Of a DNA stretch of 64,000 bases, positions 1-64,000 are shown piece after piece. Each line of letters starts with the position of its first letter. Within the stretch, counting starts at the first letter, position 1. Source of the stretch: Corynebacterium ammoniagenes DSM 20306 (GTDB lineage: Bacteria; Actinomycetota; Actinomycetes; Mycobacteriales; Mycobacteriaceae); assembly GCF_001941425.1 (NCBI RefSeq), contig NZ_CP009244.1:2232001-2296000 (forward strand). The letters are read 5' to 3'. Below the pieces are notes generated by a model. That model saw only the letters and a list, made by a program, of their open reading frames with translations, was not told the origin of the DNA and did no database searches. A program made the translations under genes and the position numbers.

Positions 1-164
1 TACTCAAAACCGCCGCGGAGGTCTGCGAGACCGTTTTGTTCAAAGGTGGTCGAGGCATAGATTGGAACGTTGATGGAGCCCATGTGTTCATCTGGTTCCC
101 AACCTGCGTGGATAGCGCGGGAATTGAACCCACTTGCAAGCTCGCGCTTGGATTTTCCAGACAT
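1..164 (-). CDS. metB: Cystathionine gamma-synthase / O-acetylhomoserine-type enzyme, N-terminal part (cut by window edge)
   Basis: This is the first ~54 codons of a gene on the minus strand; the rest lies outside the window. The translated start contains SRAIHAGWEPDEHMGSINVP followed by IYASTTFEQN, which is the typical N-terminus of the Cys/Met-metabolism PLP enzymes and closely resembles corynebacterial MetB. The family joins an activated homoserine with cysteine (or sulfide) in methionine synthesis in the cytoplasm. The ATG at 164 has a clear ribosome binding site (GGAGG, about 173-177 on the minus strand). The PLP lysine and the rest of the fold cannot be seen, so MetB versus MetY/MetZ rests on the N-terminal resemblance only. 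Confidence 0.8.
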   Translation of the reverse strand, partial: MSGKSKRELASGFNSRAIHAGWEPDEHMGSINVPIYASTTFEQNGLADLRGGFE

Positions 165-492
165 TTACACAATCCTCCAGCAATCTTATTGTGAATTTTA
201 AAATGGGCTTTGCCATTCCGAACAGTGCCCACTATAGACCAAGCTGTTCACTTTCTATGACTATCGCGCGAATATTATTCACACCACACGGTGCCGTTGA
301 ATTTTAATTACTCACAGCGCGTTCGAATTCCCGCTGGGCAGGGCGGATTCGGCCTGCGCACACAGGAAAGTATAAGGCTAGGTTATTAGCATCGGTCAGT
401 ACGAAACATTAAAAATAGCGACCGACTAGTTGTCGACGTTTATCCATGACAAAGCGCCAACTTGGCCGGTTTAACCCTGAAAGCGAAAGGTT
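165..492. other. Divergent intergenic region between metB and the MscS gene
   Basis: About 330 bases between two divergent starts. On the minus strand a TATAGT near 233-238 is a reasonable -10 for metB. No convincing copy of the McbR-type palindrome known from C. glutamicum methionine genes was found. AT-rich stretches around 190-260 and 395-450 fit promoters, but nothing else can be supported. Confidence 0.4.
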
Positions 493-1545
493 GTGATCAT
501 TCTGAATAAATTTTCCTCACTTGCAGATATAACGACGCTCGCCGCGGCCCCTACTACTCCCGGTGATGCCGTGAAGGATGTCTCCAGCTGGTGGTCGGAT
601 CCAAACACCAGAGAGTGGCTCATTAATCGCCCCATTGCCATCGGCATCATTATTGTTGTTGCCTTAATTTTGCAGTGGATCTTGCGACGCGTGATCAATA
701 AGTTGGCTCAATCTTCTATTGAAAAGAAGGGATCGCGCTCAAATCCCATTAGTAAAATAGGGATACCCGGCGCGAATAATAAAAAACAAAAAGCGAAGCA
801 GGAAAAGCAACTTCAATCCATCGATAAGTCGCGGGAGAATCGACGCGTTTCGCGCATTAAGACGCTCGCTAATGTGGCTCGTTCCGCCTCCGCGATTGTG
901 GTGTGGGCCTGGGCAGTACTCGCAATCTTGGACCAAGTTGGAGTCAACATTGCTCCTTTGATTGCTTCCGCTGGTGTTTTGGGTGTCGCACTTGGTTTTG
1001 GTGCACAGTCCTTGGTCAAGGATTTTCTTTCTGGCATTTTCATGCTCTTGGAAGACCAATACGGCATTGGTGACACGATTGATTTAGGCGATGGCGTCTT
1101 TGGCGACGTCGAAGAAATTACCCTGCGCATTACGACGGTCCGGGATATGGATGGTGCCCTGTGGTACATCCGCAACGGCGAGATTCTCCAGGTCGCTAAC
1201 CACTCCGATGAATTCTCGGTAGCACGTATCCAGGTTCCTGTGGGCTTGTCCAATGACACAGAAAAGGCCTATGAGGTCATTGAAAATAGTGTGCGCGCAG
1301 CTGCTAAGACCCCTGAGGTTTCTGGCTTGATTCTAGATGAACCAGTGGTCAACGGCGTCACAGATTTCCAACCGGACTACCTGTCCTTCCGTGCCTCCGT
1401 AAAGACTCTTCCGGGTTCACAATGGCAAGTCCAGCGCATCTTGCAAGGTCGCGTGCTTAACTCAATGCATGATGCCGGCATTGTTACCCCTTACCCGTAT
1501 GGTATTGGTATCACTGCCCCACAGATGACGAAGGATGAGGAATAG
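493..1545 (+). CDS. MscS-family mechanosensitive ion channel
   Basis: A 350-residue membrane protein of the small-conductance mechanosensitive channel family, which opens under membrane tension and releases solutes on hypo-osmotic shock; the corynebacterial relative MscCG also exports glutamate. Predicted membrane segments lie near residues 47-65, 132-148 and 153-187. The third carries the family's Gly/Ala-rich pore helix (GVLGVALGFGAQSLVKDFLS), followed by the soluble beta domain. A basic, Lys-rich linker (about residues 75-125) separates the first two segments. It lacks the long C-terminal extension of MscCG. The GTG start at 493 is preceded by GAAAGG. It overlaps or abuts the globin gene, so the two are probably cotranscribed. 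Confidence 0.88.
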   Translation: MIILNKFSSLADITTLAAAPTTPGDAVKDVSSWWSDPNTREWLINRPIAIGIIIVVALILQWILRRVINKLAQSSIEKKGSRSNPISKIGIPGANNKKQKAKQEKQLQSIDKSRENRRVSRIKTLANVARSASAIVVWAWAVLAILDQVGVNIAPLIASAGVLGVALGFGAQSLVKDFLSGIFMLLEDQYGIGDTIDLGDGVFGDVEEITLRITTVRDMDGALWYIRNGEILQVANHSDEFSVARIQVPVGLSNDTEKAYEVIENSVRAAAKTPEVSGLILDEPVVNGVTDFQPDYLSFRASVKTLPGSQWQVQRILQGRVLNSMHDAGIVTPYPYGIGITAPQMTKDEE

Positions 1546-1549
1546 TCCC

Positions 1550-1942
1550 GTGACGAGCCCCAGCAGCGTTTATGAGGCGATTGGCGGCATGCCGACATTT
1601 CGCAACATTGTCTCCGGCTTCTACGCCCAAGTGCCGAAAGATGACATTCTTGGTCCGATGTACCCGGACGATGACATGGCCGGGGCTGAGGATCGCCTCG
1701 CGTGGTTCCTCTCCCAGTACTGGGGCGGACCACCGCTGTTTAATGAAAACCGTGGCTCACCACGGATGCGGATGCGCCATATGAATTTCCCGATTGATAT
1801 GGCCGCGCATGATCGCTGGTTGGAGTTGATGAGCAACTCTTTAGACCAAATTGATGAAGAAACCCTTCCGCAGGCATATCGCCAAATGATTTGGCAGCAT
1901 ATGCAGCGAATGGCTGGGATGCTCATTAATAAAGCTCCCTAA
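1550..1942 (+). CDS. glbO: Truncated haemoglobin, group II (TrHbO)
   Basis: A 130-residue 2-on-2 globin. Visible group features are the early Tyr in SGFYAQVPKDD, the second Tyr in LGPMYPDDD, the proximal-His region RMRMRHMNFPI and the Trp in HDRWLELM that marks group II. These proteins bind haem and oxygen in the cytoplasm and are linked to respiration or to nitric oxide and peroxide chemistry; the exact role here is unknown. GTG at 1550 is preferred because it sits just after the upstream stop, giving a near-overlap typical of coupling; an ATG at 1535 inside the channel gene is the alternative. A strong terminator follows. Confidence 0.88.
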   Translation: MTSPSSVYEAIGGMPTFRNIVSGFYAQVPKDDILGPMYPDDDMAGAEDRLAWFLSQYWGGPPLFNENRGSPRMRMRHMNFPIDMAAHDRWLELMSNSLDQIDEETLPQAYRQMIWQHMQRMAGMLINKAP

Positions 1943-1963
1943 AAGAATTCGCTAGCTAGCAAG

Positions 1964-1999
1964 AAGCAGGAGCCGGACTTTCCCGTCTCCTGCTTTTTA
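1964..1999. terminator. Rho-independent terminator between glbO and ald
   Basis: A 9-bp perfect stem (AAGCAGGAG at 1964-1972 with CTCCTGCTT at 1987-1995) is followed by a T run on the plus strand. It lies between two convergent genes, and the A residues on its left side may let it serve both strands. Confidence 0.85.
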
Positions 2000-2007
2000 C
2001 TTTCTTA

Positions 2008-3093
2008 CTAGAGGTTTAGAGCCTGGCGCACTGGCTCCGAGTGCAGCTCACCGTCGCGGGTCATCAGCCCATTTCGCAAACCAGGGATGCGCTCAAACGC
2101 CTCGTCGACACCCTTGGCAGCAATCTCGCGCACATAGCGCAGCGTCGCGGTCGTCAGCGCGCGCGTGGAGGTATTTGCCACCGCACCGGGCATATTGGCA
2201 ACGCAATAAAACACCTTGCCGTGAAGGTTAAACGTTGGGTCATCGTGTGAGGTCTTTTGTGAATTTTCAAAACAGCCGCCTTGGTCAATGGCGACATCCA
2301 CCAGCACGGCACCAGGCTTCATATCTTTGACCATGTCCTCGGTGACCAGTTTCGGCGCTGCTGCACCGGGGATGAGCACCGCACCAATGACGAGGTCTGC
2401 CTCGAGAAGCTCTTCAGCAATGGTGACCGGGTCAGAGATCTGGGTCCGGACCCGGCCCTGGTACTGCTCATCGATGTGTTGCAGCACCTGCGGGTCCAAG
2501 TCCAATACCGTGACCTCAGCGTGCAAGCCAGCAGCCATCGCCACGGCAGACGCACCTACTTGGCCACCACCAATAACAACCACGCGAGCTGGCTTGGTTC
2601 CGGGCACACCTGGCAGGAGCACACCGCGGCCGCCTTCGGTGGACTTGAGATGATACGAGCCCTCAATGACTGCTAGTCGCCCTGCAACCTGAGACATAGG
2701 GGTCAACAACGGCAAGCCGCCATTTTTATCCGTCACGGTCTCATATGCGAGCGCGGTACAACCGGAATCCATCAATGCCTGGGTCAGCGATTTAGATGCA
2801 GCCAAGTGCAGATAGGTAAACAGCACCAAGTCCTTGTGCAGGTACTTGTATTCTTCTTCCAGCGGTTCTTTGATCTTAAGAATCAAATCTGCTGATTCCC
2901 ACGCCTCTTGCGCGGAATCGACAACATTGGCACCGGCTTGCTGGTATTCCTCATCATAGAAGTTCGCGCCGGCTCCTGCGCCGGCCTGAAAAAAGACTTC
3001 GTGTCCGTCCTGAACCAATGAGCTGACTGACGCAGGGGTGGCGGCCACGCGGCTTTCTCGGTTCATAATTTCTGCGGGAATACCAATGCGCAT
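2008..3093 (-). CDS. ald: Alanine dehydrogenase
   Basis: A 361-residue NAD-dependent enzyme interconverting L-alanine and pyruvate plus ammonium. It has the N-terminal MRIGIPAEI start, the active-site region LFTYLHLAAS with its conserved His, the Rossmann motif VVVIGGGQVGASA followed by an acidic strand end (LDLD), and the VLVDVAIDQGG segment with the catalytic Asp. Length matches the family. I chose ATG at 3093 because it matches the family N-terminus and follows a good AAAGG site; an in-frame start at 3132 has neither. It is a single gene convergent with glbO. Alanine turnover fits with the alanine/glycine symporter at 31-32.5 kb, though they are unlinked. Confidence 0.95.
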   Translation of the reverse strand: MRIGIPAEIMNRESRVAATPASVSSLVQDGHEVFFQAGAGAGANFYDEEYQQAGANVVDSAQEAWESADLILKIKEPLEEEYKYLHKDLVLFTYLHLAASKSLTQALMDSGCTALAYETVTDKNGGLPLLTPMSQVAGRLAVIEGSYHLKSTEGGRGVLLPGVPGTKPARVVVIGGGQVGASAVAMAAGLHAEVTVLDLDPQVLQHIDEQYQGRVRTQISDPVTIAEELLEADLVIGAVLIPGAAAPKLVTEDMVKDMKPGAVLVDVAIDQGGCFENSQKTSHDDPTFNLHGKVFYCVANMPGAVANTSTRALTTATLRYVREIAAKGVDEAFERIPGLRNGLMTRDGELHSEPVRQALNL

Positions 3094-3218
3094 GTCGTGC
3101 CTTTCTACGAGTAGGAGCTTGTTTTCTATCAAGCTATCGGTACAAGCCTACTCGGAAGCACTCCAATTCGAAGCTTTTTTACAAAGCAGTCACCCTAATC
3201 GTTGCTTTCTAGCACGAA

Positions 3219-3893
3219 TTAAAACAGCGACAGGCGGTTGGAATGATAAACCGAGCCAAAGGGGGCATCGAGGCGTACCCATCGCCCAAGGCCAGCAATG
3301 CGCAAATGACGCGGTACGTCCATGGGCGCAGCGAAGTTCGGGATAAAACCTAAGTTGGTGCAGGCAAAGATCATCCGCATGGGGATTTCAACGCTCGTCT
3401 CACCTGATTCAGCGGTAATTACCGTTTGGTTCATCAGCCCTTGCGGTGGGCCCATGGGACCGGAGAACTGGCGGGTGAGCTTTTGTCCTTCATCGGCGAG
3501 ATGACGCGCCACATCGACAGGCAAATTATCAATGAGCTTAAACCCAGTCGCTGGAGGCAATGCGCCGGGCCAGGACGGATCACGAGGACGTCCAAGGTTA
3601 AGTTCCACCGGCGCTTCCGCAGTAGCCGATGCAAAGTCAGTGGCATTAAGCGCTGCCAACATGGTGTCTGCTCCCACCACTGCCCCATCGCGGCTGACAG
3701 TTCCCTGCAGTCGGCGCGCTGCCACCACTTCAAAAGGTGTGGTGGCAAAAACATCGACTACCGGTGGTTGCCCATCCGATCCATCGGATAATTGCCGCAA
3801 ACGCACCATGGCCGAGGCATCAATGCCCGTCACGCGAGCGAGAAAAGAAACCATTCCCGCGCCGCCGCCGTACAGCATCAATATTTCATCCAT
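3219..3893 (-). CDS. Conserved corynebacterial protein of unknown function
   Basis: A 224-residue protein that I cannot assign to a named family. It begins MDEILMLYGGGAGMVSFLAR and has no signal peptide, clear membrane helix or cysteine-rich motif. The middle has a Pro/Gly-rich stretch (GRPRDPSWPGALPPATGFKL) and the C-terminus is rich in aromatic and basic residues. ATG at 3893 is preceded by TAGGAG at good spacing, better than an upstream start at 3914. It lies between ald and a thioesterase on the same strand with a ~100-bp gap to each, so it may have its own promoter. Conserved coding character and a good ribosome binding site make it a real gene. Confidence 0.7.
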   Translation of the reverse strand: MDEILMLYGGGAGMVSFLARVTGIDASAMVRLRQLSDGSDGQPPVVDVFATTPFEVVAARRLQGTVSRDGAVVGADTMLAALNATDFASATAEAPVELNLGRPRDPSWPGALPPATGFKLIDNLPVDVARHLADEGQKLTRQFSGPMGPPQGLMNQTVITAESGETSVEIPMRMIFACTNLGFIPNFAAPMDVPRHLRIAGLGRWVRLDAPFGSVYHSNRLSLF

Positions 3894-3997
3894 GGTGCGT
3901 CTCCTAAAGTCCAATTGTGGGTAAGTAAATGAGCTACTGCGGGCGGTGCCCGAGCACGCTACTTCCCTTCCGACTCTAGCCCGCTGAGGGAATGTAG

Positions 3998-4480
3998 TTA
4001 GTCGTCGTAACCGATTTCACCCAAGCCCACGTCGGAGCCAGCAGCAGCGTGCTCGGCTTCATCATCGTGGGTTCGCCCGATATTGAGCAAAATATCGCGT
4101 TCTTGTTCAGTCAAAGAGCGCGGAATTTGGGTTTCAAGGTCAATGGCAACCTGGACGCATTCCACTACACATGCGGTGCGACCATGCTTATCTTTGATTT
4201 CTTGGCGCGTCACGAAAGAGGTGTTGCCCACTTCAACAACTTGTGATTCCACAAGTAGCTGCGCGTTGCCTTCCGGTTCAATCGGCTTGCGGAAGTCCAC
4301 ATCGAGGTGGCGGACAAAGGCAGCAAAATCAATATCTTGTGAATAGAAATTATCTTCTGCAAAAGCCAGGCGCGCTTCCTGGGCAATTTCCACATAGTTG
4401 GCATTCATAATGTGGCCATAGCGGTCAAAATCAGACCAGCGAACCGGAATGTAGTACGTGTGGATGGAATCTGAAGCCAT
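3998..4480 (-). CDS. Acyl-CoA thioesterase, 4-hydroxybenzoyl-CoA thioesterase (hotdog) family
   Basis: A 160-residue single hotdog domain. The N-terminal signature IPVRWSDFDRYGHIMNANYV contains the catalytic Asp and the aromatic/His pattern of the YbgC/4HBT family, followed by the long central helix (YVEIAQEARLAF). Such proteins hydrolyse acyl-CoA thioesters in the cytoplasm; the substrate cannot be told from sequence. The C-terminal 25 residues are acidic and probably disordered. An AAGGAG site about 12 bases upstream supports the start. It lies downstream of ettA on the same strand, separated by two hairpins. The same pairing is remembered from C. glutamicum, which is recall and was not checked. 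Confidence 0.85.
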   Translation of the reverse strand: MASDSIHTYYIPVRWSDFDRYGHIMNANYVEIAQEARLAFAEDNFYSQDIDFAAFVRHLDVDFRKPIEPEGNAQLLVESQVVEVGNTSFVTRQEIKDKHGRTACVVECVQVAIDLETQIPRSLTEQERDILLNIGRTHDDEAEHAAAGSDVGLGEIGYDD

Positions 4481-4582
4481 AAGGCGGCAATACTCCTTGG
4501 TTTATTTCCCAGTTGAACCAGCGCAGGAATACCCCACAACTGGCGCTAACCTGGTCAAATCATAAAATTAATAGGTCATATT

Positions 4583-4670
4583 AAACAAGAGGCGATAGCA
4601 CACGGTCTTCGTGCACTATCGCGTCCAGTCTATCGAGGTTATGCGTGGTGGAGAATTATTTCCCCACCAC
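4583..4670 (-). terminator. Two hairpins downstream of ettA, putative terminator
   Basis: Immediately past the ettA stop is a 7-bp hairpin (GTGGTGG 4645-4651 with CCACCAC 4664-4670). A second follows (GCGATAG 4592-4598 with CTATCGC 4616-4622, plus an inner CACG/CGTG), whose minus-strand exit reads into a short T-rich stretch. The pair probably ends ettA transcripts, though neither has a strong U run. Confidence 0.45.
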
Positions 4671-4676
4671 ACCACA

Positions 4677-6347
4677 TTAACGAGTCAGCTTGCGGTGGGT
4701 CACACGGGAAGGACGAGCGGCTTCTTCACCGAGGCGCTCAATCTTGTTCTTCTCGTAGTCGCCGAAGTTGCCCTCGAACCAGTACCACTGGCCTTCTTCG
4801 ATGTTGCCTTCCCACGCAAGAATGTGGGTACAGGTGCGGTCTAGGAACCAGCGGTCGTGAGAAATGACCACGGCACAGCCAGGGAACTTCTCTAGCGCAT
4901 TTTCCAATGAACCCAGGGTTTCTACGTCCAAGTCGTTAGTAGGCTCATCGAGGAGGATCAGGTTGCCGCCCTCTTTCAGCGTCAGCGCCAAGTTCAAACG
5001 GTTGCGCTCACCACCGGAGAGTACCTTCGATGGCTTTTGCTGGTCTGGTCCCTTGAAGCCGAAAGCAGACAGGTAAGCGCGCGATGGCATCTCATTTTGG
5101 CCGACGTGAATGTAGTCCAGGCCTTCCGAGACAACTTCCCACACCGTTGCTTCGGGATCGATGTTCGCACGGTTCTGGTCCACATACGACAGCTTGACGG
5201 TGTCGCCAACCTCCACGGTGCCGGAATCTGGATCTTCCAAGCCCACGATGGTCTTAAACAAGGTGGTCTTACCTACACCGTTCGGGCCAATAACGCCGAC
5301 GATGCCGTTACGCGGCAAGGTAAAGGACAAATCCTTAATCAGGACACGGTCATCGAAGCCCTTGGTCAGGTTCTTGGCTTCAACAACCTTGTTACCCAAG
5401 CGTGGCGGAGTAGGAATCTGGATTTCTTCAAAGTCCAGCTTCTTGTACTGCTCAGCCTCAGCCGCCATTTCTTCGTAGCGTTCCAGACGAGCCTTGTTCT
5501 TTGCCTGACGTGCCTTCGCACCAGAGCGAACCCATGCGAGTTCATCCTTCAGGCGCTTGCGCAGCTTGGCGTCCTTCTTGCCAGCAACCTCGAGGCGCTC
5601 AGCCTTCTTCTCCAGGTAGGTGGAGTAGTTGCCCTCGTATGGGTACAGCTTGCCGCGGTCAACCTCACAGATCCAGCCAGCGACGTGGTCGAGGAAGTAA
5701 CGGTCGTGTGTGACGGCCAAGACAGCGCCAGGGTAGTTTTCCAGGTGCTTTTCCAACCACTGCACGGACTCAGCATCCAAGTGGTTAGTAGGCTCATCGA
5801 GCAGCAGCAGGTCTGGCTCGCTCAGCAGCAACTTGGCCAAGGCCACGCGGCGACGCTCACCACCGGAAAGCTGGGTTACCGGGGCATCGGAAGGCGGGCA
5901 GCGCAATGCTTCCATTGCCTGCTCAATCTTGGAGTCAACTTCCCATGCATCGGCTGCGTCGAGTTCTTCCTGCAGCTTGCCCATTTCGTCCATGAGCTCA
6001 TCGGTGTAGTTGGTGGCCATTTCTTCGGCGATGGCTTCAAAGCGCTGCTTCTTTTCGAAGATCTCACCGAGACCTTCTTCAACGTTTTCGCGCACCGTCT
6101 TTTCTTCATTCAGCGGTGGTTCCTGCTGCAAGATGCCAACGGTGGCACCGGGATCCAAGAAGGCTTCGCCATTGGAAGGCTGGTCAAGACCAGCCATAAT
6201 CTTCAGAATTGAAGACTTACCCGCGCCGTTGGGACCTACAACACCAATCTTTGCGCCTGGGTAGAAAGCCATGGTGACATTGTCCAAAATGACCTTGTCG
6301 CCGATGGCTTTACGCACGTTTTTCATCGTATAGATGAACTCGCCCAT
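4677..6347 (-). CDS. ettA: ABC-F family translation factor EttA (energy-dependent translational throttle A)
   Basis: A 556-residue soluble protein with two ABC ATPase domains and no membrane segment. The first domain has Walker A GPNGAGKSS near residue 40 and signature LSGGERRRVALAKLLL; the second has GPNGVGKTT and SGGERNRLNLALTL. The two are joined by the charged linker typical of ABC-F proteins (KKDAKLRKRLKDELAWVRSG). Length and the full-length match to EttA place it there rather than among antibiotic-resistance ABC-F proteins. It binds the ribosomal E site and gates the first peptide bond according to the ATP/ADP ratio. Start ATG at 6347 follows AGGGAG. Confidence 0.93.
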   Translation of the reverse strand: MGEFIYTMKNVRKAIGDKVILDNVTMAFYPGAKIGVVGPNGAGKSSILKIMAGLDQPSNGEAFLDPGATVGILQQEPPLNEEKTVRENVEEGLGEIFEKKQRFEAIAEEMATNYTDELMDEMGKLQEELDAADAWEVDSKIEQAMEALRCPPSDAPVTQLSGGERRRVALAKLLLSEPDLLLLDEPTNHLDAESVQWLEKHLENYPGAVLAVTHDRYFLDHVAGWICEVDRGKLYPYEGNYSTYLEKKAERLEVAGKKDAKLRKRLKDELAWVRSGAKARQAKNKARLERYEEMAAEAEQYKKLDFEEIQIPTPPRLGNKVVEAKNLTKGFDDRVLIKDLSFTLPRNGIVGVIGPNGVGKTTLFKTIVGLEDPDSGTVEVGDTVKLSYVDQNRANIDPEATVWEVVSEGLDYIHVGQNEMPSRAYLSAFGFKGPDQQKPSKVLSGGERNRLNLALTLKEGGNLILLDEPTNDLDVETLGSLENALEKFPGCAVVISHDRWFLDRTCTHILAWEGNIEEGQWYWFEGNFGDYEKNKIERLGEEAARPSRVTHRKLTR

Positions 6348-6563
6348 GTCACTCCCTAAAATTTCGAGTTTTTATCACCCCAAAGCGTACCCGACAGATC
6401 AAATAAATGAACGCCTGCCACCGGTGTTATCCAGTAGCAAGCGCAGAATTCGGTCGGTTATTTATCGAGTGGGCAATAAATTAAATGCGAGCTAGCACCC
6501 CAACAAACCACTGCCCATCACCAATGATGGTGGTCACGGCAATAATTCGGGATAATTTAGCCT

Positions 6564-7124
6564 TTAAAAATTGGCCACCATGTCTTCTTCTTTGACTGCC
6601 TCGTCTTCGCGCGCATTATCAGCAGATTCAGCAGGCACAACCTCGACATCGGTTTCATCAATGACATCATCATTGTCCACGGTGTAGTCCTTATTAATGT
6701 GCAAAGCTTCACTACCGGCGTTGAGCACGATGCCTTCTGGGGTATGCATGGCATCCATGCGTTGAGAGGCCAAGATATGGCGGTTCATATCGATACCAAC
6801 TTGCAGGCCACGCAAGTAAGTACGCTCGCGCTGCTTTTGGGTCTCATTATCCGTCCAAGTATCAGTGCACAACGAGCCGAGTGCGATAACGGGCATGCCC
6901 TTCTTCAAAGACTTAGAGGCATTAATGGCCAGCTGGCCCCAGATTTCAATATTCATATACACGGTATCGCTATCGCGCCATTCCAATTCGCCATTGGCAT
7001 TGGTAAAGCGGCTGCGGCGGGAAGAAGCAATGCGCAAGCGGGTATTGACTTTATCGCCACTGAATTTCGTTACAAAAGGATCATCGGTCAGGTTGCCAGT
7101 AATAGTAATGGTGTATTGAGACAT
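6564..7124 (-). CDS. ssb: Single-stranded DNA-binding protein (second, SsbB-like paralogue)
   Basis: About 187 residues with an OB fold: N-terminus MSQYTITITGNLTDDPFVTK, the aromatic-rich strand region, then IEIWGQLAINASKSLKKGMP. The C-terminal third is acidic but ends EEDMVANF instead of the DDIPF-type tip that recruits partner proteins in canonical SSB. This suggests an accessory SSB used in repair, recombination or DNA uptake rather than the essential replicative one. ATG at 7124 is chosen because it matches the OB-fold start; the in-frame ATG at 7154 only adds an unrelated leader. The ribosome binding site is weak. A pair of DnaA-box-like repeats lies upstream. Confidence 0.85.
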   Translation of the reverse strand: MSQYTITITGNLTDDPFVTKFSGDKVNTRLRIASSRRSRFTNANGELEWRDSDTVYMNIEIWGQLAINASKSLKKGMPVIALGSLCTDTWTDNETQKQRERTYLRGLQVGIDMNRHILASQRMDAMHTPEGIVLNAGSEALHINKDYTVDNDDVIDETDVEVVPAESADNAREDEAVKEEDMVANF

Positions 7125-7222
7125 GAGAATGCATCTTTCTGGTGAGGTTTTCATTCGAGCGGATGCTCTTAAAACTCATCATTCAGGTGCCACAACTCAT
7201 TGAAAAGACCAGAGACAAAAAC

Positions 7223-7272
7223 CTGTGGACAACTTTGATGACTCGTCACGCAAAGTGTCAAGTTATCCACAG
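7223..7272. promoter_or_regulatory. Inverted pair of DnaA-box-like sequences upstream of ssb
   Basis: Two 13-base arms (7223-7235 and 7260-7272) form an inverted repeat with 12 of 13 matches and a 24-base spacer. Each arm holds a 9-mer matching the DnaA box: TTGTCCACA read on the minus strand (7224-7232) and TTATCCACA on the plus strand (7263-7271). A second inner repeat (ACTTTG/CAAAGT) is nested inside. The site is ~100 bases upstream of ssb, between it and the copD terminator, so it could regulate ssb. Binding is an inference. Confidence 0.5.
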
Positions 7273-7291
7273 CTAAGTAGATGCCACCGTT

Positions 7292-7339
7292 AAAAACGAA
7301 CAGACCGCCACTAGCCATCGATAAGCTAGCAGCGGTCTG
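7292..7339 (-). terminator. Terminator of the copD-ctaG gene
   Basis: CAGACCGC (7301-7308) pairs with GCGGTCTG (7332-7339), with an inner CTAGC/GCTAG pairing. Read on the minus strand the stem is followed by TTCGTTTTTA, a good rho-independent exit for the gene ending at 7395. Confidence 0.75.
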
Positions 7340-7386
7340 CGTCCAGCGGCCTGCGTCCAGCGGTCTGCGTCCAGCGGTCTGCGACC
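7331..7386. repeat. Four tandem 14-bp repeats overlapping the terminator arm
   Basis: The unit AGCGGTCTGCGTCC occurs four times head to tail (7331-7344, 7345-7358, 7359-7372, 7373-7386); the second copy has one change (C for T) and the fourth one change (A for T). The first copy contains the right arm of the terminator, so each repeat could in principle pair with the single opposite arm. Confidence 0.9.
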
Positions 7387-7394
7387 CTAATGCC

Positions 7395-9461
7395 TTATTG
7401 CTGGCGGAAATGTCCCTGGTTTCCGTCTCGGTTAAGCTCGGCCAACATCTTGTTGTACTCGTCCATATCAATATCGCCTTCGACCTCTGCCTTGGCATCG
7501 TAGAACCGCGACTCGGAGCGGTCTTCGCGCAGCCAGTCCAAGGCGAGTTTGCCAAAGACAATAGCCAGCGGGAACTGCCCAAAGCCCCACGCGATACCGC
7601 CGCCAACTTTTTGATCATCCAAGAAATCATGCGGCCATGGGATTTCCAGTGACTGGTAATAAGCCAAGCCCATAATCTCTGTCAGCTGCATGAGATAAAC
7701 ACCCATAAACAGGTGAATCGGCATGGAAGCAAACAAGATGCCGAGGCGAATAATGGTCGAAGCACGCTTAGGCAGCGGGTCCGGTCCCACTACTTCCCAG
7801 AAGTAGATATAGCCGGAAATCAAGAACGTGAAGTTCATCAGCACGTGCCCGGCGTGCTCCGAGATTGCCAGCTGGTACAGGTCGTTGGACAAATACAGCA
7901 CCCAGAAGAAGAACAAGAACTGCAAGACGTTGACGATGGGATGGGTGATAAACGCCAAGGTCTTCGACTTCGTCAGCGCCACCACCCAGTCATGGATAGT
8001 GGGCTTGCCGGGACGACCAGGTTCAAATGCTTCCAGGATCAACGTCAGCGGGGCACCTAGGACCAGCAGGAGTGGAAAGACCATGGATAAGACCATGTGT
8101 CCTAACATGTGCATGGAATAGGTCGCCGGGATGTACATGCCCAGGCCAGTGGACATATAGACGGTAAGCCCCAATGAGCCCAACATCCACCAGGTTGTGC
8201 GTGCCTTCGACCAAGACAGGCCACGCTTGCGCAAATTCCACAGCGCGTAGGCATACAGCGTGGCCAGGACAAGACCAATGGTGCCGAACATGATGTCAAA
8301 GCGGAATTGCGTGAGCATATTGCTCATTTCCGGGGCTTCTTGGAGTTCAAAGCCCATGACAATCTGCATGGAGTTCAGGTTCGGATCCCGCGGTGGTGGC
8401 GGCGGGGTGCGCCCCATTGTGATGGCCACACCGGCAGTTGCTGCCATCACGGCCACTTCCACGATTGAGACACGCAGAAAGAGGCGTGGCTTTTTCTTCA
8501 GCTGCGGCATGGTGATTTGTCGGTGGACAAAACCAATGAAAATCAGCACCAAGGTCAGCGCGGTTTTGGTGACGATAATCAGCCCGTAGCGGGTGGTAAA
8601 CCAGTCCGAAAATTCAATGCGAATTGCGGCATTGATCAAACCAGAAATGACCATCGCACCGGCCGCCACCAGCGCGAGGGTGGAATAGCGGCGCACGGCC
8701 GTAGACATGTCCGGCCCCAGGCGTCGTCCGTGGGCAATCAGACCTAAAAGCCCGCCAATCCACAGGGCCATAAACAACAGGTGCCATAAGAAAGTGTTGG
8801 TGCCGTAGTCGTGGTCGCCGCCGGAGGCGGAGTGACCTTCCATGCCCAGCGGCACAATCATCAACACGGCCAGCACAAAGAGCACCGGTTGCATGGACCA
8901 TTTGTTATTCACCAACGCCAGCACGCCCACGACAATGGCAATACCGGTAGTGATCAGCCAGACCTGCGCCGTGGCTACTTGCTCCAGCGCCATCGACATC
9001 ATTTGTACATTGAGTACTTGGCCAATCGGGGTGCCGGAGACATCCGACATGACCAAAGGGGCTTCCAAAAGGCCAATGATGGCAACACCAAAGGCGGCAA
9101 CAGCGCCGGTTCGCTTAGCGATGAACCCGTCCACCGTTAACCTCGCCTCATTTAACCGGAAATTATCCTTATCTGGAATATCCGGGCTAATGAAAAACGC
9201 GGTGGTCATAAAGGAACCGATGGACAATGCCATCAAGATCCATGCAATCGCGCGGAAGAAAGGCAGCCCGAAAGTCGTGAGCCGCCCAGGATCGGGAATG
9301 CCCAACGCGGCCAGAGAATCCGCGAGGAAAAACAGGGAAATAAAGCCGCCAACGAGACCAGCAATGAGCGCGGCGACTACATAAATAGGCCACGAGGAAC
9401 GGACATTGCTTTTCGGTGGGACGGCGGGTTGTGCCGGCGATTGCTGCGAGGTCATCGACAT
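7395..9461 (-). CDS. CopD copper-uptake/resistance domain fused to CtaG-type cytochrome c oxidase assembly domain
   Basis: A 688-residue polytopic membrane protein. After a short Pro/Gln-rich cytoplasmic start, the N-terminal half carries CopD-like helices (for example YSTLALVAAGAMVISGLINA). The C-terminal half is the caa3-type CtaG domain with the MHMLGHMVLSMVFPLLL helix, whose Met and His residues are likely copper ligands. The fusion is known in actinobacteria and probably moves copper across the membrane for cytochrome oxidase assembly. ATG at 9461 has AAGGG only five bases upstream; the ATG at 9455 has better spacing and is equally possible. The last ~50 residues are acidic and cytoplasmic. 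It is monocistronic with its own terminator. Confidence 0.9.
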   Translation of the reverse strand: MSMTSQQSPAQPAVPPKSNVRSSWPIYVVAALIAGLVGGFISLFFLADSLAALGIPDPGRLTTFGLPFFRAIAWILMALSIGSFMTTAFFISPDIPDKDNFRLNEARLTVDGFIAKRTGAVAAFGVAIIGLLEAPLVMSDVSGTPIGQVLNVQMMSMALEQVATAQVWLITTGIAIVVGVLALVNNKWSMQPVLFVLAVLMIVPLGMEGHSASGGDHDYGTNTFLWHLLFMALWIGGLLGLIAHGRRLGPDMSTAVRRYSTLALVAAGAMVISGLINAAIRIEFSDWFTTRYGLIIVTKTALTLVLIFIGFVHRQITMPQLKKKPRLFLRVSIVEVAVMAATAGVAITMGRTPPPPPRDPNLNSMQIVMGFELQEAPEMSNMLTQFRFDIMFGTIGLVLATLYAYALWNLRKRGLSWSKARTTWWMLGSLGLTVYMSTGLGMYIPATYSMHMLGHMVLSMVFPLLLVLGAPLTLILEAFEPGRPGKPTIHDWVVALTKSKTLAFITHPIVNVLQFLFFFWVLYLSNDLYQLAISEHAGHVLMNFTFLISGYIYFWEVVGPDPLPKRASTIIRLGILFASMPIHLFMGVYLMQLTEIMGLAYYQSLEIPWPHDFLDDQKVGGGIAWGFGQFPLAIVFGKLALDWLREDRSESRFYDAKAEVEGDIDMDEYNKMLAELNRDGNQGHFRQQ

Positions 9462-9530
9462 GGCCCTTAGTATACTGAGCCAAGCTCAGGCCTCATAAAT
9501 GTTAGCGACCGACTCCGTCACACCTGCCAG

Positions 9531-9560
9531 TTCAAGATTTCTTGAACCATGAGCTAAAAT
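9531..9560 (+). promoter_or_regulatory. Putative tRNA-Arg promoter with inverted repeat
   Basis: TTCAAGA-TT-TCTTGAA (9531-9546) is a perfect inverted repeat. Its first half, TTCAAG, lies 18 bases before TAAAAT (9555-9560), so it could be a -35/-10 pair for the tRNA starting at 9621. No experimental support can be read from the sequence. Confidence 0.4.
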
Positions 9561-9620
9561 CACCCATTGTTAGTCCGCAAGGTGCACAGCCGATGTTTTG
9601 TACCCGCGGTTTTAACACTT

Positions 9621-9694
9621 GCCTCCATAGCTCAGCGGATTAGAGCAACGGGCTTCTACCCCGTGTGTCGTAGGTTCGAGTCCTACTGGGGGCA
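9621..9694 (+). tRNA. tRNA-Arg (anticodon TCT)
   Basis: A full cloverleaf can be drawn: acceptor GCCTCCA pairs with TGGGGGC, the anticodon stem ACGGG/CCCGT encloses loop CTTCTAC with anticodon TCT, and the T arm is GTAGG-TTCGAGT-CCTAC. CCA is not encoded. It reads AGA codons. The Fic and restriction genes start just downstream; tRNA-Arg genes are common integration sites, but no duplicated 3' end was found at the far side of the block. Confidence 0.95.
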
Positions 9695-9749
9695 CGCAAG
9701 TGACAAGGCGTTTCATTAGCCTTGCACCGAGCATCTAGGGAGGACTTCC

Positions 9750-10391
9750 ATGCTCGATACGGGAAAATTGACGGACGTCATCTACACGGCCGGTAAAGTC
9801 TTCGACAATCTCCGAAGCGACCGGCTCGCGACACAATCTTTTATTTCTAACGGAGATATTCGAGGCATTGCGAGCCGAGCTGATCTCGAGCTGCTTAAAG
9901 ACCTCAATGACGCCGCAAAAATCATCCTTGAGTGCCATAACAACAACATTTCGCTTAGTCCTAGCGTTGTCATTTCTATCAACTCTGCGATGACACGTTC
10001 AGCGGCACTTCGACCCGGAGTTTTTCGTCAGGACAGCGATAACATCGGGGTTTCTACTCGTTTTGGAGATCACCGACCTTTTGCAGTTCAAGAAACTGAT
10101 CTCCAGAAGTTCATCAACGAGGCTTCAGTACTCTCCATTGAGAAGGCGGCTGCTACCCTTTTCGTTTCTATCGCAAAAGCTCAACCTTTCGGGGACGGTA
10201 ACAAACGCACAGCGTTGTTAGCAGCAAATCTGCTTCTGCTGCCATCAAACAAAATACTGACAGTCCCTTTCAAGGACGACGACCCTGAAGTTTCAGCCAA
10301 GTTCAATGACTTGCTCGCGCGTGCATACATCTACGATGAGGTGGACGCATGCGTAGATTACATGGCGTCTCGAGGAATCATGCCCTTTTAA
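9750..10391 (+). CDS. Fic/Doc-fold protein with altered catalytic motif (His to Gln)
   Basis: A 213-residue Fic-domain protein. The flap region (RPGVFRQDS followed by GDHRPF) and the core helix motif AQPFGDGNKRTALLAAN are clear, with the Doc-like NKRTA ending. The family normally has His at the first motif position, which activates the target hydroxyl for AMP or phosphate transfer. Here Gln145 (codon CAA, 10182-10184) replaces it, so classical AMPylation or Doc kinase activity is doubtful. The ATG at 9750 has a strong GGGAGG site. The gene sits between tRNA-Arg and a type ISP restriction enzyme. No antitoxin-like small gene is next to it. It may be inactive, regulatory, or of changed chemistry. 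Confidence 0.85.
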   Translation: MLDTGKLTDVIYTAGKVFDNLRSDRLATQSFISNGDIRGIASRADLELLKDLNDAAKIILECHNNNISLSPSVVISINSAMTRSAALRPGVFRQDSDNIGVSTRFGDHRPFAVQETDLQKFINEASVLSIEKAAATLFVSIAKAQPFGDGNKRTALLAANLLLLPSNKILTVPFKDDDPEVSAKFNDLLARAYIYDEVDACVDYMASRGIMPF

Positions 10392-10481
10392 TTCCTCCAA
10401 ATTCAGCAGTATTTCATTGCCTGCTTTCTTTCGATGTCCCTCATCTTCCTCCCCCTGTTTCAGCGCACATAACCTAGTTCA

Positions 10482-10495
10482 TAGATAATGTCTTT
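10482..10495 (+). promoter_or_regulatory. -10-like element of a probably leaderless transcript
   Basis: TAGATAAT (10482-10489) ends six bases before the ATG of the restriction gene, and no Shine-Dalgarno sequence is present. The spacing puts the transcription start at or next to the start codon. This is inferred from spacing only. Confidence 0.5.
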
Positions 10496-13400
10496 ATGAC
10501 TGCGTTTGGTGAAGTACTGGAACAACTCCGCGAAAATCAGCCTCAAGGCAAGTACGGCATTGCTTTTGAGAAGTTGATGGTGAACTTCTTCCGTACTGCC
10601 CCCACTCTTGCAAGCCAATTTGATGAGGTTTATCGCTGGAGTGACTGGCGCTATAATGGCGGCAAATCTGATACTGGCATCGACTTGGTGGCTCACCGAA
10701 TTGATGACGATAGCTGGGTGGCCATCCAAGCGAAGTTCTACAAGGAAACCACCAGTATTCAAAAAAGCCACATTGACTCTTTCTTCGAGGCCAGCGGGCA
10801 TTCCTTTGAAACGGAGAAGGGTAAGGAACACTTCTCGCATCGCTACATCATCTCCACCACCGACAAATGGTCAAAGAATGCTGAAGACGCTCTAGAAAAC
10901 CAGGTCATTGAAACCAGCCGTATTGGTATGTCTGATATTGCCACGGCACCGGTGAATTGGGATGTAGCCTTCCCCGGTTCTGAAATTCAGATCAACCTAT
11001 CCAGGAAAGAAGCATTTGCTCCTCGCAAGCATCAGGTCGAGGCAATCGACATGGTGATGACCGGGTTCGGAAACAATGACCGCGGCAAGTTGATCATGGC
11101 TTGCGGCACGGGCAAGACTTTCACTTCGCTTCGTTTAGCCGAGCAGTACGCAAAAGAAAACGGCAATAAGGCGCGAGTCTTGTTCCTAGTTCCATCAATC
11201 GCGCTGCTCTCGCAGACGCTTCGTGAGTGGACTGCGCAGTCCACGATGGATCTACGTTGCTTCGCGGTGTGTTCAGACACCAAGGTCGGGCGGGCTGCGG
11301 AAGATATTGCCCCGCACGACTTGGAAATACCGGTCTCCACCAATGGTGAGATGATTTCCAAGACTTTTGCGAGCGGTAAGCGTGCTCAAGGTTTGCACGT
11401 AGTCTTTTCCACTTACCAGTCCCTCCCGGCAGTACATGATGCTCAAATGACAGAGGGGGGGGGGATCGAAAACTTCGATCTCATTATCTGCGACGAGGCT
11501 CACCGCACTACCGGTGTAACTCTTGCTGGTGAAGACGCATCCAACTTTGTTCGCGTCCACGATGAGGACTACATCAAGGCGGACAAGCGCCTTTACATGA
11601 CGGCGACTCCGCGCCTCTTCGATGATTCTATTAAGGGCAAGGCAGCAGAGCATTCCGCTGAACTCGCATCCATGGATGATGAGGCCATCTACGGCCCTGA
11701 ATTCCACCGTCTCGGGTTCGGTGAAGCCGTAGAAAAGGGCTTGCTGACGGACTACAAAGTCCTGGTCATGACCGTTGATGAGGATGTTGCGGCAGAAGCA
11801 CTGGCATCTGCACCAAGTCCGGATATTAATCTGACCACAGCATCTGCAATGATTGGTGCGTGGAATGCTCTCGCTAAGCGCTCGGGCAAACTTCAGGGTC
11901 AAAAAGACGGTTTTGACGTTGGTGCGGCACCGATGCAGCGCACCGTTGCTTTTGCGAAAGACATCAAGGCATCAAAGCAGATTGCAGAGTCTTTCCCGTC
12001 ACTTATTGAGACTCACAAAGCACAGCTGATAGAGCACCAAGCACTGTCTGGCGTTGATGCGCAGAATATCAATCTTGAAATTGCCGCGGACCACGTGGAT
12101 GGCACGATGAATGCTCTTGCACGTTCTTCGCGTATTTCTTGGTTGGAAGCGGACATGCCCTCCCAAGAATCCCGCGTTCTCACCAATGCTCGTTGTCTGT
12201 CTGAGGGTGTCGATGTCCCAGGCCTCGATTCCGTTATCTTCTTCAACCCGCGCAATTCGATGGTGGATGTTGTTCAGTCGGTCGGTCGCGTCATGCGTAA
12301 GGCCGAGGGCAAGGACTATGGCTACATCATTCTTCCCGTTGCGGTAGCCCCTGGTGTGAGTCCTTCGCAAGCGCTCAATGATAACTCTCGCTTCAGAGTT
12401 GTCTGGCAGATTCTCAACGCGCTTCGTGCGCACGACGATCGTTTCAACGCAAAAGTGAATTCCATCGCGTTGAACGAAGGTTCAATCGATGACTTACCTC
12501 TCGAGGTAAACCCAGTTGAGGATCCAAAAAAGAAGCTTAATGAAAGTGACGCTCGTAAAGCAGATGATGCCTATGACGATGGCACCATGGCGCAACAGGT
12601 TGCGCTGTTTTCTTTGGAGCAATGGCAAGAAGCCATGTACACGAAGCTTGTGGACAAAGTTGGAACGCGTACCTACTGGGAAGACTGGGCTGATGACGTC
12701 GCATCCATTGCACAGTCACAGATCACCCGTATTAAAGCCCTCGTCGATGGCGCTAATCCAAAACTACGTAAGGAATTCGACCGCTTTGTTGAAGGTCTGC
12801 GAGGTAACCTCAATGACTCCATTACTGATGATGAAGCGATAAGCATGCTGTCGCAGCATCTGATCACAGCACCTGTTTTTGATGCTCTATTTACTGAGTA
12901 TGACTTCTCCACACATAACCCGGTGGCACAAGTCATGCAGCGTATGGCTGATGTGTTGGAGGAGGCCAACCTTGATACAGAGACAGATTCTTTGGAAAAG
13001 TTCTATGAGTCCGTCCGCGTACGTGCTTCTGAAGTATCTTCTGCTTCCGGTAAGCAGCAAGTGATTAAGGAGCTCTACGAGCGCTTCTTCCAAAAAGCAT
13101 TCAAGAAGCAAGCTGAGTCCCTCGGTATTGTTTACACGCCAGTAGAAATCGTGGACTTTATCCTCCGCGCTGCCGATGACGTATCCAAGATACACTTTGG
13201 CAAAGGGCTTACCGATGAAGGTGTCTGCATCCTCGATCCCTTCGCCGGTACCTCCACCTTCATGGTTCGTCTCCTGCAGTCTGGTCTCATCAAACCGGAG
13301 GATTTGGCACGCAAGTACGCGAATGAACTCTTCGCAACCGAGATCATGTTGCTGGCGTACTATGTTTCCGCCGTCAACATTGAAACGACGTACAACGCAC

Positions 13401-15466
13401 TTCGAGCCGAGGAGGCTTTCCGTAAAGGCGAAACTGAGCCTGAATATGTTCCATTCGACGGCATCGCGCTTGCGGATACTTTCCAGATCCATGAAGAGGG
13501 CGACATCCTCGACCTGGAAGTGTTCAAAAATAACAACCAGCGCATTGAGCGGCAAAAGACTGCACCCATCAACGTGGTAATCGGAAACCCTCCCTATTCT
13601 GCTGGTCAGCACTCTGCGAACGATAATAATGCGAACCTGAAATACCCAACTTTGGATAAACGTATTGCAGAGACCTACGCTGCGAAGTCGACTGCCACGA
13701 ACAAGAATTCTCTATACGACTCTTACCTACGCGCATTCCGATGGGCCACCGATCGAATTGGCTCCCAAGGCATCGTCGCATTCGTTTCCAACGGCGGCTG
13801 GCTCGACGGAAACACAGGAGATGGAATCCGCCTGTCCCTGGCAGAAGACTTCACTGATATCTATGTCTTCAATCTAAGGGGAAACCAGCGCACAGCCGGT
13901 GAACTTTCGCGCAAAGAAGGCGGCAAGGTCTTCGGCTCTGGTTCGCGAAGCACCATCGCGGTCACCATTGGTATCAAGGACCCGACTCATGGAAGATCTC
14001 GAATCCACTACAGAGACATCGGAGACTATTTAAGTGCTGAGGAAAAGCTAGAAATCGTAAGTGAATCATCCATTCTAAAACTAGAATGGGACCACATCGA
14101 ACCAAATATCCATGGCGATTGGATCAGCCAAAGGAACGAAAAGTTCACGCTGTGGCCAAAACTAGGAAGCACAAATTCCCAGGGACTGCAATTCTTCAAA
14201 AAGGTTTCTCTAGGCCTAGGGACAAGCCGAGATGCTTGGACATATTCATTCTCTCAGTCCAAATTAACGCTTAACGTAAAGAAATTGGGTAGGAACTTCG
14301 TTAAGGCTAGAGACGAGTTTCATGACGTCAGTCTTCCCCTACATGGCCCAGGTGAGCAACAGGTCAGCGCGTTTTTAAAGCAATTCCCTGGGCACTCGGA
14401 CGGGTCTAAGATCAAGTGGAGCCGTAGTTTGCGTACCTATGCATTCCAAAATAAGGAACTTGTGTTTAATGAAGACCAACTAACGACGGCAATGTACCGT
14501 CCTTTTAGCAAACAGTCAGTGTATTTTGACAAGCTCTTGAACCATGAGCGTTCAAAGCTTCCCTCAATGTTCCCTACTCAATGGCACAATAACGTGGGAT
14601 TCTATCAAGTCGGTAATGGCTCGGCAGTTCCCTTTTCAGCCTTTGCGACAAAACTCCTTCCAGATCTTCATGTCACTGGTGCCGGCTCAGGGGGCCAATT
14701 CTTTCCTCGTTTTACCTGGGAACCTCTCGAATTTAATGATGGTGGCTTATTCACAGAAGGCAGCACATCCACTTCAGAACAAGAGGCTTCCATGTACGGA
14801 CAAGTCGGCGAAGTCGTTGACGGTTATCGCCGCATTGACAACATCACCGACGAGATCAAAAAGCTGTACCGAGGTTCTTTGGGCTCGGATATTTCAGGCG
14901 ATGATATCTTCCACTTTGTGTACGGAAAGCTGCACGATCCGGAGTACCGGACGAAGTATGCTGCTGACTTGAAGAAGATGCTGCCACATATTGAAACTCC
15001 GGCGACGCGAGCGGAATTCGATAAGTTTGCAGTTGCGGGCAAGCAACTGATGGATCTCCACGTGAACTACGAAGATGCAGAACCTTGGCCGCTGACGTTC
15101 AAGGTCAACGGTGATGAGAATGACCGTGAGACGTGGCGTGTAATCAAGCTCGCGTGGGCAAAGAAAAAGGACCCAGAGACTGGTAAAAACGTCAATGATG
15201 TGACGACGATGAAATACAACAAGCGCGTCACCATCACGGATATTCCAGCAGAAGCCGATGAGTACATGCTGGGATCACGCTCAGCTTTGGCATGGATCAT
15301 TGACCGCTACCTGGTGAAGAAGGACAAGGCATCAGGAATTGTTAATGACCCGAATGATTGGGCCGATGAAGTGGGCAACCCGCGCTACATTGCTGATTTG
15401 ATTGGCAAGGTAACGCGGGTGGCAGTTGAGACCGTCCGAATCGTTAAGAGCTTGGAATCTGAGTAA
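10496..15466 (+). CDS. Single-chain type ISP restriction-modification enzyme (LlaGI/LlaBIII-like)
   Basis: A 1656-residue protein combining all restriction-modification activities. In order it has an Mrr-like nuclease (Asp63 with Gln78-Ala-Lys80), a superfamily 2 helicase (Walker A CGTGKT near 203, DEAH near 333, TATPR near 368, QSVGRVMRK near 594), a coupler, and an N6-adenine methyltransferase (DPFAGTSTF near 915, GNPPY near 1030). A target-recognition region of lower GC by eye (about 1180-1400) and a conserved tail follow. The family methylates one strand of a short asymmetric site and translocates to cleave between head-to-head sites. A run of ten G lies in frame just before the DEAH box. 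Its 3' end overlaps the convergent hydrolase gene by 23 bases. Confidence 0.93.
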   Translation: MTAFGEVLEQLRENQPQGKYGIAFEKLMVNFFRTAPTLASQFDEVYRWSDWRYNGGKSDTGIDLVAHRIDDDSWVAIQAKFYKETTSIQKSHIDSFFEASGHSFETEKGKEHFSHRYIISTTDKWSKNAEDALENQVIETSRIGMSDIATAPVNWDVAFPGSEIQINLSRKEAFAPRKHQVEAIDMVMTGFGNNDRGKLIMACGTGKTFTSLRLAEQYAKENGNKARVLFLVPSIALLSQTLREWTAQSTMDLRCFAVCSDTKVGRAAEDIAPHDLEIPVSTNGEMISKTFASGKRAQGLHVVFSTYQSLPAVHDAQMTEGGGIENFDLIICDEAHRTTGVTLAGEDASNFVRVHDEDYIKADKRLYMTATPRLFDDSIKGKAAEHSAELASMDDEAIYGPEFHRLGFGEAVEKGLLTDYKVLVMTVDEDVAAEALASAPSPDINLTTASAMIGAWNALAKRSGKLQGQKDGFDVGAAPMQRTVAFAKDIKASKQIAESFPSLIETHKAQLIEHQALSGVDAQNINLEIAADHVDGTMNALARSSRISWLEADMPSQESRVLTNARCLSEGVDVPGLDSVIFFNPRNSMVDVVQSVGRVMRKAEGKDYGYIILPVAVAPGVSPSQALNDNSRFRVVWQILNALRAHDDRFNAKVNSIALNEGSIDDLPLEVNPVEDPKKKLNESDARKADDAYDDGTMAQQVALFSLEQWQEAMYTKLVDKVGTRTYWEDWADDVASIAQSQITRIKALVDGANPKLRKEFDRFVEGLRGNLNDSITDDEAISMLSQHLITAPVFDALFTEYDFSTHNPVAQVMQRMADVLEEANLDTETDSLEKFYESVRVRASEVSSASGKQQVIKELYERFFQKAFKKQAESLGIVYTPVEIVDFILRAADDVSKIHFGKGLTDEGVCILDPFAGTSTFMVRLLQSGLIKPEDLARKYANELFATEIMLLAYYVSAVNIETTYNALRAEEAFRKGETEPEYVPFDGIALADTFQIHEEGDILDLEVFKNNNQRIERQKTAPINVVIGNPPYSAGQHSANDNNANLKYPTLDKRIAETYAAKSTATNKNSLYDSYLRAFRWATDRIGSQGIVAFVSNGGWLDGNTGDGIRLSLAEDFTDIYVFNLRGNQRTAGELSRKEGGKVFGSGSRSTIAVTIGIKDPTHGRSRIHYRDIGDYLSAEEKLEIVSESSILKLEWDHIEPNIHGDWISQRNEKFTLWPKLGSTNSQGLQFFKKVSLGLGTSRDAWTYSFSQSKLTLNVKKLGRNFVKARDEFHDVSLPLHGPGEQQVSAFLKQFPGHSDGSKIKWSRSLRTYAFQNKELVFNEDQLTTAMYRPFSKQSVYFDKLLNHERSKLPSMFPTQWHNNVGFYQVGNGSAVPFSAFATKLLPDLHVTGAGSGGQFFPRFTWEPLEFNDGGLFTEGSTSTSEQEASMYGQVGEVVDGYRRIDNITDEIKKLYRGSLGSDISGDDIFHFVYGKLHDPEYRTKYAADLKKMLPHIETPATRAEFDKFAVAGKQLMDLHVNYEDAEPWPLTFKVNGDENDRETWRVIKLAWAKKKDPETGKNVNDVTTMKYNKRVTITDIPAEADEYMLGSRSALAWIIDRYLVKKDKASGIVNDPNDWADEVGNPRYIADLIGKVTRVAVETVRIVKSLESE
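11455..11464 (+). repeat. Homopolymer of ten G inside the restriction gene
   Basis: Ten consecutive G bases end the Glu320 codon and encode Gly321-Gly323, about ten residues before the DEAH box. At ten G the frame is open. Loss or gain of one or two G would shift the frame and cut the protein to roughly a fifth of its length. It is the longest homopolymer I saw in the window. Confidence 0.9.
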
Positions 15467-17057
15467 ACCTAGCGATGAGCTGCACCAGAGATTCCCAAGA
15501 GTCAGTTCCAGGGATGGTGCATAGACCGTGCACGGTGCCTTTGAACCAGTGCAGCTCAGTAATCACTCCGGCATCGGTGAAGCGGCGAGCCCAGTCGATT
15601 CCTTCATCGCGGAGCGGGTCAACCGGGTTCACTACAACCAGGGTCGGTGGAAGAAGTTCTGGGTTGGTCGGTATGAGCTGCACCAGCGAAGGCTTTACAT
15701 GGTGGTCTGTATTTTCGGGAAGGTAGCCAGCCCAAGCCGCTTCGGATGCGCGGTCGTACCAGATCGGTCCATCGGCATACGTTGTCCAGGAAGCTGATTG
15801 CATTGCCGGATCCAGGCAGGGCTCCACGGCAATGAATGCGGTGACGTGCTGACGCAGTAGTGCTGCGTCAGCACGTGCGAATTCTTCGAGTCTCGCGAAC
15901 GCTTGGGCAAGTGTGCCCGCGCCGGCGGAATCACCGTAGGCAATGATGGGCACATTGGGATATCGGCGCGCGGTTTCAATCAGCGCGGCAATCGCATCTT
16001 GAACGCCTGCTGGATAAGGGTTTTCCGGTGCCAACCGGTAATCCGGGGATACGGCAACTGCTGGCTGGAAGGCTTGAACTAAGGCCTCATGACGGACATC
16101 GTCATACTCGGGCTTGCCGCCCACATACCCGCCACCATGGACGCAGAAGAACACTACGATGGGCTGGGTACTTCCGTTGTGAATGTCATCGGCAGCTACA
16201 ACGCGGACAGTCTGCGGTTGCGCATCACCGTCGGTGGTGTGGAATTCCGTGGCGCTGATGCCCGGCGCGAAGGGATAAGGCCTATTGCGCTTGGCCGTGG
16301 TCTCGCGCATGGGCACTACATCCCACGTGGTCTGCGGAGGAAGTACGTCCACGATGCGCTGAAGGCTGTCCAGAACAAAGGGCTTCTTTTTGCCGGTCGA
16401 TGTGATGCTTTTAGACAACACATCGTCCAAGAAGGCATCGGCAGCTGCGAAGAATCCTTCAGGATTATCGTGGCGTACCAAATGCGATGCCCCGCTAACA
16501 ATGGTCGTCTCTACTAACGGGAATTGCTGAAGTTCTTGAATATGTTCGTGGGTAAAGATTAATTCATTGTCTTTACCCACGCTATCGCCCGCGATAACCA
16601 ACGTGGGAATGATGAGATTCGGCCAGATGGTCTCATCCGTTGCCCCATAGGAGAAGGAATACTCAGCGTTGTGGGCCTTGGCTTCTGCGGCGGTGAGAAT
16701 GGCGGGGTCTTCAAGCACGAGGGCATCGGCAAGCAATGCATTATGCGTGGCAACATAAGCGGCCACTGCCCCGCCAAGAGAATGGCCCATAAGAATGACC
16801 GGAATACCGCTAGGTGATTGGTTAAGGATCTGCGCGAGGTCTTTCTCAAATTGTGTGGCGGTAGCGTGGAATTGGTTCTGACGCTGCGATTCTGTGAGCT
16901 CGGCTGCCAAACCGTGACCAGCAAGATCCACCAAGTACACCAGGAAATCCTCGCGATAGTGCGCGGCAAGGTCATGCAAATCCGTCGCGCTATACCCCAC
17001 CCCGTGCGTGGCAATAATGATGCCGCGACGCGGGTTCCCAGCCACTTGAAAACTCAA
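15444..17057 (-). CDS. Tandem fusion of two alpha/beta-hydrolase domains
   Basis: A 537-residue protein with two different hydrolase domains in one chain. Residues ~1-235 are a lysophospholipase-like alpha/beta hydrolase with nucleophile motif MGHSLGGAV and a late His (ASHLVRHDN). Residues ~280-535 are a hormone-sensitive-lipase-type esterase with oxyanion-hole motif VHGGGYVGG, nucleophile GDSAGAG, acid-loop DPLRDEG and His in GTVHGL. Both triads look complete. The TTG start at 17057 follows GGGGA, and only 12 bases separate it from siaI, so it is probably the last gene of the sialic acid importer operon. A role in removing O-acetyl groups from sialic acids is my inference; no signal peptide is present, so it should act in the cytoplasm. 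Confidence 0.82.
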   Translation of the reverse strand: MSFQVAGNPRRGIIIATHGVGYSATDLHDLAAHYREDFLVYLVDLAGHGLAAELTESQRQNQFHATATQFEKDLAQILNQSPSGIPVILMGHSLGGAVAAYVATHNALLADALVLEDPAILTAAEAKAHNAEYSFSYGATDETIWPNLIIPTLVIAGDSVGKDNELIFTHEHIQELQQFPLVETTIVSGASHLVRHDNPEGFFAAADAFLDDVLSKSITSTGKKKPFVLDSLQRIVDVLPPQTTWDVVPMRETTAKRNRPYPFAPGISATEFHTTDGDAQPQTVRVVAADDIHNGSTQPIVVFFCVHGGGYVGGKPEYDDVRHEALVQAFQPAVAVSPDYRLAPENPYPAGVQDAIAALIETARRYPNVPIIAYGDSAGAGTLAQAFARLEEFARADAALLRQHVTAFIAVEPCLDPAMQSASWTTYADGPIWYDRASEAAWAGYLPENTDHHVKPSLVQLIPTNPELLPPTLVVVNPVDPLRDEGIDWARRFTDAGVITELHWFKGTVHGLCTIPGTDSWESLVQLIARFTQIPSS

Positions 17058-17069
17058 GCTATTCCCCTA

Positions 17070-17903
17070 CTAATTCAACTCAACACCCGAGGGGTGGAGC
17101 AATGATGGAGCGGCACCGAGCAACGTACGGGTATAGGCATCGCGCGGATTGCTGAGCAGCTCATCGGCCTGGCCCTGCTCTACAATCTTGCCGCCGTTCA
17201 TCACCACGAGACTGTCCGAAATATAGCGCACGGTCTGGATATCGTGAGAGATAAACACCATGGACAGGCCAAGGTCATTCTTCAAATCCATGAGTAGGTT
17301 GAGGATCTGCGCGCGGACGGAAACATCTAGCGCGGAGGTTGGTTCATCGGCAATAATGACCTCCGGGCCCAGCGTCAACGCACGGGCGATGGCGACGCGC
17401 TGACGCTGACCGCCTGAGAGCTGTCCGGGCATGGCTTCAAGCGCAGAGACAGGCAGACCTACGCGCGAAATGAGTTCTTCAACGCGTTCTTCGCGCTCGG
17501 CTTTGGTGCCAACCTTGTGCATCTCCAGCGGGTCAATGAGCTGGTCATGCACGGTCATGCGAGCATTCAGCGCCGTTGATGGATCCTGGAAGATAACGGA
17601 TACAACGCGCCCAATCTGGCGGCGCTCAGCTGCAGACCGGGTGGATACTTCCTTGCCGCGGAAAAATACCTGGCCATTGGTTGGGATCTGCAGGCCACAC
17701 ATCACATTGGCAGTGGTGGACTTGCCGCAGCCAGACTCGCCCACGATGCCGATGGTCTCACCTGCGTTGACTGCCAGCGATAGACCTTGGACTGCATGCA
17801 CGTAATTGGGCTTGAACAGTCCACTGTTGCGGGATTTAAAGCGCACTTCAATATCGCGCAGCTCAATGATGGGATCTGTTGTGGTTGTGGTGTTGTGTTC
17901 CAT
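17070..17903 (-). CDS. siaI: ABC transporter ATP-binding protein, DppF/OppF type (sialic acid importer)
   Basis: A 277-residue ATPase with Walker A GESGCGKST near residue 54, signature LSGGQRQRVAIARAL near 163 and Walker B VIIADEPTSALD. The C-terminus carries the oligopeptide-type extension (YTRTLLGAAPSLLHP). It pairs with the ATPase half of the upstream fusion protein to power import. The name follows the four-gene siaEFGI transporter of C. glutamicum, judged by family and by the adjacent nan/nag genes; without that context it would be called a dipeptide transporter ATPase. The start lies three bases after the upstream stop. Confidence 0.82.
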   Translation of the reverse strand: MEHNTTTTTDPIIELRDIEVRFKSRNSGLFKPNYVHAVQGLSLAVNAGETIGIVGESGCGKSTTANVMCGLQIPTNGQVFFRGKEVSTRSAAERRQIGRVVSVIFQDPSTALNARMTVHDQLIDPLEMHKVGTKAEREERVEELISRVGLPVSALEAMPGQLSGGQRQRVAIARALTLGPEVIIADEPTSALDVSVRAQILNLLMDLKNDLGLSMVFISHDIQTVRYISDSLVVMNGGKIVEQGQADELLSNPRDAYTRTLLGAAPSLLHPSGVELN

Positions 17904-17906
17904 GAT

Positions 17907-19970
17907 TTACGCACCTTCCTTCGTGGTGGTTGAGCCAGTGTTCTCCACTGGAGTACCAGGAGAGATAACTCCGGTCTGCTGATCTGGAATGGCTGCGTAG
18001 GTGTGCTCCGTTTCCGGTGCTCCCACTTGTGTACGCACGGGAGTGATGTCCTCTCCGTAGCCTGGATGGGAAGAACGTGGTGCGAAGCGATCACCTGCGG
18101 GAAAGTCTCGCGGTGATGGGACAACGCCGGGAATCTGGTGAAGACGCCCGGAAGCGGCCTCAATGGACAAAACTGCGCCGAGCAGGCCGCGAGTGTATTC
18201 GTGTACGGGATTGGTGAGCAGCTCCACCGAGGTTCCCTGCTCAACAACCTGGCCGGCGTACATGACAGTCACCTTGTGTGCGACCTCAGCAACGAGTGCC
18301 AAGTCATGGGATACAAAGACCATGGCGAATCCGAGCTTGTCACGCAGGTCATTGAGCAACTCAATAACTTGCTTCTGCACCGTCACGTCCAACGCGGTGG
18401 TCGGTTCATCGGCTATAACCAGCTTGGGATCGCGTGTTAGGGCCATCGCAATCAATACGCGCTGGCGCTGACCACCTGACAGCTCATGCGGGTACGACTC
18501 CAAGGTGCGCTTTGGCTCCAGACCAACCAGCTCCATAAGTTCTTCAGCGCTACGGGTGCCACCGCGGGAGGTGAGCTGCTTCATCTGAGCTTTAATCAAC
18601 ATGCCTGGGTTCAGAGAACTCAGCGCATCCTGGTACACCATGGCTAGTTCATGTCCCAGCAGCGATTGACGTTCCTTGTGCGGCATGGACAGAAGGTCCC
18701 GGCCTTCATATAGCGCCTCACCGCTCACCTCGGCCTTCGGATCAATCAAGCCCATGATGGCGAAAGCGGTGATGGACTTGCCACAACCGGACTCCCCGAC
18801 CAATGCCATGGTTTCACCCTTGCCGACGGTGAAGGACACGTTGTCCACCACATTGACATCACCATGGCGTGGGAACTTGATGCACAGGTTCTTGACTTCC
18901 AATAGAACCGGGGATCCTTCCGGTGCCTTCTGGCGGTCATCGCGCAGGGCTTCCACGCGCTTAAGTTCTGCGATTCGCTTGTCCAAGCTTTCTTTCTGCG
19001 CTGCGTGGGCCACAGCGGAATCAGAGAGCAGCTTATCCTGTTCGCGCTCAACATTCTTCGATGGCTTGGTCTTTGCAGGGCCGGTCGGTGCAGCAACCAT
19101 GGCATCCGTGATGCCTTCGGACACAATGTTGAGACACAACACGGTCAACATAATCATTACGCCTGGGAAGAGTGCCTGCCACCATTCACCGCGCAACACA
19201 CCTGGCTGCGCTGCGGACAAAATATTGCCCCAGGTAGCGATTGGTTCTTGAAGACCCGCACCGATGAAGGTCAGGGAGGCTTCCAGGATGATGGCGTCAG
19301 CCACCAGCAACGTTGCGAACACCAGGACTGGTGCCGCGCAGTTGCGCATGACGTGGCGGGCCAGAATCCATGGCGCACGTGCACCGGCGACAACCACAGC
19401 GTTGACATAGTCCTTGCCGTATTCACTCAGCACGTTCGCGCGGACAATACGAGTGAGCTGCGGGATGTAAACAAAGGCGATGGAACCAATAATCACCCAA
19501 ATGAGTGACTCGGGGTTGGAAGGATCCCTAAACACCACGACGGTAACCGCTGCCAGCGCGATGGCTGGAACGGACATGATGACATCCATAATGCGCATGA
19601 TGAGCTCATCCATGCCCTTGCGCGACACGGCCGCGATGGAACCCAAAATGACAGCAATCGCGAGCGCAATACCAGTCGACGCCAAACCAACCAGCAGTGA
19701 GTAGCGACCGCCATAAAGCAGGCGGGACAATACGTCACGGCCGAGGTGGTCAGTACCAAAGAGGTTTTCACCGGATGGCTCAAGGCCCTTCATGGTGATG
19801 GCTTGCGGATCGTGTGGCGCCAGCAGCGGCGCAAAAATCGCGCTGAGGGCAACGATGCCAAGGACGATGATCGATAGCTTGGAGCCAAAGCTCATGGCGT
19901 TCCACCGACGGAAGCGTACTTTGCCCGCGTTATCTTCCATGGCTTGGAGTTTTTGCTTCTTAGAAGTCAT
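17907..19970 (-). CDS. siaG: Fused permease (DppC-like) and ATPase (DppD-like) of the sialic acid ABC importer
   Basis: A 687-residue fusion. Residues ~30-285 are an OppC/DppC permease (LFGTDHLGRDVLSRLLYGGR periplasmic loop, then the EAA-type loop with GARAPWILARHVMRN). A charged, probably helical linker (~295-340) leads to an OppD/DppD ATPase with Walker A GESGCGKS near 392, signature LSGGQRQRV near 498 and Walker B VIADEPTTALD. The last ~60 residues are Pro/Thr-rich and look disordered. The fusion fixes one permease to one ATPase, so the transporter has four polypeptides instead of five. It is spaced 3 bases from each neighbour, so tight coupling is expected. C. glutamicum has, as I recall, a similar fused subunit. 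Confidence 0.85.
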   Translation of the reverse strand: MTSKKQKLQAMEDNAGKVRFRRWNAMSFGSKLSIIVLGIVALSAIFAPLLAPHDPQAITMKGLEPSGENLFGTDHLGRDVLSRLLYGGRYSLLVGLASTGIALAIAVILGSIAAVSRKGMDELIMRIMDVIMSVPAIALAAVTVVVFRDPSNPESLIWVIIGSIAFVYIPQLTRIVRANVLSEYGKDYVNAVVVAGARAPWILARHVMRNCAAPVLVFATLLVADAIILEASLTFIGAGLQEPIATWGNILSAAQPGVLRGEWWQALFPGVMIMLTVLCLNIVSEGITDAMVAAPTGPAKTKPSKNVEREQDKLLSDSAVAHAAQKESLDKRIAELKRVEALRDDRQKAPEGSPVLLEVKNLCIKFPRHGDVNVVDNVSFTVGKGETMALVGESGCGKSITAFAIMGLIDPKAEVSGEALYEGRDLLSMPHKERQSLLGHELAMVYQDALSSLNPGMLIKAQMKQLTSRGGTRSAEELMELVGLEPKRTLESYPHELSGGQRQRVLIAMALTRDPKLVIADEPTTALDVTVQKQVIELLNDLRDKLGFAMVFVSHDLALVAEVAHKVTVMYAGQVVEQGTSVELLTNPVHEYTRGLLGAVLSIEAASGRLHQIPGVVPSPRDFPAGDRFAPRSSHPGYGEDITPVRTQVGAPETEHTYAAIPDQQTGVISPGTPVENTGSTTTKEGA

Positions 19971-19973
19971 GTT

Positions 19974-20921
19974 TTACACCGCCCGAATTCGAGGGTTAAT
20001 CAGTACATAGAGCACGTCAACGATGATGTTGACCAGGATGAAGGAAATCGCAACGACCAGTGCCGAGCCCTGGACAACGCTGACCCAGGAGTTGGTGATG
20101 CCATCGATAAGCACGCGGCCCATGCCCTGCAGGTTGAAGATGATCTCAATGACCACCGCGCCACCAATGAGGTAGCCAACGCGCAGACCCAGCACGGTGA
20201 CTGGGGTAATCAGCGCGTTGCGCAAAACGTTGCGGGAGACAACCACGCTGCGCGGAATACCGGCACCGATGGCGGTTCGGACATAGTCAGAATCCAGCTC
20301 TTCGACCATGGAGGTACGAACAATACGGGTCATCTGACCAATCACCGGTACCGCCAGGGAGACTGCTGGAAGCAGCATGCGCTCAAACCAGCCGAGGGGG
20401 TCTTCGCTGAGTTGCGGCAGGCCACCGGCGACAGGCAGCTTGCCTATGAATGCCATGACCAGCAAGATAGCCAACCAGAAGGATGGGGTTGCAATGAAGA
20501 TCACGGAGAAGAATCGGATGACCTGGTCTGGCCAGCGGTTGCGGAACAATGCCGCAATGATGCCCAGTGGGAAGGAAATCAGAATTGCGATGATCAAACC
20601 GAAGAAGGTTAGCTGCAAAGTAATTGGCAGTGCAGCGAAGACCTTATCGGCCACTGGTAGTCCTGCTTGGCCGTAGACGCCGAGGTCACCTTGGACCATG
20701 CCTGCGATATAGGAACCGAACTGGATGTACCATGGGTCATTGAGGCCATTGGTTTCGCGGTAGGTGGCGAGCGCCTCCGGGGTGGCAGATTCGCCGAGGG
20801 CAGCATATGCGGGGTCAATTGGTGACAGTGACATCAGCACAAATACCAGGAATGTCACCCCCAACACCATGATCGGCAGCAGCACGAGGCGCCTACCGAC
20901 GAGCCGGATGAGATTGTTCAT
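19974..20921 (-). CDS. siaF: ABC transporter permease, DppB/OppB type (sialic acid importer)
   Basis: A 315-residue membrane protein with about six helices, starting MNNLIRLVGRRLVLLPIMVL as is typical for DppB/OppB. The EAA loop region reads YVRTAIGAGIPRSVVVSRNV. It forms the translocation pore with the permease half of the following gene. The assignment to sialic acid rather than peptides comes from the neighbouring nan/nag genes and similarity to the C. glutamicum transporter. It follows the substrate-binding protein after a hairpin that may reduce read-through. Confidence 0.84.
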   Translation of the reverse strand: MNNLIRLVGRRLVLLPIMVLGVTFLVFVLMSLSPIDPAYAALGESATPEALATYRETNGLNDPWYIQFGSYIAGMVQGDLGVYGQAGLPVADKVFAALPITLQLTFFGLIIAILISFPLGIIAALFRNRWPDQVIRFFSVIFIATPSFWLAILLVMAFIGKLPVAGGLPQLSEDPLGWFERMLLPAVSLAVPVIGQMTRIVRTSMVEELDSDYVRTAIGAGIPRSVVVSRNVLRNALITPVTVLGLRVGYLIGGAVVIEIIFNLQGMGRVLIDGITNSWVSVVQGSALVVAISFILVNIIVDVLYVLINPRIRAV

Positions 20922-20955
20922 GAGTTTTCCGAGTTCTTCTTCCTAAGATCGAAAT

Positions 20956-20987
20956 AAAGGGCTAGGCCTGTGTGCGCCTAGCCCTTT
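20956..20987 (-). terminator. Intra-operon hairpin between siaE and siaF
   Basis: A perfect 12-bp stem (AAAGGGCTAGGC 20956-20967 with GCCTAGCCCTTT 20976-20987) lies between the binding-protein gene and the permease gene. The exit on the minus strand has only a short T stretch, so it probably acts as an attenuator or as mRNA protection that keeps siaE expressed above the membrane genes. Confidence 0.65.
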
Positions 20988-21027
20988 GAGATCAACGGTG
21001 TACAGCGAGGACTACGCTTGCGCCGTC

Positions 21028-22611
21028 TTATTCGTTCGAGGTCGCATCCAGCAGCTGCAGACCAGTGGTGGAGATTGCCTTGAAGCCTTCAATCTTTTCT
21101 GGGTTGTATGCAGTCAGCAGGGTGCGGTGGAACAGTGGGTAGATAACCGCGTTCTCAGCAATGATGTTCTGAGCGGTATCCCAGTTCTCCTGTGCCTCAG
21201 CAGATGGCTTCTTCACGCCTTCGGTGATGACGTTTTGCAGCTCATCGAATGCTTCCTTGTCAGATTCCTGCCAGAAGGAACGCTGCTGGGTCCACACGTT
21301 ATCGCCGTACCACCAGTTCATCAGCAGAGCTGGGTCCTGGCCGAAGACCGATGGGTCACCAGGTGCCAGTGCTACGTCGAAGGATGGGTCTTCAACATCG
21401 AGGTAGTCGGAGTACAGCGATGCTGATGCCTGGGACTGGATGTTGACGGTGATGCCGACTGCCTCCAGGTCATTCTTGATCTGCGGCGATAGCTGCTCAA
21501 TCCAGGTGTGGTCAGTGGTCAGCAAGGTGACTGAAATGTCATCAGCACCAGCCTCTTCCAGCAATTCCTTCGCTGCGTCTGGGTCATAGCTGAGGTCCGT
21601 ATCGGCCTCACTGTAGTTCGGGTGGCTTTCCGGCAGGAAGGACGTTGCTTCCACAGCCTTGCCCGACATGTTGTTGTCCACCAGCTGCTGCTTATCGATA
21701 GCGCGGTGAAATGCCTGGCGGACACGCGCATCATTGAATGGTTCCTTCTCCGTATTGAAGAGCAAGAATGGCAGGTTGAAGCCTTCCTTTTCTTCAATAG
21801 TCATGCCAGCCCCCTCTAGAAGGGAAGCGTTGTCAGCGGAGACATTCTCAATAATGTCAGCAGCACCGGACTGACCAGCGTTGGTACGTGCGGTGTCATC
21901 GACCAGGACGTCCCACACCAGCTTGCCGTTGGTGGCTTCCTTCTCACCGTTGTAATGCTCATTTGGAATTGCAACTACCTGCGCATCTGTAATCGACTCA
22001 TACTTATATGGGCCGGAACCGATTGGCATGGAGGTGAGTTCTTCATCGGTGGCAGATTCCGGAACGATCTTGACCACGGAGAGGCGCTCTTTGAGCAGCT
22101 CGAATGGGTACTTCAACTTCAAAGAAACGGTGGTGTCATCTTTTGCTTCAACAGTATCGATGAAATCAACCATGTCCGCGTAAATGTTTCCTTCAGCCAT
22201 AGCGCGTTCAAAGGAGGAAACAACATCAGCGGAAGTTACATCCGCACCATCGGAGAACTTCGCACCCTCACGGATGGAGATCTCATACTCAGTGTCGGAG
22301 ATTTCGGTTGGCTCATCTTCAGCGGCCAACGCCTTATATACCGAGTAATCCGAAAGATCCTGCTCATACAAGCCCTCAACTACGTGCCAGTTGGTACCCA
22401 TTGCCAACGCCGATGAAGTGGAGGATGGGTGGTAGTTGGTGGTCGCGTATGCGACGCCGGAAATGATGGTTCCGGTACCTGCACCAGCAGTGCCGTCAGC
22501 ACCACCAGCAGCATCTGACGTGTCATCAGAGCTTCCACAAGCTGTGACGAAGAGTGCGGCAGTGGCCAACATTGCGGTCATGACCTTCGCGCGGCGGTTT
22601 AGGTGTGCCAT
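21028..22611 (-). CDS. siaE: Solute-binding lipoprotein, family 5 (sialic acid importer)
   Basis: A 527-residue extracytoplasmic binding protein of the dipeptide/nickel family. It begins with a lipoprotein signal ending FVTAC, Cys25 being the predicted lipid-anchored residue, followed by a Ser/Asp/Gly-rich linker. The mature part has family features such as RQAFHRAIDKQQLV. It would capture sialic acid outside the membrane and pass it to the permeases. ATG at 22611 is preferred over an in-frame start at 22692 because it gives a proper signal peptide and has AAGG upstream. Its promoter overlaps the shared 25-nt motif. Ligand identity is from context. Confidence 0.85.
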   Translation of the reverse strand: MAHLNRRAKVMTAMLATAALFVTACGSSDDTSDAAGGADGTAGAGTGTIISGVAYATTNYHPSSTSSALAMGTNWHVVEGLYEQDLSDYSVYKALAAEDEPTEISDTEYEISIREGAKFSDGADVTSADVVSSFERAMAEGNIYADMVDFIDTVEAKDDTTVSLKLKYPFELLKERLSVVKIVPESATDEELTSMPIGSGPYKYESITDAQVVAIPNEHYNGEKEATNGKLVWDVLVDDTARTNAGQSGAADIIENVSADNASLLEGAGMTIEEKEGFNLPFLLFNTEKEPFNDARVRQAFHRAIDKQQLVDNNMSGKAVEATSFLPESHPNYSEADTDLSYDPDAAKELLEEAGADDISVTLLTTDHTWIEQLSPQIKNDLEAVGITVNIQSQASASLYSDYLDVEDPSFDVALAPGDPSVFGQDPALLMNWWYGDNVWTQQRSFWQESDKEAFDELQNVITEGVKKPSAEAQENWDTAQNIIAENAVIYPLFHRTLLTAYNPEKIEGFKAISTTGLQLLDATSNE

Positions 22612-23162
22612 CTTCAATACCTTGTCTCTTTGGGGGAGGAATGGAGGAAACAGAATGCTACGTCTGCTATGAAATTGCTTAAGCGCGCACATTTATCTCA
22701 AACGCTGCGGCCGTTATCGGGATGCATATCTAAATCTCCCTAACGATTCGCTTATCAGACATCTTATAGGTTAGGTGGCTCACATAGTTGAAAAAGAGAG
22801 CGGCAAATCTCCAGAATGGCTACTGGACAGTGCATGACACCCAGTAGATACATCCATAGACAGAGGTCACACCACAAACGGGACACAAACCTTTAAGTCC
22901 CGAATCCACGCCGCAAGCACCCCCAGTATCACCCCCACCACCACCACATTCTTAGCCGTGCCAGCATGCATACCTTCTCCTATAACCAGGGCACAAAAGG
23001 CGCCTCACCCCCGCAAACACAGAAATCCCCATATCCCCACGCAGTATTTGATATCTACTGCTACAATTTCAACCTCAACGGCACTACACCTACATGTCTG
23101 ACATCAGTGTGCACACCGAGTGCGTAATTGCCGTATTCATTCCGCAAGAGATTGAAGGCACC
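22612..23162. other. Divergent control region between siaE and nanR
   Basis: About 550 bases with no gene. It holds the siaE promoter and candidate operator (22758-22792), a C-rich low-complexity stretch (about 22915-22965) and the nanR promoter with extended -10 TGCTACAAT (TACAAT at 23062-23067). A loose half-site resembling GlxR binding lies near 22868 but is too weak to call. Confidence 0.5.
22758..22792 (-). promoter_or_regulatory. siaE promoter with candidate NanR operator
   Basis: On the minus strand TTCAAC (22787-22792) and TATAAG (22763-22768) are an 18-base-spaced -35/-10 pair. The 25 bases 22758-22782 match the nagA/nanK control region (27187-27211) at 19 positions, including TGAGC and TATAAGA on the minus strand. 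A repressor bound there would block RNA polymerase. Confidence 0.6.
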
Positions 23163-23900
23163 ATGACTCATCCCAACTCCGCGGGAAGCGACACCGCAGG
23201 CACGCCGGCAGGCGGCTTTACACCCCTGCCGCCGCTCAGCCGCACAGATAGCGTTATTCAAGCCATCAAGGGTTACATTGTTTCGCACAAGCTAAATCCT
23301 GGCGATCCCCTTCCCTCTGAGAATCAACTCTGCCAAGAGCTGCAGGGATCCCGATCTGCTGTGCGCGAAGCTATCGGCCAGCTCCAAGCCTTAGATATCG
23401 TCCGTGTTGAACGCGGCAAGGGCAGCTTCGTTGGCAATCTATCGCTAGCGCCGTTGGCCGAAACTATTTTGTTGCGTGCGTCTTTAGAGCCCGGCAGCCT
23501 CAATACATTGCGTGATGTGGTTGAGGTTCGAAAAATGCTAGATATTGGCTCTGCCGGCGCGATCGTCTCCGCGCTCAAAGGGTCCACCAACCCTGCATTA
23601 AGCGCAGTTGTAACGGCTATGGAGAAAAAAGCCCAGGCTGGCGAGCCTTTCTTAGATGAAGACAACGCCTTCCACCAACAGCTTTACACCCACACCTCAG
23701 CATTGCTATCGCAGCTCGGAACCACTTTGTGGAGCATCCATATGCAAGCGCTCAGCAGCGCCGATGTTCGTACCGACAAGCTAGAAGACACCGCTCGCGC
23801 GCACCGCAAGATGCTCACCGCCGCCGAAGCTGGCGACTTGGAAACCTATCTTGAGGCGGTTGATGAGCACTACGCTCCCCTGCTCAACTCTCTAGCATAG
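23163..23900 (+). CDS. nanR: GntR-family (FadR subfamily) transcriptional repressor of sialic acid genes
   Basis: A 245-residue regulator. A winged helix-turn-helix of GntR type (NPGDPLPSENQLCQELQGSR then AVREAIGQLQALDIV) is followed by an all-helical FCD effector-binding domain with the EVRKMLDIGSA and DNAFHQQLY segments. Position between the importer operon and nanA matches NanR of C. glutamicum, which represses uptake and breakdown genes and is released by amino-sugar phosphates. ATG at 23163 with GAAGG upstream is chosen; an ATG at 23094 would leave only ~20 bases after the likely transcription start and is possible. It faces nanA and ends at a strong shared terminator. Confidence 0.87.
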   Translation: MTHPNSAGSDTAGTPAGGFTPLPPLSRTDSVIQAIKGYIVSHKLNPGDPLPSENQLCQELQGSRSAVREAIGQLQALDIVRVERGKGSFVGNLSLAPLAETILLRASLEPGSLNTLRDVVEVRKMLDIGSAGAIVSALKGSTNPALSAVVTAMEKKAQAGEPFLDEDNAFHQQLYTHTSALLSQLGTTLWSIHMQALSSADVRTDKLEDTARAHRKMLTAAEAGDLETYLEAVDEHYAPLLNSLA

Positions 23901-23943
23901 TTCCCTGGCTTAGATTCCCTGCTCAGCTTTCCCTCTCAAGCAC

Positions 23944-23995
23944 TTAAGGCCCAGTCTCTCAATGATTTTCATCCGAGACTGGGCCTTAACTTTTC
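23944..23995. terminator. Bidirectional terminator between nanR and nanA
   Basis: A perfect 15-bp stem (23944-23958 with 23975-23989) is followed by CTTTTCTT on the plus strand and by A/T bases on the other side. It separates two convergent genes. Confidence 0.9.
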
Positions 23996-24045
23996 TTACT
24001 CGGAGTCAATCTCTCCGCAAGAGCAGTCTGCCTGATAAGCGAAGA

Positions 24046-24975
24046 CTAAATCAGGTCCGTATCCTGCAGCACCTTGCGGACTGCTTCAACATTGTCACCT
24101 TCCATGCGAGCAACAGGAAGAGGCATCTGGTTGGTCTTGATAACGTTGAGCATCTGTAGAGCCGTCTTGAATCCGCCGATACCAGCACCAAATCCGGAAA
24201 CGCCGCTGGTGACAGTCACAATATGCATCAGACGTGCAATACGGTCCTGCTCGGTGCGCACGGTTTCCCAGTCGTTATTTTGGTAAGCATTCCACTGACG
24301 AACGTAGGCATCAGGATCGACGTTACCCAGACCAGGAACACTGCCATCTGCACCTGATAGGTAGGCCCCGTCAACAACGACCTCGTGGCCGGTAAAGATA
24401 CGCAGCGGGTGACCTGCATCTTCATTGGCTTGACACAACCAGCGAAACGCTACATCATCGCCAGAAGAGTCTTTGACACCAGCGATTACACCGTCCGCAG
24501 CGAGACGCATCAACATGTCCACGGGCAGTTTGACATTGACGCAGACTGGAATGTCATAGGCGTATAAAGGAAGATTCGTTGCTTCCGCAATCGCACGGAA
24601 GTGCGCTTCGACTACTTCCAATCCACCCAATGCATAAAACGGGGCGGTGGCAACCAGTCCATCAACCCCTGCTGCTTCAGCATCGCGAACATGCTCAAGG
24701 ACTCGTTCGGTCTGAGTGTCCACAACGCCGGCGAGAACCGGAAGTCGGCCATCGACAATGCTCACGGTCGCTTCCAGAATTTCCTGGCGGCGCTCGCGAG
24801 TGGAGAAAGCAACTTCGCCAGAAGAACCGAGAATAAAAAGGCCGTGCACGCCGGCTGCAATGAGGCGCTCTAAATGAGTCGCATAGGATTCGCGGTCAAA
24901 ACTACGGTCCTCATTGAGCGGAACAATGACTGGTGGGACAACACCAGAGAGGTTAGCGATAGATGCATTAGACAT
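24046..24975 (-). CDS. nanA: N-acetylneuraminate lyase (DapA/NAL family)
   Basis: A 309-residue class I aldolase of the dihydrodipicolinate synthase/N-acetylneuraminate lyase family. The Schiff-base Lys168 lies in GVIAGVKDSSGDD and the catalytic Tyr140 in YAYDIP; the substrate carboxylate loop is ILGSSGE. It would split N-acetylneuraminate into ManNAc and pyruvate. Family members are hard to tell apart by sequence; the assignment comes from the neighbouring nagB, nagA, nanK, nanE and nanR. An AAGGAG site precedes ATG 24975. It is the last gene of the nagA-nagB-nanA run. Confidence 0.82.
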   Translation of the reverse strand: MSNASIANLSGVVPPVIVPLNEDRSFDRESYATHLERLIAAGVHGLFILGSSGEVAFSTRERRQEILEATVSIVDGRLPVLAGVVDTQTERVLEHVRDAEAAGVDGLVATAPFYALGGLEVVEAHFRAIAEATNLPLYAYDIPVCVNVKLPVDMLMRLAADGVIAGVKDSSGDDVAFRWLCQANEDAGHPLRIFTGHEVVVDGAYLSGADGSVPGLGNVDPDAYVRQWNAYQNNDWETVRTEQDRIARLMHIVTVTSGVSGFGAGIGGFKTALQMLNVIKTNQMPLPVARMEGDNVEAVRKVLQDTDLI

Positions 24976-25067
24976 GGGAAAGCTCCTTTAAAAGCAGTGA
25001 AAGTTCAAAACCAAACTTGAAAATCGAATGAGAAAGTTGAGGCCAGTTTCGGCTGAGGATCGTTAGG

Positions 25068-25844
25068 TCAATGTCCCTGCCAACTGGGTTTATTGGCTTC
25101 AGTAAACCGGTAGTAGTCAGCGTGTCTGAGTTGCTCTGCCGCCGCTTCATCCACAATCACCGTGGCATGCGGGTGTAGTTGCAGAATTGACGCCGGACAG
25201 ATAGCGCTCAACGGCCCTTCAGCCAAAGCAGCAACGGCTTCTGCCTTGTTGCTACCAGTGGCCAGCAGCATGAGATGTCCGGCGCGGCTGATAGTGCCAA
25301 GACCTTGGGTCAGCACGTGAACTGGCACAGCACTTGTGGAGTCAAAGAAGCGTGCATTGTCCGAAATAGTGCTGGCGTGCAGCGTTTTCATACGCGTCCC
25401 CGAAGATAATGAGCTTCCTGGTTCGTTAAAACCAATGTGCCCGTCAGTACCTACTCCTAGTACTTGGATATCGATTCCACCAGCCGCGGCAATGGCTTCG
25501 TCGTAAGCAGCCCCTGCTTCATCTGGATTTTCAGCAGTTCCATCGGGTGAATACACACGGGCATCATCGATATCTACGTGATGGGTAAATTCCCGGCGAA
25601 TAGTCGCAAAATAGGACTGCTCATGTCCACGTGGCAAGCCGATGTATTCATCCAGCAAGAAGGCTTGGCATTGAGAAAAGCTTAACTCTCCACGCTGATA
25701 CCTCGTGATGAGTTCTTTATACATAGCCACCGGCGTTGACCCCGTGGCCAACCCAAGCGTTGCGCCGCGTCCGGCGTAGTCCGAGATGATGTCAGCCGCG
25801 GCTGTAGCCACTGACGCAGCATTAGTACGAATCAAAATTTCCAT
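25068..25844 (-). CDS. nagB: Glucosamine-6-phosphate deaminase
   Basis: A 258-residue enzyme converting glucosamine-6-phosphate to fructose-6-phosphate and ammonia, the entry to glycolysis. Signature residues are seen in [14 protein letters not shown] (phosphate loop) and [18 protein letters not shown] with the catalytic Asp and His. Length matches the shorter, non-allosteric bacterial type. AGGAAG lies upstream of ATG 25844. It begins 13 bases after nagA and is followed by nanA after ~90 bases. Confidence 0.95.
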
Positions 25845-25857
25845 TAAATATTTCTTC

Positions 25858-27078
25858 CTACTTCGCAGTTACTTGTGGACGCAGCGCACTGCCTGCCGCA
25901 ATGGTCATCTCCGGCAGCGAGTCAGAGCATCCGGCAAATACCACCAGGTCAGCAAGCTTTCCAGTAGATACTGTCCCCACGTCGTCCATCCCCATAACGC
26001 GTGCAACATTGCCCGTGACAAAGGCACTGGTGTGAGCAACGCTTGCGCCACGCGCTATTCGGCGTGCGAATTGCTCTGCTAAAGTGCTGGTCCCACCTGC
26101 GATAGCACCACCGTCAGTCAACCGCGCCACACCACCAGCAACGGTGACATCGAGCGCGCCAAGGACATAGTCGCCATCGGGTTTACCAGCCGCAGCCATC
26201 GCATCTGTAATTCCAAAGGCATTATTCGGCGCGCAATTGAACACCATGTCGACGGCACCATCGTCCAGATGCGTGCCATCAGCAATAACTTCTAGACCAA
26301 TTTCCCCGCGCGCACCGGCACTAATGAGTGCAGCTGCCGCGCCGGGGTCACGATGGTGAATCTGCGGCATAGCATTGAATAAGTGCGTGGCAGTGATTGT
26401 CGCGCCAATCTTACGGCCACGCGAAATAGCAGCAGCCATGGTGTCAAAATCAGCATCAGTATGGCCCAACGATGCGATGACACCATGTTGCGCACATAGT
26501 TCAAAAAGCTGTTCCGAGTTCGCAGTTTCTGGCGCGAAGGTAATGGACTTTAAATAACCTTCACCTGCGGAAATAATCTCAGCAAATAGACTCGGGTCAC
26601 CGTCAATAATGTTCGCCGGGTTCTGCGCACCACAGCGGCACGAAGAGATAAACGGGCCTTCCATGTGTACGCCTGAGATATATCCTTGCCTAGCCAAATC
26701 AGCCAACATCGACGTTTGTGCAATTAGCTCCTCCCCGGGCGCGGAGACCAAAGAAGCCCACAGCGTGGTGCTACCGCGTTCACGGTGGTACATCGCGGCA
26801 GCTCTGCATTCATCGGCAGTGCCGGTAGGAAATCCGCCGCCCGCACCGCCATGGTTATGCACGTCAATAAAGCCTGGAACAATCAACGGGCCATCCCACC
26901 GGGCAGCAGTCGATGCATCATAGTCAGCCGCATCATCGGCGTCGACGATTGCGTCAATAACGCCATTAACCAAAGTCAACGTAGCAGGGCGTGGCGGATT
27001 CACACCGTCATAAAACAACCCCGTGATATCGCCGTTAAATAAATCTCTAGGCACTTGGTTGTCTGAGTGCACCATCAT
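25858..27078 (-). CDS. nagA: N-acetylglucosamine-6-phosphate deacetylase
   Basis: A ~406-residue amidohydrolase removing acetate from GlcNAc-6-phosphate. Metal and substrate motifs are [24 protein letters not shown], and [11 protein letters not shown]; the catalytic Asp lies in [10 protein letters not shown]. The ATG at 27078 (or the next one at 27075) follows GAGGT. An in-frame start at 27111 has no ribosome binding site and would extend past the family N-terminus. First gene of nagA-nagB-nanA, transcribed away from nanK from a shared control region. Confidence 0.93.
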
Positions 27079-27186
27079 GGCAGTTAATACCTCATTTGGT
27101 CTGTTGTGCATGTGTGAGCCGAACTTCCGAGCATCTGGCCAAGCCTTTTTACGCCAAGAGACTACGCACCTGTCGCCAACCTGTAT

Positions 27187-27220
27187 GATGTCTTATAAGT
27201 AATGTAGCTCATAGTAGCAA
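27187..27220. promoter_or_regulatory. nagA/nanK divergent promoter region with candidate NanR operator
   Basis: On the minus strand TTGCTA (27215-27220) and TATAAG (27192-27197) are 17 bases apart and serve nagA. The hexamer is part of palindrome CTTATAAG, so a -10 also exists on the plus strand toward nanK. The 25 bases 27187-27211 match the siaE control site at 19 positions. Confidence 0.6.
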
Positions 27221-27232
27221 AGTGGAGACCCC

Positions 27233-28177
27233 ATGCCTAGCTTTTGCACAATCACGCTTGATATCGGTGGCACAAAGATCGCCTATGGGCTCATCCCAGA
27301 TGCGCAACCCACCACGGTTCTTTCCGCAGGACGCATCCCCAGCCAACCGGCGAATTCCACCGCCCAGCAGCAGGTTCGCGTAGCACTACGGGAAGCTGCC
27401 GCGGCGGCACACGCAGCAGGACTTGTACCAACTCGCGTAGGTCTAGCTGCCCCTGGAGTAGTGGATACTGCCACCGGGATCGTTACGTACGCCGGGGCCA
27501 CCATGCCCGGTTGGCAGGGTACGAACCTGTTCGACTTGGTGTCAGAAGAGGCCGGATTGCCCAGTATTGCCACCAACGATGTTCGTGCATTCGGGCTCGG
27601 TGAATACACATACGGTGGGCACACCGATTACTCTCGGGTGCTGTTTATTTCCCTCGGCACAGGCTTAGGCGGCGCAGTCATTGATGACCACACATTGATC
27701 TCTTCCCCACGTGCGACCGCCGGCGAGTTTTCAGAACTGGTCGTATCTGATGCCTTTGGATACGCCCAGCGCGCTGAATTCGTAGCTTCGGGAACCGGAT
27801 TGACCATCTATTACAACGATATTGAAGAAGGCCACGTCCCTGCTATCGGCGAAGTCGCTTGGCGTGAGCTCACTGCTAACGACATTAGGCTGGAAGATAT
27901 CGCAGAAGATGATGCCCACTTTGCCACGATTGCAAAAGGAAATCTCACTGGCCTAGGACGAGCGCTGGGTGCAATCGTGACAGCTTTCGATGTCGACGCA
28001 ATCATCATCGGCGGCGGCTTGGTGGGCCTCGGAGAGAGAGTTCTAGCTCCCATTCGCGCAGGTCTTTCATCATCCGCACTAGAGCCTAATAAATCCACCC
28101 CGGTTATCCGGGCTAGGCTCGGTGACAATTCTCCGCTCATCGGTGCCGGTGTTCTTGCAACAACTCACCTGAGTTGA
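27233..28177 (+). CDS. nanK: ROK-family kinase, N-acetylmannosamine kinase
   Basis: A 314-residue sugar kinase: ATP-binding DIGGTKIAYGLI at the start, catalytic Asp in ATNDVRAFGLGE, second phosphate motif ISLGTGLGGAVI. It would phosphorylate ManNAc to ManNAc-6-phosphate. Unusually the usual GHxxV and CxCGxxGC zinc site of ROK proteins is absent: the stretch reads GEFSELVVSDAFGYAQRAEF with no Cys or His. The ATG follows GTGGAG. It heads the nanK-nanE pair. Substrate is inferred from context. Confidence 0.85.
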   Translation: MPSFCTITLDIGGTKIAYGLIPDAQPTTVLSAGRIPSQPANSTAQQQVRVALREAAAAAHAAGLVPTRVGLAAPGVVDTATGIVTYAGATMPGWQGTNLFDLVSEEAGLPSIATNDVRAFGLGEYTYGGHTDYSRVLFISLGTGLGGAVIDDHTLISSPRATAGEFSELVVSDAFGYAQRAEFVASGTGLTIYYNDIEEGHVPAIGEVAWRELTANDIRLEDIAEDDAHFATIAKGNLTGLGRALGAIVTAFDVDAIIIGGGLVGLGERVLAPIRAGLSSSALEPNKSTPVIRARLGDNSPLIGAGVLATTHLS

Positions 28178-28228
28178 AACCGGCCACAAGAAACTCACAA
28201 CATTTAAAACACCGAAAGAATTATTGCC

Positions 28229-28933
28229 ATGAAGCTATCCTTTGAAAAACTCCGCGCGCAGATTGAAGGCAAGGTAATTGTCTCCGCACAAGCACCCGAT
28301 GGCCATGCTTTACGCGATACTCATGCGCTGACCGCGATTGCAAAAGCATGCGTTGATGGTGGTTCACCAGCCATTCGTTGTGGCGGCTATGGCGGAGTGG
28401 AAGATATTGCGTCCATTAGCAATGCCGTTGAGGTCCCTATCTTTGGTCTGACTAAGGAAGGCACGGAGGGAATCTACATCACCCCAACGCGTGAATCAGT
28501 GCGCGCGGTGGCAAGGGCCGGAGCTGCAGTCGTGTGCGCAGATGCCACCTTCCGTAAGCGTCCGGATGGTTCCACCGTGGCTGATCTGATTGAAGTCGCT
28601 CACGAAGAAGACATCCTCTTCATGGCAGACTGCGCCACCGCAGACCAGGCTAAAGCAGCTGCTGATGCCGGCGCCGACATCGTGTCCACCACTTTGGCTG
28701 GATACACAGAAGACCGCCCGAAAACGGACGGTCCAGATTTTGAGCTACTCAAGCAAACGCGTGAACTTATCGGCCCCGATGTATTCCTCATTGGCGAGGG
28801 ACGCTTTTCCTCACCAGCTGATGCGGCAAAGGGCCTGGAACTAGGCGCGAATGCCATCATTGTCGGCACTGCGATCACTGATCCAGGTTGCATCACCGCG
28901 CAATTCCAAGCCGGCGTATCGAAAGAGGATTAA
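28229..28933 (+). CDS. nanE: N-acetylmannosamine-6-phosphate 2-epimerase
   Basis: A 234-residue TIM-barrel enzyme turning ManNAc-6-phosphate into GlcNAc-6-phosphate. Recognisable NanE segments are LIVSAQAP-like KVIVSAQAPDGHAL, GGYGGVEDI, VCADATFRKRPDG, TTLAGYTE and FLIGEGRF near the C-terminus, with the catalytic Lys expected in the RKRP/FGLTKE region. It follows nanK by ~50 bases with GAAAG as a modest ribosome binding site. Its stop is only three bases from the convergent old yellow enzyme stop, with no terminator between. Confidence 0.93.
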   Translation: MKLSFEKLRAQIEGKVIVSAQAPDGHALRDTHALTAIAKACVDGGSPAIRCGGYGGVEDIASISNAVEVPIFGLTKEGTEGIYITPTRESVRAVARAGAAVVCADATFRKRPDGSTVADLIEVAHEEDILFMADCATADQAKAAADAGADIVSTTLAGYTEDRPKTDGPDFELLKQTRELIGPDVFLIGEGRFSSPADAAKGLELGANAIIVGTAITDPGCITAQFQAGVSKED

Positions 28934-28936
28934 TAC

Positions 28937-30040
28937 TTAGCTGCGCACGCGGGCATCTTCCAGCGTTGGATAATCAACATAACCTGTTGCCCCGCCGACG
29001 TAGAAGGTGCTCTGGTCCGGCTCATTGAGCTCCGCACCAGATTCCCAGCGCTCGACGAGATCCGGGTTAGCGATGAGCATGCGGCCAATAACCGCGGCAT
29101 CTGCGCCGAGTTCATCGACCCAGTACTGGGCATCGTCGAGCTGGCTAATGACAGCGAAACCAGAATTGAGCAGCAACGGCCAGCCGTGCTCTTGCTGGAT
29201 CAGTCGGCGCACTTCGGTGGCCACCTCACCTTCTGGTTCATTGACCAGCACGGAGACATAAGCCAACTTCAGATCAGAAATATGCGCGAACAGTGCCTGG
29301 TAGGTAGCAATGGTTTCTTGCGTGTCAGATTCATCAATACCCTGCACATGGTGCTGCGGGGAGATGCGCACCGCGGTGCGGTCTTCGCCGATTTCTTCTG
29401 CCACGGCACGAATGACCTCTGCGGTTAAACGCGCGCGGTGGGCTGGGTTGCCACCGTATTGATCCTCGCGGACATTGGAGCTTGGCGCGAGGAATTCGTG
29501 CAAAAGGTAACCATTGGCGCTGTGAATTTCAATGCCGTCGAGGCCCGCATCAACAGCCCGGCGCGCGGATTGGCGAAAATCCTCGATAATGCCTGGAATC
29601 TCCTCCACGGTGAGGGCCTCGGGCACAACGCCGTCGGTCTTGCCACTAAATCCACGGACCTGTCCGCCGGTGGCAATAGCACTGGGAGCTTTCACCGGTG
29701 CATCGCGCAAAAGATCGGGGTGTGAGGTGCGCCCACCGTGCATGACCTGGGCGAAGATAACGCCATCGCGGGCGTGCACGGCATCAGCAACGGGCTTCCA
29801 TGCCTCGGTGTGTTCATCGGTGGCAAGTCCTGCTTGGCCGGGGAAGGAACGGCAGCTATACGCGGGGAATACGCCCTCGGTCACCACCAGACCCGCCGAT
29901 GCCCGCTGGGAATAATATTCCTTGTGCAATTCAGTCGGGGTGCCATCTTCTCCGGCGCGCTGGCGGGTCAATGGTGCCATGGTTACCCGGTTGTTTAGGG
30001 TGTATTGGCCAATCTGGACTGAATCAAAAAGCTTCGTCAC
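28937..30040 (-). CDS. NADH:flavin oxidoreductase, old yellow enzyme family
   Basis: A 367-residue FMN protein with the family N-terminus VTMAPLTRQRAGEDG, the active-site GGRTSHPD, EIHSANGYLLHEFL and the C-terminal phosphate loop AAVIGRMLIANPDLV. Members reduce activated C=C bonds and nitro compounds; the natural substrate is unknown. GTG at 30040 with GGAGG five bases upstream is the clear start; an in-frame start at 30088 is spurious. It has its own promoter in the ~165-base gap before the divergent SDR gene and no link to the sialic acid genes beyond adjacency. Confidence 0.9.
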   Translation of the reverse strand: MTKLFDSVQIGQYTLNNRVTMAPLTRQRAGEDGTPTELHKEYYSQRASAGLVVTEGVFPAYSCRSFPGQAGLATDEHTEAWKPVADAVHARDGVIFAQVMHGGRTSHPDLLRDAPVKAPSAIATGGQVRGFSGKTDGVVPEALTVEEIPGIIEDFRQSARRAVDAGLDGIEIHSANGYLLHEFLAPSSNVREDQYGGNPAHRARLTAEVIRAVAEEIGEDRTAVRISPQHHVQGIDESDTQETIATYQALFAHISDLKLAYVSVLVNEPEGEVATEVRRLIQQEHGWPLLLNSGFAVISQLDDAQYWVDELGADAAVIGRMLIANPDLVERWESGAELNEPDQSTFYVGGATGYVDYPTLEDARVRS

Positions 30041-30205
30041 GGTGTCCTCCTCGGTGTGTAATAATCCGAACCGTACAACCGTGCACAAGCCAGATAAATT
30101 CCTGCCGGTGGTTCACCAACCCGTGCGTGCTGCGTGTGCAGTAGATTTAAGGCCTAGAACATGCACTGAATTTTTCTGCCTGAAGTGAAAGGATCTCCAC
30201 CCACC

Positions 30206-31006
30206 ATGGCACTTCCCTCCCCCGCTCCAGATTCCTACGCGCTGATCACCGGCGCCAGCCAGGGAATTGGTGAAGCAATGGCACGCGATCTTGCCAGCCA
30301 AGGTCACAATGTCATCCTCATTGCTCGCAGGAAAGAGGTTTTGCAGTCGCTTGTCGATGAATTCGTGGGCAACTACGGCATCGACGCCCTAAGCTGGCCC
30401 GCGGATCTATCCAAGGAACCTGAAGTGGATGAAGTCATTGCGAAAATGGCCGAGACCAAGATTCACATCATCATCAATTCCGCCGGAATCGCGAGCTTCG
30501 GTGCCTTTATGGACCAAGACTGGAACTACGAAACTGATCAGTTCCACCTCAACGCCACGGCAGTTCACCGCCTAACGCGCGCAGCCCTTGAGCAAATGTT
30601 GCCGCGTAAGTCCGGCGCGATCTGCAATGTCGGTTCTGCTGCTGGCAATGTGCCTATCCCGTATAACTCCACCTATGTCTTTACCAAGGCTGGAGTCAAC
30701 GCGTTTACCGAGGCCTTGCACTATGAACTCAAGAAGACCGGCGTTTCCTGCACCCTGCTTGCCCCAGGGCCAGTGCGCGATGCCGTAATCCCGGATTCGG
30801 AAAAGTCGATTGTCGACAAGGTCGTCCCGGACTTTTTGTGGACCACCTACGAGTCCTGTTCCGAAGAAACCCTGAAAGCTATGTCGCGCAATCAGCGCCG
30901 AGTAGTGCCAGGGCCTTTGTCGAAGGCAATGAATACCATCTCACAGATCTTGCCCACCCCAGCGCTGGCGCCGTTGATGGGCAAGTTCTATTCGCAGATG
31001 GGCTAG
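30206..31006 (+). CDS. Short-chain dehydrogenase/reductase
   Basis: A 266-residue classical SDR: cofactor loop TGASQGIG near the start with ARR after strand 2 (suggesting NADPH), NSAG, catalytic Ser in CNVGSAAG and YVFTK as the YxxxK pair. The long C-terminus with helices resembles mycobacterial SDRs acting on lipids or steroids. ATG at 30206 is used, with AAAGGAT upstream; the GTG at 30185 overlaps that site and is unlikely. Its TAG stop shares the palindrome CTAG with the stop of the convergent symporter gene. Confidence 0.88.
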   Translation: MALPSPAPDSYALITGASQGIGEAMARDLASQGHNVILIARRKEVLQSLVDEFVGNYGIDALSWPADLSKEPEVDEVIAKMAETKIHIIINSAGIASFGAFMDQDWNYETDQFHLNATAVHRLTRAALEQMLPRKSGAICNVGSAAGNVPIPYNSTYVFTKAGVNAFTEALHYELKKTGVSCTLLAPGPVRDAVIPDSEKSIVDKVVPDFLWTTYESCSEETLKAMSRNQRRVVPGPLSKAMNTISQILPTPALAPLMGKFYSQMG

Positions 31007-32568
31007 TCACCTACTGGTGCAGCTTCTGATGCTTCAGGAGCTTGCGGAGCCGGCGGGTTGCCGTAGAGCTCAGGACGCTCGAGCTTGCGCTTTTCCCAGA
31101 AGGTGGCGTTTTTAATGCCCAGTGCCTCTGGATCGAACTGCGGATCCTTGCCGGCCTTCTTTTGCGCGTAGTAGTCCTTCAGCGCCTTCATGGCTGGCTT
31201 CTGAATAATCAAGATGCCGATGATGTTGAGCCACGCGGTAGCACCGACACCAATATCGCCCAGTACCCAGGCGGCGCCAGCCGCCGAGGAGGAACCCACG
31301 ATAACGGAGATAAGAACCAGCACGCGCAGACCCCAAATGATGCCGCGACGTACTTGCGCATTTTTAATCCAGCGGTTGAAATACACCAGGTTCACTTCGG
31401 CCATGTAGTAGTACGCCAAGATAGTGGTAAAGGCGAAGAACAAAATAGCCAATGCCACAAAGCTGGGACCAAAGCCTGGGAATTGGGCATCCATACCTTC
31501 TTGGACAAAGCCCGGGCCAACAGCGATATCCGATGGTAGCGCTGGGCCTTCAAAGACAATGGCGCCATCTTCGCTTTCACCTTCAAACACCCGGTACATG
31601 CCGGTGGAGATGATGATGAACGCAGTAGCGGAGCATACGAATAAGGTATCTACGTAGACTGCGAAAGCCTGGACAAAGCCTTGCTTTGCAGGGTGGGAGA
31701 CCTCCGCGGCAGCAGCGTGCTGCGGACCAGTACCCTGGCCTGCTTCATTAGAGTAAATACCGCGGCGTACACCCCACATGATGGCCACACCGAGCATGCC
31801 GGAAAAGCCTGCGTTGAGGTTAAACGCAGAAGAGAAGATCAGTCCAAATACTTCTGGGATCTGCTCATAGTTCGCAAACAAGATAACCAGCGCGATAACG
31901 ATGTAGATGACCGCCATGAATGGCACGACCAAGGTCGCGAAGTTTGCAATACGCTTAACACCACCGATGACGATGATGCCCAGTACGGCCGCGATAGCGA
32001 TACCGGTGTACAACGGTGGGATCCCCCACGCATTTTCCACAGCGGAGGAAACACCGTTGGCCTGCACGCCAGGCAGGAAGTAAGCGGTTGCCAAAATCAT
32101 GGCGACTGCAAAAACGCAGCCATAGACCAGCATGAAAGGCGCTGCTTTGGTGTGAGCGTATGCCTTTTCAATGTAGTAGGCCGGCCCACCACGGTATTCC
32201 CGAGTGTCTTTATCCTGCTCTTTGTAAATCTGCGCCAACGTACACTCAATGAACGAGGTCGCGGAGCCCAACAAGGCCACCGCCCACATCCAAAAGACCG
32301 CGCCTGGTCCACCAAAAGCAATTGCGGTAGCAACGCCGGCAATATTGCCAACGCCGACGCGGCCAGCCAAAGACATCATCAGCGATTGGAACGACGAGAC
32401 GCCATTTTCTGACTTCTCACCATTTTTCAGCTGCTTCAGCATGTCCGGAATGCCACGGATTTGAAGGAATTTGGTCGTCAGGGTGAAATACACGCCGGCC
32501 GCCAAGCACAGAAAAATCAATGCCGGGGACCAGATCACGCCATTTAGCCAATCAAATACATCTGCCAT
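31003..32568 (-). CDS. Alanine/glycine:cation symporter (AGCS family)
   Basis: A 521-residue membrane protein with about ten helices. It has the family's signature near the N-terminus (FQSLMMSLAGRVGVGNIAGV) and GVRRGIYSNEAGQGTGPQHA in the middle. It imports alanine or glycine with sodium. The C-terminal ~60 residues are charged, then Ala/Pro-rich, and cytoplasmic. Start ATG 32568 follows GGAG. Monocistronic; overlaps the SDR gene by four bases at the stop codons. Confidence 0.93.
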   Translation of the reverse strand: MADVFDWLNGVIWSPALIFLCLAAGVYFTLTTKFLQIRGIPDMLKQLKNGEKSENGVSSFQSLMMSLAGRVGVGNIAGVATAIAFGGPGAVFWMWAVALLGSATSFIECTLAQIYKEQDKDTREYRGGPAYYIEKAYAHTKAAPFMLVYGCVFAVAMILATAYFLPGVQANGVSSAVENAWGIPPLYTGIAIAAVLGIIVIGGVKRIANFATLVVPFMAVIYIVIALVILFANYEQIPEVFGLIFSSAFNLNAGFSGMLGVAIMWGVRRGIYSNEAGQGTGPQHAAAAEVSHPAKQGFVQAFAVYVDTLFVCSATAFIIISTGMYRVFEGESEDGAIVFEGPALPSDIAVGPGFVQEGMDAQFPGFGPSFVALAILFFAFTTILAYYYMAEVNLVYFNRWIKNAQVRRGIIWGLRVLVLISVIVGSSSAAGAAWVLGDIGVGATAWLNIIGILIIQKPAMKALKDYYAQKKAGKDPQFDPEALGIKNATFWEKRKLERPELYGNPPAPQAPEASEAAPVGD

Positions 32569-32821
32569 GCGGGCTCCTTAGCTCGGAATAGATCGCACTA
32601 TCTAATACGACCGTCCGCATTAGATGAAAAGAATTCTGCCCTACCGATGCACTAAAAGTGAACTAGAGCACTAAATTAATTTTTAACTTTCCACGTCATC
32701 AATTCATTCATTCGACAGGAATCCACCCCACCTGCCGTGTTAATTCACAACCTAAATTTGCAAACTTTGCCAATTACCCCATTTCAGGGGCAAGACGTTC
32801 ATGGCATTGGCAGGGGTTAAG
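32569..32821. other. Divergent intergenic region, AGCS symporter and orn
   Basis: About 250 AT-rich bases between two divergent starts, expected to hold both promoters. No clear palindrome or riboswitch was recognised. Confidence 0.4.
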
Positions 32822-33469
32822 ATGGCAGACATGACTTCTTCTGCCACTCCCGCCAAACATGACCGCCTCGTGTGGATCGATCTGGAAATGACCGGACTTG
32901 ATCCCAAGCGCCACACCATCGTGGAAATTGCCGCCATCATCACCGATGCGGAACTCAACGTTATTGGCGAAGGCCTCGACATCGTCATCCACGCCACGGA
33001 TGAAGAATTATCACGCATGGATGACTTTGTCACCAATATGCACAACTCCTCCGGCCTCACCGAGGAAATCAAGGCTGCCACCACCACGTTGAAAGAGGCT
33101 GAAACGGCAGTACTAGAGCTCATCGAAAAGCACTGTGACCCTGAGCACCCCGCTCCCCTTGCCGGCAACTCCATCGCCACCGACCGGACCTTTATCCGTG
33201 AATACATGCCGCGCTTGGACAAAGCCCTGCACTACCGCATGATTGATGTCTCCACCATCAAAGAACTAGCCCGCCGCTGGCACCCCCGCGCCTATTTCAA
33301 CCAACCCGATAAGGGCTTAGCGCACCGCGCACTCGCCGATATCGTCGAATCCATTCGCGAGCTCGACTACTACCGCCGCTCGGTATTCCGCACCGACGAA
33401 GGACCAACCTCCCCCGAAGCCGCCGAGGCAGCCAAGGAATCAAATGCGGCCTACCAGGCGTTTTTGTAA
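32822..33469 (+). CDS. orn: Oligoribonuclease
   Basis: A 215-residue DEDDh 3'-5' exonuclease that clears 2-5 nucleotide RNA fragments and pGpG-like linear dinucleotides. The first metal motif is [10 protein letters not shown], the later one [12 protein letters not shown], and the last [11 protein letters not shown] with its conserved His and Asp. ATG at 32822 follows GGGG at fair spacing; starts at 32801 and 32831 are also possible. The tRNA-His gene follows ~50 bases downstream, a linkage common in corynebacteria. Confidence 0.95.
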
Positions 33470-33518
33470 TTTCGACTTCGTGAGTTACTCTTTAATACGC
33501 TGCTTAAGAGCAGCAATG

Positions 33519-33591
33519 GTGGCTGTAGTTCAGCTGGTAGAGCACCAGGTTGTGATCCTGGGTGTCGCGGGTTCGAGCCCCGTCAGCCACC
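33519..33591 (+). tRNA. tRNA-His (anticodon GTG)
   Basis: Acceptor GTGGCTG (33519-33525) pairs with CAGCCAC (33584-33590), and the anticodon loop TTGTGAT carries GTG. The extra 5' G at 33518 can pair with C at 33591, the histidine identity pair. T arm CGGGTTCGAGCCCCG is normal. CCA is not encoded. Confidence 0.95.
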
Positions 33592-33598
33592 CCGACCA

Positions 33599-33646
33599 AA
33601 ACGCGCTTACCGTGAAATCGCAAGATCTCCGGTAAGCGCGTTTCTT
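33599..33646 (+). terminator. Terminator after tRNA-His
   Basis: A perfect 14-bp stem (33599-33612 with 33630-33643) ending in TTTCTTC, directly after the tRNA. The A run before it lets it also act for the convergent esterase gene. Confidence 0.88.
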
Positions 33647-33665
33647 CGTGCAATGAGCACTGCTT

Positions 33666-34640
33666 TTAAGTCAAAATCCTTCGCATCCAGTTGCTGCGCG
33701 TTTCTGTGGCCTCGCTGGATAATAGCGAGGGGATGCCGAAGACATCGAAGCCGTGATAACCACCGCGCCATACGTGCAGCTCCGTTTGCACGCCCGCTTC
33801 CAATAAACGCAAGGCGTACGTGATGTCTTCATCGCGAAAGACCTCCGCGGAGCCCACATCAATGTAGGTGGTGGGCAATCCAGAGACATCAGTCGCGCGG
33901 GCCGGGGCAATATATGGGCTGACCTCTCGGGTTTTATGGCCTTCACCAAGCAGCGCATTCCATGCGAACTCATTGGATTCCACGGGCCAAATCCGGCCAT
34001 GCGGCTTGGCAAATTGCTGCGCGGAAACGGTCTTATCGCGATCATCCAACATGGGATAGATCAGAACCTGCGCGAAGAGATCAAAATCCCCACGGTCACG
34101 CGCCATCAGCGCCACGCCGGCTGCCAGTCCACCACCTCCGGAGGCGCCACCGACCATGATGCGCTCTTTGTCCACGCCCCACGCATCCGCTTGGGACACC
34201 GCCCACTCTAGGGTGGCATAGCAATCATTTAAGCCTGCCGGCGCTGGATATTCCGGCGCCAAACGATACTCCGGGGTCACGATGATCATATTGTGCTCAT
34301 TAATCCATGCCAGATCGTCATAACCACCGCCAATTGCACCAAAGCGATCCCCAATAATCATGCCGCCACTGTGAAAGGTGATATATAGCGGCGAATTGCC
34401 GGACAGTTCTGCCGGTTTGAGCACCGTGACATCGATTGGACCTTCCGGGCCGTCAATAGCGTGTTCTTCCCACACAATGTTGTTTGCCTCAGCCGCCTCT
34501 TTCGCCAGAGCCGGACCTAAGCCAAATGCCTCCCGCAAAGACTGGTAGTTATCTTTGGTCACCGTGGGTAATTCAGTTTCAGGGGTTAAGGTAGCGCCTG
34601 CGACCTCACAAATATCTTGCCGCTTAAGCTGGTCAGACAT
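33666..34640 (-). CDS. Alpha/beta-hydrolase, hormone-sensitive lipase family esterase
   Basis: A 324-residue esterase. The oxyanion motif reads FHSGGMIIGD, with Ser in place of the first Gly of the usual HGGG; the nucleophile motif is GGASGGGGLAAG. The acid and His regions are VGSAEVFRDED and GGYHGFDVF. The ATG at 34640 has AGGAG six bases upstream; an in-frame start at 34721 adds a non-family leader. Substrate unknown. Stands alone between the tRNA-His terminator and the divergent FUSC gene. Confidence 0.87.
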   Translation of the reverse strand: MSDQLKRQDICEVAGATLTPETELPTVTKDNYQSLREAFGLGPALAKEAAEANNIVWEEHAIDGPEGPIDVTVLKPAELSGNSPLYITFHSGGMIIGDRFGAIGGGYDDLAWINEHNMIIVTPEYRLAPEYPAPAGLNDCYATLEWAVSQADAWGVDKERIMVGGASGGGGLAAGVALMARDRGDFDLFAQVLIYPMLDDRDKTVSAQQFAKPHGRIWPVESNEFAWNALLGEGHKTREVSPYIAPARATDVSGLPTTYIDVGSAEVFRDEDITYALRLLEAGVQTELHVWRGGYHGFDVFGIPSLLSSEATETRSNWMRRILT

Positions 34641-34871
34641 GGTATCTCCTACTGCCAATTGAAATGGGTACTTAATTCCACACCCCACCCTCAATTTTGT
34701 GACGCAGATCATAGATAACAATCTGGCTAGAACACTGCTTCGCGCTGCCGATGTTGCATCGTGGCAAATTCGCCGCCGGGCGAAGAACGCTCACGTATCT
34801 TCGGTATAAGTGTCGTTTCTGACGGGAGACTCGACAGCGATTTATTCCGACTGATAGGAAATGGTGAGCAC

Positions 34872-35900
34872 ATGCGCAAAGGCGCCCTGAGAATGGATTT
34901 TCTTCTGATTTTCAAAACGGTCCTCGCCTCGACCAGCGCTTGGTGGATCTGCGTGGCCCTGTTGGACTCTCAGATGCCTTTTCTTGCCCCGTGGGTCGCG
35001 TTCCTAGTGATGCAGCCGACGGTCTCCAGCTCCCTTACCAGTGGCTTTCAAACTGTGATTGCCTCTGGCCTCGGGGTGCTGTTGTCGTCGGCAATCGGGG
35101 TATTCCTTGGTGTCGAAGTGTGGAGTTACGCGCTGGCACTCGTGCTCGGCATGCTGGGAGCGCGCATTCCGGGGCTGCGCAAAGAAGGCGCCACCATTGC
35201 CACGACGGCCATATTTTTGCTCTCCACCGGGTTTACCGAAGATGTCCCCGCCCTGGTTGACCGCATGATTGAGATTTCCATTGGCGTTGCCATCGGCGTT
35301 GGAGTCAATCTCATCGTCATGCCGCCATTGTGGGACCAACAGGCAGCCAGCACGGTTAAATCCCTGCGCCAACAAGTTGCGGATGTTTTGGACCAAATTG
35401 GTACAGAGTTTAGCGAATCCTGGGATAGCGACCGCGCCCATGAGCTATCGAAGACCGTCAATCAAATGCGCCGCGATTTAAGACAATCGTGGTCGACCGT
35501 AGAATTCGCCCAAAACAGCCGCCGCAGAAATCCGCGGGCCCTATTTCACGGCACGACGGGCACGCGGTACGAACAGGTTCTCATTAGCCTGGATGAAGCA
35601 ATATCGCACCTGCGCAACCTCACCCGCATTCTGGCCAGCACCTCGGACTCGGAAACTTTGTGGGACCGACAATTTCGCGAAAAGTGGTCCACCATTGTCC
35701 AAACCACCGCTACCTTAATGAGCAACCCTGACGCCAATGTTGAACCAGCCGTACAGCAACTCGATGACTTGGCACACGCGATGGTGACTGAAAAGCAACT
35801 ACCCGAAGAAGGTTGGCCGCTTTACGGTGCGCTCATTACTTCCGTGCGCAGCATTGCATCGCTTATCGATGATGTCTCCACCGCTACATCAGATGCATAA
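34872..35900 (+). CDS. FUSC-family (aromatic acid exporter-like) membrane protein
   Basis: Roughly 342 residues: an N-terminal membrane half with about six helices (for example VASGLGVLLSSAIGVFLGV-like segments and VDRMIEISIGVAIGVGVNLIV) and a helical cytoplasmic C-terminal half with charged coiled regions. This layout fits the FUSC/ArAE group, whose members export aromatic acids or are of unknown function. ATG at 34872 (or 34893, with AAAGG upstream) fits the membrane topology; an in-frame start at 34761 would add ~37 soluble residues. The ribosome binding site is weak for all. The 3' end overlaps the convergent oxidoreductase by 17 bases. Confidence 0.72.
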   Translation: MRKGALRMDFLLIFKTVLASTSAWWICVALLDSQMPFLAPWVAFLVMQPTVSSSLTSGFQTVIASGLGVLLSSAIGVFLGVEVWSYALALVLGMLGARIPGLRKEGATIATTAIFLLSTGFTEDVPALVDRMIEISIGVAIGVGVNLIVMPPLWDQQAASTVKSLRQQVADVLDQIGTEFSESWDSDRAHELSKTVNQMRRDLRQSWSTVEFAQNSRRRNPRALFHGTTGTRYEQVLISLDEAISHLRNLTRILASTSDSETLWDRQFREKWSTIVQTTATLMSNPDANVEPAVQQLDDLAHAMVTEKQLPEEGWPLYGALITSVRSIASLIDDVSTATSDA

Positions 35901-36849
35901 GAAGTTCCTCGCTGTAACTGCGTCCTTCCCTATCAGGGATATCGCCGGTGACGAGGAATTCTTCGACTGAAAGGTTCTGGGCGGCATCGTCAAGCATTGC
36001 TGCGACCTCGTCCTTCGTGCCGTAGACGGTGTGTGCCAACGACTCATCGATACGCTTTTTCTGCTGCGCGGTGAGGCTATCTAAGTCTAAGTCTGCTGCG
36101 ACCCGCAGCTCATCGAAGACCCCCGTGGACCGGGATAGCACCTGGGAGTGCGCCTCCGGCAGCAAAAGATTGCGGGCTTTTTCCGTGGTATCGGCCACTG
36201 CGATATTCAGCGAGGCAATAGCGCTGGGCTCATCCAGAAATTCCGACGGGGTGAAGTTATCGCGATAGGCCTTAATCGCATCCGCCTGCGTGGACAGCGG
36301 GCCTCCGGTAATAACACCAATGCCGTGCTTGGCGGCGGTTAAGGCCGAGCGATATCCCGCCAGCATATAGATGGGCGTGCGCGCATTATCCGCCGGAAAA
36401 GAGCTCACCGCGCCCGTGCCTGCGAGATACCCCAAGAGCTCCTCGACATCATCTTCCAACCGAGCCTTAAGCTCTATGGGCTCGCCTTGACGCAATGCCT
36501 CGCGCACGGGCTTGGTAAAGCCAACGGACGAGCCCAAACCAATATCAATGCGGTTGGGAAATAACGATTGCAACAGCCCAATTTGCTCAGCGATGAGATA
36601 CGGCGGATGATTCGGCACCATAATCCCACCGGTTCCAACGCGAATAGTACTGGTATGGGCTGCAACATAAGTTGCTAGCTGCGCCGGCTGCGAGCCAGGA
36701 ATTCCCGGAACGCCGTGGTGTTCGGCAACGAGAAAGCGGCTAAAGCCGAGCTTTTCCACGTGCTGTGCGTGGTTGGCCACGCTCCTTAAGGTCTCATCGT
36801 GAGATTCATGATGTGTCCCGGCTGCCCGGTCAAGAACAGAAAAGCGCAT
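35884..36849 (-). CDS. LLM-class flavin-dependent oxidoreductase (luciferase-like)
   Basis: A 321-residue TIM-barrel F420/FMN-type enzyme. It starts MRFSVLDRAAG and has GFSRFLVAEHHGVPG, the VGTGGIMVPNHPPYLIAEQ segment and LGSSVGF, all typical of the bacterial-luciferase-like 'MsnO8' group. Substrate unknown. ATG at 36849 is preferred by family fit; a TACAGT -10 lies seven bases upstream (36857-36862), which suggests a leaderless transcript. It also lies ~40 bases after the transpeptidase gene on the same strand, so read-through is possible. Confidence 0.85.
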   Translation of the reverse strand: MRFSVLDRAAGTHHESHDETLRSVANHAQHVEKLGFSRFLVAEHHGVPGIPGSQPAQLATYVAAHTSTIRVGTGGIMVPNHPPYLIAEQIGLLQSLFPNRIDIGLGSSVGFTKPVREALRQGEPIELKARLEDDVEELLGYLAGTGAVSSFPADNARTPIYMLAGYRSALTAAKHGIGVITGGPLSTQADAIKAYRDNFTPSEFLDEPSAIASLNIAVADTTEKARNLLLPEAHSQVLSRSTGVFDELRVAADLDLDSLTAQQKKRIDESLAHTVYGTKDEVAAMLDDAAQNLSVEEFLVTGDIPDREGRSYSEELLMHLM

Positions 36850-36886
36850 AAGTACAACTGTACCCATGCGCTCGCTGTAAGAGGCT

Positions 36887-38110
36887 TTATGCGTTCCCGG
36901 CGGACCACTCTTCCCAGGACATATTCCAGTCACCCAGGCCGTCATAGACCGGCAAGGTTCCACCCGTGGTGTTTTTAACCTCCACGATGTCCCCGCGCTT
37001 GGTGTTATTCATAAACCACTGGGCTGCTTCCTCGGTGACGTTGATGCAGCCGTGCGAGGTATTGGTATTACCCTGCGCCCACACCGACCACGGCGCGCCG
37101 TGGACATAGATGCCAGAGTACGACATCTGGGTGGCGTAGTTGACCATCGTCTTATAGCCTCCGTCTTCGATGGAATAGCCAAAAGTCTCGGAGTTCATCA
37201 GCAGGGTTTCATGACTATCGCCAATCATGTAGCGCCCATTCGGCGTTGCCCAGCGGCCGCCATCTTTGCCCAAAGACACCGGGATGGAACGCAGGACTTC
37301 CCCGTTTTTGTACACGGTCATCAACTTGGTGGCGTCATCCACAATCGCCGTGACGCGATCTCCGATGGTGAAGTTGGTTTCGTTATTATCACTGCCGTAG
37401 ATGCCATTGCCTAAGTCCACGCCCTGGATATCCACGTCCACGTCGACTTCGGTACCTGGCTCCCAGTATTCTTTCGGACGCCAGCGCACTTCATAGTCAT
37501 TGAGCCAATAAAACGCGCCCTCGACCTCTGGCGCGGTGGTCACGGTGATAGCTTCCTGGGCCTTTTCGCGATCCGGGATGGCAACGTTAAAGCGCACGCC
37601 GATGGTTTGGCCAACACCCACCTCGGAATCTGGCAGTGGCGAGAGCGATGCCGCCGTGGTGTTTACCATCTCTGGCGTCTTAAAAGTCACCGATGAGGTT
37701 TTACCGTTCTCATCTTTCGCCTTGATGGTGTACGTACGGTTGAACCCTAAAGTCTCCGCGGAAGTCCACTCCATGCCATCATCGGAAAGCTCTTCCATGA
37801 CAACGTAGCCTTCTTCGTTGGTCATGGTGACTTCGTCCAGCCCCTTACCAAGAGAGGTCACGGTGACCGGCTCATAAGGGTTATGGTCTTTCGCGCCATC
37901 GGCAACAGAGATCTCCGGCGCTGGCTTGTCTACCTTGTCCTTTTCCACCTGGCCCGATCCATCGGACGACGCGGCATCGACAGCCTGCGCATTCGGATCA
38001 TCAGGATCTCGCTCAATGGTGCAGCCAGCTAGCCCTAATGCCGCAACGACTGTAAGTGCTACAACCGACCGGCTCAAGCGCCGGGTATTTACTTTACGTA
38101 GACCGAGCAA
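36887..38110 (-). CDS. L,D-transpeptidase lipoprotein (YkuD domain)
   Basis: A 407-residue cell-wall enzyme. A basic N-terminus and hydrophobic segment end in LGLAGC, Cys30 being the predicted lipidated residue. An Asp/Ser-rich linker leads to Ig-like domains (~residues 60-250) and a C-terminal YkuD domain with [10 protein letters not shown] and NTSHGCINV, Cys355 being the catalytic thiol. It would form 3-3 crosslinks in peptidoglycan, like mycobacterial Ldt proteins. TTG at 38110 is the first possible start after an in-frame stop, with AGATAGG upstream. Confidence 0.92.
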
Positions 38111-38461
38111 CGGACAAGACCTATCTTCCTCATTTCAGACAACTCTTTCAATCTATCGGCAAAGCACCTAAAACACTAGCTAGACCACGCCGCCTTGCTG
38201 CTTCGTTATCGAATTAATACCAAATGGGAAATTCCCTGCATAAAGCTTTATTTCCAATATTATTTCTGGGTAAAAGAACTTCTTTCCCGGCGCGTTCCGG
38301 CGATGCTCGGTGACGCTTTGATTGCGATGATTTAACCATCCCAGAATCGCGGTTTACCTGCTGATTTTTTGTTTAACGCAATCTGGTGTTAGAGTTATCT
38401 CTCGTTGCACAGGCAAGGGAAATGCCAAGTACGGATTAGCTCCCAAACCAGAAACAACACT
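38111..38461. other. Intergenic region before tRNA-Lys
   Basis: About 350 AT-rich bases between the divergent transpeptidase and tRNA-Lys genes. It must contain both promoters. A GTTAGAGTTAT near 38390 could be the tRNA -10 region. No open reading frame, repeat or hairpin of note was seen. Confidence 0.4.
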
Positions 38462-38534
38462 GCGCCATTAGCTCAGTTGGTAGAGCAACTGACTCTTAAT
38501 CAGTGGGTCCGGGGTTCGAAACCCTGATGGCGCA
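38462..38534 (+). tRNA. tRNA-Lys (anticodon CTT)
   Basis: Acceptor GCGCCAT pairs with ATGGCGC, anticodon stem ACTGA/TCAGT encloses CTCTTAA with anticodon CTT, and the T arm is CGGGG-TTCGAAA-CCCTG with one mismatch. CCA is not encoded. Confidence 0.95.
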
Positions 38535-38539
38535 CAATC

Positions 38540-38575
38540 AGGCCAGGTGGAATTTTTCCGCCTGGCCTCTTTTTG
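38540..38575 (+). terminator. Terminator after tRNA-Lys
   Basis: AGGCCAGG (38540-38547) pairs with CCTGGCCT (38561-38568), extended by GG/CC around a T-rich loop, followed by CTTTTTG. Confidence 0.88.
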
Positions 38576-38641
38576 TTTTCTTACTTAACCCGCAAATACT
38601 GGGGGTTTGGCAAAATGCTGGTCGCCGATTCTTTCGAGCTG

Positions 38642-38682
38642 TATAATCACTGGTAGATAGAGATCCTAATCACAGCTATCTA
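38642..38682 (+). promoter_or_regulatory. Promoter and inverted-repeat operator of the small HTH-like gene
   Basis: TATAAT at 38642-38647 is a consensus -10. Just downstream, TAGATAG (38654-38660) and CTATCTA (38676-38682) form a perfect 7-bp inverted repeat across the expected transcription start, placed where an autorepressor would bind. Confidence 0.6.
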
Positions 38683-38714
38683 TATCTTGAATCACATCTA
38701 GAAAGGATGAGATC

Positions 38715-39032
38715 ATGCGTGTACTTCCTCAGGACTTAACCCCAGGGCTTGCCCGCGCTGGACGCGCCCTCGCTCAAATTAACTCTCTCATTATTTCCGA
38801 AGAAGCTGGACTGACCCGACAACAAGTCAGAGACTTTGAAAAGCGGGTCGGAAGCCTTACTCTCGACGAGAAAACTCGGCTACAAAAGACCCTTGAGAGC
38901 TACGGTGTAGTTTTCATCGCCGAGGAGGAAAACCTTGGACATGGAGTGCGCAAACGCTACACCACTTCCAAGCTCCGCCAGATCAAACGCTGGGAAGATG
39001 AGGGCGGGCTAGCAAACGAAGACGATAACTAG
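38715..39032 (+). CDS. Small protein with degenerate HTH (XRE-like), putative regulator
   Basis: A 105-residue cytoplasmic protein. The pattern LARAGRALAQIN, EEAGLTRQQVRDFEKRVG, LQKTLESYGVVFIAEEENLG and GVRKRY follows the layout of short XRE-family repressors: a helix, a helix-turn-helix, then a helix leading to a GV-F-I strand and a basic end. The first helix-turn-helix helix is weak, so DNA binding is an inference. AAAGGA precedes the ATG. The gene is alone between tRNA-Lys and glutaminase, with a consensus promoter and an inverted repeat, consistent with self-regulation. No phage or plasmid genes are nearby. Confidence 0.65.
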   Translation: MRVLPQDLTPGLARAGRALAQINSLIISEEAGLTRQQVRDFEKRVGSLTLDEKTRLQKTLESYGVVFIAEEENLGHGVRKRYTTSKLRQIKRWEDEGGLANEDDN

Positions 39033-39066
39033 GCCTTTCTGCCCCCGGCACTGCTTGCGTAAGCAA

Positions 39067-39128
39067 AGAGTTACTGAGTCCTCCGCCAGGCAATGAGCGG
39101 CGGACTCAGTAACTCTCTGTGTTTTCTT
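39067..39128. terminator. Strong bidirectional terminator between HTH-like gene and glsA
   Basis: A perfect 15-bp stem (39067-39081 with 39102-39116), with a smaller CCGCC/GGCGG-type pairing inside, followed by CTGTGTTTTC on the plus strand. Confidence 0.85.
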
Positions 39129-39132
39129 GAGA

Positions 39133-40422
39133 TTAGAGGAGTTCTTCGCCGTTAATCATGTAGTCCTCATTGTCATCACGGCGAACAACCTGCGTGCCAT
39201 CGCGCATGGTGCGGTCTTTAATCCGCTCATCGGGGTCGATAACACCAATTTTGAAACCCGCCTCGCGCATACGGCGCAGCCCTTCTTTGAGCATGACGCG
39301 GCCGATGCGGTTGACCGTAGTAACCTGGCTGAAATCTAGCAGGACCTCGTCCGCGGTGATGTCATAGTCTTCTAGGCGGTAGAGGATGGACTCCGCGGCG
39401 GAGAAGTTCATAACACCTTGCAGGCGAACCACCCAGGCATCATTGATGATTTCCACATCGCGAATGGGGTGGATGCCATAACGCTGGTCAGTAGACATCA
39501 GGTGCAGTCCCATATCTTGGCTCAACCGCTTGAAGGCTTCCACGCCACGCACGGAATTTCCTTCACTATTAAGACGCGGCGAGAACGTCGCAATTCCCAA
39601 CTGGCCGGGCAGGGTGCCAAGCAAACCGCCGGAGACTCCCGATTTCGCAGGAATTCCCACTTCGGCCATCCACCGTCCCGCCCCGTCATACATTCCGGCA
39701 GAACTCATCACGGCCTGGGTTAAGCGGCAAACATCAGGATCCAGGATCTTCTCCCCCGTTATCGGCTGAGTTCCACCATTAGCCAAGGTTGCGGAAATCA
39801 CCGCCAGGTCTTTGACATTGACCTGGATAGAACACTGGCGGGTGTATGTCACCACTGCGTCGTGGGCGTCATCTTGAATGATTTCGTAGTTGCGCAGCAT
39901 ATGCGCCAAAGACAGATTGCGTTCGGCAAACAGCAGCTCGGAATCGCACGTTTCCTCATCAATGGTCAGATCCCTACCCGCCAGGCGCGACATGTACTGG
40001 CGGATGTGCTCCACGCGCTCATCAACGCCCGAGTCCACGCCATTAATCAATTGCGTCACTGTCATCGCGCCCGCATTAATCATCGGGTTCACAGGGCGAT
40101 GATCGTCTCGATTCAACGACAGCTCATTGAATGCCTCACCCGACGGTTCCATCCCCACGACGGCAACTACTTCTTCGAATCCCAATTCCTGCAGCGCTAA
40201 TGCGTAGACAAAAGGCTTGGAAATAGATTGCATGGTGAATTCTTCCGAATCATCACCCGCGCTATACAAGTGTCCCGTCGTCGTGCACAAGGCAGCACCG
40301 AGGTAGGACGGGTTCGCCGCTGCTAGTGGCGGGATGTAATCCGCAACGGAACCACCATCGAGGTAGCGCACATTTTCCAAGATTTCATCAAGGTAAAAGG
40401 GAATGGGAGTCTGCACATGCAC
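39133..40422 (-). CDS. glsA: Glutaminase with C-terminal STAS domain
   Basis: A 429-residue enzyme hydrolysing glutamine to glutamate and ammonia. The N-terminal ~310 residues are a serine-dependent beta-lactamase-like fold with nucleophile motif Ser66-Ile-Ser-Lys69, NPMINAGAM and KSGVSGGLLG. The remaining ~110 residues are a STAS domain (VVRLQGVMNFSAAESILYRL) as found in some actinobacterial and animal-like glutaminases; it may bind nucleotide or mediate protein contacts. The start at 40422 reads MHVQTPIPFYLDE, with no strong ribosome binding site seen. Monocistronic. Confidence 0.92.
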   Translation of the reverse strand: MHVQTPIPFYLDEILENVRYLDGGSVADYIPPLAAANPSYLGAALCTTTGHLYSAGDDSEEFTMQSISKPFVYALALQELGFEEVVAVVGMEPSGEAFNELSLNRDDHRPVNPMINAGAMTVTQLINGVDSGVDERVEHIRQYMSRLAGRDLTIDEETCDSELLFAERNLSLAHMLRNYEIIQDDAHDAVVTYTRQCSIQVNVKDLAVISATLANGGTQPITGEKILDPDVCRLTQAVMSSAGMYDGAGRWMAEVGIPAKSGVSGGLLGTLPGQLGIATFSPRLNSEGNSVRGVEAFKRLSQDMGLHLMSTDQRYGIHPIRDVEIINDAWVVRLQGVMNFSAAESILYRLEDYDITADEVLLDFSQVTTVNRIGRVMLKEGLRRMREAGFKIGVIDPDERIKDRTMRDGTQVVRRDDNEDYMINGEELL

Positions 40423-40559
40423 CAGCCTAGCTAATGGTTATTGGGTTCGGGTTGAAAAGAACAATCGCTTTTAAGGATCGCTAAAGACCGGGCACCCGCA
40501 CTGCTGGCAGGTCCCGGAAATTTGCAAGTAAAGCAGGTTAGGCTCGAGCGCTAAACGGC

Positions 40560-40835
40560 TTAGCGCTGGGAGAGCAGGTGCTGCAGGTCCTTGAGATCCT
40601 TGTGCTTGCGGCGAGAACGCACAACGCTAAACGCAATCGCGCCAACGACCAGCGCAGCAACGGAAGCTAAAGCGATCTGCACGTTTTGCTGTGAAAGCTT
40701 TTCAGTAGCCGCAGCCTTGGCATCGTTAGCCAAGTTTTCTGGCTTGGAGCGATCTGCCAGCTCATCCAAAGTGCTTGCGAGCTGGCGACGGGTGCGCTCG
40801 ATGTCTCGCTGAATGTCATCAATATTGCGTGCCAC
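40560..40835 (-). CDS. DUF3618 membrane protein
   Basis: A 91-residue protein. It begins VARNIDDIQRDIERTRRQLA, an amphipathic helix with the ERTR-LA-TLDELADR pattern that defines DUF3618, followed by one membrane helix (IALASVAALVVGAIAFSVV) and a basic tail. Function unknown; the family is common in actinobacteria, often near envelope genes. GTG at 40835 has AGGAG eight bases upstream and matches the family start. It is divergent from bcp. Confidence 0.85.
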   Translation of the reverse strand: MARNIDDIQRDIERTRRQLASTLDELADRSKPENLANDAKAAATEKLSQQNVQIALASVAALVVGAIAFSVVRSRRKHKDLKDLQHLLSQR

Positions 40836-40918
40836 GTTTATTGTCTCCTGAAAAGTTACATTGGATATTAGGTTCGCACCTAGTCTAGCGCGACTTACTT
40901 TACGATAGAGTAAAAGGC

Positions 40919-41389
40919 ATGACTGAGCAGAATAGATTAGAAGTTGGAGACACCGCACCAGCCTTCTCTTTGCAGGATGATGCAGGAAACACCGTCTCTT
41001 TGTCCGATTACGCAGGAAAGCGCGTCGTAGTGTACTTCTACCCACGTGCTAATACCCCAGGCTGCACCACGGAAGCATGTGACTTCCGTGATGCCATGGA
41101 ACAGCTCAATGACTCCGATGTTGCAGTCATTGGCATCTCCCCCGACGAACCAGATGCCTTGGCGAAGTTCCGTGAAGACCATGACCTCAACTTCCCTCTC
41201 TTGTCCGATCCAGAGAAGGAAACCCTCACGGCCTACGGCGCGTTTGGTGAAAAGAACAACTACGGCAAGAAAGTCCAGGGTGTTATCCGCTCGACCTTCG
41301 TGGTGGAGCCGGATGGCAAGATTGGTGCAGCAAAGTACAACGTCAAGGCCACCGGCCACGTTGCACGCATCATCAAAGAACTCGACTAA
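40919..41389 (+). CDS. bcp: Thiol peroxidase, peroxiredoxin Q/BCP family
   Basis: A 156-residue thioredoxin-dependent peroxidase. Peroxidatic Cys49 lies in NTPGCTTEACDF and the likely resolving Cys54 five residues later, the atypical two-Cys arrangement of this group. It reduces hydrogen peroxide and organic peroxides in the cytoplasm. AAAAGG precedes the ATG; TACGAT near 40901 may be the -10. A TetR-type regulator starts 21 bases downstream and is probably cotranscribed. Confidence 0.95.
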   Translation: MTEQNRLEVGDTAPAFSLQDDAGNTVSLSDYAGKRVVVYFYPRANTPGCTTEACDFRDAMEQLNDSDVAVIGISPDEPDALAKFREDHDLNFPLLSDPEKETLTAYGAFGEKNNYGKKVQGVIRSTFVVEPDGKIGAAKYNVKATGHVARIIKELD

Positions 41390-41410
41390 GAAGAGTCAGC
41401 ATTTCCACCA

Positions 41411-42085
41411 ATGACCGATAAGAACCCAGAGTTGCTTGTCCCCCGGCGGCGTCCTGCACAGGCGCGCAGCCGGGTGCGTTTCGAACGCATCTTGAAGGCA
41501 GCTCGTGACGTACTGGTAGATCTCGGCTTTGAGTCTTTTACTTTCGATGAGGTATCAAAGCGCGCCGAGGTTCCCATCGGTACGTTGTATCAGTTCTTTG
41601 CCAATAAATACGTTCTGATTTGCGAGCTGGATCGAGAAGACACCGCAGCCAACGTTGAAGAGCTCAATAAGTTTTCCCAGCAAGTCCCAGCACTACAGTG
41701 GCCGGATTTACTGGATGAATTTATTGACCACTTAGCGCGCATGTGGCGCGAAGACCCGTCACGTCGCGCTGTGTGGCATGCCGTCCAGTCCACGCCCGCT
41801 ACCCGCTATACGGCCGCGGCCACGGAGCGGGAGATGCTGGAGCCGCTATCGCAAATCCTCAAGCCTTTGGCGCAGTGGATGAGCGATGAAGAGCGCATGG
41901 AGCTCGCCGGATTTTTGGTGCACACGGTGGTGTCGTTGTTGAACTACGCCATCCGCAGTGATGATCCGCAGACCATTGACGGGGTCATCACCGAAATCAA
42001 GCGCATGCTCATCGCGTATCTCTTCAGCGTGGCGCAGGGGCAACAAATCCCCGCGCAGCACCTCACCTCGGATCCTGAGCTCTAA
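41411..42085 (+). CDS. TetR-family transcriptional regulator
   Basis: A 224-residue regulator. The N-terminal helix-turn-helix is clear: RARSRVRFERILKAARDVLV-type first helix, then FTFDEVSKRAEVPIGTLYQFFANKYVLI. The C-terminal ligand-binding domain is helical and not assignable. It follows bcp by 21 bases, so it may sense oxidants or a lipid signal and regulate locally; this is only context. It is followed by an inverted pair of DnaA-box-like sequences. Confidence 0.88.
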   Translation: MTDKNPELLVPRRRPAQARSRVRFERILKAARDVLVDLGFESFTFDEVSKRAEVPIGTLYQFFANKYVLICELDREDTAANVEELNKFSQQVPALQWPDLLDEFIDHLARMWREDPSRRAVWHAVQSTPATRYTAAATEREMLEPLSQILKPLAQWMSDEERMELAGFLVHTVVSLLNYAIRSDDPQTIDGVITEIKRMLIAYLFSVAQGQQIPAQHLTSDPEL

Positions 42086-42107
42086 TCCTGAGAGCTTCCG
42101 AGTCCTT

Positions 42108-42163
42108 AGCCTGTGGATAAATCGCGGGTTTCGATGATGCGTCAACGCAGTTATCCACAGGCT
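42108..42163. promoter_or_regulatory. Perfect inverted repeat made of two DnaA-box sequences
   Basis: AGCCTGTGGATAA (42108-42120) and its exact reverse complement TTATCCACAGGCT (42151-42163) are separated by 30 bases. Each holds a consensus DnaA box TTATCCACA. There is no T run on either side, so it is a poor terminator. It lies ~50 bases upstream of the HNH nuclease gene. Confidence 0.55.
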
Positions 42164-42200
42164 CATAAGTTGGCGCTAGCGCGGCCGTGCCCCAACGCCA

Positions 42201-42213
42201 TACTGTCCAAGTC
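42201..42213 (+). promoter_or_regulatory. -10 element of a probably leaderless HNH gene
   Basis: TACTGT (42201-42206) ends seven bases before the ATG at 42214, and no ribosome binding site is present. Confidence 0.45.
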
Positions 42214-43308
42214 ATGGACTTACTCCAAGCATTTGCGCTTCTCACCAGCAACGGCGTCGGCCTCTTGAGGCTGTTCGCCGAGCGCTCGCCTTACGATGTA
42301 GCAAGCTACGGCATTGAAATTTCTCTGGCGAAAAACTACACCAAGCTTGCCGATGTCCTCTTCGGCCCCGCCGATTCCCCACGCCTGCAACGCGAGTCCG
42401 TAGCCCTGGCAGAAAAGCGCGAACTCAGCATCAACCACCTGTTGATGATCAACAAGCACGCCAAGAAGCTGAAAGCACGCGGCGCCGCATGGAAGTTGCG
42501 TGCCGAACTTATCGCGCACGAGGGAACCTTGGAAGAAGTCGACGCTTACGGCGCACAGCGTGTCAAAGAAGAAGTCGGCGAGACACCAAAGAAACCTGGC
42601 GTGCGCATCGGCCGCGCCGTAGGTGGCATGCGCACCATCAGCGTGACCGATAGCCAACGCCGCATTACTGACCTCGAAAAGACCCTCGACTCCGCTGCGC
42701 CCGATGACCAGCCGCGCTCCGGGGCCCTGCTGGAGGCATTCTGGAACCAGGTCGAAGGCGGCGGCCAAGGTCTGCTGCGCCCGGAATACCGCACCGTGAT
42801 TGCCATCGGGCTCGATGACTTCGCCACAATATCCAGCGGCTCCGGCGATGAGGTCGTCGTGGGCTTATCGGATGGCACCACAATGACGGGAGCAGAGCTT
42901 ATCGATGCCGCCTTGACCGGATCTTTAGGCGAGAACCTCTACGCCGGACTGTTTCACCCAACGGCTGGCCCCGTCAATCTCTACCAGGCGCGGTTTGCAT
43001 CGCTGAAGCAGCGGATTTTGGCCACTGCGGAAAACCTCGTGTGCCCGTGGCCAGACTGCACCGTTCCCGCCGATAGGTGCCAAGTGCACCACATCGATGC
43101 CCACAAAAATGGCGGACACACCACACCGTCGAATTTGACGATGTTGTGTCGCTATCATAACGGCGTCAACGACGACGACCCGACAAGACGAAGACGCGGA
43201 CGAATACAACGCCACCGCGGGAAAATGCGACTTATCACCCCAGGTGGAAAGCCGGTGGCCAACACGCATGACTTAAGCACCATGGGAGCAATGCACCTCA
43301 TCAAATAG
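42214..43308 (+). CDS. DUF222/HNH endonuclease (actinobacterial 13E12-like)
   Basis: A 364-residue protein with an N-terminal helical DUF222-type region and a C-terminal HNH nuclease: CPWPDCTVPADRCQVHHIDAH then GGHTTPSNLTMLCRYHN, with two Cys pairs and the His-His core. Such proteins are multicopy in actinobacteria and resemble the REP13E12 repeat proteins of mycobacteria; their role is unclear, possibly a mobile or host nuclease. ATG at 42214 is preferred over GTG 42187 because a -10 sits just before it. No terminal repeats were found around it. Confidence 0.85.
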   Translation: MDLLQAFALLTSNGVGLLRLFAERSPYDVASYGIEISLAKNYTKLADVLFGPADSPRLQRESVALAEKRELSINHLLMINKHAKKLKARGAAWKLRAELIAHEGTLEEVDAYGAQRVKEEVGETPKKPGVRIGRAVGGMRTISVTDSQRRITDLEKTLDSAAPDDQPRSGALLEAFWNQVEGGGQGLLRPEYRTVIAIGLDDFATISSGSGDEVVVGLSDGTTMTGAELIDAALTGSLGENLYAGLFHPTAGPVNLYQARFASLKQRILATAENLVCPWPDCTVPADRCQVHHIDAHKNGGHTTPSNLTMLCRYHNGVNDDDPTRRRRGRIQRHRGKMRLITPGGKPVANTHDLSTMGAMHLIK

Positions 43309-43343
43309 CTGCGCTCTAATTGCGGCAATTTCCCGATCGGTTT

Positions 43344-43805
43344 TTACCGCTGGTACCGCAGCAGGCACTGCGCGGTGGCGTAATCGCCATCATGGCTGAT
43401 GCTCAGCGCCAGCTCCACGTCGCCTATTGATTCCTGAAGTTTTGCAGCAACTTCACCTTTAAGCTGCAGCGCTACCCTGCCCCAGCGGTCGGGCAAGACT
43501 TCGATCTCTGCGAAGTTCACCAGGTCTGGTTCAATCACTGGTGGCTTGCCGTAGATCGCTTGCGACCACGCCTTGATGAACGCTTCTTTTGCCGCCCACC
43601 GCCCAGCCAGGTGCTCAGTCCGTGAACCCGCAAGGCTCGAATTCGTAGCATCCGCTGCAGCGTCACGGCGCGTTTGAGCATGACGACGTTCCAACGGCGA
43701 AAACACTTGCTCAAAAGTCGAACCAGGGCGCGACAATTGCTCGGCAAAGCCGGGGATGTGGACCAAGTCCACACCCACGGTCATCGCTTCACGGTTGTCG
43801 AGCAC
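43344..43805 (-). CDS. acpS: Holo-ACP synthase (4'-phosphopantetheinyl transferase)
   Basis: A ~153-residue AcpS. The N-terminal motif VGVDLVHIPGF holds the Mg-binding Asp and WAAKEAFIKA holds the conserved Lys/Glu pair. It attaches phosphopantetheine to the ACP domain of the adjacent fatty acid synthase. The GTG at 43805 overlaps the fasA stop in TAGTG and has AGGAAAG at proper spacing, so the two are translationally coupled; the ATG at 43784 matches the shorter family N-terminus and is the alternative. Confidence 0.92.
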   Translation of the reverse strand: MLDNREAMTVGVDLVHIPGFAEQLSRPGSTFEQVFSPLERRHAQTRRDAAADATNSSLAGSRTEHLAGRWAAKEAFIKAWSQAIYGKPPVIEPDLVNFAEIEVLPDRWGRVALQLKGEVAAKLQESIGDVELALSISHDGDYATAQCLLRYQR

Positions 43806-46800
43806 TACTGCTGCTTTCCTGATTCTGCGGAAGTGCTCGGCTCGAGGACGGCTCCGCGCAGCCGCGCGGCATCGTCAAGCAATACTGCTGCTTCGCGTTC
43901 CTTGACTACGTCACCGGTTCCACCCAGGTTGCGGTCCACGGGGCGCTCATACAACGCCGGGCCACCGGAGATAGCCGAGGTTAGTCGCTGCAGACCAGCT
44001 GCCTCGCGGGCATTGGCCGACTGCTGCCACTGCGCGGCTGCCTCGGCGCCACGCTCAGCGCGCAGAGCTTCCACGAATGCGCCAGGGTGAACCACAGCAA
44101 CCAGCGCGGAGACGTGACCAAAGCCCAAGGATGTAACCAGCCCGGCCTTTGGTGGGGTTGCACGCAAATCCAGCTGCTCGCGCAGCCAGGTCAAATGAGT
44201 GTGCTGGCGCAACGCCGGATCCACACAGTCCAACGAGCGGTTCGGTGGCAATACACCGTTGCGCAGAACCTGGGTGAGACCAACCAGCTGGAAGGCTGCG
44301 GCACCGCCCTTGGCGTGACCGGTCAGGGTCTTTTGCGAGATGATAAACAACGGGTTGCCCGCATCGCGGCCCATTGACGCTGCGATTCGCTCATGCAGGT
44401 CAGACTCATTCGGGTCATTGGCATTCGTAGACGTGTCGTGCTTGGAAATGACCGCGATTTCATTCGCAGACACCCCAAGCTCGGCCAATCCCTGCGCTAG
44501 ACGGGAATCTGCCCCACCACGCGCGGCAGAAAGCGCACCCAGACCAGGCGCTGGAATGGAGGTGTGCGCACCGTCGGCGAAAGACTCCGCGAAGCCAACT
44601 ACGCCCAAGACTGGCAGGCCCAATTCCGCAGCCAAGCTACCGCGCGCCAGCAAGATGGTGCCGCCGCCTTCCGACTCAATGAACCCGCCACGACGACGGT
44701 CATTGGCACGCGAGAAGTACTTGTGGTCAATGCCCTTGGCTTCCATCTCGCCGGAATCCGCCGTGGCCGCCATATCGCCGAAGCCCGTAATGCCTTCAAT
44801 CGACAGGTCATCAATACCGCCGGCGACCACGAAATCAGCCTTGCGCAAACGCAGTTTATCCATGCCCTCTTCGACAGAGACAGCCGCGGTCGCACACGCG
44901 GCAACCGGGTGAACCATCTGGCCATAACCGCCGACATAAGACTGCATGACGTGCGCTGCCACGACATTCGGCAGTGCTTCCTGCAAGATGTCATTCGGGC
45001 GCGGCTGCGCCAGCAGCTTGTCCAGGTACAGCGAGCGCATCGACTGCATGCCGCCCATACCCGTGCCCTGGGTCGAGCTCACGCGCGCCGGGTGCACATG
45101 CGCCAGCAATTCCGCGGGGCTAAACCCAGCCGCCAAGAAAGCATCCACCGTGCACACCAGGTTCCACAAGGCCACCCGGTCGAGGTTGTCAATCATATCG
45201 GCCGGAATACCGTAGACACCGGGGTCAAACCCTTGCGGAATCTGCCCGCCGACAAAGCGCGTCATCGCCACGCGCCGCGGCACGCGCACCTCGGCCCCAG
45301 CTGGGCGGGTGACTTGCCATTCCTCGCCGTCAAAGTGCGCGGTGGCACCTTCCACGTCGGCAACAAACGTGCGCGCGGTTTCTTCATCCGCAACAGCAAA
45401 GGTCATATCGCGTTCGAGGTAGATGGTGGTCAGCTCCGGAGCCAAGTTATCCACCATCGGCATCTTCGGGCCGTAGTCATCGTGGTACTTGCGTACGCCG
45501 ACGTTGGCTAGGACTTCATCGTGGAAGCGGTCGTAGATATCTTCCTCGGCGATTTCCTCGCCCTCGGCATCAAACCACGCACCCGAGGCATCATCCCAGG
45601 CAATCAGGCCAGTAGTCCACGCCAATTCGACAACACCAGCGGCGGTAAGGTCACCGGTCATCTCCACCTCGAAACGGGTCCGAGACGATCCCACCGGCCC
45701 AATTTCGCCGGCACCGACGATAACCACCATGTCATCGAGTTTTTGGTTCACACCCGCAAAATCAGGCGTGGTCCACTCAATGCGCTCGCGGATATTTGGC
45801 AATGCCCGCAAACTCGCCACTTCTTCTACGTCCTCGGCAACAGGCTGGACAGATACCGAACGCGCCAATTCCGGCAGGTTGATATCAGCCTCGCCTAAGC
45901 CACCGGTGAGATCCAAGGTGACAGGTGCGTGGGCAGCAGCGTCGCGCTTGCTTGTCGATGCCCCCTCGCCCACCAATTGACTCGCCATTTCCTCCGTGGA
46001 GAAAGTGCGCACGCCCTTGGCTTCGACGGCATCGACTAGCGGGTCATTGCCGCCCATCAAACCGGTGCCACGGACCCAGCCAATGTGGGCGTGAACAATG
46101 GAGGTGCGCGCACCCCATACGGGTTCTGCATGCCAGCGGGTCACCAGCGCATCCAAGGCAGCCTTGGACTCACCATAGGCACCGTCGCCGCCGAAGCGTC
46201 CCCGGTTGGGGCTGCCCGGCAACACGATGTGCAGGCGCTGGCCCACATGTGTTCCGGTGCCCAGCTGGCTGAGCCCAGCGATGAGCTTTTCCACACTCCA
46301 CAGCAACAGGCGCATCTGTGCTTCGGCAGGGGCCCCGGCATCAGCCAAGGTGCCCTGCACGCGCGGTGCTGCAAACGGGAAGAGCAAGGTCGGCACCAAG
46401 GCTGGTTTAACCAGCTTCGAGGAACCGCCCACAGTGACCGTCTGCTCCGTGCCAATCCAGTCAATCAGCGCATCTAGGTCGGCGAAAGAGTTGAGATTCG
46501 CGGGCACAATCCACAATTGCGCGTTGCCACGCGCGGAGGTGCGGTAGAGGTTTTTATAAAACTCGAGGCGGTCATGTCCCAAACGAGACGTCGTGGCAAT
46601 GACCGTGGCGCCCTCGCGCAGCAAGTTAGCCACAATTTCCGAGGCAATAGAGCCAGGCGAACCACCGGTGACAACAGCAACCTCGCCATCATGGTCCAAG
46701 GTCGAAGCCGCCACTCGTGCTTGCGCAGCCTGTTCATCTAGACCCAGGTAGGTTGCCATCGCTGCGGCTTCTTCGCCCGCGCCGGTGATATCAAGGTCCT

Positions 46801-49800
46801 CGATTTCGCCCAACGACAAACGCACGAGGTCTTCACGCGCCGAGGCCCAGCGGTCATCGAGTTGGACGGTCTTGTCTGCATCGAAGCTTGGGCTTACCAG
46901 TCGTGGCCAGTCCGCACCGAGTTCCGAGGTGACCAAGTCGACGACGGCCGCGTTGTCATCTGCTTCGGAAAACTCCGTGGTTGGTGCCTGCTGTCCCAGC
47001 TGTGAGAGCAAGGTCCGCGCGGTATTAGCCAAAGCGGAGTTCATCTTCTCGGAATACGCATCCAGTGCGGCCGAGTCCACAACTCCGCCTTGCGCTGCAC
47101 CGCTAGCGGAAGGCTTCGAGATGACGATGCCGACCTTGGCACCGGCGGCGTCGACGGCGGCATCGATAAGCGCATCAAGCTCTGCGGTTGTTGCCGGGTT
47201 CGCCGGTGCAAGCAATGCCAGGTCACCGCCGCGTAGCGATGCCCCCTCGCGCGCTCCCAGCACGAGCTCTGCGGTGACGCGATCGACCCATCCGGCGCCC
47301 AGGCCCCAGGTGTCCGCGACGCGCTGGGCAATATATGCCGGCTTTTTACCAGCTGGTCCGGTCAAACGGCGCAGGGATTCTGCCACCTGTGCCGAAAGCA
47401 CGGGACCGAAGGCCTTGTAGCCCTTGGCCATGCCGGAGACCTGCTCTTTGAGAGCGGAAATCTCGGCATCGGCTGCGCCTTCGATGGCACCGAGGCCGAA
47501 TTCCACGCCCAAGTCCAGCAAGAGCTGGTTACGACGCGAGGAGACGCCTTCGACCAAAAGCTCAATGGTATCGGCAGCGCCCATTTGGTCGGGGCGGACC
47601 TTGGTCCAAATAGCAATGAGCATCTCGGTGGCATCGGCGGCGCTAAAGGCTTTGTCATCCGGGGTCGTGCCGCCAGCGGCCGGTGCTGGTGTCGCTGGTT
47701 GGGCGACCACGGGCTCTGGCGCCGCTGCTGGAGCAGCATTGGCCTGCGATACTTCTTCGGCGGTTGCTGTTGCGGCCTCTGCTACACCGGTTGAAGACTC
47801 CGAAGAGTCTTCAACCGGGCGCTCTAGGGCGTCTTCGGCGAAGACGGTGGCGCGGTCGCGTTCCACGTTGAGAACCTCAATGGGATTGCCGGCGTATTGC
47901 GGCAAGCGCAGGGTTTGGCCGAGCATATTCGCAAGCGTCGGGGAAGAACCCACGCCGATTTCTACAAAGCGCTCCACGCCTAGACCTGCGGTGCCGGCTC
48001 CGGCGCTGACGCTTGGGGCAGACAGCAGCAAGTCTTGGGTTTCGATCCAGCGCACAGGTGAGGCAAATTGCCACGCTAAGAGCTCAATGAGCAGGGTGCG
48101 GCCCATCTTGGCCGGGTCGTCCGTGGCCTTATCGAAGTCGGCGAGGATGTCGTTGACGTACGTCGAATCGACGACATCGGCCATGGCTTCGACGAATTCG
48201 CGGGTGAGCTCAAACGGGCGAGCCACCAGGTTAGGGATGTAGCGACCGCGCAGAATATCCAAATCCACGTCGTCTGGAATGAGCATGTCCAGGTGCGTGC
48301 GGAAGTTATCGACGCCGCCCAACAGGTGCGAAGAGTGAAATGGCACGTCGATGCCCGGGATCATGATAAATGAGCGCATGCCCGGCGCGCGCGACTCGGC
48401 ATCGGCAGCCAATGCTGCCAACCCTGCTCGCGTGCCGGCGACGGCGTACTGCACACCGGCGATGTTGTAGTTGACGATTTCTAGGAATTCGCCGCGGGTC
48501 TGCGAGACCTGCGCGACGTAGTCAAAGACGTCCTCGGCGCGGATGCCAATCTTATTCGGGCGCAGCGCTGCCAGGCCGTAGTTGGAGTTGCCTTCTGCGT
48601 CACGGTCGACCAGGCGGTGCATGGTCAAACCGCGGGCGTAGACGATTTCTACAACGGCTTCCAAAGACAGCACCTGTGCGTAGGCAGCTAGGGCGTTGTA
48701 TTCGCCCACGGAGTGTCCGGCGAAGTAAGTGTCCTGGGATTTCACGCCGGCTTCTGCCAGCTCCGCGATTTGGGCGCAGCCCAATGTCGCCATCGCGACC
48801 TGCGTGAACTGGGTTAAGAATAGAGTGCCATCTGGGTGGGTGAACTCTTCGCCGTCGACAACGACCAGCGGTGGGTTGTTGCGTACAATTTCCAAAATGG
48901 AAAAGCCGAGCTTTTCTCGGGTGTGGGCATCGGCGCGCTCCCAGACCTCACGAGCTGCGCTCGAGGAAGCATAAGATTCCATGCCCATGCCCTGGGACTG
49001 AATGCCCTGGCCGGGGAAACCGTAGAAAGTTCGCGGTGCGGCCATGGTGGCCGTGGCTTGTAAGACCACATCATCGCCGACGCTGGCTGTCACAGTACGC
49101 ACTTCACCGCGTCCTGGGCGAGAGTCCACGCCAGTGCGCTCGACGATGAAGGTGACTTCTGCGCCGGGTAGCACGGGGCTGAGCATATTCGCGGACCACT
49201 CGGCGAGCTCAAGTCCATCAAATCCTGCTGCGAGCTGGCCGATGGCTGAGGTCCACATGCCGTGGACAATAACGCCGTTTTCCAATCCAGCTAACCGTGC
49301 GGCAGCAGCGGAGACGTGGATGGGGTTGCGGTCGCCGGTCACGACGGCGAAAGGATGCATCGACGCTGGTGCGGTCACGCGAAGCTGATGACGAAACGAC
49401 GCTGGGGTGTTGGTGATCTCTGCGGTCGAGGTAGCAGGTTCAAGTTCCTGCTCGCCGGTGCGACCGACGATGGCAAAGCGTTCCTTCAACGTCGCCAGCA
49501 CGGTGTCTTCTGCCTCGGCGATGGCGATGTCGACGGCGACTTCGACGACGCGACCAAGTGCAGTATCGCGGACTTCTCCCCCGCGTGCGGTCACGGTCAG
49601 GTCCACGGCCTCGGTGGGCAGTGCTTGGTGCAGGCGTACATCGTGTTCGAGGTGGACGAGGTTCAACAGTCCTTCCACCACGAGCGCGGAATCAGAGCCC
49701 GGGATGACAGAGTTGGCGATCACCGCGAAGACCGCTGGCCACGCGCGGCCGACGATGACATCAGGTGCGATAGCCGAATTGGTATCTGCGCTGGCGAGAT

Positions 49801-52800
49801 AGCCGCTGGTAACCCCTGCGTAGTCTGACAATGCAGCGGAATCCAAGGTGGTCTTCCAGACGGCGGTGCCGTCGGTGACCTCGGGCAAGGTGCCGCCTGC
49901 TGCCACGGCGGCTAATGCTGCCATGGACTCTTCTGCTGCCTGTGCGGTGATAATCGGGGTTGCCGAAAGTGGTGCATCTGCTGGCACGGTAATCTGCAGC
50001 TGCAGCGTGGCACCAGGTACCGAGCCGGTCAGCGCAACCGATAGCTCGACGGTGTGCTCGTCGATGGTGACGAGTTCTGCGCCCTCAGTCGATGCGGTTT
50101 TCGCCTGGGAATCTACGGTCCAGGACTCAGAAACCTGAGCAACTGGATTCGGGCGTTGGCGCCCTGCCCATTCCACAGAGGGTGCGGCGAGGACGCGCTC
50201 GAGTGCCGAGTTCGCAAGCTCTGCCTTCTCGGTATCTTCTGATTGCAGGGCTTGTTCTACTGCGGCTGCTTCAAAGCGCGCGAGTAGTTCCGCTACTGGC
50301 TCATTGGCCTTGGTAATACCGGCAACAGCGGTGGTGCCTGGGATGATGCCCACTTGTTCTGCGGTGTAGCGCTCATCGTGTGCCTGCCACAGGGAGTCTT
50401 GGCGCCACCAACGACGCACATCGGAATCAATGACGGGTACGAAAGCTGGTGGTTTGCCGTTGCCGCGTAGCAAGTCCACAAACCAAGCTTCATCGGAAGC
50501 AATAACGGTGTGCTTCTCCGCTGCCGGATACGCAGCTACCACATCGGCGATAGCGCGTTCTGGGTGTTCAGCATCAACGGTGACTAGTGGTGTGAATTCG
50601 CCGTGGTCCGCTTCCGTAAGGCGGGCTTCGGCGCGGGCAATCATCTGCTCGAAACGACGTGCCCAGGAAAAATCGACCCACGAGCCCATGTACGAGACTT
50701 CGACATAACGGGCCAGCCACTCGGCGTAGGTCATGGCGTTGATATCACCGAAATACGGCTTGGCGGTGCCAGCAATCACGGCGATGATTTCTTCGCGGCG
50801 CGCGGCTACTGCGTCGGCGTCTCCGGCAACCTCGTCCAACAACCGTCCGGCCTTGGCGAAGGTGTTATCAATTTCGTGGATATCGGCGCCTAGTTGGGAG
50901 CGGCCGGAGGCAATACCGTCGCGGGCACCGCCGGCTGGAACCCAGCCGCCGCCTGGGATATCTTCCAGACCTTGGGTTGCTACCAGTGCCTGCTTGACTG
51001 ATTCCGAGGCCGTGGACTCCTTCGTGGCCATCGCAGCGGTGCCGATCATGATGGCATCGACAGGCATTGCCGGCAGTCCATAGACCTTCGACCATTCACC
51101 GGTAAGATACTGCGCACCGCGTTCTGGGGCGCCAATACCGCCGGCGGCCATGAGCACGACATTGTCGCGCTCGCGGATATCGGCATACGTTTCCGTCAGC
51201 AGATCATCGAGGTCTTCCCACGAGTGGTGACCGCCAGCCTTGCCGCCTTCAACCTGCATGATGACCGTGGTATCCGGCAGGTCATCAGCAATTGCTAATA
51301 CTTGGTGGACGTGGCGAACCGCGCCGGGCTTAAACGCTACCCAGGGGATATTGTCTTCCTGGAGTTGGCGCACCAGCGCGATTGCTTCCTCGTGCGGTGG
51401 AATACCGGCCGAGCAGATCACGCCATTGATGGACGCACCATTGGCACGCGCACGCGGAATCAAACGACGGCCCTCAATTTGGGCACGCCACTGCTTCGGG
51501 GACAGGTACATGGCGTTGAACTGAGCGTTAATGCCCGGGTTCAGCATGTCCTCGAGTCGTTCCAGCGAGTCATTCAAAATCGCGTCCGTGACCTGACCGC
51601 CACCAGCAAGCTCTGCCCAGAATCCAGCATTGGCAGCTGCGGCAACAATCGCGGGATCCACCGTCGACGGAGTCATACCGGCAAGTACCACTGGGGAATA
51701 CCCGGTTAATTCGGTAAACCGCGTGGACAAACGTGTCTTGCCCTTATCGTCAAAAACCTTCGGCGCGAACTGGGCGAAGTTGACGGGAAGTTCTGGGGCC
51801 TGGCCGACATCGAAAAGCGCTGCTTGGCCTTCGTCCGTGGAGACAACCTGCACCCCAATGCCTTGACCGGCGACGACCGCCTTGGTCAAGGCAGCCATGC
51901 CCTTTTCCGGACCGCATTCCAAAATCCACGTCACGCCCGCATCGACAGCGGACTGCACCGTGGCAGGCCAGTTCACGATCTCCGTCAAGACTGCCTCTGC
52001 GCCATCGTGAGCCAAGTCTTTATCCAGCCCGATGCGCTCTGCCCAGCTGGTGACCATCTCTACTGCCGCGGACATCTTTGGGTGGTGGTAGCCAGATTGC
52101 ACCGGCAAAGCATTAATACGCGGGGCAAAGGGGTTGCCGCCGCGTTCTTTATTTTCAATCGCTTTCGCGTCTTTGGCGGCTAATTTTTCAATCGCCTCAA
52201 TGACCTTATTATTATCTTCCGGGCTGCCGGTAACAACGAAAGTGTTGTGGTTATTTTGCAGGCCAATAACGCTATCGACACCGGTTTTAGCCAGCACCTT
52301 GGCCAGCTGCTCGCGGGAAATGCCGGCGATGGAGACCATCGGTGAACCCGCAGCGATACGGATGAGTCCCGTGGCGCGTGCGGTCTTAGAAATAGCGACG
52401 CCGATGAGCTGCGCCAGCGCAATAACCTCTGCTGCCTGCGCGCGCCCGGAGGAGATATAAGTAGCAAGCGCGCCTTGGGAATGGCCAATGTGTGCGACTG
52501 CATCCGCAGGATCTAATCCCTGGGCTTTCAATGACTCAATCAGGCCGTACTGGGCGACCACGATGCCCGGGGTAGAAATCGACGAATCTGACAAATCCCA
52601 CGCTGGGTCCTCGGCGTTGCCAGCCCACTCCACCGGATCGAAGCCGTGTGGCAGTGCAGCAACGAGCTCATCTGCTACTGGCTCCAGCAACTTGCCCGCT
52701 GCATCGACTGCTCCGGCTACCTGCGCGCCATTGCCACCGGCAATTACCGTGCGCAAGGTGGGCAACCAGCTAAAACCTTGTCCGGAAAAGCTGAGAGCAA

Positions 52801-52855
52801 ATTTTTCAGACTCGAGTCGGTTCACCAGGCGGTGGTTAGAGATGCCAATAGTCAC
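43805..52855 (-). CDS. fasA: Type I fatty acid synthase (multidomain, bacterial FAS I)
   Basis: A 3016-residue megasynthase making long-chain acyl-CoA, the precursors of membrane lipid and mycolic acid. Domains in order: acetyltransferase (GHSQG near 125), enoyl reductase (VEGGKAGGHH near 539), MaoC-type dehydratase (VTGDRNPIHV near 1175), malonyl/palmitoyl transferase (GHSVGE near 1380), an Ala/Pro-rich linker then ACP (EGVSSRRNQ near 1771, Ser carrying the cofactor), ketoreductase (VTGGSPGSIAS near 2063), and ketosynthase with Cys2654 in ACATAAVS, His in KHDTSTN near 2804 and HAKGGA near 2846. GTG 52855 follows AGGAG. acpS is coupled at the 3' end. The acpS link fits fasA of C. glutamicum rather than fasB. 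Confidence 0.96.
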   Translation of the reverse strand: MTIGISNHRLVNRLESEKFALSFSGQGFSWLPTLRTVIAGGNGAQVAGAVDAAGKLLEPVADELVAALPHGFDPVEWAGNAEDPAWDLSDSSISTPGIVVAQYGLIESLKAQGLDPADAVAHIGHSQGALATYISSGRAQAAEVIALAQLIGVAISKTARATGLIRIAAGSPMVSIAGISREQLAKVLAKTGVDSVIGLQNNHNTFVVTGSPEDNNKVIEAIEKLAAKDAKAIENKERGGNPFAPRINALPVQSGYHHPKMSAAVEMVTSWAERIGLDKDLAHDGAEAVLTEIVNWPATVQSAVDAGVTWILECGPEKGMAALTKAVVAGQGIGVQVVSTDEGQAALFDVGQAPELPVNFAQFAPKVFDDKGKTRLSTRFTELTGYSPVVLAGMTPSTVDPAIVAAAANAGFWAELAGGGQVTDAILNDSLERLEDMLNPGINAQFNAMYLSPKQWRAQIEGRRLIPRARANGASINGVICSAGIPPHEEAIALVRQLQEDNIPWVAFKPGAVRHVHQVLAIADDLPDTTVIMQVEGGKAGGHHSWEDLDDLLTETYADIRERDNVVLMAAGGIGAPERGAQYLTGEWSKVYGLPAMPVDAIMIGTAAMATKESTASESVKQALVATQGLEDIPGGGWVPAGGARDGIASGRSQLGADIHEIDNTFAKAGRLLDEVAGDADAVAARREEIIAVIAGTAKPYFGDINAMTYAEWLARYVEVSYMGSWVDFSWARRFEQMIARAEARLTEADHGEFTPLVTVDAEHPERAIADVVAAYPAAEKHTVIASDEAWFVDLLRGNGKPPAFVPVIDSDVRRWWRQDSLWQAHDERYTAEQVGIIPGTTAVAGITKANEPVAELLARFEAAAVEQALQSEDTEKAELANSALERVLAAPSVEWAGRQRPNPVAQVSESWTVDSQAKTASTEGAELVTIDEHTVELSVALTGSVPGATLQLQITVPADAPLSATPIITAQAAEESMAALAAVAAGGTLPEVTDGTAVWKTTLDSAALSDYAGVTSGYLASADTNSAIAPDVIVGRAWPAVFAVIANSVIPGSDSALVVEGLLNLVHLEHDVRLHQALPTEAVDLTVTARGGEVRDTALGRVVEVAVDIAIAEAEDTVLATLKERFAIVGRTGEQELEPATSTAEITNTPASFRHQLRVTAPASMHPFAVVTGDRNPIHVSAAAARLAGLENGVIVHGMWTSAIGQLAAGFDGLELAEWSANMLSPVLPGAEVTFIVERTGVDSRPGRGEVRTVTASVGDDVVLQATATMAAPRTFYGFPGQGIQSQGMGMESYASSSAAREVWERADAHTREKLGFSILEIVRNNPPLVVVDGEEFTHPDGTLFLTQFTQVAMATLGCAQIAELAEAGVKSQDTYFAGHSVGEYNALAAYAQVLSLEAVVEIVYARGLTMHRLVDRDAEGNSNYGLAALRPNKIGIRAEDVFDYVAQVSQTRGEFLEIVNYNIAGVQYAVAGTRAGLAALAADAESRAPGMRSFIMIPGIDVPFHSSHLLGGVDNFRTHLDMLIPDDVDLDILRGRYIPNLVARPFELTREFVEAMADVVDSTYVNDILADFDKATDDPAKMGRTLLIELLAWQFASPVRWIETQDLLLSAPSVSAGAGTAGLGVERFVEIGVGSSPTLANMLGQTLRLPQYAGNPIEVLNVERDRATVFAEDALERPVEDSSESSTGVAEAATATAEEVSQANAAPAAAPEPVVAQPATPAPAAGGTTPDDKAFSAADATEMLIAIWTKVRPDQMGAADTIELLVEGVSSRRNQLLLDLGVEFGLGAIEGAADAEISALKEQVSGMAKGYKAFGPVLSAQVAESLRRLTGPAGKKPAYIAQRVADTWGLGAGWVDRVTAELVLGAREGASLRGGDLALLAPANPATTAELDALIDAAVDAAGAKVGIVISKPSASGAAQGGVVDSAALDAYSEKMNSALANTARTLLSQLGQQAPTTEFSEADDNAAVVDLVTSELGADWPRLVSPSFDADKTVQLDDRWASAREDLVRLSLGEIEDLDITGAGEEAAAMATYLGLDEQAAQARVAASTLDHDGEVAVVTGGSPGSIASEIVANLLREGATVIATTSRLGHDRLEFYKNLYRTSARGNAQLWIVPANLNSFADLDALIDWIGTEQTVTVGGSSKLVKPALVPTLLFPFAAPRVQGTLADAGAPAEAQMRLLLWSVEKLIAGLSQLGTGTHVGQRLHIVLPGSPNRGRFGGDGAYGESKAALDALVTRWHAEPVWGARTSIVHAHIGWVRGTGLMGGNDPLVDAVEAKGVRTFSTEEMASQLVGEGASTSKRDAAAHAPVTLDLTGGLGEADINLPELARSVSVQPVAEDVEEVASLRALPNIRERIEWTTPDFAGVNQKLDDMVVIVGAGEIGPVGSSRTRFEVEMTGDLTAAGVVELAWTTGLIAWDDASGAWFDAEGEEIAEEDIYDRFHDEVLANVGVRKYHDDYGPKMPMVDNLAPELTTIYLERDMTFAVADEETARTFVADVEGATAHFDGEEWQVTRPAGAEVRVPRRVAMTRFVGGQIPQGFDPGVYGIPADMIDNLDRVALWNLVCTVDAFLAAGFSPAELLAHVHPARVSSTQGTGMGGMQSMRSLYLDKLLAQPRPNDILQEALPNVVAAHVMQSYVGGYGQMVHPVAACATAAVSVEEGMDKLRLRKADFVVAGGIDDLSIEGITGFGDMAATADSGEMEAKGIDHKYFSRANDRRRGGFIESEGGGTILLARGSLAAELGLPVLGVVGFAESFADGAHTSIPAPGLGALSAARGGADSRLAQGLAELGVSANEIAVISKHDTSTNANDPNESDLHERIAASMGRDAGNPLFIISQKTLTGHAKGGAAAFQLVGLTQVLRNGVLPPNRSLDCVDPALRQHTHLTWLREQLDLRATPPKAGLVTSLGFGHVSALVAVVHPGAFVEALRAERGAEAAAQWQQSANAREAAGLQRLTSAISGGPALYERPVDRNLGGTGDVVKEREAAVLLDDAARLRGAVLEPSTSAESGKQQ

Positions 52856-53137
52856 GATTCGTTTAACTCCTAGTGATATCGGTTATGACCAATGGCAGGG
52901 TTTCGAGTTGAGGGCGCACTGGTGCTATCCCACGTGTAATTCTTTGCTTAATCCAGGGTGGAAATACAAAGAAAGAAAACGAAAATGGCAGGCCAAAAAT
53001 TCAGCTGGTTTATTAGCATGCCACAAAATCATGAGGAAACCATCATCTTTTAACCCGCGCCGCTTTCGACGTGCAGGTTTGACGCTTGTCGACGAACAAA
53101 TTCACTCACCATTACTTTTGTGACCTGAACTATATTT
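52856..53137. other. Promoter region of fasA
   Basis: About 280 bases upstream of fasA. It contains AT-rich stretches suited to a promoter on the minus strand and a short GGT-TATG-ACC repeat near 52880. A FasR-type operator would be expected here from C. glutamicum, but I could not identify one. Confidence 0.4.
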
Positions 53138-53326
53138 CTATGCTAAGTATTTGTTCACCTTATCGCGTGCCTGCTCTAAGGTCGGCTCAGCGCTCCGAGA
53201 GTCCCCGCCGGGTTTTGCACCCTCCGGTGTCTCAAAAATCTGGCAGGCATGATCTGGAACCACTTCTGCGCTCCGATCCAGGCCGGTGTCTTCGAGGTAT
53301 TCATCGAAGATGTAATCGATGCTCAT
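53138..53326 (-). CDS. Small acidic protein of unknown function
   Basis: A 62-residue protein starting MSIDYIFDEYLEDTGLDRSA, acidic in the first third and with a single Cys. No signal peptide or membrane helix. ATG at 53326 has AAAGG seven bases upstream; an in-frame start at 53401 is unlikely. It is divergent from a secreted HNH nuclease with 52 bases between starts, and lies upstream of fasA on the same strand. I do not recognise a family. Confidence 0.6.
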   Translation of the reverse strand: MSIDYIFDEYLEDTGLDRSAEVVPDHACQIFETPEGAKPGGDSRSAEPTLEQARDKVNKYLA

Positions 53327-53361
53327 GCCACAACCTTTCGAGGTTTGTCCGATGCCCCGTC

Positions 53362-53378
53362 TACAATCATCATCCATT
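53362..53378 (+). promoter_or_regulatory. -10 element of the secreted nuclease gene
   Basis: TACAAT at 53362-53367 lies 11 bases before the ATG at 53379, giving a leader of only a few bases. No Shine-Dalgarno sequence is present. Confidence 0.45.
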
Positions 53379-54182
53379 ATGAAAACGGGCTTCAAACGCA
53401 CAATAACAGTTGCGGTTCAAATACTTCTTCTCCTCGTGGTTATTGTTGGCGTCGCTTTTTATCAAAACGCCGACCCGCACAGCCCACTTACTCCCTCTGC
53501 ACAGGTGCATACCTCGACCCCCAGCACGGAGGACACCGCCCCCACCGAGCAGCAGGCAACAACACCGCATGCGGATAATTCAACACCAACCGCATCTGAT
53601 GACTACTCCGCCACTCTCAATAGCCTGCGCGTGGCTGGTCGGGCACCAAAGACCGGTTACGACCGCGCGCTATTCGGCCAAGCGTGGAGTGATGACGTCA
53701 CGGTTGAGTTCGGGCACAACGGTTGCGATACTCGCAATGACATTTTGCGTCGCGATCTAATTGACCTTGATATCAAAGACGGCACGCACGGCTGCGTGGT
53801 CTTATCCGGCACTCTCCATGATCCCTATAGCGGTGAGACCATTGATTTTGTGCGCGGGCAATCCACATCGTCGCAGGTACAAATTGACCACGTTGTCGCT
53901 TTGTCGGATGCCTGGCAAAAAGGTGCACAGCAATGGGATGTGCAAACCCGCCGTAACTTCGCCAATGACCCGCGCAACTTACGCGCGGTCAAAGGCAGTC
54001 TCAATTCCCAAAAAGGCGCGGGCGATGCCGCAACGTGGCTTCCACCCCGCCGCGAGTTTCGCTGCGACTACGCCCGCGACATCATCGATGTTAAATCCGA
54101 CTACGGGCTTTGGGTCACCCCTGCAGAGAAAGAAGCCCTGCACACGCAGCTTTCCACCTGTGACATCAGTGCAACTAGCTAA
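53379..54182 (+). CDS. Secreted or membrane-anchored HNH nuclease (DUF1524/GmrSD C-terminal type)
   Basis: A 267-residue protein. After a basic start (MKTGFKRT) there is one hydrophobic segment (VAVQILLLLVVIVGVAFY), then a Thr/Pro-rich linker (~25-70) and a nuclease domain. The core is QIDHVVALSDAWQKGA with the catalytic His, followed by DPRNLRAVKGSLNSQKGAGD and a C-terminal Cys. Cys pairs (GCDTRND and GCVVL) suggest disulfides outside the cell. Relatives are common exported actinobacterial nucleases that probably degrade environmental DNA for nutrients. ATG 53379 gives the proper signal; starts further upstream do not. A strong terminator follows. Confidence 0.87.
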   Translation: MKTGFKRTITVAVQILLLLVVIVGVAFYQNADPHSPLTPSAQVHTSTPSTEDTAPTEQQATTPHADNSTPTASDDYSATLNSLRVAGRAPKTGYDRALFGQAWSDDVTVEFGHNGCDTRNDILRRDLIDLDIKDGTHGCVVLSGTLHDPYSGETIDFVRGQSTSSQVQIDHVVALSDAWQKGAQQWDVQTRRNFANDPRNLRAVKGSLNSQKGAGDAATWLPPRREFRCDYARDIIDVKSDYGLWVTPAEKEALHTQLSTCDISATS

Positions 54183-54207
54183 GTTCACTCGCATATGCCC
54201 TTGACGA

Positions 54208-54244
54208 ACAGAAAGACCCGGCCTGCGCCGGGTCTTTCTGTTTC
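54208..54244. terminator. Terminator after the secreted nuclease
   Basis: A perfect 15-bp stem (54208-54222 with 54227-54241) with a 4-base loop, followed by TTTC. It separates convergent genes and may work on both strands. Confidence 0.88.
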
Positions 54245-54286
54245 ATCTTTACTAGCCACCGGAATGGGCGAGATCGCTAGGATTAT

Positions 54287-55366
54287 CTACTGGCCGTCCC
54301 CGCGAAGTTGGTCGCGCATTTCATTGAAGTACTCACGTGCAGATTGCACCTGCTGAGTCTGTTGCTGACGGTGTTGTCCTGTCTGCTGCTGCGCTGGGTT
54401 GGACTGCGGGCGAGACTGCGAGATTTCACGTGGAGACTTGTTCGTCGTCTTGGGTGCGTCCGAGTTTTGCTGCATGGCGTGCGAAGACATGAGCACATCG
54501 CGCATGCCCTCGAAGATATCGCCCATGCCGCCTGGGTTCGACGGCATAAACAGCACGTTGGAATTGGAGTTATTAGATACATCCACCATCGCATCCAAGT
54601 ACTGGGAAACCAGCATCAGTGCCTCTGGGGACTCTTCGATACCGGCGTTGCGCAGCATCTCATACTGCGCAGCGATACCTTCGACAATTTCCTTACGCTG
54701 TTCAGCTACACCGCGACCTTGCAGCTTGCGAGCTTCAGCAGAACCTTCCGCTTCCTTAATCACGCGAATCTTTTCTGCTTCTGCCTGAGCAACCGCAGCT
54801 TCACGCTCACGTTGTGCGGCGTTGATGGAGTTCATAGATTCGCGTACTCGCGTATCCGGGCGAATATCAGTAACAAGAGTATTGACGAAGTTCCAGCCGT
54901 ACTCCGCCATGTTGTCGCGCAAGGACAGACCGACGTTTTGAGCGATGGTGTCTTTGGAAGAGAAGGAATCATCCAAGTTCATGTTCGCTACGGAGGAGCG
55001 GACATTGTCCTGAACATAGGCGATGATCTGCTGCTCATGGTCGGATAGTCGGTAGAACGCTTCGCGTTCGCGGCCTTCTACAACTTCATATTGAACCGCC
55101 ACGGGGATCTGCACGAAGACGTTGTCTTTCGTCTTGGTTTCCACCATGACATCCAACTGGTGAATCTGGAGAGAAACCTTATCCCGCACGCGATCGATGT
55201 ACGGCAGTTTGAAGTGAAAGCCTGCGTGCGCAACCGCATTGAATTTACCAAGACGCTCGACGATCGCTGCTTCACGAGTACGAACAATGAAGTAGCCGTC
55301 AAAAATGGTTACTACAACCAAAAGTAATACGACTACGAGTGCAATTAGAGCTGCCAAAATTATCAC
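54287..55366 (-). CDS. SPFH/band 7 (stomatin/prohibitin-like) membrane protein
   Basis: A 359-residue protein with one N-terminal membrane helix (LAALIALVVVLLLVVVTIF), an SPFH domain (VRTREAAIVERLGKFNAV through DKVSLQIHQLDVMVETKTKD), a long coiled coil rich in Ala/Glu/Arg (AAQREREAAVAQAEAEKIRV), and a Gln/Pro-rich disordered tail. Such proteins oligomerise on the membrane, organise lipid microdomains and sometimes assist proteases. The start is GTG 55366; no clear ribosome binding site is seen. No NfeD partner gene is adjacent. Confidence 0.9.
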   Translation of the reverse strand: MIILAALIALVVVLLLVVVTIFDGYFIVRTREAAIVERLGKFNAVAHAGFHFKLPYIDRVRDKVSLQIHQLDVMVETKTKDNVFVQIPVAVQYEVVEGREREAFYRLSDHEQQIIAYVQDNVRSSVANMNLDDSFSSKDTIAQNVGLSLRDNMAEYGWNFVNTLVTDIRPDTRVRESMNSINAAQREREAAVAQAEAEKIRVIKEAEGSAEARKLQGRGVAEQRKEIVEGIAAQYEMLRNAGIEESPEALMLVSQYLDAMVDVSNNSNSNVLFMPSNPGGMGDIFEGMRDVLMSSHAMQQNSDAPKTTNKSPREISQSRPQSNPAQQQTGQHRQQQTQQVQSAREYFNEMRDQLRGDGQ

Positions 55367-55533
55367 CGACTGGATTAGGTGTGGACACTCCGAAAAGCTC
55401 GAAGCCTCGCACTATGTAATGAACAAATTGAAAATCGTTGTATTTCCATCGTCGCACAAAACTATTCCGAGCGCACTACCTAATTCCCGCAAGCGATACC
55501 AGCTTCACACTGCGATGAGGAAGGCTAAATGGC

Positions 55534-55564
55534 AAAAGGCCTCCTAACCAGGTTAGGAGGCCTT
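55534..55564 (-). terminator. Terminator after tRNA-Leu
   Basis: AAGGCCTCCTAA (55536-55547) pairs with TTAGGAGGCCTT (55553-55564). On the minus strand it is followed by TTGCCATTT, directly after the tRNA. Confidence 0.75.
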
Positions 55565-55571
55565 GAAATTG

Positions 55572-55654
55572 TGCGCCCGGTGAGACTTGAACTCACACGC
55601 CCTCTGGACACTAGAACCTAAATCTAGCGCGTCTGCCAATTCCGCCACGGGCGC
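55572..55654 (-). tRNA. tRNA-Leu (anticodon TAG)
   Basis: Read on the minus strand: acceptor GCGCCCG pairs with CGGGCGC, the anticodon stem CTAGA/TCTAG encloses TTTAGGT with anticodon TAG, and a long class II variable arm precedes the T arm (GTGAG-TTCAAGT-CTCAC). CCA is not encoded. Confidence 0.95.
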
Positions 55655-55741
55655 TTGCGGATTTGATACTACAACAAAAGGTGGCCAAACTAATAATTAA
55701 GGGAATAGGGCTTTCTGAAAACTATCGGTAAGGTGGGACAT

Positions 55742-56173
55742 GTGAGTCAGAAACGGAATAAAATTAAGCCCCGGTGGTGGCATTTTGTGCTCATCGGAGT
55801 TTTCGTGGTTGCCTTTCTTGGTCTCGCATGGTGGCAATGGACGCGTTTCCAATCAGGGTCCGGAACTTTCCAAAACCTAGGTTACGCCTTCCAATGGCCT
55901 CTTTTTGCAGCTTTCGTCATTTATGCTTATCGGACCGCCATGCACTATGAAAATGAGCGCATCGAGGCCGAAAATGAAGCTGCCGATACCGGTGCGGAGG
56001 ACTATGTCTACCAGGCTCCCCAGGAAACTGATGACCAAGTCACCGAAATTGATGAGGATTTCCTGCCGCAACGCAGACAACTCAGCGTTGAAGAATTCAA
56101 CGCCTTAAACCCTCAGCGACGAGGACAGTCCTCCACTGAGCCACGCTGGGATGATCATCCCGCTGATTTCTAA
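55742..56173 (+). CDS. Conserved actinobacterial membrane protein (LprD-like position)
   Basis: A ~143-residue protein with two membrane helices (HFVLIGVFVVAFLGLAWWQW and WPLFAAFVIYAYRTAM), followed by an acidic, probably disordered C-terminal half. The WQW-R-GTFQNLGYAFQWPLF pattern is typical of a conserved actinobacterial family found next to a DUF3817 gene, as with Rv1343c (lprD)/Rv1342c in Mycobacterium. No lipobox is present here. GTG at 55742 with AAGGTGG upstream is preferred over GTG at 55733. Function unknown. Confidence 0.78.
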   Translation: MSQKRNKIKPRWWHFVLIGVFVVAFLGLAWWQWTRFQSGSGTFQNLGYAFQWPLFAAFVIYAYRTAMHYENERIEAENEAADTGAEDYVYQAPQETDDQVTEIDEDFLPQRRQLSVEEFNALNPQRRGQSSTEPRWDDHPADF

Positions 56174-56245
56174 AGTCTGCTCTGTAGCAGACTTTGCCTC
56201 GGAATCTTTCCACCACTTAAAAATTAACCTAAGGATTTTTCTTCG

Positions 56246-56596
56246 ATGACCAGCCAGCAGCAGGTACACCCAGAGCGCCAAAAGCGCGTTGACACGGCCT
56301 TGAAGTTCTTCACCGTTGCCGCCACGATCACCGGTATTTTCCTGGTGATCCTGGTGATCCGCATGGTCTTGGAATACATCGTCGGCATGGAAATGCCGGA
56401 CTGGGCAACCCTTATTGCTCAGGCACACGGGCTTGCCTACATGGTCTACTTGCTTTCCATCTTGAACCTGGCGCCGAAGGCACGCTGGTCCGTGGGTCAG
56501 TGGTTTACCACTGCGCTCGCCGGTGTTATCCCCTTCTTCTCTTTCTGGATGGAGATTAAGCGTCGCGACCAGGTCAAGGAAATGTTCCAGATCTAA
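56246..56596 (+). CDS. DUF3817 membrane protein
   Basis: A 116-residue protein with three membrane helices; the middle contains AQAHGLAYMVYLLSILNLA and the end ALAGVIPFFSFWMEIKRR, both diagnostic for DUF3817. Orthologue of Rv1342c by family and gene order. Function unknown; the family is sometimes linked to membrane transport or respiration without proof. AAGGA lies ~12 bases upstream of the ATG. It probably shares a transcript with the preceding gene. Confidence 0.88.
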   Translation: MTSQQQVHPERQKRVDTALKFFTVAATITGIFLVILVIRMVLEYIVGMEMPDWATLIAQAHGLAYMVYLLSILNLAPKARWSVGQWFTTALAGVIPFFSFWMEIKRRDQVKEMFQI

Positions 56597-56619
56597 AAGC
56601 ACAGCTTCTTCCCACCGCA

Positions 56620-56657
56620 AAAGGTCCGTACATGAGATTATGTACGGACCTTTGTTG
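56620..56657. terminator. Bidirectional terminator between DUF3817 gene and rdgB
   Basis: A perfect 14-bp stem (56620-56633 with 56640-56653) has an A run on its left and TTTGTTG on its right, so it can end both convergent transcripts. Confidence 0.88.
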
Positions 56658-56671
56658 TGCTGGCAGATTAT

Positions 56672-57280
56672 CTAGTGCGCGGCAGCTAGCTTTTCGATGA
56701 CCGGCACCAGCTGCGCCAATGCCCGACCGCGGTGGGATGCCGCGTTCTTTTCTTCTGGGCTTAACTCCGCAGCGCTTCGGCTGTCGCCTTCAGGTTGAAA
56801 TAGCGGGTCATAGCCAAAACCGGCCTCTCCACGTGGCGAGGTTAAAAGGCGTCCCGGCCAGCGGCCTTCAGCGACATGTTCTTGACCAGCAGGAGTGACT
56901 ACTGCGCAGACAGAGACGAATGCCGCTTGACGGCGTTCCTCGGGAACATGCGCCATCTGGGCGAGCAGAAGCTGGTTATTAGCTTCGTCGTTGCCGTGCT
57001 CGCCTGACCAGCGGGCCGATAAAACGCCCGGCATGCCATTGAGTTCTTCCACGGCAATACCGGAATCGTCCGCGATGCACGCCAGACCAGTTTCCCGAGC
57101 GCCCGCGTGTGCCTTAATCAAGGCATTGTCTGCAAACGTACGGCCGTCTTCTACTGGTTCCTCATAGGGATCGACATCGCGAAGCGGCACTAGTTGGACA
57201 GAATCAATGCCGGCATCGGCAAGAATCTTTTCTAGCTCTTGTAGTTTCTTGGAATTATTGGAGGCAACAAGCAGCTTCAT
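56672..57280 (-). CDS. rdgB: Non-canonical purine NTP pyrophosphatase (dITP/XTP/ITP)
   Basis: A 202-residue RdgB/HAM1 protein: N-terminal LLVASNNSKKLQELEKIL, catalytic LACIADDSGIAVEELNGMPG, and GEAGFGYDPLFQPEG. It removes deaminated purine nucleotides from the pool. It starts five bases after rph and is the last gene of the rhomboid-murI-hydrolase-rph-rdgB run. The same rph-rdgB order is found in Mycobacterium (Rv1340-Rv1341). Confidence 0.95.
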   Translation of the reverse strand: MKLLVASNNSKKLQELEKILADAGIDSVQLVPLRDVDPYEEPVEDGRTFADNALIKAHAGARETGLACIADDSGIAVEELNGMPGVLSARWSGEHGNDEANNQLLLAQMAHVPEERRQAAFVSVCAVVTPAGQEHVAEGRWPGRLLTSPRGEAGFGYDPLFQPEGDSRSAAELSPEEKNAASHRGRALAQLVPVIEKLAAAH

Positions 57281-57285
57281 GGTTA

Positions 57286-58014
57286 TTAGATTCCTAGGGC
57301 CGCGCGCTGGGCAGCGATCAGTTCCACGCAGCCCTTTTGCGCAACATCCAGCATGGCGTTGAGCTCATCGCGGCCGAAGAGGCCGTTTTCGCCAGTACCT
57401 TGCACCTCGACGAAGTTGCCGGATTCCTGCATGACAACGTTCAGGTCTACTTCCGCGCGCGAATCTTCTTCATAAGGAAGGTCCAAGCACACATTGCCCT
57501 CGACCATGCCAACGGATACTGCAGCGATAGGCTGCAGTAGTGGCTCGCCGGGAACGACGCCTTGTTCTTTGAGCACGGCGATGGCATCGGCAAGCGCAAC
57601 GTATGCGCCGGTGATCGATGCCGTGCGTGTGCCACCATCGGCCTGCAGAACGTCGCAGTCCAGCTGAATGGTGTTTTCTCCTAGTGCGGAAAGATCAACT
57701 GCCGCGCGCAAGGAACGACCGATGAGACGTGAAATCTCATGGGTGCGTCCTTTGACTTTGCCTTTCATGGATTCACGCGGCATGCGGTCGTGGGTGGCAG
57801 ACGGCAGCATAGCGTATTCCGCGGTCAACCAGCCCTCACCGGAATCCTTCTTAAAGCGTGGCACGCCTTGCTCTACGGACGCGGTGCACATCACGCGGGT
57901 GTTGCCGAACTCTACCAATACGGAGCCGGCAGGATTAGTGGTGAAATTGCGGGTAATACGGACACTTCGCAGCTGGTCTAAGTCACGACCATCAGCACGT
58001 TGAAAATCAGTCAT
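57286..58014 (-). CDS. rph: Ribonuclease PH
   Basis: A 242-residue phosphorolytic 3'-5' exonuclease that trims tRNA precursors. Family segments: [50 protein letters not shown] and [19 protein letters not shown]. Full length for the family. The ribosome binding site upstream of ATG 58014 is weak (TTGAG). It lies 23 bases after the metallo-hydrolase gene, in a run of five genes. Confidence 0.96.
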
Positions 58015-58037
58015 GTTCTCAAGGGTACCGCGCGTAG

Positions 58038-58805
58038 TTAGAGTTGAAACTCCATGCCCGGCGCGCCCAACACAATTTCGCCGTCAAATTCCGAACGTGC
58101 CGCTTCCAACGTGGATTGCGGGTCACTCCATGGCTGCAGGTGTACGAGAACCAGCTTTTTAACATCGGCAAGCCGTGCCAGTGTCCCTGCCTGCGTGCCG
58201 CTCATGTGCATGCCCTGTGGACGGCCTTCGACCTCACACCCCCAGGCAGCTTCCGCGAGCAAGATATCTGCGTCCTGTGCTGCGGGAACTAGGTCATCGG
58301 TGTACGCGGTATCACCGGTGTAGCAAATGACTTGCCCAGTCTTTGTGTGCTCCATCCGCAGGCTAAAGGCCTCAATTGGGTGGATTGCGTGAAAGGGAGT
58401 CATAAATACGTCATCGATGAGTTCTTTTTTGCCGTGTTCCCAGGCAGAAAAAGCAAAGGAGTCGGAGAAATCATCGACCTCATCGATGTGATCTGCGCTC
58501 ATGCGGCCAAGATGCACAGGCGCATCTTTGGGGCCAAACATAAAATTTCGAGAGGCCGCGGGCGTATCGGGATGAAACCGGCGCCAGACCATCAAGGACG
58601 GAAAGTCCGTGCAGTGGTCGGCGTGCAGGTGGCTAAAAGTCATGTGAGCATCACACGGGTCCTGGATTTCCTGCAGGGCCGCAAATGTTCCAGGACCTAA
58701 GTCCATCACGATAGATGGTGCGTCTGGGAAAGAAACCAAGTAACCTGACGCGGGGTTATTGGGACTGGGCACACTGCCCGAACATCCCAGAATGGTCAAC
58801 TTCAT
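58038..58805 (-). CDS. Metallo-beta-lactamase-fold hydrolase, Rv1339-like
   Basis: A 255-residue hydrolase with the [10 protein letters not shown] metal motif, later metal ligands in [10 protein letters not shown] and [12 protein letters not shown], and a C-terminal LVLVHLQPW. Position between murI and rph matches Rv1339 of M. tuberculosis, which has been reported as an atypical cyclic-AMP phosphodiesterase; the same activity here is an inference. The tRNase Z group is the other related family, but its exosite arm is not evident. No good ribosome binding site precedes ATG 58805. Confidence 0.88.
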
Positions 58806-58904
58806 GAGGCTATGTTGTCATGAATTGGGCAAAAAATCTTTAATTACATGCCTTTGCACGGCCAAAGACACTATGGATAGCCCTATGTGGGGATACTCAC
58901 GGTG

Positions 58905-59702
58905 TTAAAAAGACGACAGTTGCGGACCTAAAAACCGCTGTGCAAGACGTGCAAAGGTCTCTGGATCACCGGTAGATTCAAATAATCGCGTGGGCTCGTT
59001 ATCCACAGGTGCCAGCTCGTCGCGCTCGGTCAAGATGCGCAATACATCCTTCGCGGTCTCTTCGGCTGAGGACACCAAGGTCACATTATCGCCCATCGCC
59101 AGCTGGATGATGCCGGTCAGCAGCGGATAATGCGTGCACCCTAGTACCAACGTATCGACTCCCGCTGCTTGCAACGGGGCCAGATATGCTTCGGCGACAC
59201 CCAAGATCTGCCGGCCGGAGGTAATTCCGCGCTCGACAAAAGGCACAAAGTCTGGGCAGGCAACGGCGTGTGCCTCGACATTGGGTGTCTCGGCGTCATT
59301 CGCTTGGACGAAAAGGTGCTGATAAGCCTGGGAATTAATGGTTCCTTCGGTGCCAATCACACCCACCTTGTGGTTGCGTGTTGTGGCTAAGGCGCGGCGC
59401 ACAGCAGGGCGTATGACTTCTACCACCGGAATGTCATAGCGCTGCCGAGCTTCATCCAAAAAGGCTGCGGTCGCGGTATTGCAGGCAATCACCAGCATCT
59501 TGCAGCCACGAGCGACCAAGTCATCCGCAATAGCGCGCGACAGGTTTTGCACATCTTCTAACTCGCGTGGGCCATAGGGGGCGTGCGCAGTATCGCCGAC
59601 ATAGATAATCGACTCTTGCGGCAGCTGTTCCATGATGGTGCGCGCGACTGTTAAACCACCGACACCTGAATCAAAGATGCCGATGGGGGCTAGACGGTCC
59701 AC
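58905..59702 (-). CDS. murI: Glutamate racemase
   Basis: A 265-residue cofactor-independent racemase supplying D-glutamate for peptidoglycan. It has [15 protein letters not shown] at the start, catalytic Cys74 in ACNTATAAF and Cys189 in LGCTHYPLL. The GTG start at 59702 directly follows the rhomboid gene's TAA, so the two are coupled. A ~100-base gap precedes the next gene. Confidence 0.96.
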
Positions 59703-60374
59703 TTATCGCACCGCTTTCGCTTTTCGACGCGCAATCTGTTTCTTAGTGTCATCCGAGGTAATCACGCTACCTGCTACGACACCACCGACTGCGCCGAAAA
59801 GGTGCGCCTGCCAAGACACGCCTTCATAGATGGGCAGGACTCCGAAAATCATGCCGGAGTAGAAAATACCTAAGACCACACCCAAGGCAATCTGGCCCAG
59901 CGAGCGGTTAAAGATACCGCGAATAAGCAGGTATGCCCACCAGCCATAGACCACGCCGGAGGCACCAATGTGGTTCGTGCCCGGCCCGCCGAGCAGCCAG
60001 GTGCCGATGCCACCAATGAGCACGACTAACAGGGTGACTTCCCACCAGGCGCGACGGCCTGATAGCCCGACTAAAAAGCTAAAGATGGCGCCGGAAATGG
60101 AGTTGGAAATCAGGTGCTCAAAATTAGAGTGCAAAAATGGCGAGGTGATAATGCCCAGCAGGCCATTGAAATCCAGCGGGTGAATACCGAAGAAAGTCAG
60201 TGCCCCACCAAATAAAAAGGTGTTGACCAAGTGCACGATCCACAGCACCGCAACGTAACCGAATGCAAAGGTAAACCCGGTGGCGATGCGGCCACGCTTG
60301 GTGTAATTCGCCGAAATCCCGTTATTACGGGATCTTTTTCCGGCGGGCTGCGGTGTAGGGGCGGGATAAGTCAT
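59703..60374 (-). CDS. Rhomboid-family intramembrane serine protease
   Basis: A 223-residue six-helix membrane protein. The catalytic Ser139 lies in NHIGASGVVYG, the partner His191 in SWQAHLFGAVGG, and the family pattern SPFLHSNFEHLISN is intact. It cleaves membrane-embedded substrates; its targets are unknown. ATG 60374 is chosen by family length; no Shine-Dalgarno is seen, and TAAACT twelve bases upstream may be a -10 with a very short leader. Orthologue of Rv1337 by order (next to murI). First gene of the five-gene run. Confidence 0.9.
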   Translation of the reverse strand: MTYPAPTPQPAGKRSRNNGISANYTKRGRIATGFTFAFGYVAVLWIVHLVNTFLFGGALTFFGIHPLDFNGLLGIITSPFLHSNFEHLISNSISGAIFSFLVGLSGRRAWWEVTLLVVLIGGIGTWLLGGPGTNHIGASGVVYGWWAYLLIRGIFNRSLGQIALGVVLGIFYSGMIFGVLPIYEGVSWQAHLFGAVGGVVAGSVITSDDTKKQIARRKAKAVR

Positions 60375-60527
60375 AATGCGGTCAAGTTTAGCCGAGTCCT
60401 GCGACTGTCGCCGCGTTCCTCGCCACAACTGCGCACCCCGCAGCCCGATTCCAAGCTGACAGGCTGGCAACTTTTCGCAAGCTCACAGCTTTGAAAGCAG
60501 CGGATATCTACGGGGCTTTACGGAGAT

Positions 60528-61064
60528 TTAGCCGACGAGAGCTTCGAGCAGGGAATCTTGGCAATAGCCGAGCCACTCCACCAAGTTGTCGCGGTTTTGC
60601 TCATCTTCTTCGCTGATTATCGGCCCACTCGCAAGATACAAGCGCAGATCATTTAAACCGGCGAGAAATGCTTGTGCGTCCCCTTCTTCAATGGAGACTT
60701 CTACCCCGCCGACAGGACCGAGAGCATGGTTGATGACTTGGAGATTGCGCAATTTATCTTTGGCAATGTCATTTTCATGCAGGCTGCGCATCAGACCCGC
60801 GTCCCCGTCATATTCTTCTTGGCCCTCAGCAAAAAAGTCAGGAAATAGCCGCGCCAAAGACGGATCCTCCGGTGCGTCTTTATGCCCGCTGGGCATGTCC
60901 ATCATTTCTGCCAGCTCATCTTTGGGCGCCGATTGTGCCCGCTGAATGATGGCTTCACTCACGGTGGAGGTGAGGTTTCCAAGCACCTCCCGCTCCATTG
61001 GCTCGAGGATGGTTTGGAATTTCGCGCCCCGTAAAAGCGCCTTTTTCTTTCTCCAAGGTTGCAT
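60528..61064 (-). CDS. DUF2017 family protein
   Basis: A 178-residue soluble, mostly helical and acidic protein. It starts MQPWRKKKALLRGAKFQTIL, then EPMEREVLGNLTSTV, and ends with WLGYCQDSLLEALVG. The family is always found beside clpS in actinobacteria (Rv1332 next to Rv1331 in Mycobacterium) and may work with the adaptor, but no function is proven. It begins seven bases after clpS, so they are coupled. Confidence 0.88.
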   Translation of the reverse strand: MQPWRKKKALLRGAKFQTILEPMEREVLGNLTSTVSEAIIQRAQSAPKDELAEMMDMPSGHKDAPEDPSLARLFPDFFAEGQEEYDGDAGLMRSLHENDIAKDKLRNLQVINHALGPVGGVEVSIEEGDAQAFLAGLNDLRLYLASGPIISEEDEQNRDNLVEWLGYCQDSLLEALVG

Positions 61065-61071
61065 CTATCTC

Positions 61072-61383
61072 TTAACCTGCCTGCTGCATTGTTGCCCAAA
61101 GCCCTGCTACTTGCAGCTTTTTCACGTCGGCTTCGACTTTGTCACGCTCGCCAGAGGTTACGGCGGCTTTGCCTTCCGTATGCACTTGCATCATCAATTC
61201 ATTGGCGCGTTTTTTGTCATAGCCCAAAACCGTTTGGAAAACATAAGACACATAGCTCATGAGGTTGACAGGATCATCCCAGACGATGCACATCCACGGC
61301 AGGTTTTCTTCCGAAGCTACCGAGACGTCAACTGCCTCATCTAGCTTCGGAGAAGCCATGGGGGAACTTAATTGCACGTACAT
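61072..61383 (-). CDS. clpS: ATP-dependent Clp protease adaptor ClpS
   Basis: A 103-residue adaptor that delivers N-degron substrates to ClpCP. The conserved core [20 protein letters not shown] contains the DDPVN loop, and [17 protein letters not shown] follows with the conserved His. ATG 61383 is preceded by AGGGA very closely, and TAAGCT seven bases upstream may be a -10, so the transcript may be nearly leaderless; ATG 61359 is an alternative. Confidence 0.95.
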
Positions 61384-61480
61384 GTTCCCTAGCTTAACGG
61401 ACTTTCTTACTTTAGTCGGAGATTTTGGCTAGAGTAAGTCACTGCAATTTCCTATTCGCAGCCCGAGAAAGCCGAAGATC

Positions 61481-62050
61481 ATGCAACTGCCAGAGTCTAT
61501 TGCCGGAAAACTCTCAGAACTTTTCTCCGGTGCCCACGCAACAAACATCATCAAAGTCGGTATTACCGCCATCTCCTTAGTCCTTGCCTTGCTCGCAGCG
61601 GTCGGTTCTAGCAGCGGTGCGCCGCAGGACGATGATTCTTCTCCGGAAGAAACTGCGCCGAACACGCACCCGGATTACCGCACGCCATCGCTGGAGGTGC
61701 AAACGCAGCTGGCCACCATCCAGACTGAGGTCTACCAAGCGGTCAATGAGATGCGTCAGGAACAAAACCTGGGCCTGGTCTTCGAATACCCCGAGCGCCA
61801 GGACGCGGCGCAGTTAAAGGCCCAGACCAATGCGGTTACGGGCACAGAAGAGCCGGTTGCAGAAAATATCAGCATGCTGCAGGCGCACCTTCCGCTCGAA
61901 GAGGCCAGTGGTTATGAGTTTATTGAGCGGTTGCGCACCTCTGAACCGCACGCGGCCGTGCTCATGGATAGCCAATACTTAAACATGGCGGTTTCTGCTG
62001 CTTATTCCGCTGATGACAACCAGGTGTGGCTGGTTCTGCAATTTGAATAG
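61481..62050 (+). CDS. Membrane-anchored protein with CAP/SCP-like domain
   Basis: A 189-residue protein with one membrane helix (IIKVGITAISLVLALLAAVG, residues ~23-42), an acidic Ser/Pro linker and an exported domain. The patterns VYQAVNEMRQEQNLGLVFEY, AENISML, RTSEPHAAVLMDSQYLNMAV and the final QVWLVLQFE follow the layout of a small bacterial CAP/SCP domain, though with low similarity and no cysteines. GAAAG precedes the ATG. It is divergent from clpS. Function unknown. Confidence 0.65.
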   Translation: MQLPESIAGKLSELFSGAHATNIIKVGITAISLVLALLAAVGSSSGAPQDDDSSPEETAPNTHPDYRTPSLEVQTQLATIQTEVYQAVNEMRQEQNLGLVFEYPERQDAAQLKAQTNAVTGTEEPVAENISMLQAHLPLEEASGYEFIERLRTSEPHAAVLMDSQYLNMAVSAAYSADDNQVWLVLQFE

Positions 62051-62125
62051 GGCTTTTAAGGGGTCAAGGGGGCATCGAAAAGCACTTCTGCGTGGTCCTT
62101 GACACAGATTGCTTTCTTCGCGCGC

Positions 62126-62139
62126 TAGACTTGTTTGCT
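62126..62139 (+). promoter_or_regulatory. -10 element of pncB, probably leaderless
   Basis: TAGACT (62126-62131) ends eight bases before GTG 62140. A TTGACA at 62099-62104 looks like a -35 but is 21 bases away, longer than usual. The same TAGACT precedes dinG. Confidence 0.45.
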
Positions 62140-63462
62140 GTGAACCCTCAGTCGAATGAACCTCAATCCACGGCATTGCTCACGGATATGTATGAGCTAA
62201 CCATGTTGCAAGCAGCGCTTGCCGATGGTACCGCCGACCGCCCCGTAGTCTGCGAAGTTTTTGCACGCCGGCTGTCGAATGAACGACGTTATGGGGTGGT
62301 CGCGGGTATTCCGCGCGTTTTAGAAGCAGTGAAGAACTTCCGCTTTACCGAAGCACAGCTAGAAACGCTGACCTTTTTAGACGATGCGACATTAGAGTAC
62401 CTGCGCAATTACCGTTTTTCCGGGCAGATTGATGGCTACCGCGAGGGCGAGTTATTTTTCCCCAACTCTCCGCTGCTGACCGTGCGCGGTGGTTTCGGCG
62501 AGTGTGTCTTGCTCGAAACGGTGATTTTATCGATCATGAACTCCGATTCCGCAGTGGCCTCTGCGGCCTCGCGTATGGTGGCTTCTGCTGATGGACGTCC
62601 GATTATTGAAATGGGTTCCCGGCGCACCCATGAACAGGCGGCCGTGACCGCTGCTCGTGCTGCCTACCTGGCGGGCTTCCAGTCCACCTCCAACCTGGAA
62701 GCCGCTGCCCGCTACGGCATGCCTGCATCCGGCACCGCGGCGCATTCGTGGACTCTGGCGCACGTTAACGACGATGGCACCCCGAATGAGAAGGCTGCCT
62801 TCCAATCCCAGGTGGACGCGCACGGGGTGGGCACGACCTTGCTGGTCGATACTTTCGACATCACTCAAGGTGTCAACAACGCCATTGAAGTTGCCGGGGT
62901 TGAACTTGGCGGTGTGCGCATCGACTCGGGCAACCTGGGGGCGATTACTCGCCGCGTGCGCAAGCAGCTCGATGATCTCGGCGCGCATAACACCAAAATT
63001 GTAGTCTCGTCTGACTTGGATGAGTTTGCTATCGCGGGCCTGCGCGGGGATCCGGTGGATGTCTATGGTGTCGGCACGTCCGTGGTTACCGGCTCTGGGG
63101 CTCCAACCGCCAGCATGGTGTACAAGATTGTGGAGGTGGACGGACATCCCGTCGCCAAGCGCTCGGAGGCGAAGAAGTCTGTGGGCGGTGCCAAGCGTGC
63201 CATCCGTTCCTACCGCTCTTCTGGCGTGGCCGTGGAAGAAATTATCTTCCCCTTCGCCGATGAGGAACCGGATACCGGGCACCTGACCTCTAAGATGCTC
63301 ACCGTGCCGTTGATTCGCGATGGCGAAATCGTCGATGGCCAACCCACCTTGGATGAATCCCGTGCCTATTTGGCTGAGAGCATCAAGACCCTGCCGTGGG
63401 AGGGCTTGGCTCTAACCCGTGATGAACCTGCCGTGCACACCCGCTACTTGGGTTTTGAATAA
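62140..63462 (+). CDS. pncB: Nicotinate phosphoribosyltransferase
   Basis: A 440-residue enzyme that joins nicotinate to PRPP with ATP in NAD salvage. It begins with TALLTDMYELTMLQAAL and has MGSRRTHEQAAVTAARAA and SGTAAHSWTL (with the His that is phosphorylated in the family), and VRIDSGNLG. GTG 62140 has a -10 just upstream and is preferred to a start at 62092. Followed by dinG in the same direction, as with pncB1-dinG (Rv1330c-Rv1329c) in Mycobacterium. Confidence 0.93.
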   Translation: MNPQSNEPQSTALLTDMYELTMLQAALADGTADRPVVCEVFARRLSNERRYGVVAGIPRVLEAVKNFRFTEAQLETLTFLDDATLEYLRNYRFSGQIDGYREGELFFPNSPLLTVRGGFGECVLLETVILSIMNSDSAVASAASRMVASADGRPIIEMGSRRTHEQAAVTAARAAYLAGFQSTSNLEAAARYGMPASGTAAHSWTLAHVNDDGTPNEKAAFQSQVDAHGVGTTLLVDTFDITQGVNNAIEVAGVELGGVRIDSGNLGAITRRVRKQLDDLGAHNTKIVVSSDLDEFAIAGLRGDPVDVYGVGTSVVTGSGAPTASMVYKIVEVDGHPVAKRSEAKKSVGGAKRAIRSYRSSGVAVEEIIFPFADEEPDTGHLTSKMLTVPLIRDGEIVDGQPTLDESRAYLAESIKTLPWEGLALTRDEPAVHTRYLGFE

Positions 63463-63521
63463 ACTCCCTGATACCCGCCTCGGTGCTTGACGCCGGTGCG
63501 GGAGTCATAGCGTGTATGGCT

Positions 63522-63534
63522 TAGACTCGGTGAG
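63522..63534 (+). promoter_or_regulatory. -10 element of dinG, probably leaderless
   Basis: TAGACT (63522-63527) ends seven bases before GTG 63535. No separate Shine-Dalgarno is apparent, although GAG lies in the gap. Confidence 0.45.
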
Positions 63535-64000
63535 GTGAACGACGAACCCCTCAATCAGACAACGGACGCATTGCTCGACCAAGCCGTAGCTGCCTTGGGA
63601 GGCGCCCGCCGCGATGGCCAGCACGCCATGGCGCAAGCAGTCACGAAAGCTTTAGAGTCCGACCGCCATCTAGCGGTTCAAGCCGGCACCGGCACGGGTA
63701 AGTCCTTGGCATATTTGGTGCCGGCGATCCGCCATGCGCATAACACCGGCTCCACCATCATCGTCTCGACCGCGACCATTGCGCTGCAACGGCAGTTGGT
63801 CGAACGTGACCTGCCGCGCCTAGTGGAAGCACTGGAGCCGCTGATGCAGGAAAAGCCGACCTTTGCCATTATGAAAGGTCGCAATAACTACGCTTGTCTC
63901 AATAAGGTGGCACAGGCCGGGTTTGAGCCCGATGAGACGCTGTTAGACGATGACGATGTTTCGTGGACCGGCAAGCATGTTAAGCGTATTTTCGAGTGGG
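63535..64000 (+). CDS. dinG: DinG-family ATP-dependent DNA helicase, N-terminal part (cut by window edge)
   Basis: The first 155 codons are open to the window end. The translation begins VNDEPLNQTTDALLDQAVAA, with a Q-motif-like GQHAMAQAV, Walker A AGTGTGKSLAY and motif Ia VSTATIALQ. MKGRNNYACLNK holds the first Cys of the expected iron-sulfur cluster. XPD-like helicases of this group act on forked or R-loop DNA. Order after pncB matches Mycobacterium. Confidence 0.9.
   Translation, partial: MNDEPLNQTTDALLDQAVAALGGARRDGQHAMAQAVTKALESDRHLAVQAGTGTGKSLAYLVPAIRHAHNTGSTIIVSTATIALQRQLVERDLPRLVEALEPLMQEKPTFAIMKGRNNYACLNKVAQAGFEPDETLLDDDDVSWTGKHVKRIFEW

Follow-up and report, generated by a model that had tools for sequence, protein, structure and literature searches.

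The run of ten G (G10) at 11455-11464, within a single-chain type ISP restriction-modification gene of Corynebacterium ammoniagenes DSM 20306, is probably a phase-variation (contingency) switch that works by slipped-strand changes in tract length. The gene lies in the window, by which we mean the whole 64,000-nt stretch of DNA that was analysed. Comparison with other species suggests, as the likely wider picture, that the ISP genes of Corynebacterium form a contingency family in which switchability is convergent. Tract gains would number about ten or more and be spread over seven positions, the first just after helicase motif I and the last in the specificity domain, and at any moment the frame would be close to random. 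This would take place where indel-correcting MutS repair is absent (shown for this genome only), and whole populations would then contain both methylated, restricting cells and permissive ones.

By its sequence, the window gene is a type ISP restriction-modification enzyme like LlaGI and LlaBIII (PDB 5ffj, 4xqk), with which it has in common both the domain architecture and a long sequence match. The Pfam domains Mrr_cat_2, ResIII/DEAD, Helicase_C, ISP_coupler, N6_Mtase and Type_ISP_C follow one another along the 1656 residues, which is the order of a type ISP enzyme. LlaBIII was matched by phmmer over residues 5-1653 of the window protein and LlaGI from residue 176 onward, the LlaGI chain in the PDB being without the nuclease part. 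The sequence-only reading had assigned the gene to this type, and the domain order and both matches agree with it. GTGKT, DEAH and NPPY are present in the translation; we take these to be catalytic motifs of the helicase and the methyltransferase. Directly upstream, on the same strand, lies a gene of the Fic/DOC family (9750-10391).

Features of the ISP gene (window coordinates) and positions of the G/C runs in full-length ISP copies of Corynebacterium (query residues)
Feature	Position	Strand	Remarks
Type ISP restriction-modification gene	10496..15466	+	single chain, 1656 aa, open
Mrr_cat_2 nuclease domain	10595..10984	+	residues 34-163; PF13156, E 1.9e-42
ResIII, first RecA-like half of SF2 helicase	11018..11614	+	residues 175-373; PF04851, E 5.1e-27
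G10 tract	11455..11464	+	third base of E320 plus G321-G323, in frame
DEAH box (D333-H336)	11492..11503	+	starts 27 nt past G10
First stop, one of the two other frames read from G10	11517..11519	+	
First stop, second other frame read from G10	11530..11532	+	
Helicase_C	12065..12301	+	residues 524-602; Pfam
ISP_coupler	12674..13048	+	residues 727-851; PF22240, E 3.4e-52
N6_Mtase	13058..13840	+	residues 855-1115, with IGNPPY motif; Pfam
Type_ISP_C specificity domain	14192..15400	+	residues 1233-1635; PF18135, E 1.9e-82
Run site	residue ~222		G8, G9, G10
Run site	residue 320		G10 of the window
Run site	residue ~555		G7, G8
Run site	residue ~670-700		C11 in two distant genes
Run site	residue ~980		C9, C9, C10, C10, C11, C14, plus one unresolved
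Run site	residue 1108		G11
Run site	residue 1535		G11

G10 is the sole homopolymer of at least seven bases in the window. It reads in frame as GAG GGG GGG GGG ATC, at nucleotide 960 of the 4971 of the gene, and is housed in a loop of the first helicase half at which most aligned relatives, and the solved sequences of both LlaGI and LlaBIII, are three residues shorter. As in contingency genes generally, a homopolymer of at least about eight bases lies inside a reading frame, and a change in its length would truncate the product: both alternative frames end 17-22 codons beyond the tract, so that, after an indel of one or two bases, translation would stop short of a complete helicase. The run scan and the translation thus bear out what had been read from the letters, namely that ten G stand in frame just ahead of the DEAH box, that no other homopolymer of this length occurs in the window, and that a slip of one or two bases truncates the protein before the motor is complete and before the methyltransferase. 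The closeness to the DEAH box is given no special weight, since the tracts of relatives lie at six other sites.

For the window tract itself we infer slippage, reversibility, a loss of both activities and a benefit, as follows. Replication slippage would alter the number of G in the tract, and any change other than a multiple of three would lead into a frame with a stop within about 25 codons. Everything from the DEAH box onward, with the second helicase half, coupler, methyltransferase and specificity domain, would be missing from the truncated chain; restriction would be lost, most likely together with methylation, and the reverse slip would restore them. A clonal population would then consist of restricting, methylated cells and of permissive, unmethylated cells, hedging phage defence against DNA uptake and self-cost. 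It is plausible that restriction and methylation go off together, and a switch in which a single chain loses nuclease and methyltransferase at once should be a safe one. A methyltransferase plus specificity fragment of the Helicobacter pylori ISP enzyme is reported to be an active methyltransferase on its own (PMC3936762).

No match to MutS_V was found in the genome of the window (as a control, the domain was present in 11 of 14 known genomes), and NucS is present. In Mycobacterium smegmatis, NucS is reported to leave 1-2 bp indels uncorrected, which the authors tie to phase variation (PMC11551767). On this basis, a slip at a run of ten is expected to stay uncorrected.

At the G10 site, 30 loci of other genomes could be aligned; they have no more than 2 to 4 G in a row at this place, none has the tract, and most are three residues shorter than the window protein. 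The nearest relative by protein (G209, 85%) is without the run and without the three codons. Since the relatives have no tract at the site, G10 is, on this comparison, a private feature and probably of recent origin, and as even G209 is without it, G10 has no evolutionary record of its own. The sequence-only reading had regarded replacement of the tract by mixed Gly codons in close relatives as a refutation; the tract is indeed absent there, but mostly the inserted codons are absent altogether. A search for further strains of the same species, over one genome per species, gave none, so that G10 was seen at one length only; 23 of the 34 loci compared in genome_contigs were 100% identical, being the same assemblies, and no relative was found in viral_contigs.

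The evidence for switching comes instead from the gene family. A search of 242 Corynebacterium genomes, one per species, gave matches in 95 at an E value of 1e-50 or better, the window's genome among them. Removal of 28 of the 110 loci examined (contig ends, large inserts, decayed pieces) left 82 full-length copies; C-terminal remnants in two genomes (G238, G239) lie outside the examined loci. A G/C run of at least seven is found in 17 of the 82 copies, the window's included, spread over seven sites. The earlier expectation that a poly-G tract in a Corynebacterium ISP enzyme would be unusual is thereby refuted.

The runs coincide with breaks in the reading frame. A frame change at a run was scored when two pieces of the alignment met at the run or no more than 13 nt away; in one copy (L143) the unaligned gap was 155 nt. 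On this basis the frame shifts at the run in 11 of the 16 resolved run-bearing copies, and 5 are in frame, close to the one third expected for random lengths. One of these five, that of C. riegelii FDAARGOS_1114 (L074), is in frame across its C10, yet has a stop at query residue 48. Among the 65 copies that have no run of at least seven, 60 are open, three have a stop and two a frame break. Frame breaks thus number 11 of 16 with a run against 2 of 65 without (Fisher p 2.5e-8, ignoring relatedness). At one locus, L131, a second C11 was considered as a second tract and rejected: the two C11 halves are separated by a run of N, a scaffold gap, and the locus was not counted as resolved.

Tract length differs between sister genes at the same place. 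The C tract is C14 in G134, C11 in G135, C9 in G160 and C10 in G161, at pairwise dS of 0.23-0.45, and the G tract is an in-frame G8 in C. pseudodiphtheriticum DSM 44287 but an out-of-frame G9 in C. propinquum DSM 44285. Parsimony on a tree of the N-terminal part (92 rows) gives 13 tract changes, or 12 without the insertion-bearing G086. Near residue 980, the poly-C tracts of the G134 group and the G153 group share a near-identical context, yet stand at separate places in the N-terminal tree; they may have arisen once and been carried over when C-terminal halves recombined. As such transfer may merge origins, about ten gains in the genus is a safer estimate than 13.

The tracts are more frequent in ISP genes than the number of such runs in the genomes would predict. 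In the genome of the window, a single contig of 2,790,185 bases, there are five G/C runs of at least eight, four of which reach nine or more; from translations read by eye, with no gene caller, the four other than G10 look intergenic, a 134-codon minus-strand frame that overlaps one of them (L002) being judged spurious. From the 549 runs of at least nine in the 95 ISP-bearing genomes, about 1.06 would be expected inside the 103 ISP gene stretches, assuming a mean genome size of 2.55 Mb. The number observed is 15, or 14 distinct tracts, as L131 is counted twice across its scaffold gap; the enrichment is about 13-fold. A first-order Markov model is milder, with 4.4 runs expected and an excess of only about 3.4-fold; we prefer the genome-based expectation. 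The distribution of run lengths in the 82 copies is two-humped: for lengths 3 to 7 the counts are 7258, 1448, 259, 22 and 1, and for lengths 8 to 11 they are 2, 3, 4 and 7, with one further run of 14, so that the minimum of 1 at length 7 is followed by 17 runs at 8-14 (the L131 halves counted apart).

The broken copies appear to be still under constraint. Going by the stop lists of the alignments, the 11 broken copies show no further stop or frame break where they are aligned; L120 has three listed stops, all within 45 nt past the tract and in the upstream frame. For the broken sister genes L137 and L138, dS is 0.234 and dN 0.018, an overall dN/dS of 0.076, and for two stretches past the tract the ratio is 0.153 and 0.066. 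Since both sisters are out of frame and yet clean, the break is unlikely to be old and permanent; a pairwise dN/dS nevertheless leaves room for recent, one-way breaks.

This constraint bears on the alternative that the runs are a mutational hot spot with no adaptive switching, in which runs arise and lengthen by bias in a genome unable to repair indels and simply break a dispensable gene. With no MutS_V match, runs should be unstable everywhere, and there are 549 of at least nine across the 95 genomes; several ISP copies are, moreover, split by large inserts or decayed. Such a process fits poorly with the roughly 13-fold enrichment inside ISP genes, and with broken copies that are free of a second lesion wherever they align and have low dN/dS beyond the break, and other decay is rare, with a stop or frame break in only 5 of the 65 run-free full-length copies. 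We consider it an unlikely explanation.

It is also conceivable, but very improbable, that the tracts serve programmed slippage in transcription or translation, or translation restart, giving a fixed mixture of full-length and truncated products from one DNA sequence. RNA polymerase can slip at homopolymers, and in 5 of the 11 broken copies (L126, L127, L128, L135, L138) a start codon of the downstream frame lies no more than 45 nt upstream of the stop. A fixed mixture sits badly with a tract length that itself varies in the DNA between sister species and with sites that are not conserved. In the window, scanned from 60 nt ahead of the stops to 300 nt past them, the closest codon for an in-frame restart, an ATG, lies 67-80 nt beyond the stops and in our reading appears to have no clear ribosome-binding site. 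Least probable of all is that the run lengths are sequencing or assembly artefacts: homopolymers are error-prone and L131 has its run of N between two C11 halves, but errors lengthen or shorten a run that is already there by about one base and are not expected to create runs of 8-14 at seven sites, the window's own tract is in frame, and broken copies also occur in genomes of one or two contigs (G073, G014, G134, G135, G096).

Phase variation by slipped-strand change is the reading that we retain for these tracts. The sequence-only reading had proposed such a switch for G10; the gene family supports it through repeated tract gain, breaks at tracts and constrained frames, and since the differences in tract length, the broken frames and the constraint are all seen in relatives only, the proposal is carried over from them to the window tract. 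Switching does not appear to be general among ISP genes, since 65 of the 82 Corynebacterium copies are free of runs of at least seven and the sampled loci of other genera have no long ones. In a class-level sample of 394 genomes there were 18 matches, including the window's genome, and the 19 loci of the 17 genomes from other genera have no run of at least eight; there is one C7, which was not placed relative to the ISP gene. The tract habit thus looks concentrated in Corynebacterium, as far as this small sample goes.

The type of switch is a proven one. In Campylobacter jejuni, the type IIG gene cj0031 is reported to be switched by a tract of G9/G10; like the window gene, cj0031 encodes nuclease and methyltransferase in a single chain with a poly-G of 9-10 inside the frame, methylation and restriction are predicted to be lost together, and the tract is absent from many homologous alleles (PMC4889913). 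It differs in being type IIG, in its Gram-negative host, in having no ISP-class helicase motor, and in the position of the tract, nucleotide 2573 of 3732 as against 960 of 4971; switching is proven in cj0031 and inferred for the window gene (PMC4889913). In Streptomyces coelicolor, switching of Pgl phage resistance at 10^-2 to 10^-4 has been attributed to changes in the length of a G tract in pglX, which, like the window gene, is an actinobacterial methyltransferase gene of a phage-defence system; its tract is 8 G and it belongs to the multi-gene Pgl/BREX system, not to type ISP (PMC4365076), Pgl being described as BREX type 2 (PMC12707154). Many homopolymer tracts are reported in Gardnerella, another actinobacterium, where one that was tested proved variable and some are "associated" with methyltransferase genes (PMC11287997).

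Within the ISP class, the Helicobacter pylori gene HP0667-HP0669/JHP0612-0613 is frameshifted in sequenced strains; the two frameshifts of HP0667-HP0669 are reported not to be due to sequence repeats, unlike the run-linked breaks described here, and JHP0612-0613 has one authentic frameshift (PMC3936762). For LlaGI and LlaBIII, the available text of the literature matches listed reports no phase variation. Among these matches, which include few subscription papers, the text reports neither a phase-variable type ISP gene nor a phase-variable restriction gene of Corynebacterium. As weak evidence of novelty, then, no report was found for the enzyme class or the genus, and to this is added the repeated independent gain in the same gene.

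If the proposed switch is real, repeat-driven phase variation reaches the ATP-driven, single-chain ISP class and the genus Corynebacterium, whose members are common in the human skin, nose and mouth flora. It would account for the split 'pseudogene' annotations of ISP genes, for erratic transformation and phage sensitivity among isolates of one strain, and for mixed methylomes. A single gene that has acquired tracts repeatedly and at different sites offers a natural experiment on the origin of contingency loci, and it would become testable whether missing MutS-type repair favours them. Two further runs in the genome of the window may be of the promoter type of variation, going by neighbours named from their translations: a C12 at 1898435-1898446 (L005), which looks intergenic and lies upstream of a transporter-like gene, and a C9 at 2729434-2729442 (L013), which also looks intergenic, about 40 nt before the start of a gene for an FAD-enzyme-like protein.

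Some of the loci are badly resolved, with contig joins at L131 and at insertion sequences. In G074 (L129/L130) and G086 (L132/L133), pieces of the ISP gene on separate contigs end at the G/C run (near residues 555 and 980), and in both species they terminate in the ends of an insertion sequence, apparently the same one, another copy of which stands beside an IS110-family transposase gene at L183. The end of this element has 92 matches (up to 2 mismatches) in 43 of the 242 genomes, and at least four G precede 16 of the 20 copies viewed, which suggests that it targets G runs.

Other ISP genes are split in the methyltransferase part, near residue 910 in G032, G013 and G102 and near residue 1030 in G142, with some 17 to 54 kb between the pieces, as though the gene served mobile elements for attachment; in L060, residues 915-955 occur a second time as a stray copy, about 1.3 kb downstream from the ISP gene. 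Recombination seems to swap the half that holds methyltransferase and specificity domain, as judged from the pairs L073/L077 and L081/L082, for which dS is 0.05-0.06 over residues 1-970 and about 0.8-0.9 past residue 990. Finally, the ISP gene on the minus strand of L118 (1507-8445), of 2312 codons, has roughly 640 additional residues inserted in frame between methyltransferase and specificity domain, with no Pfam match in the insert.
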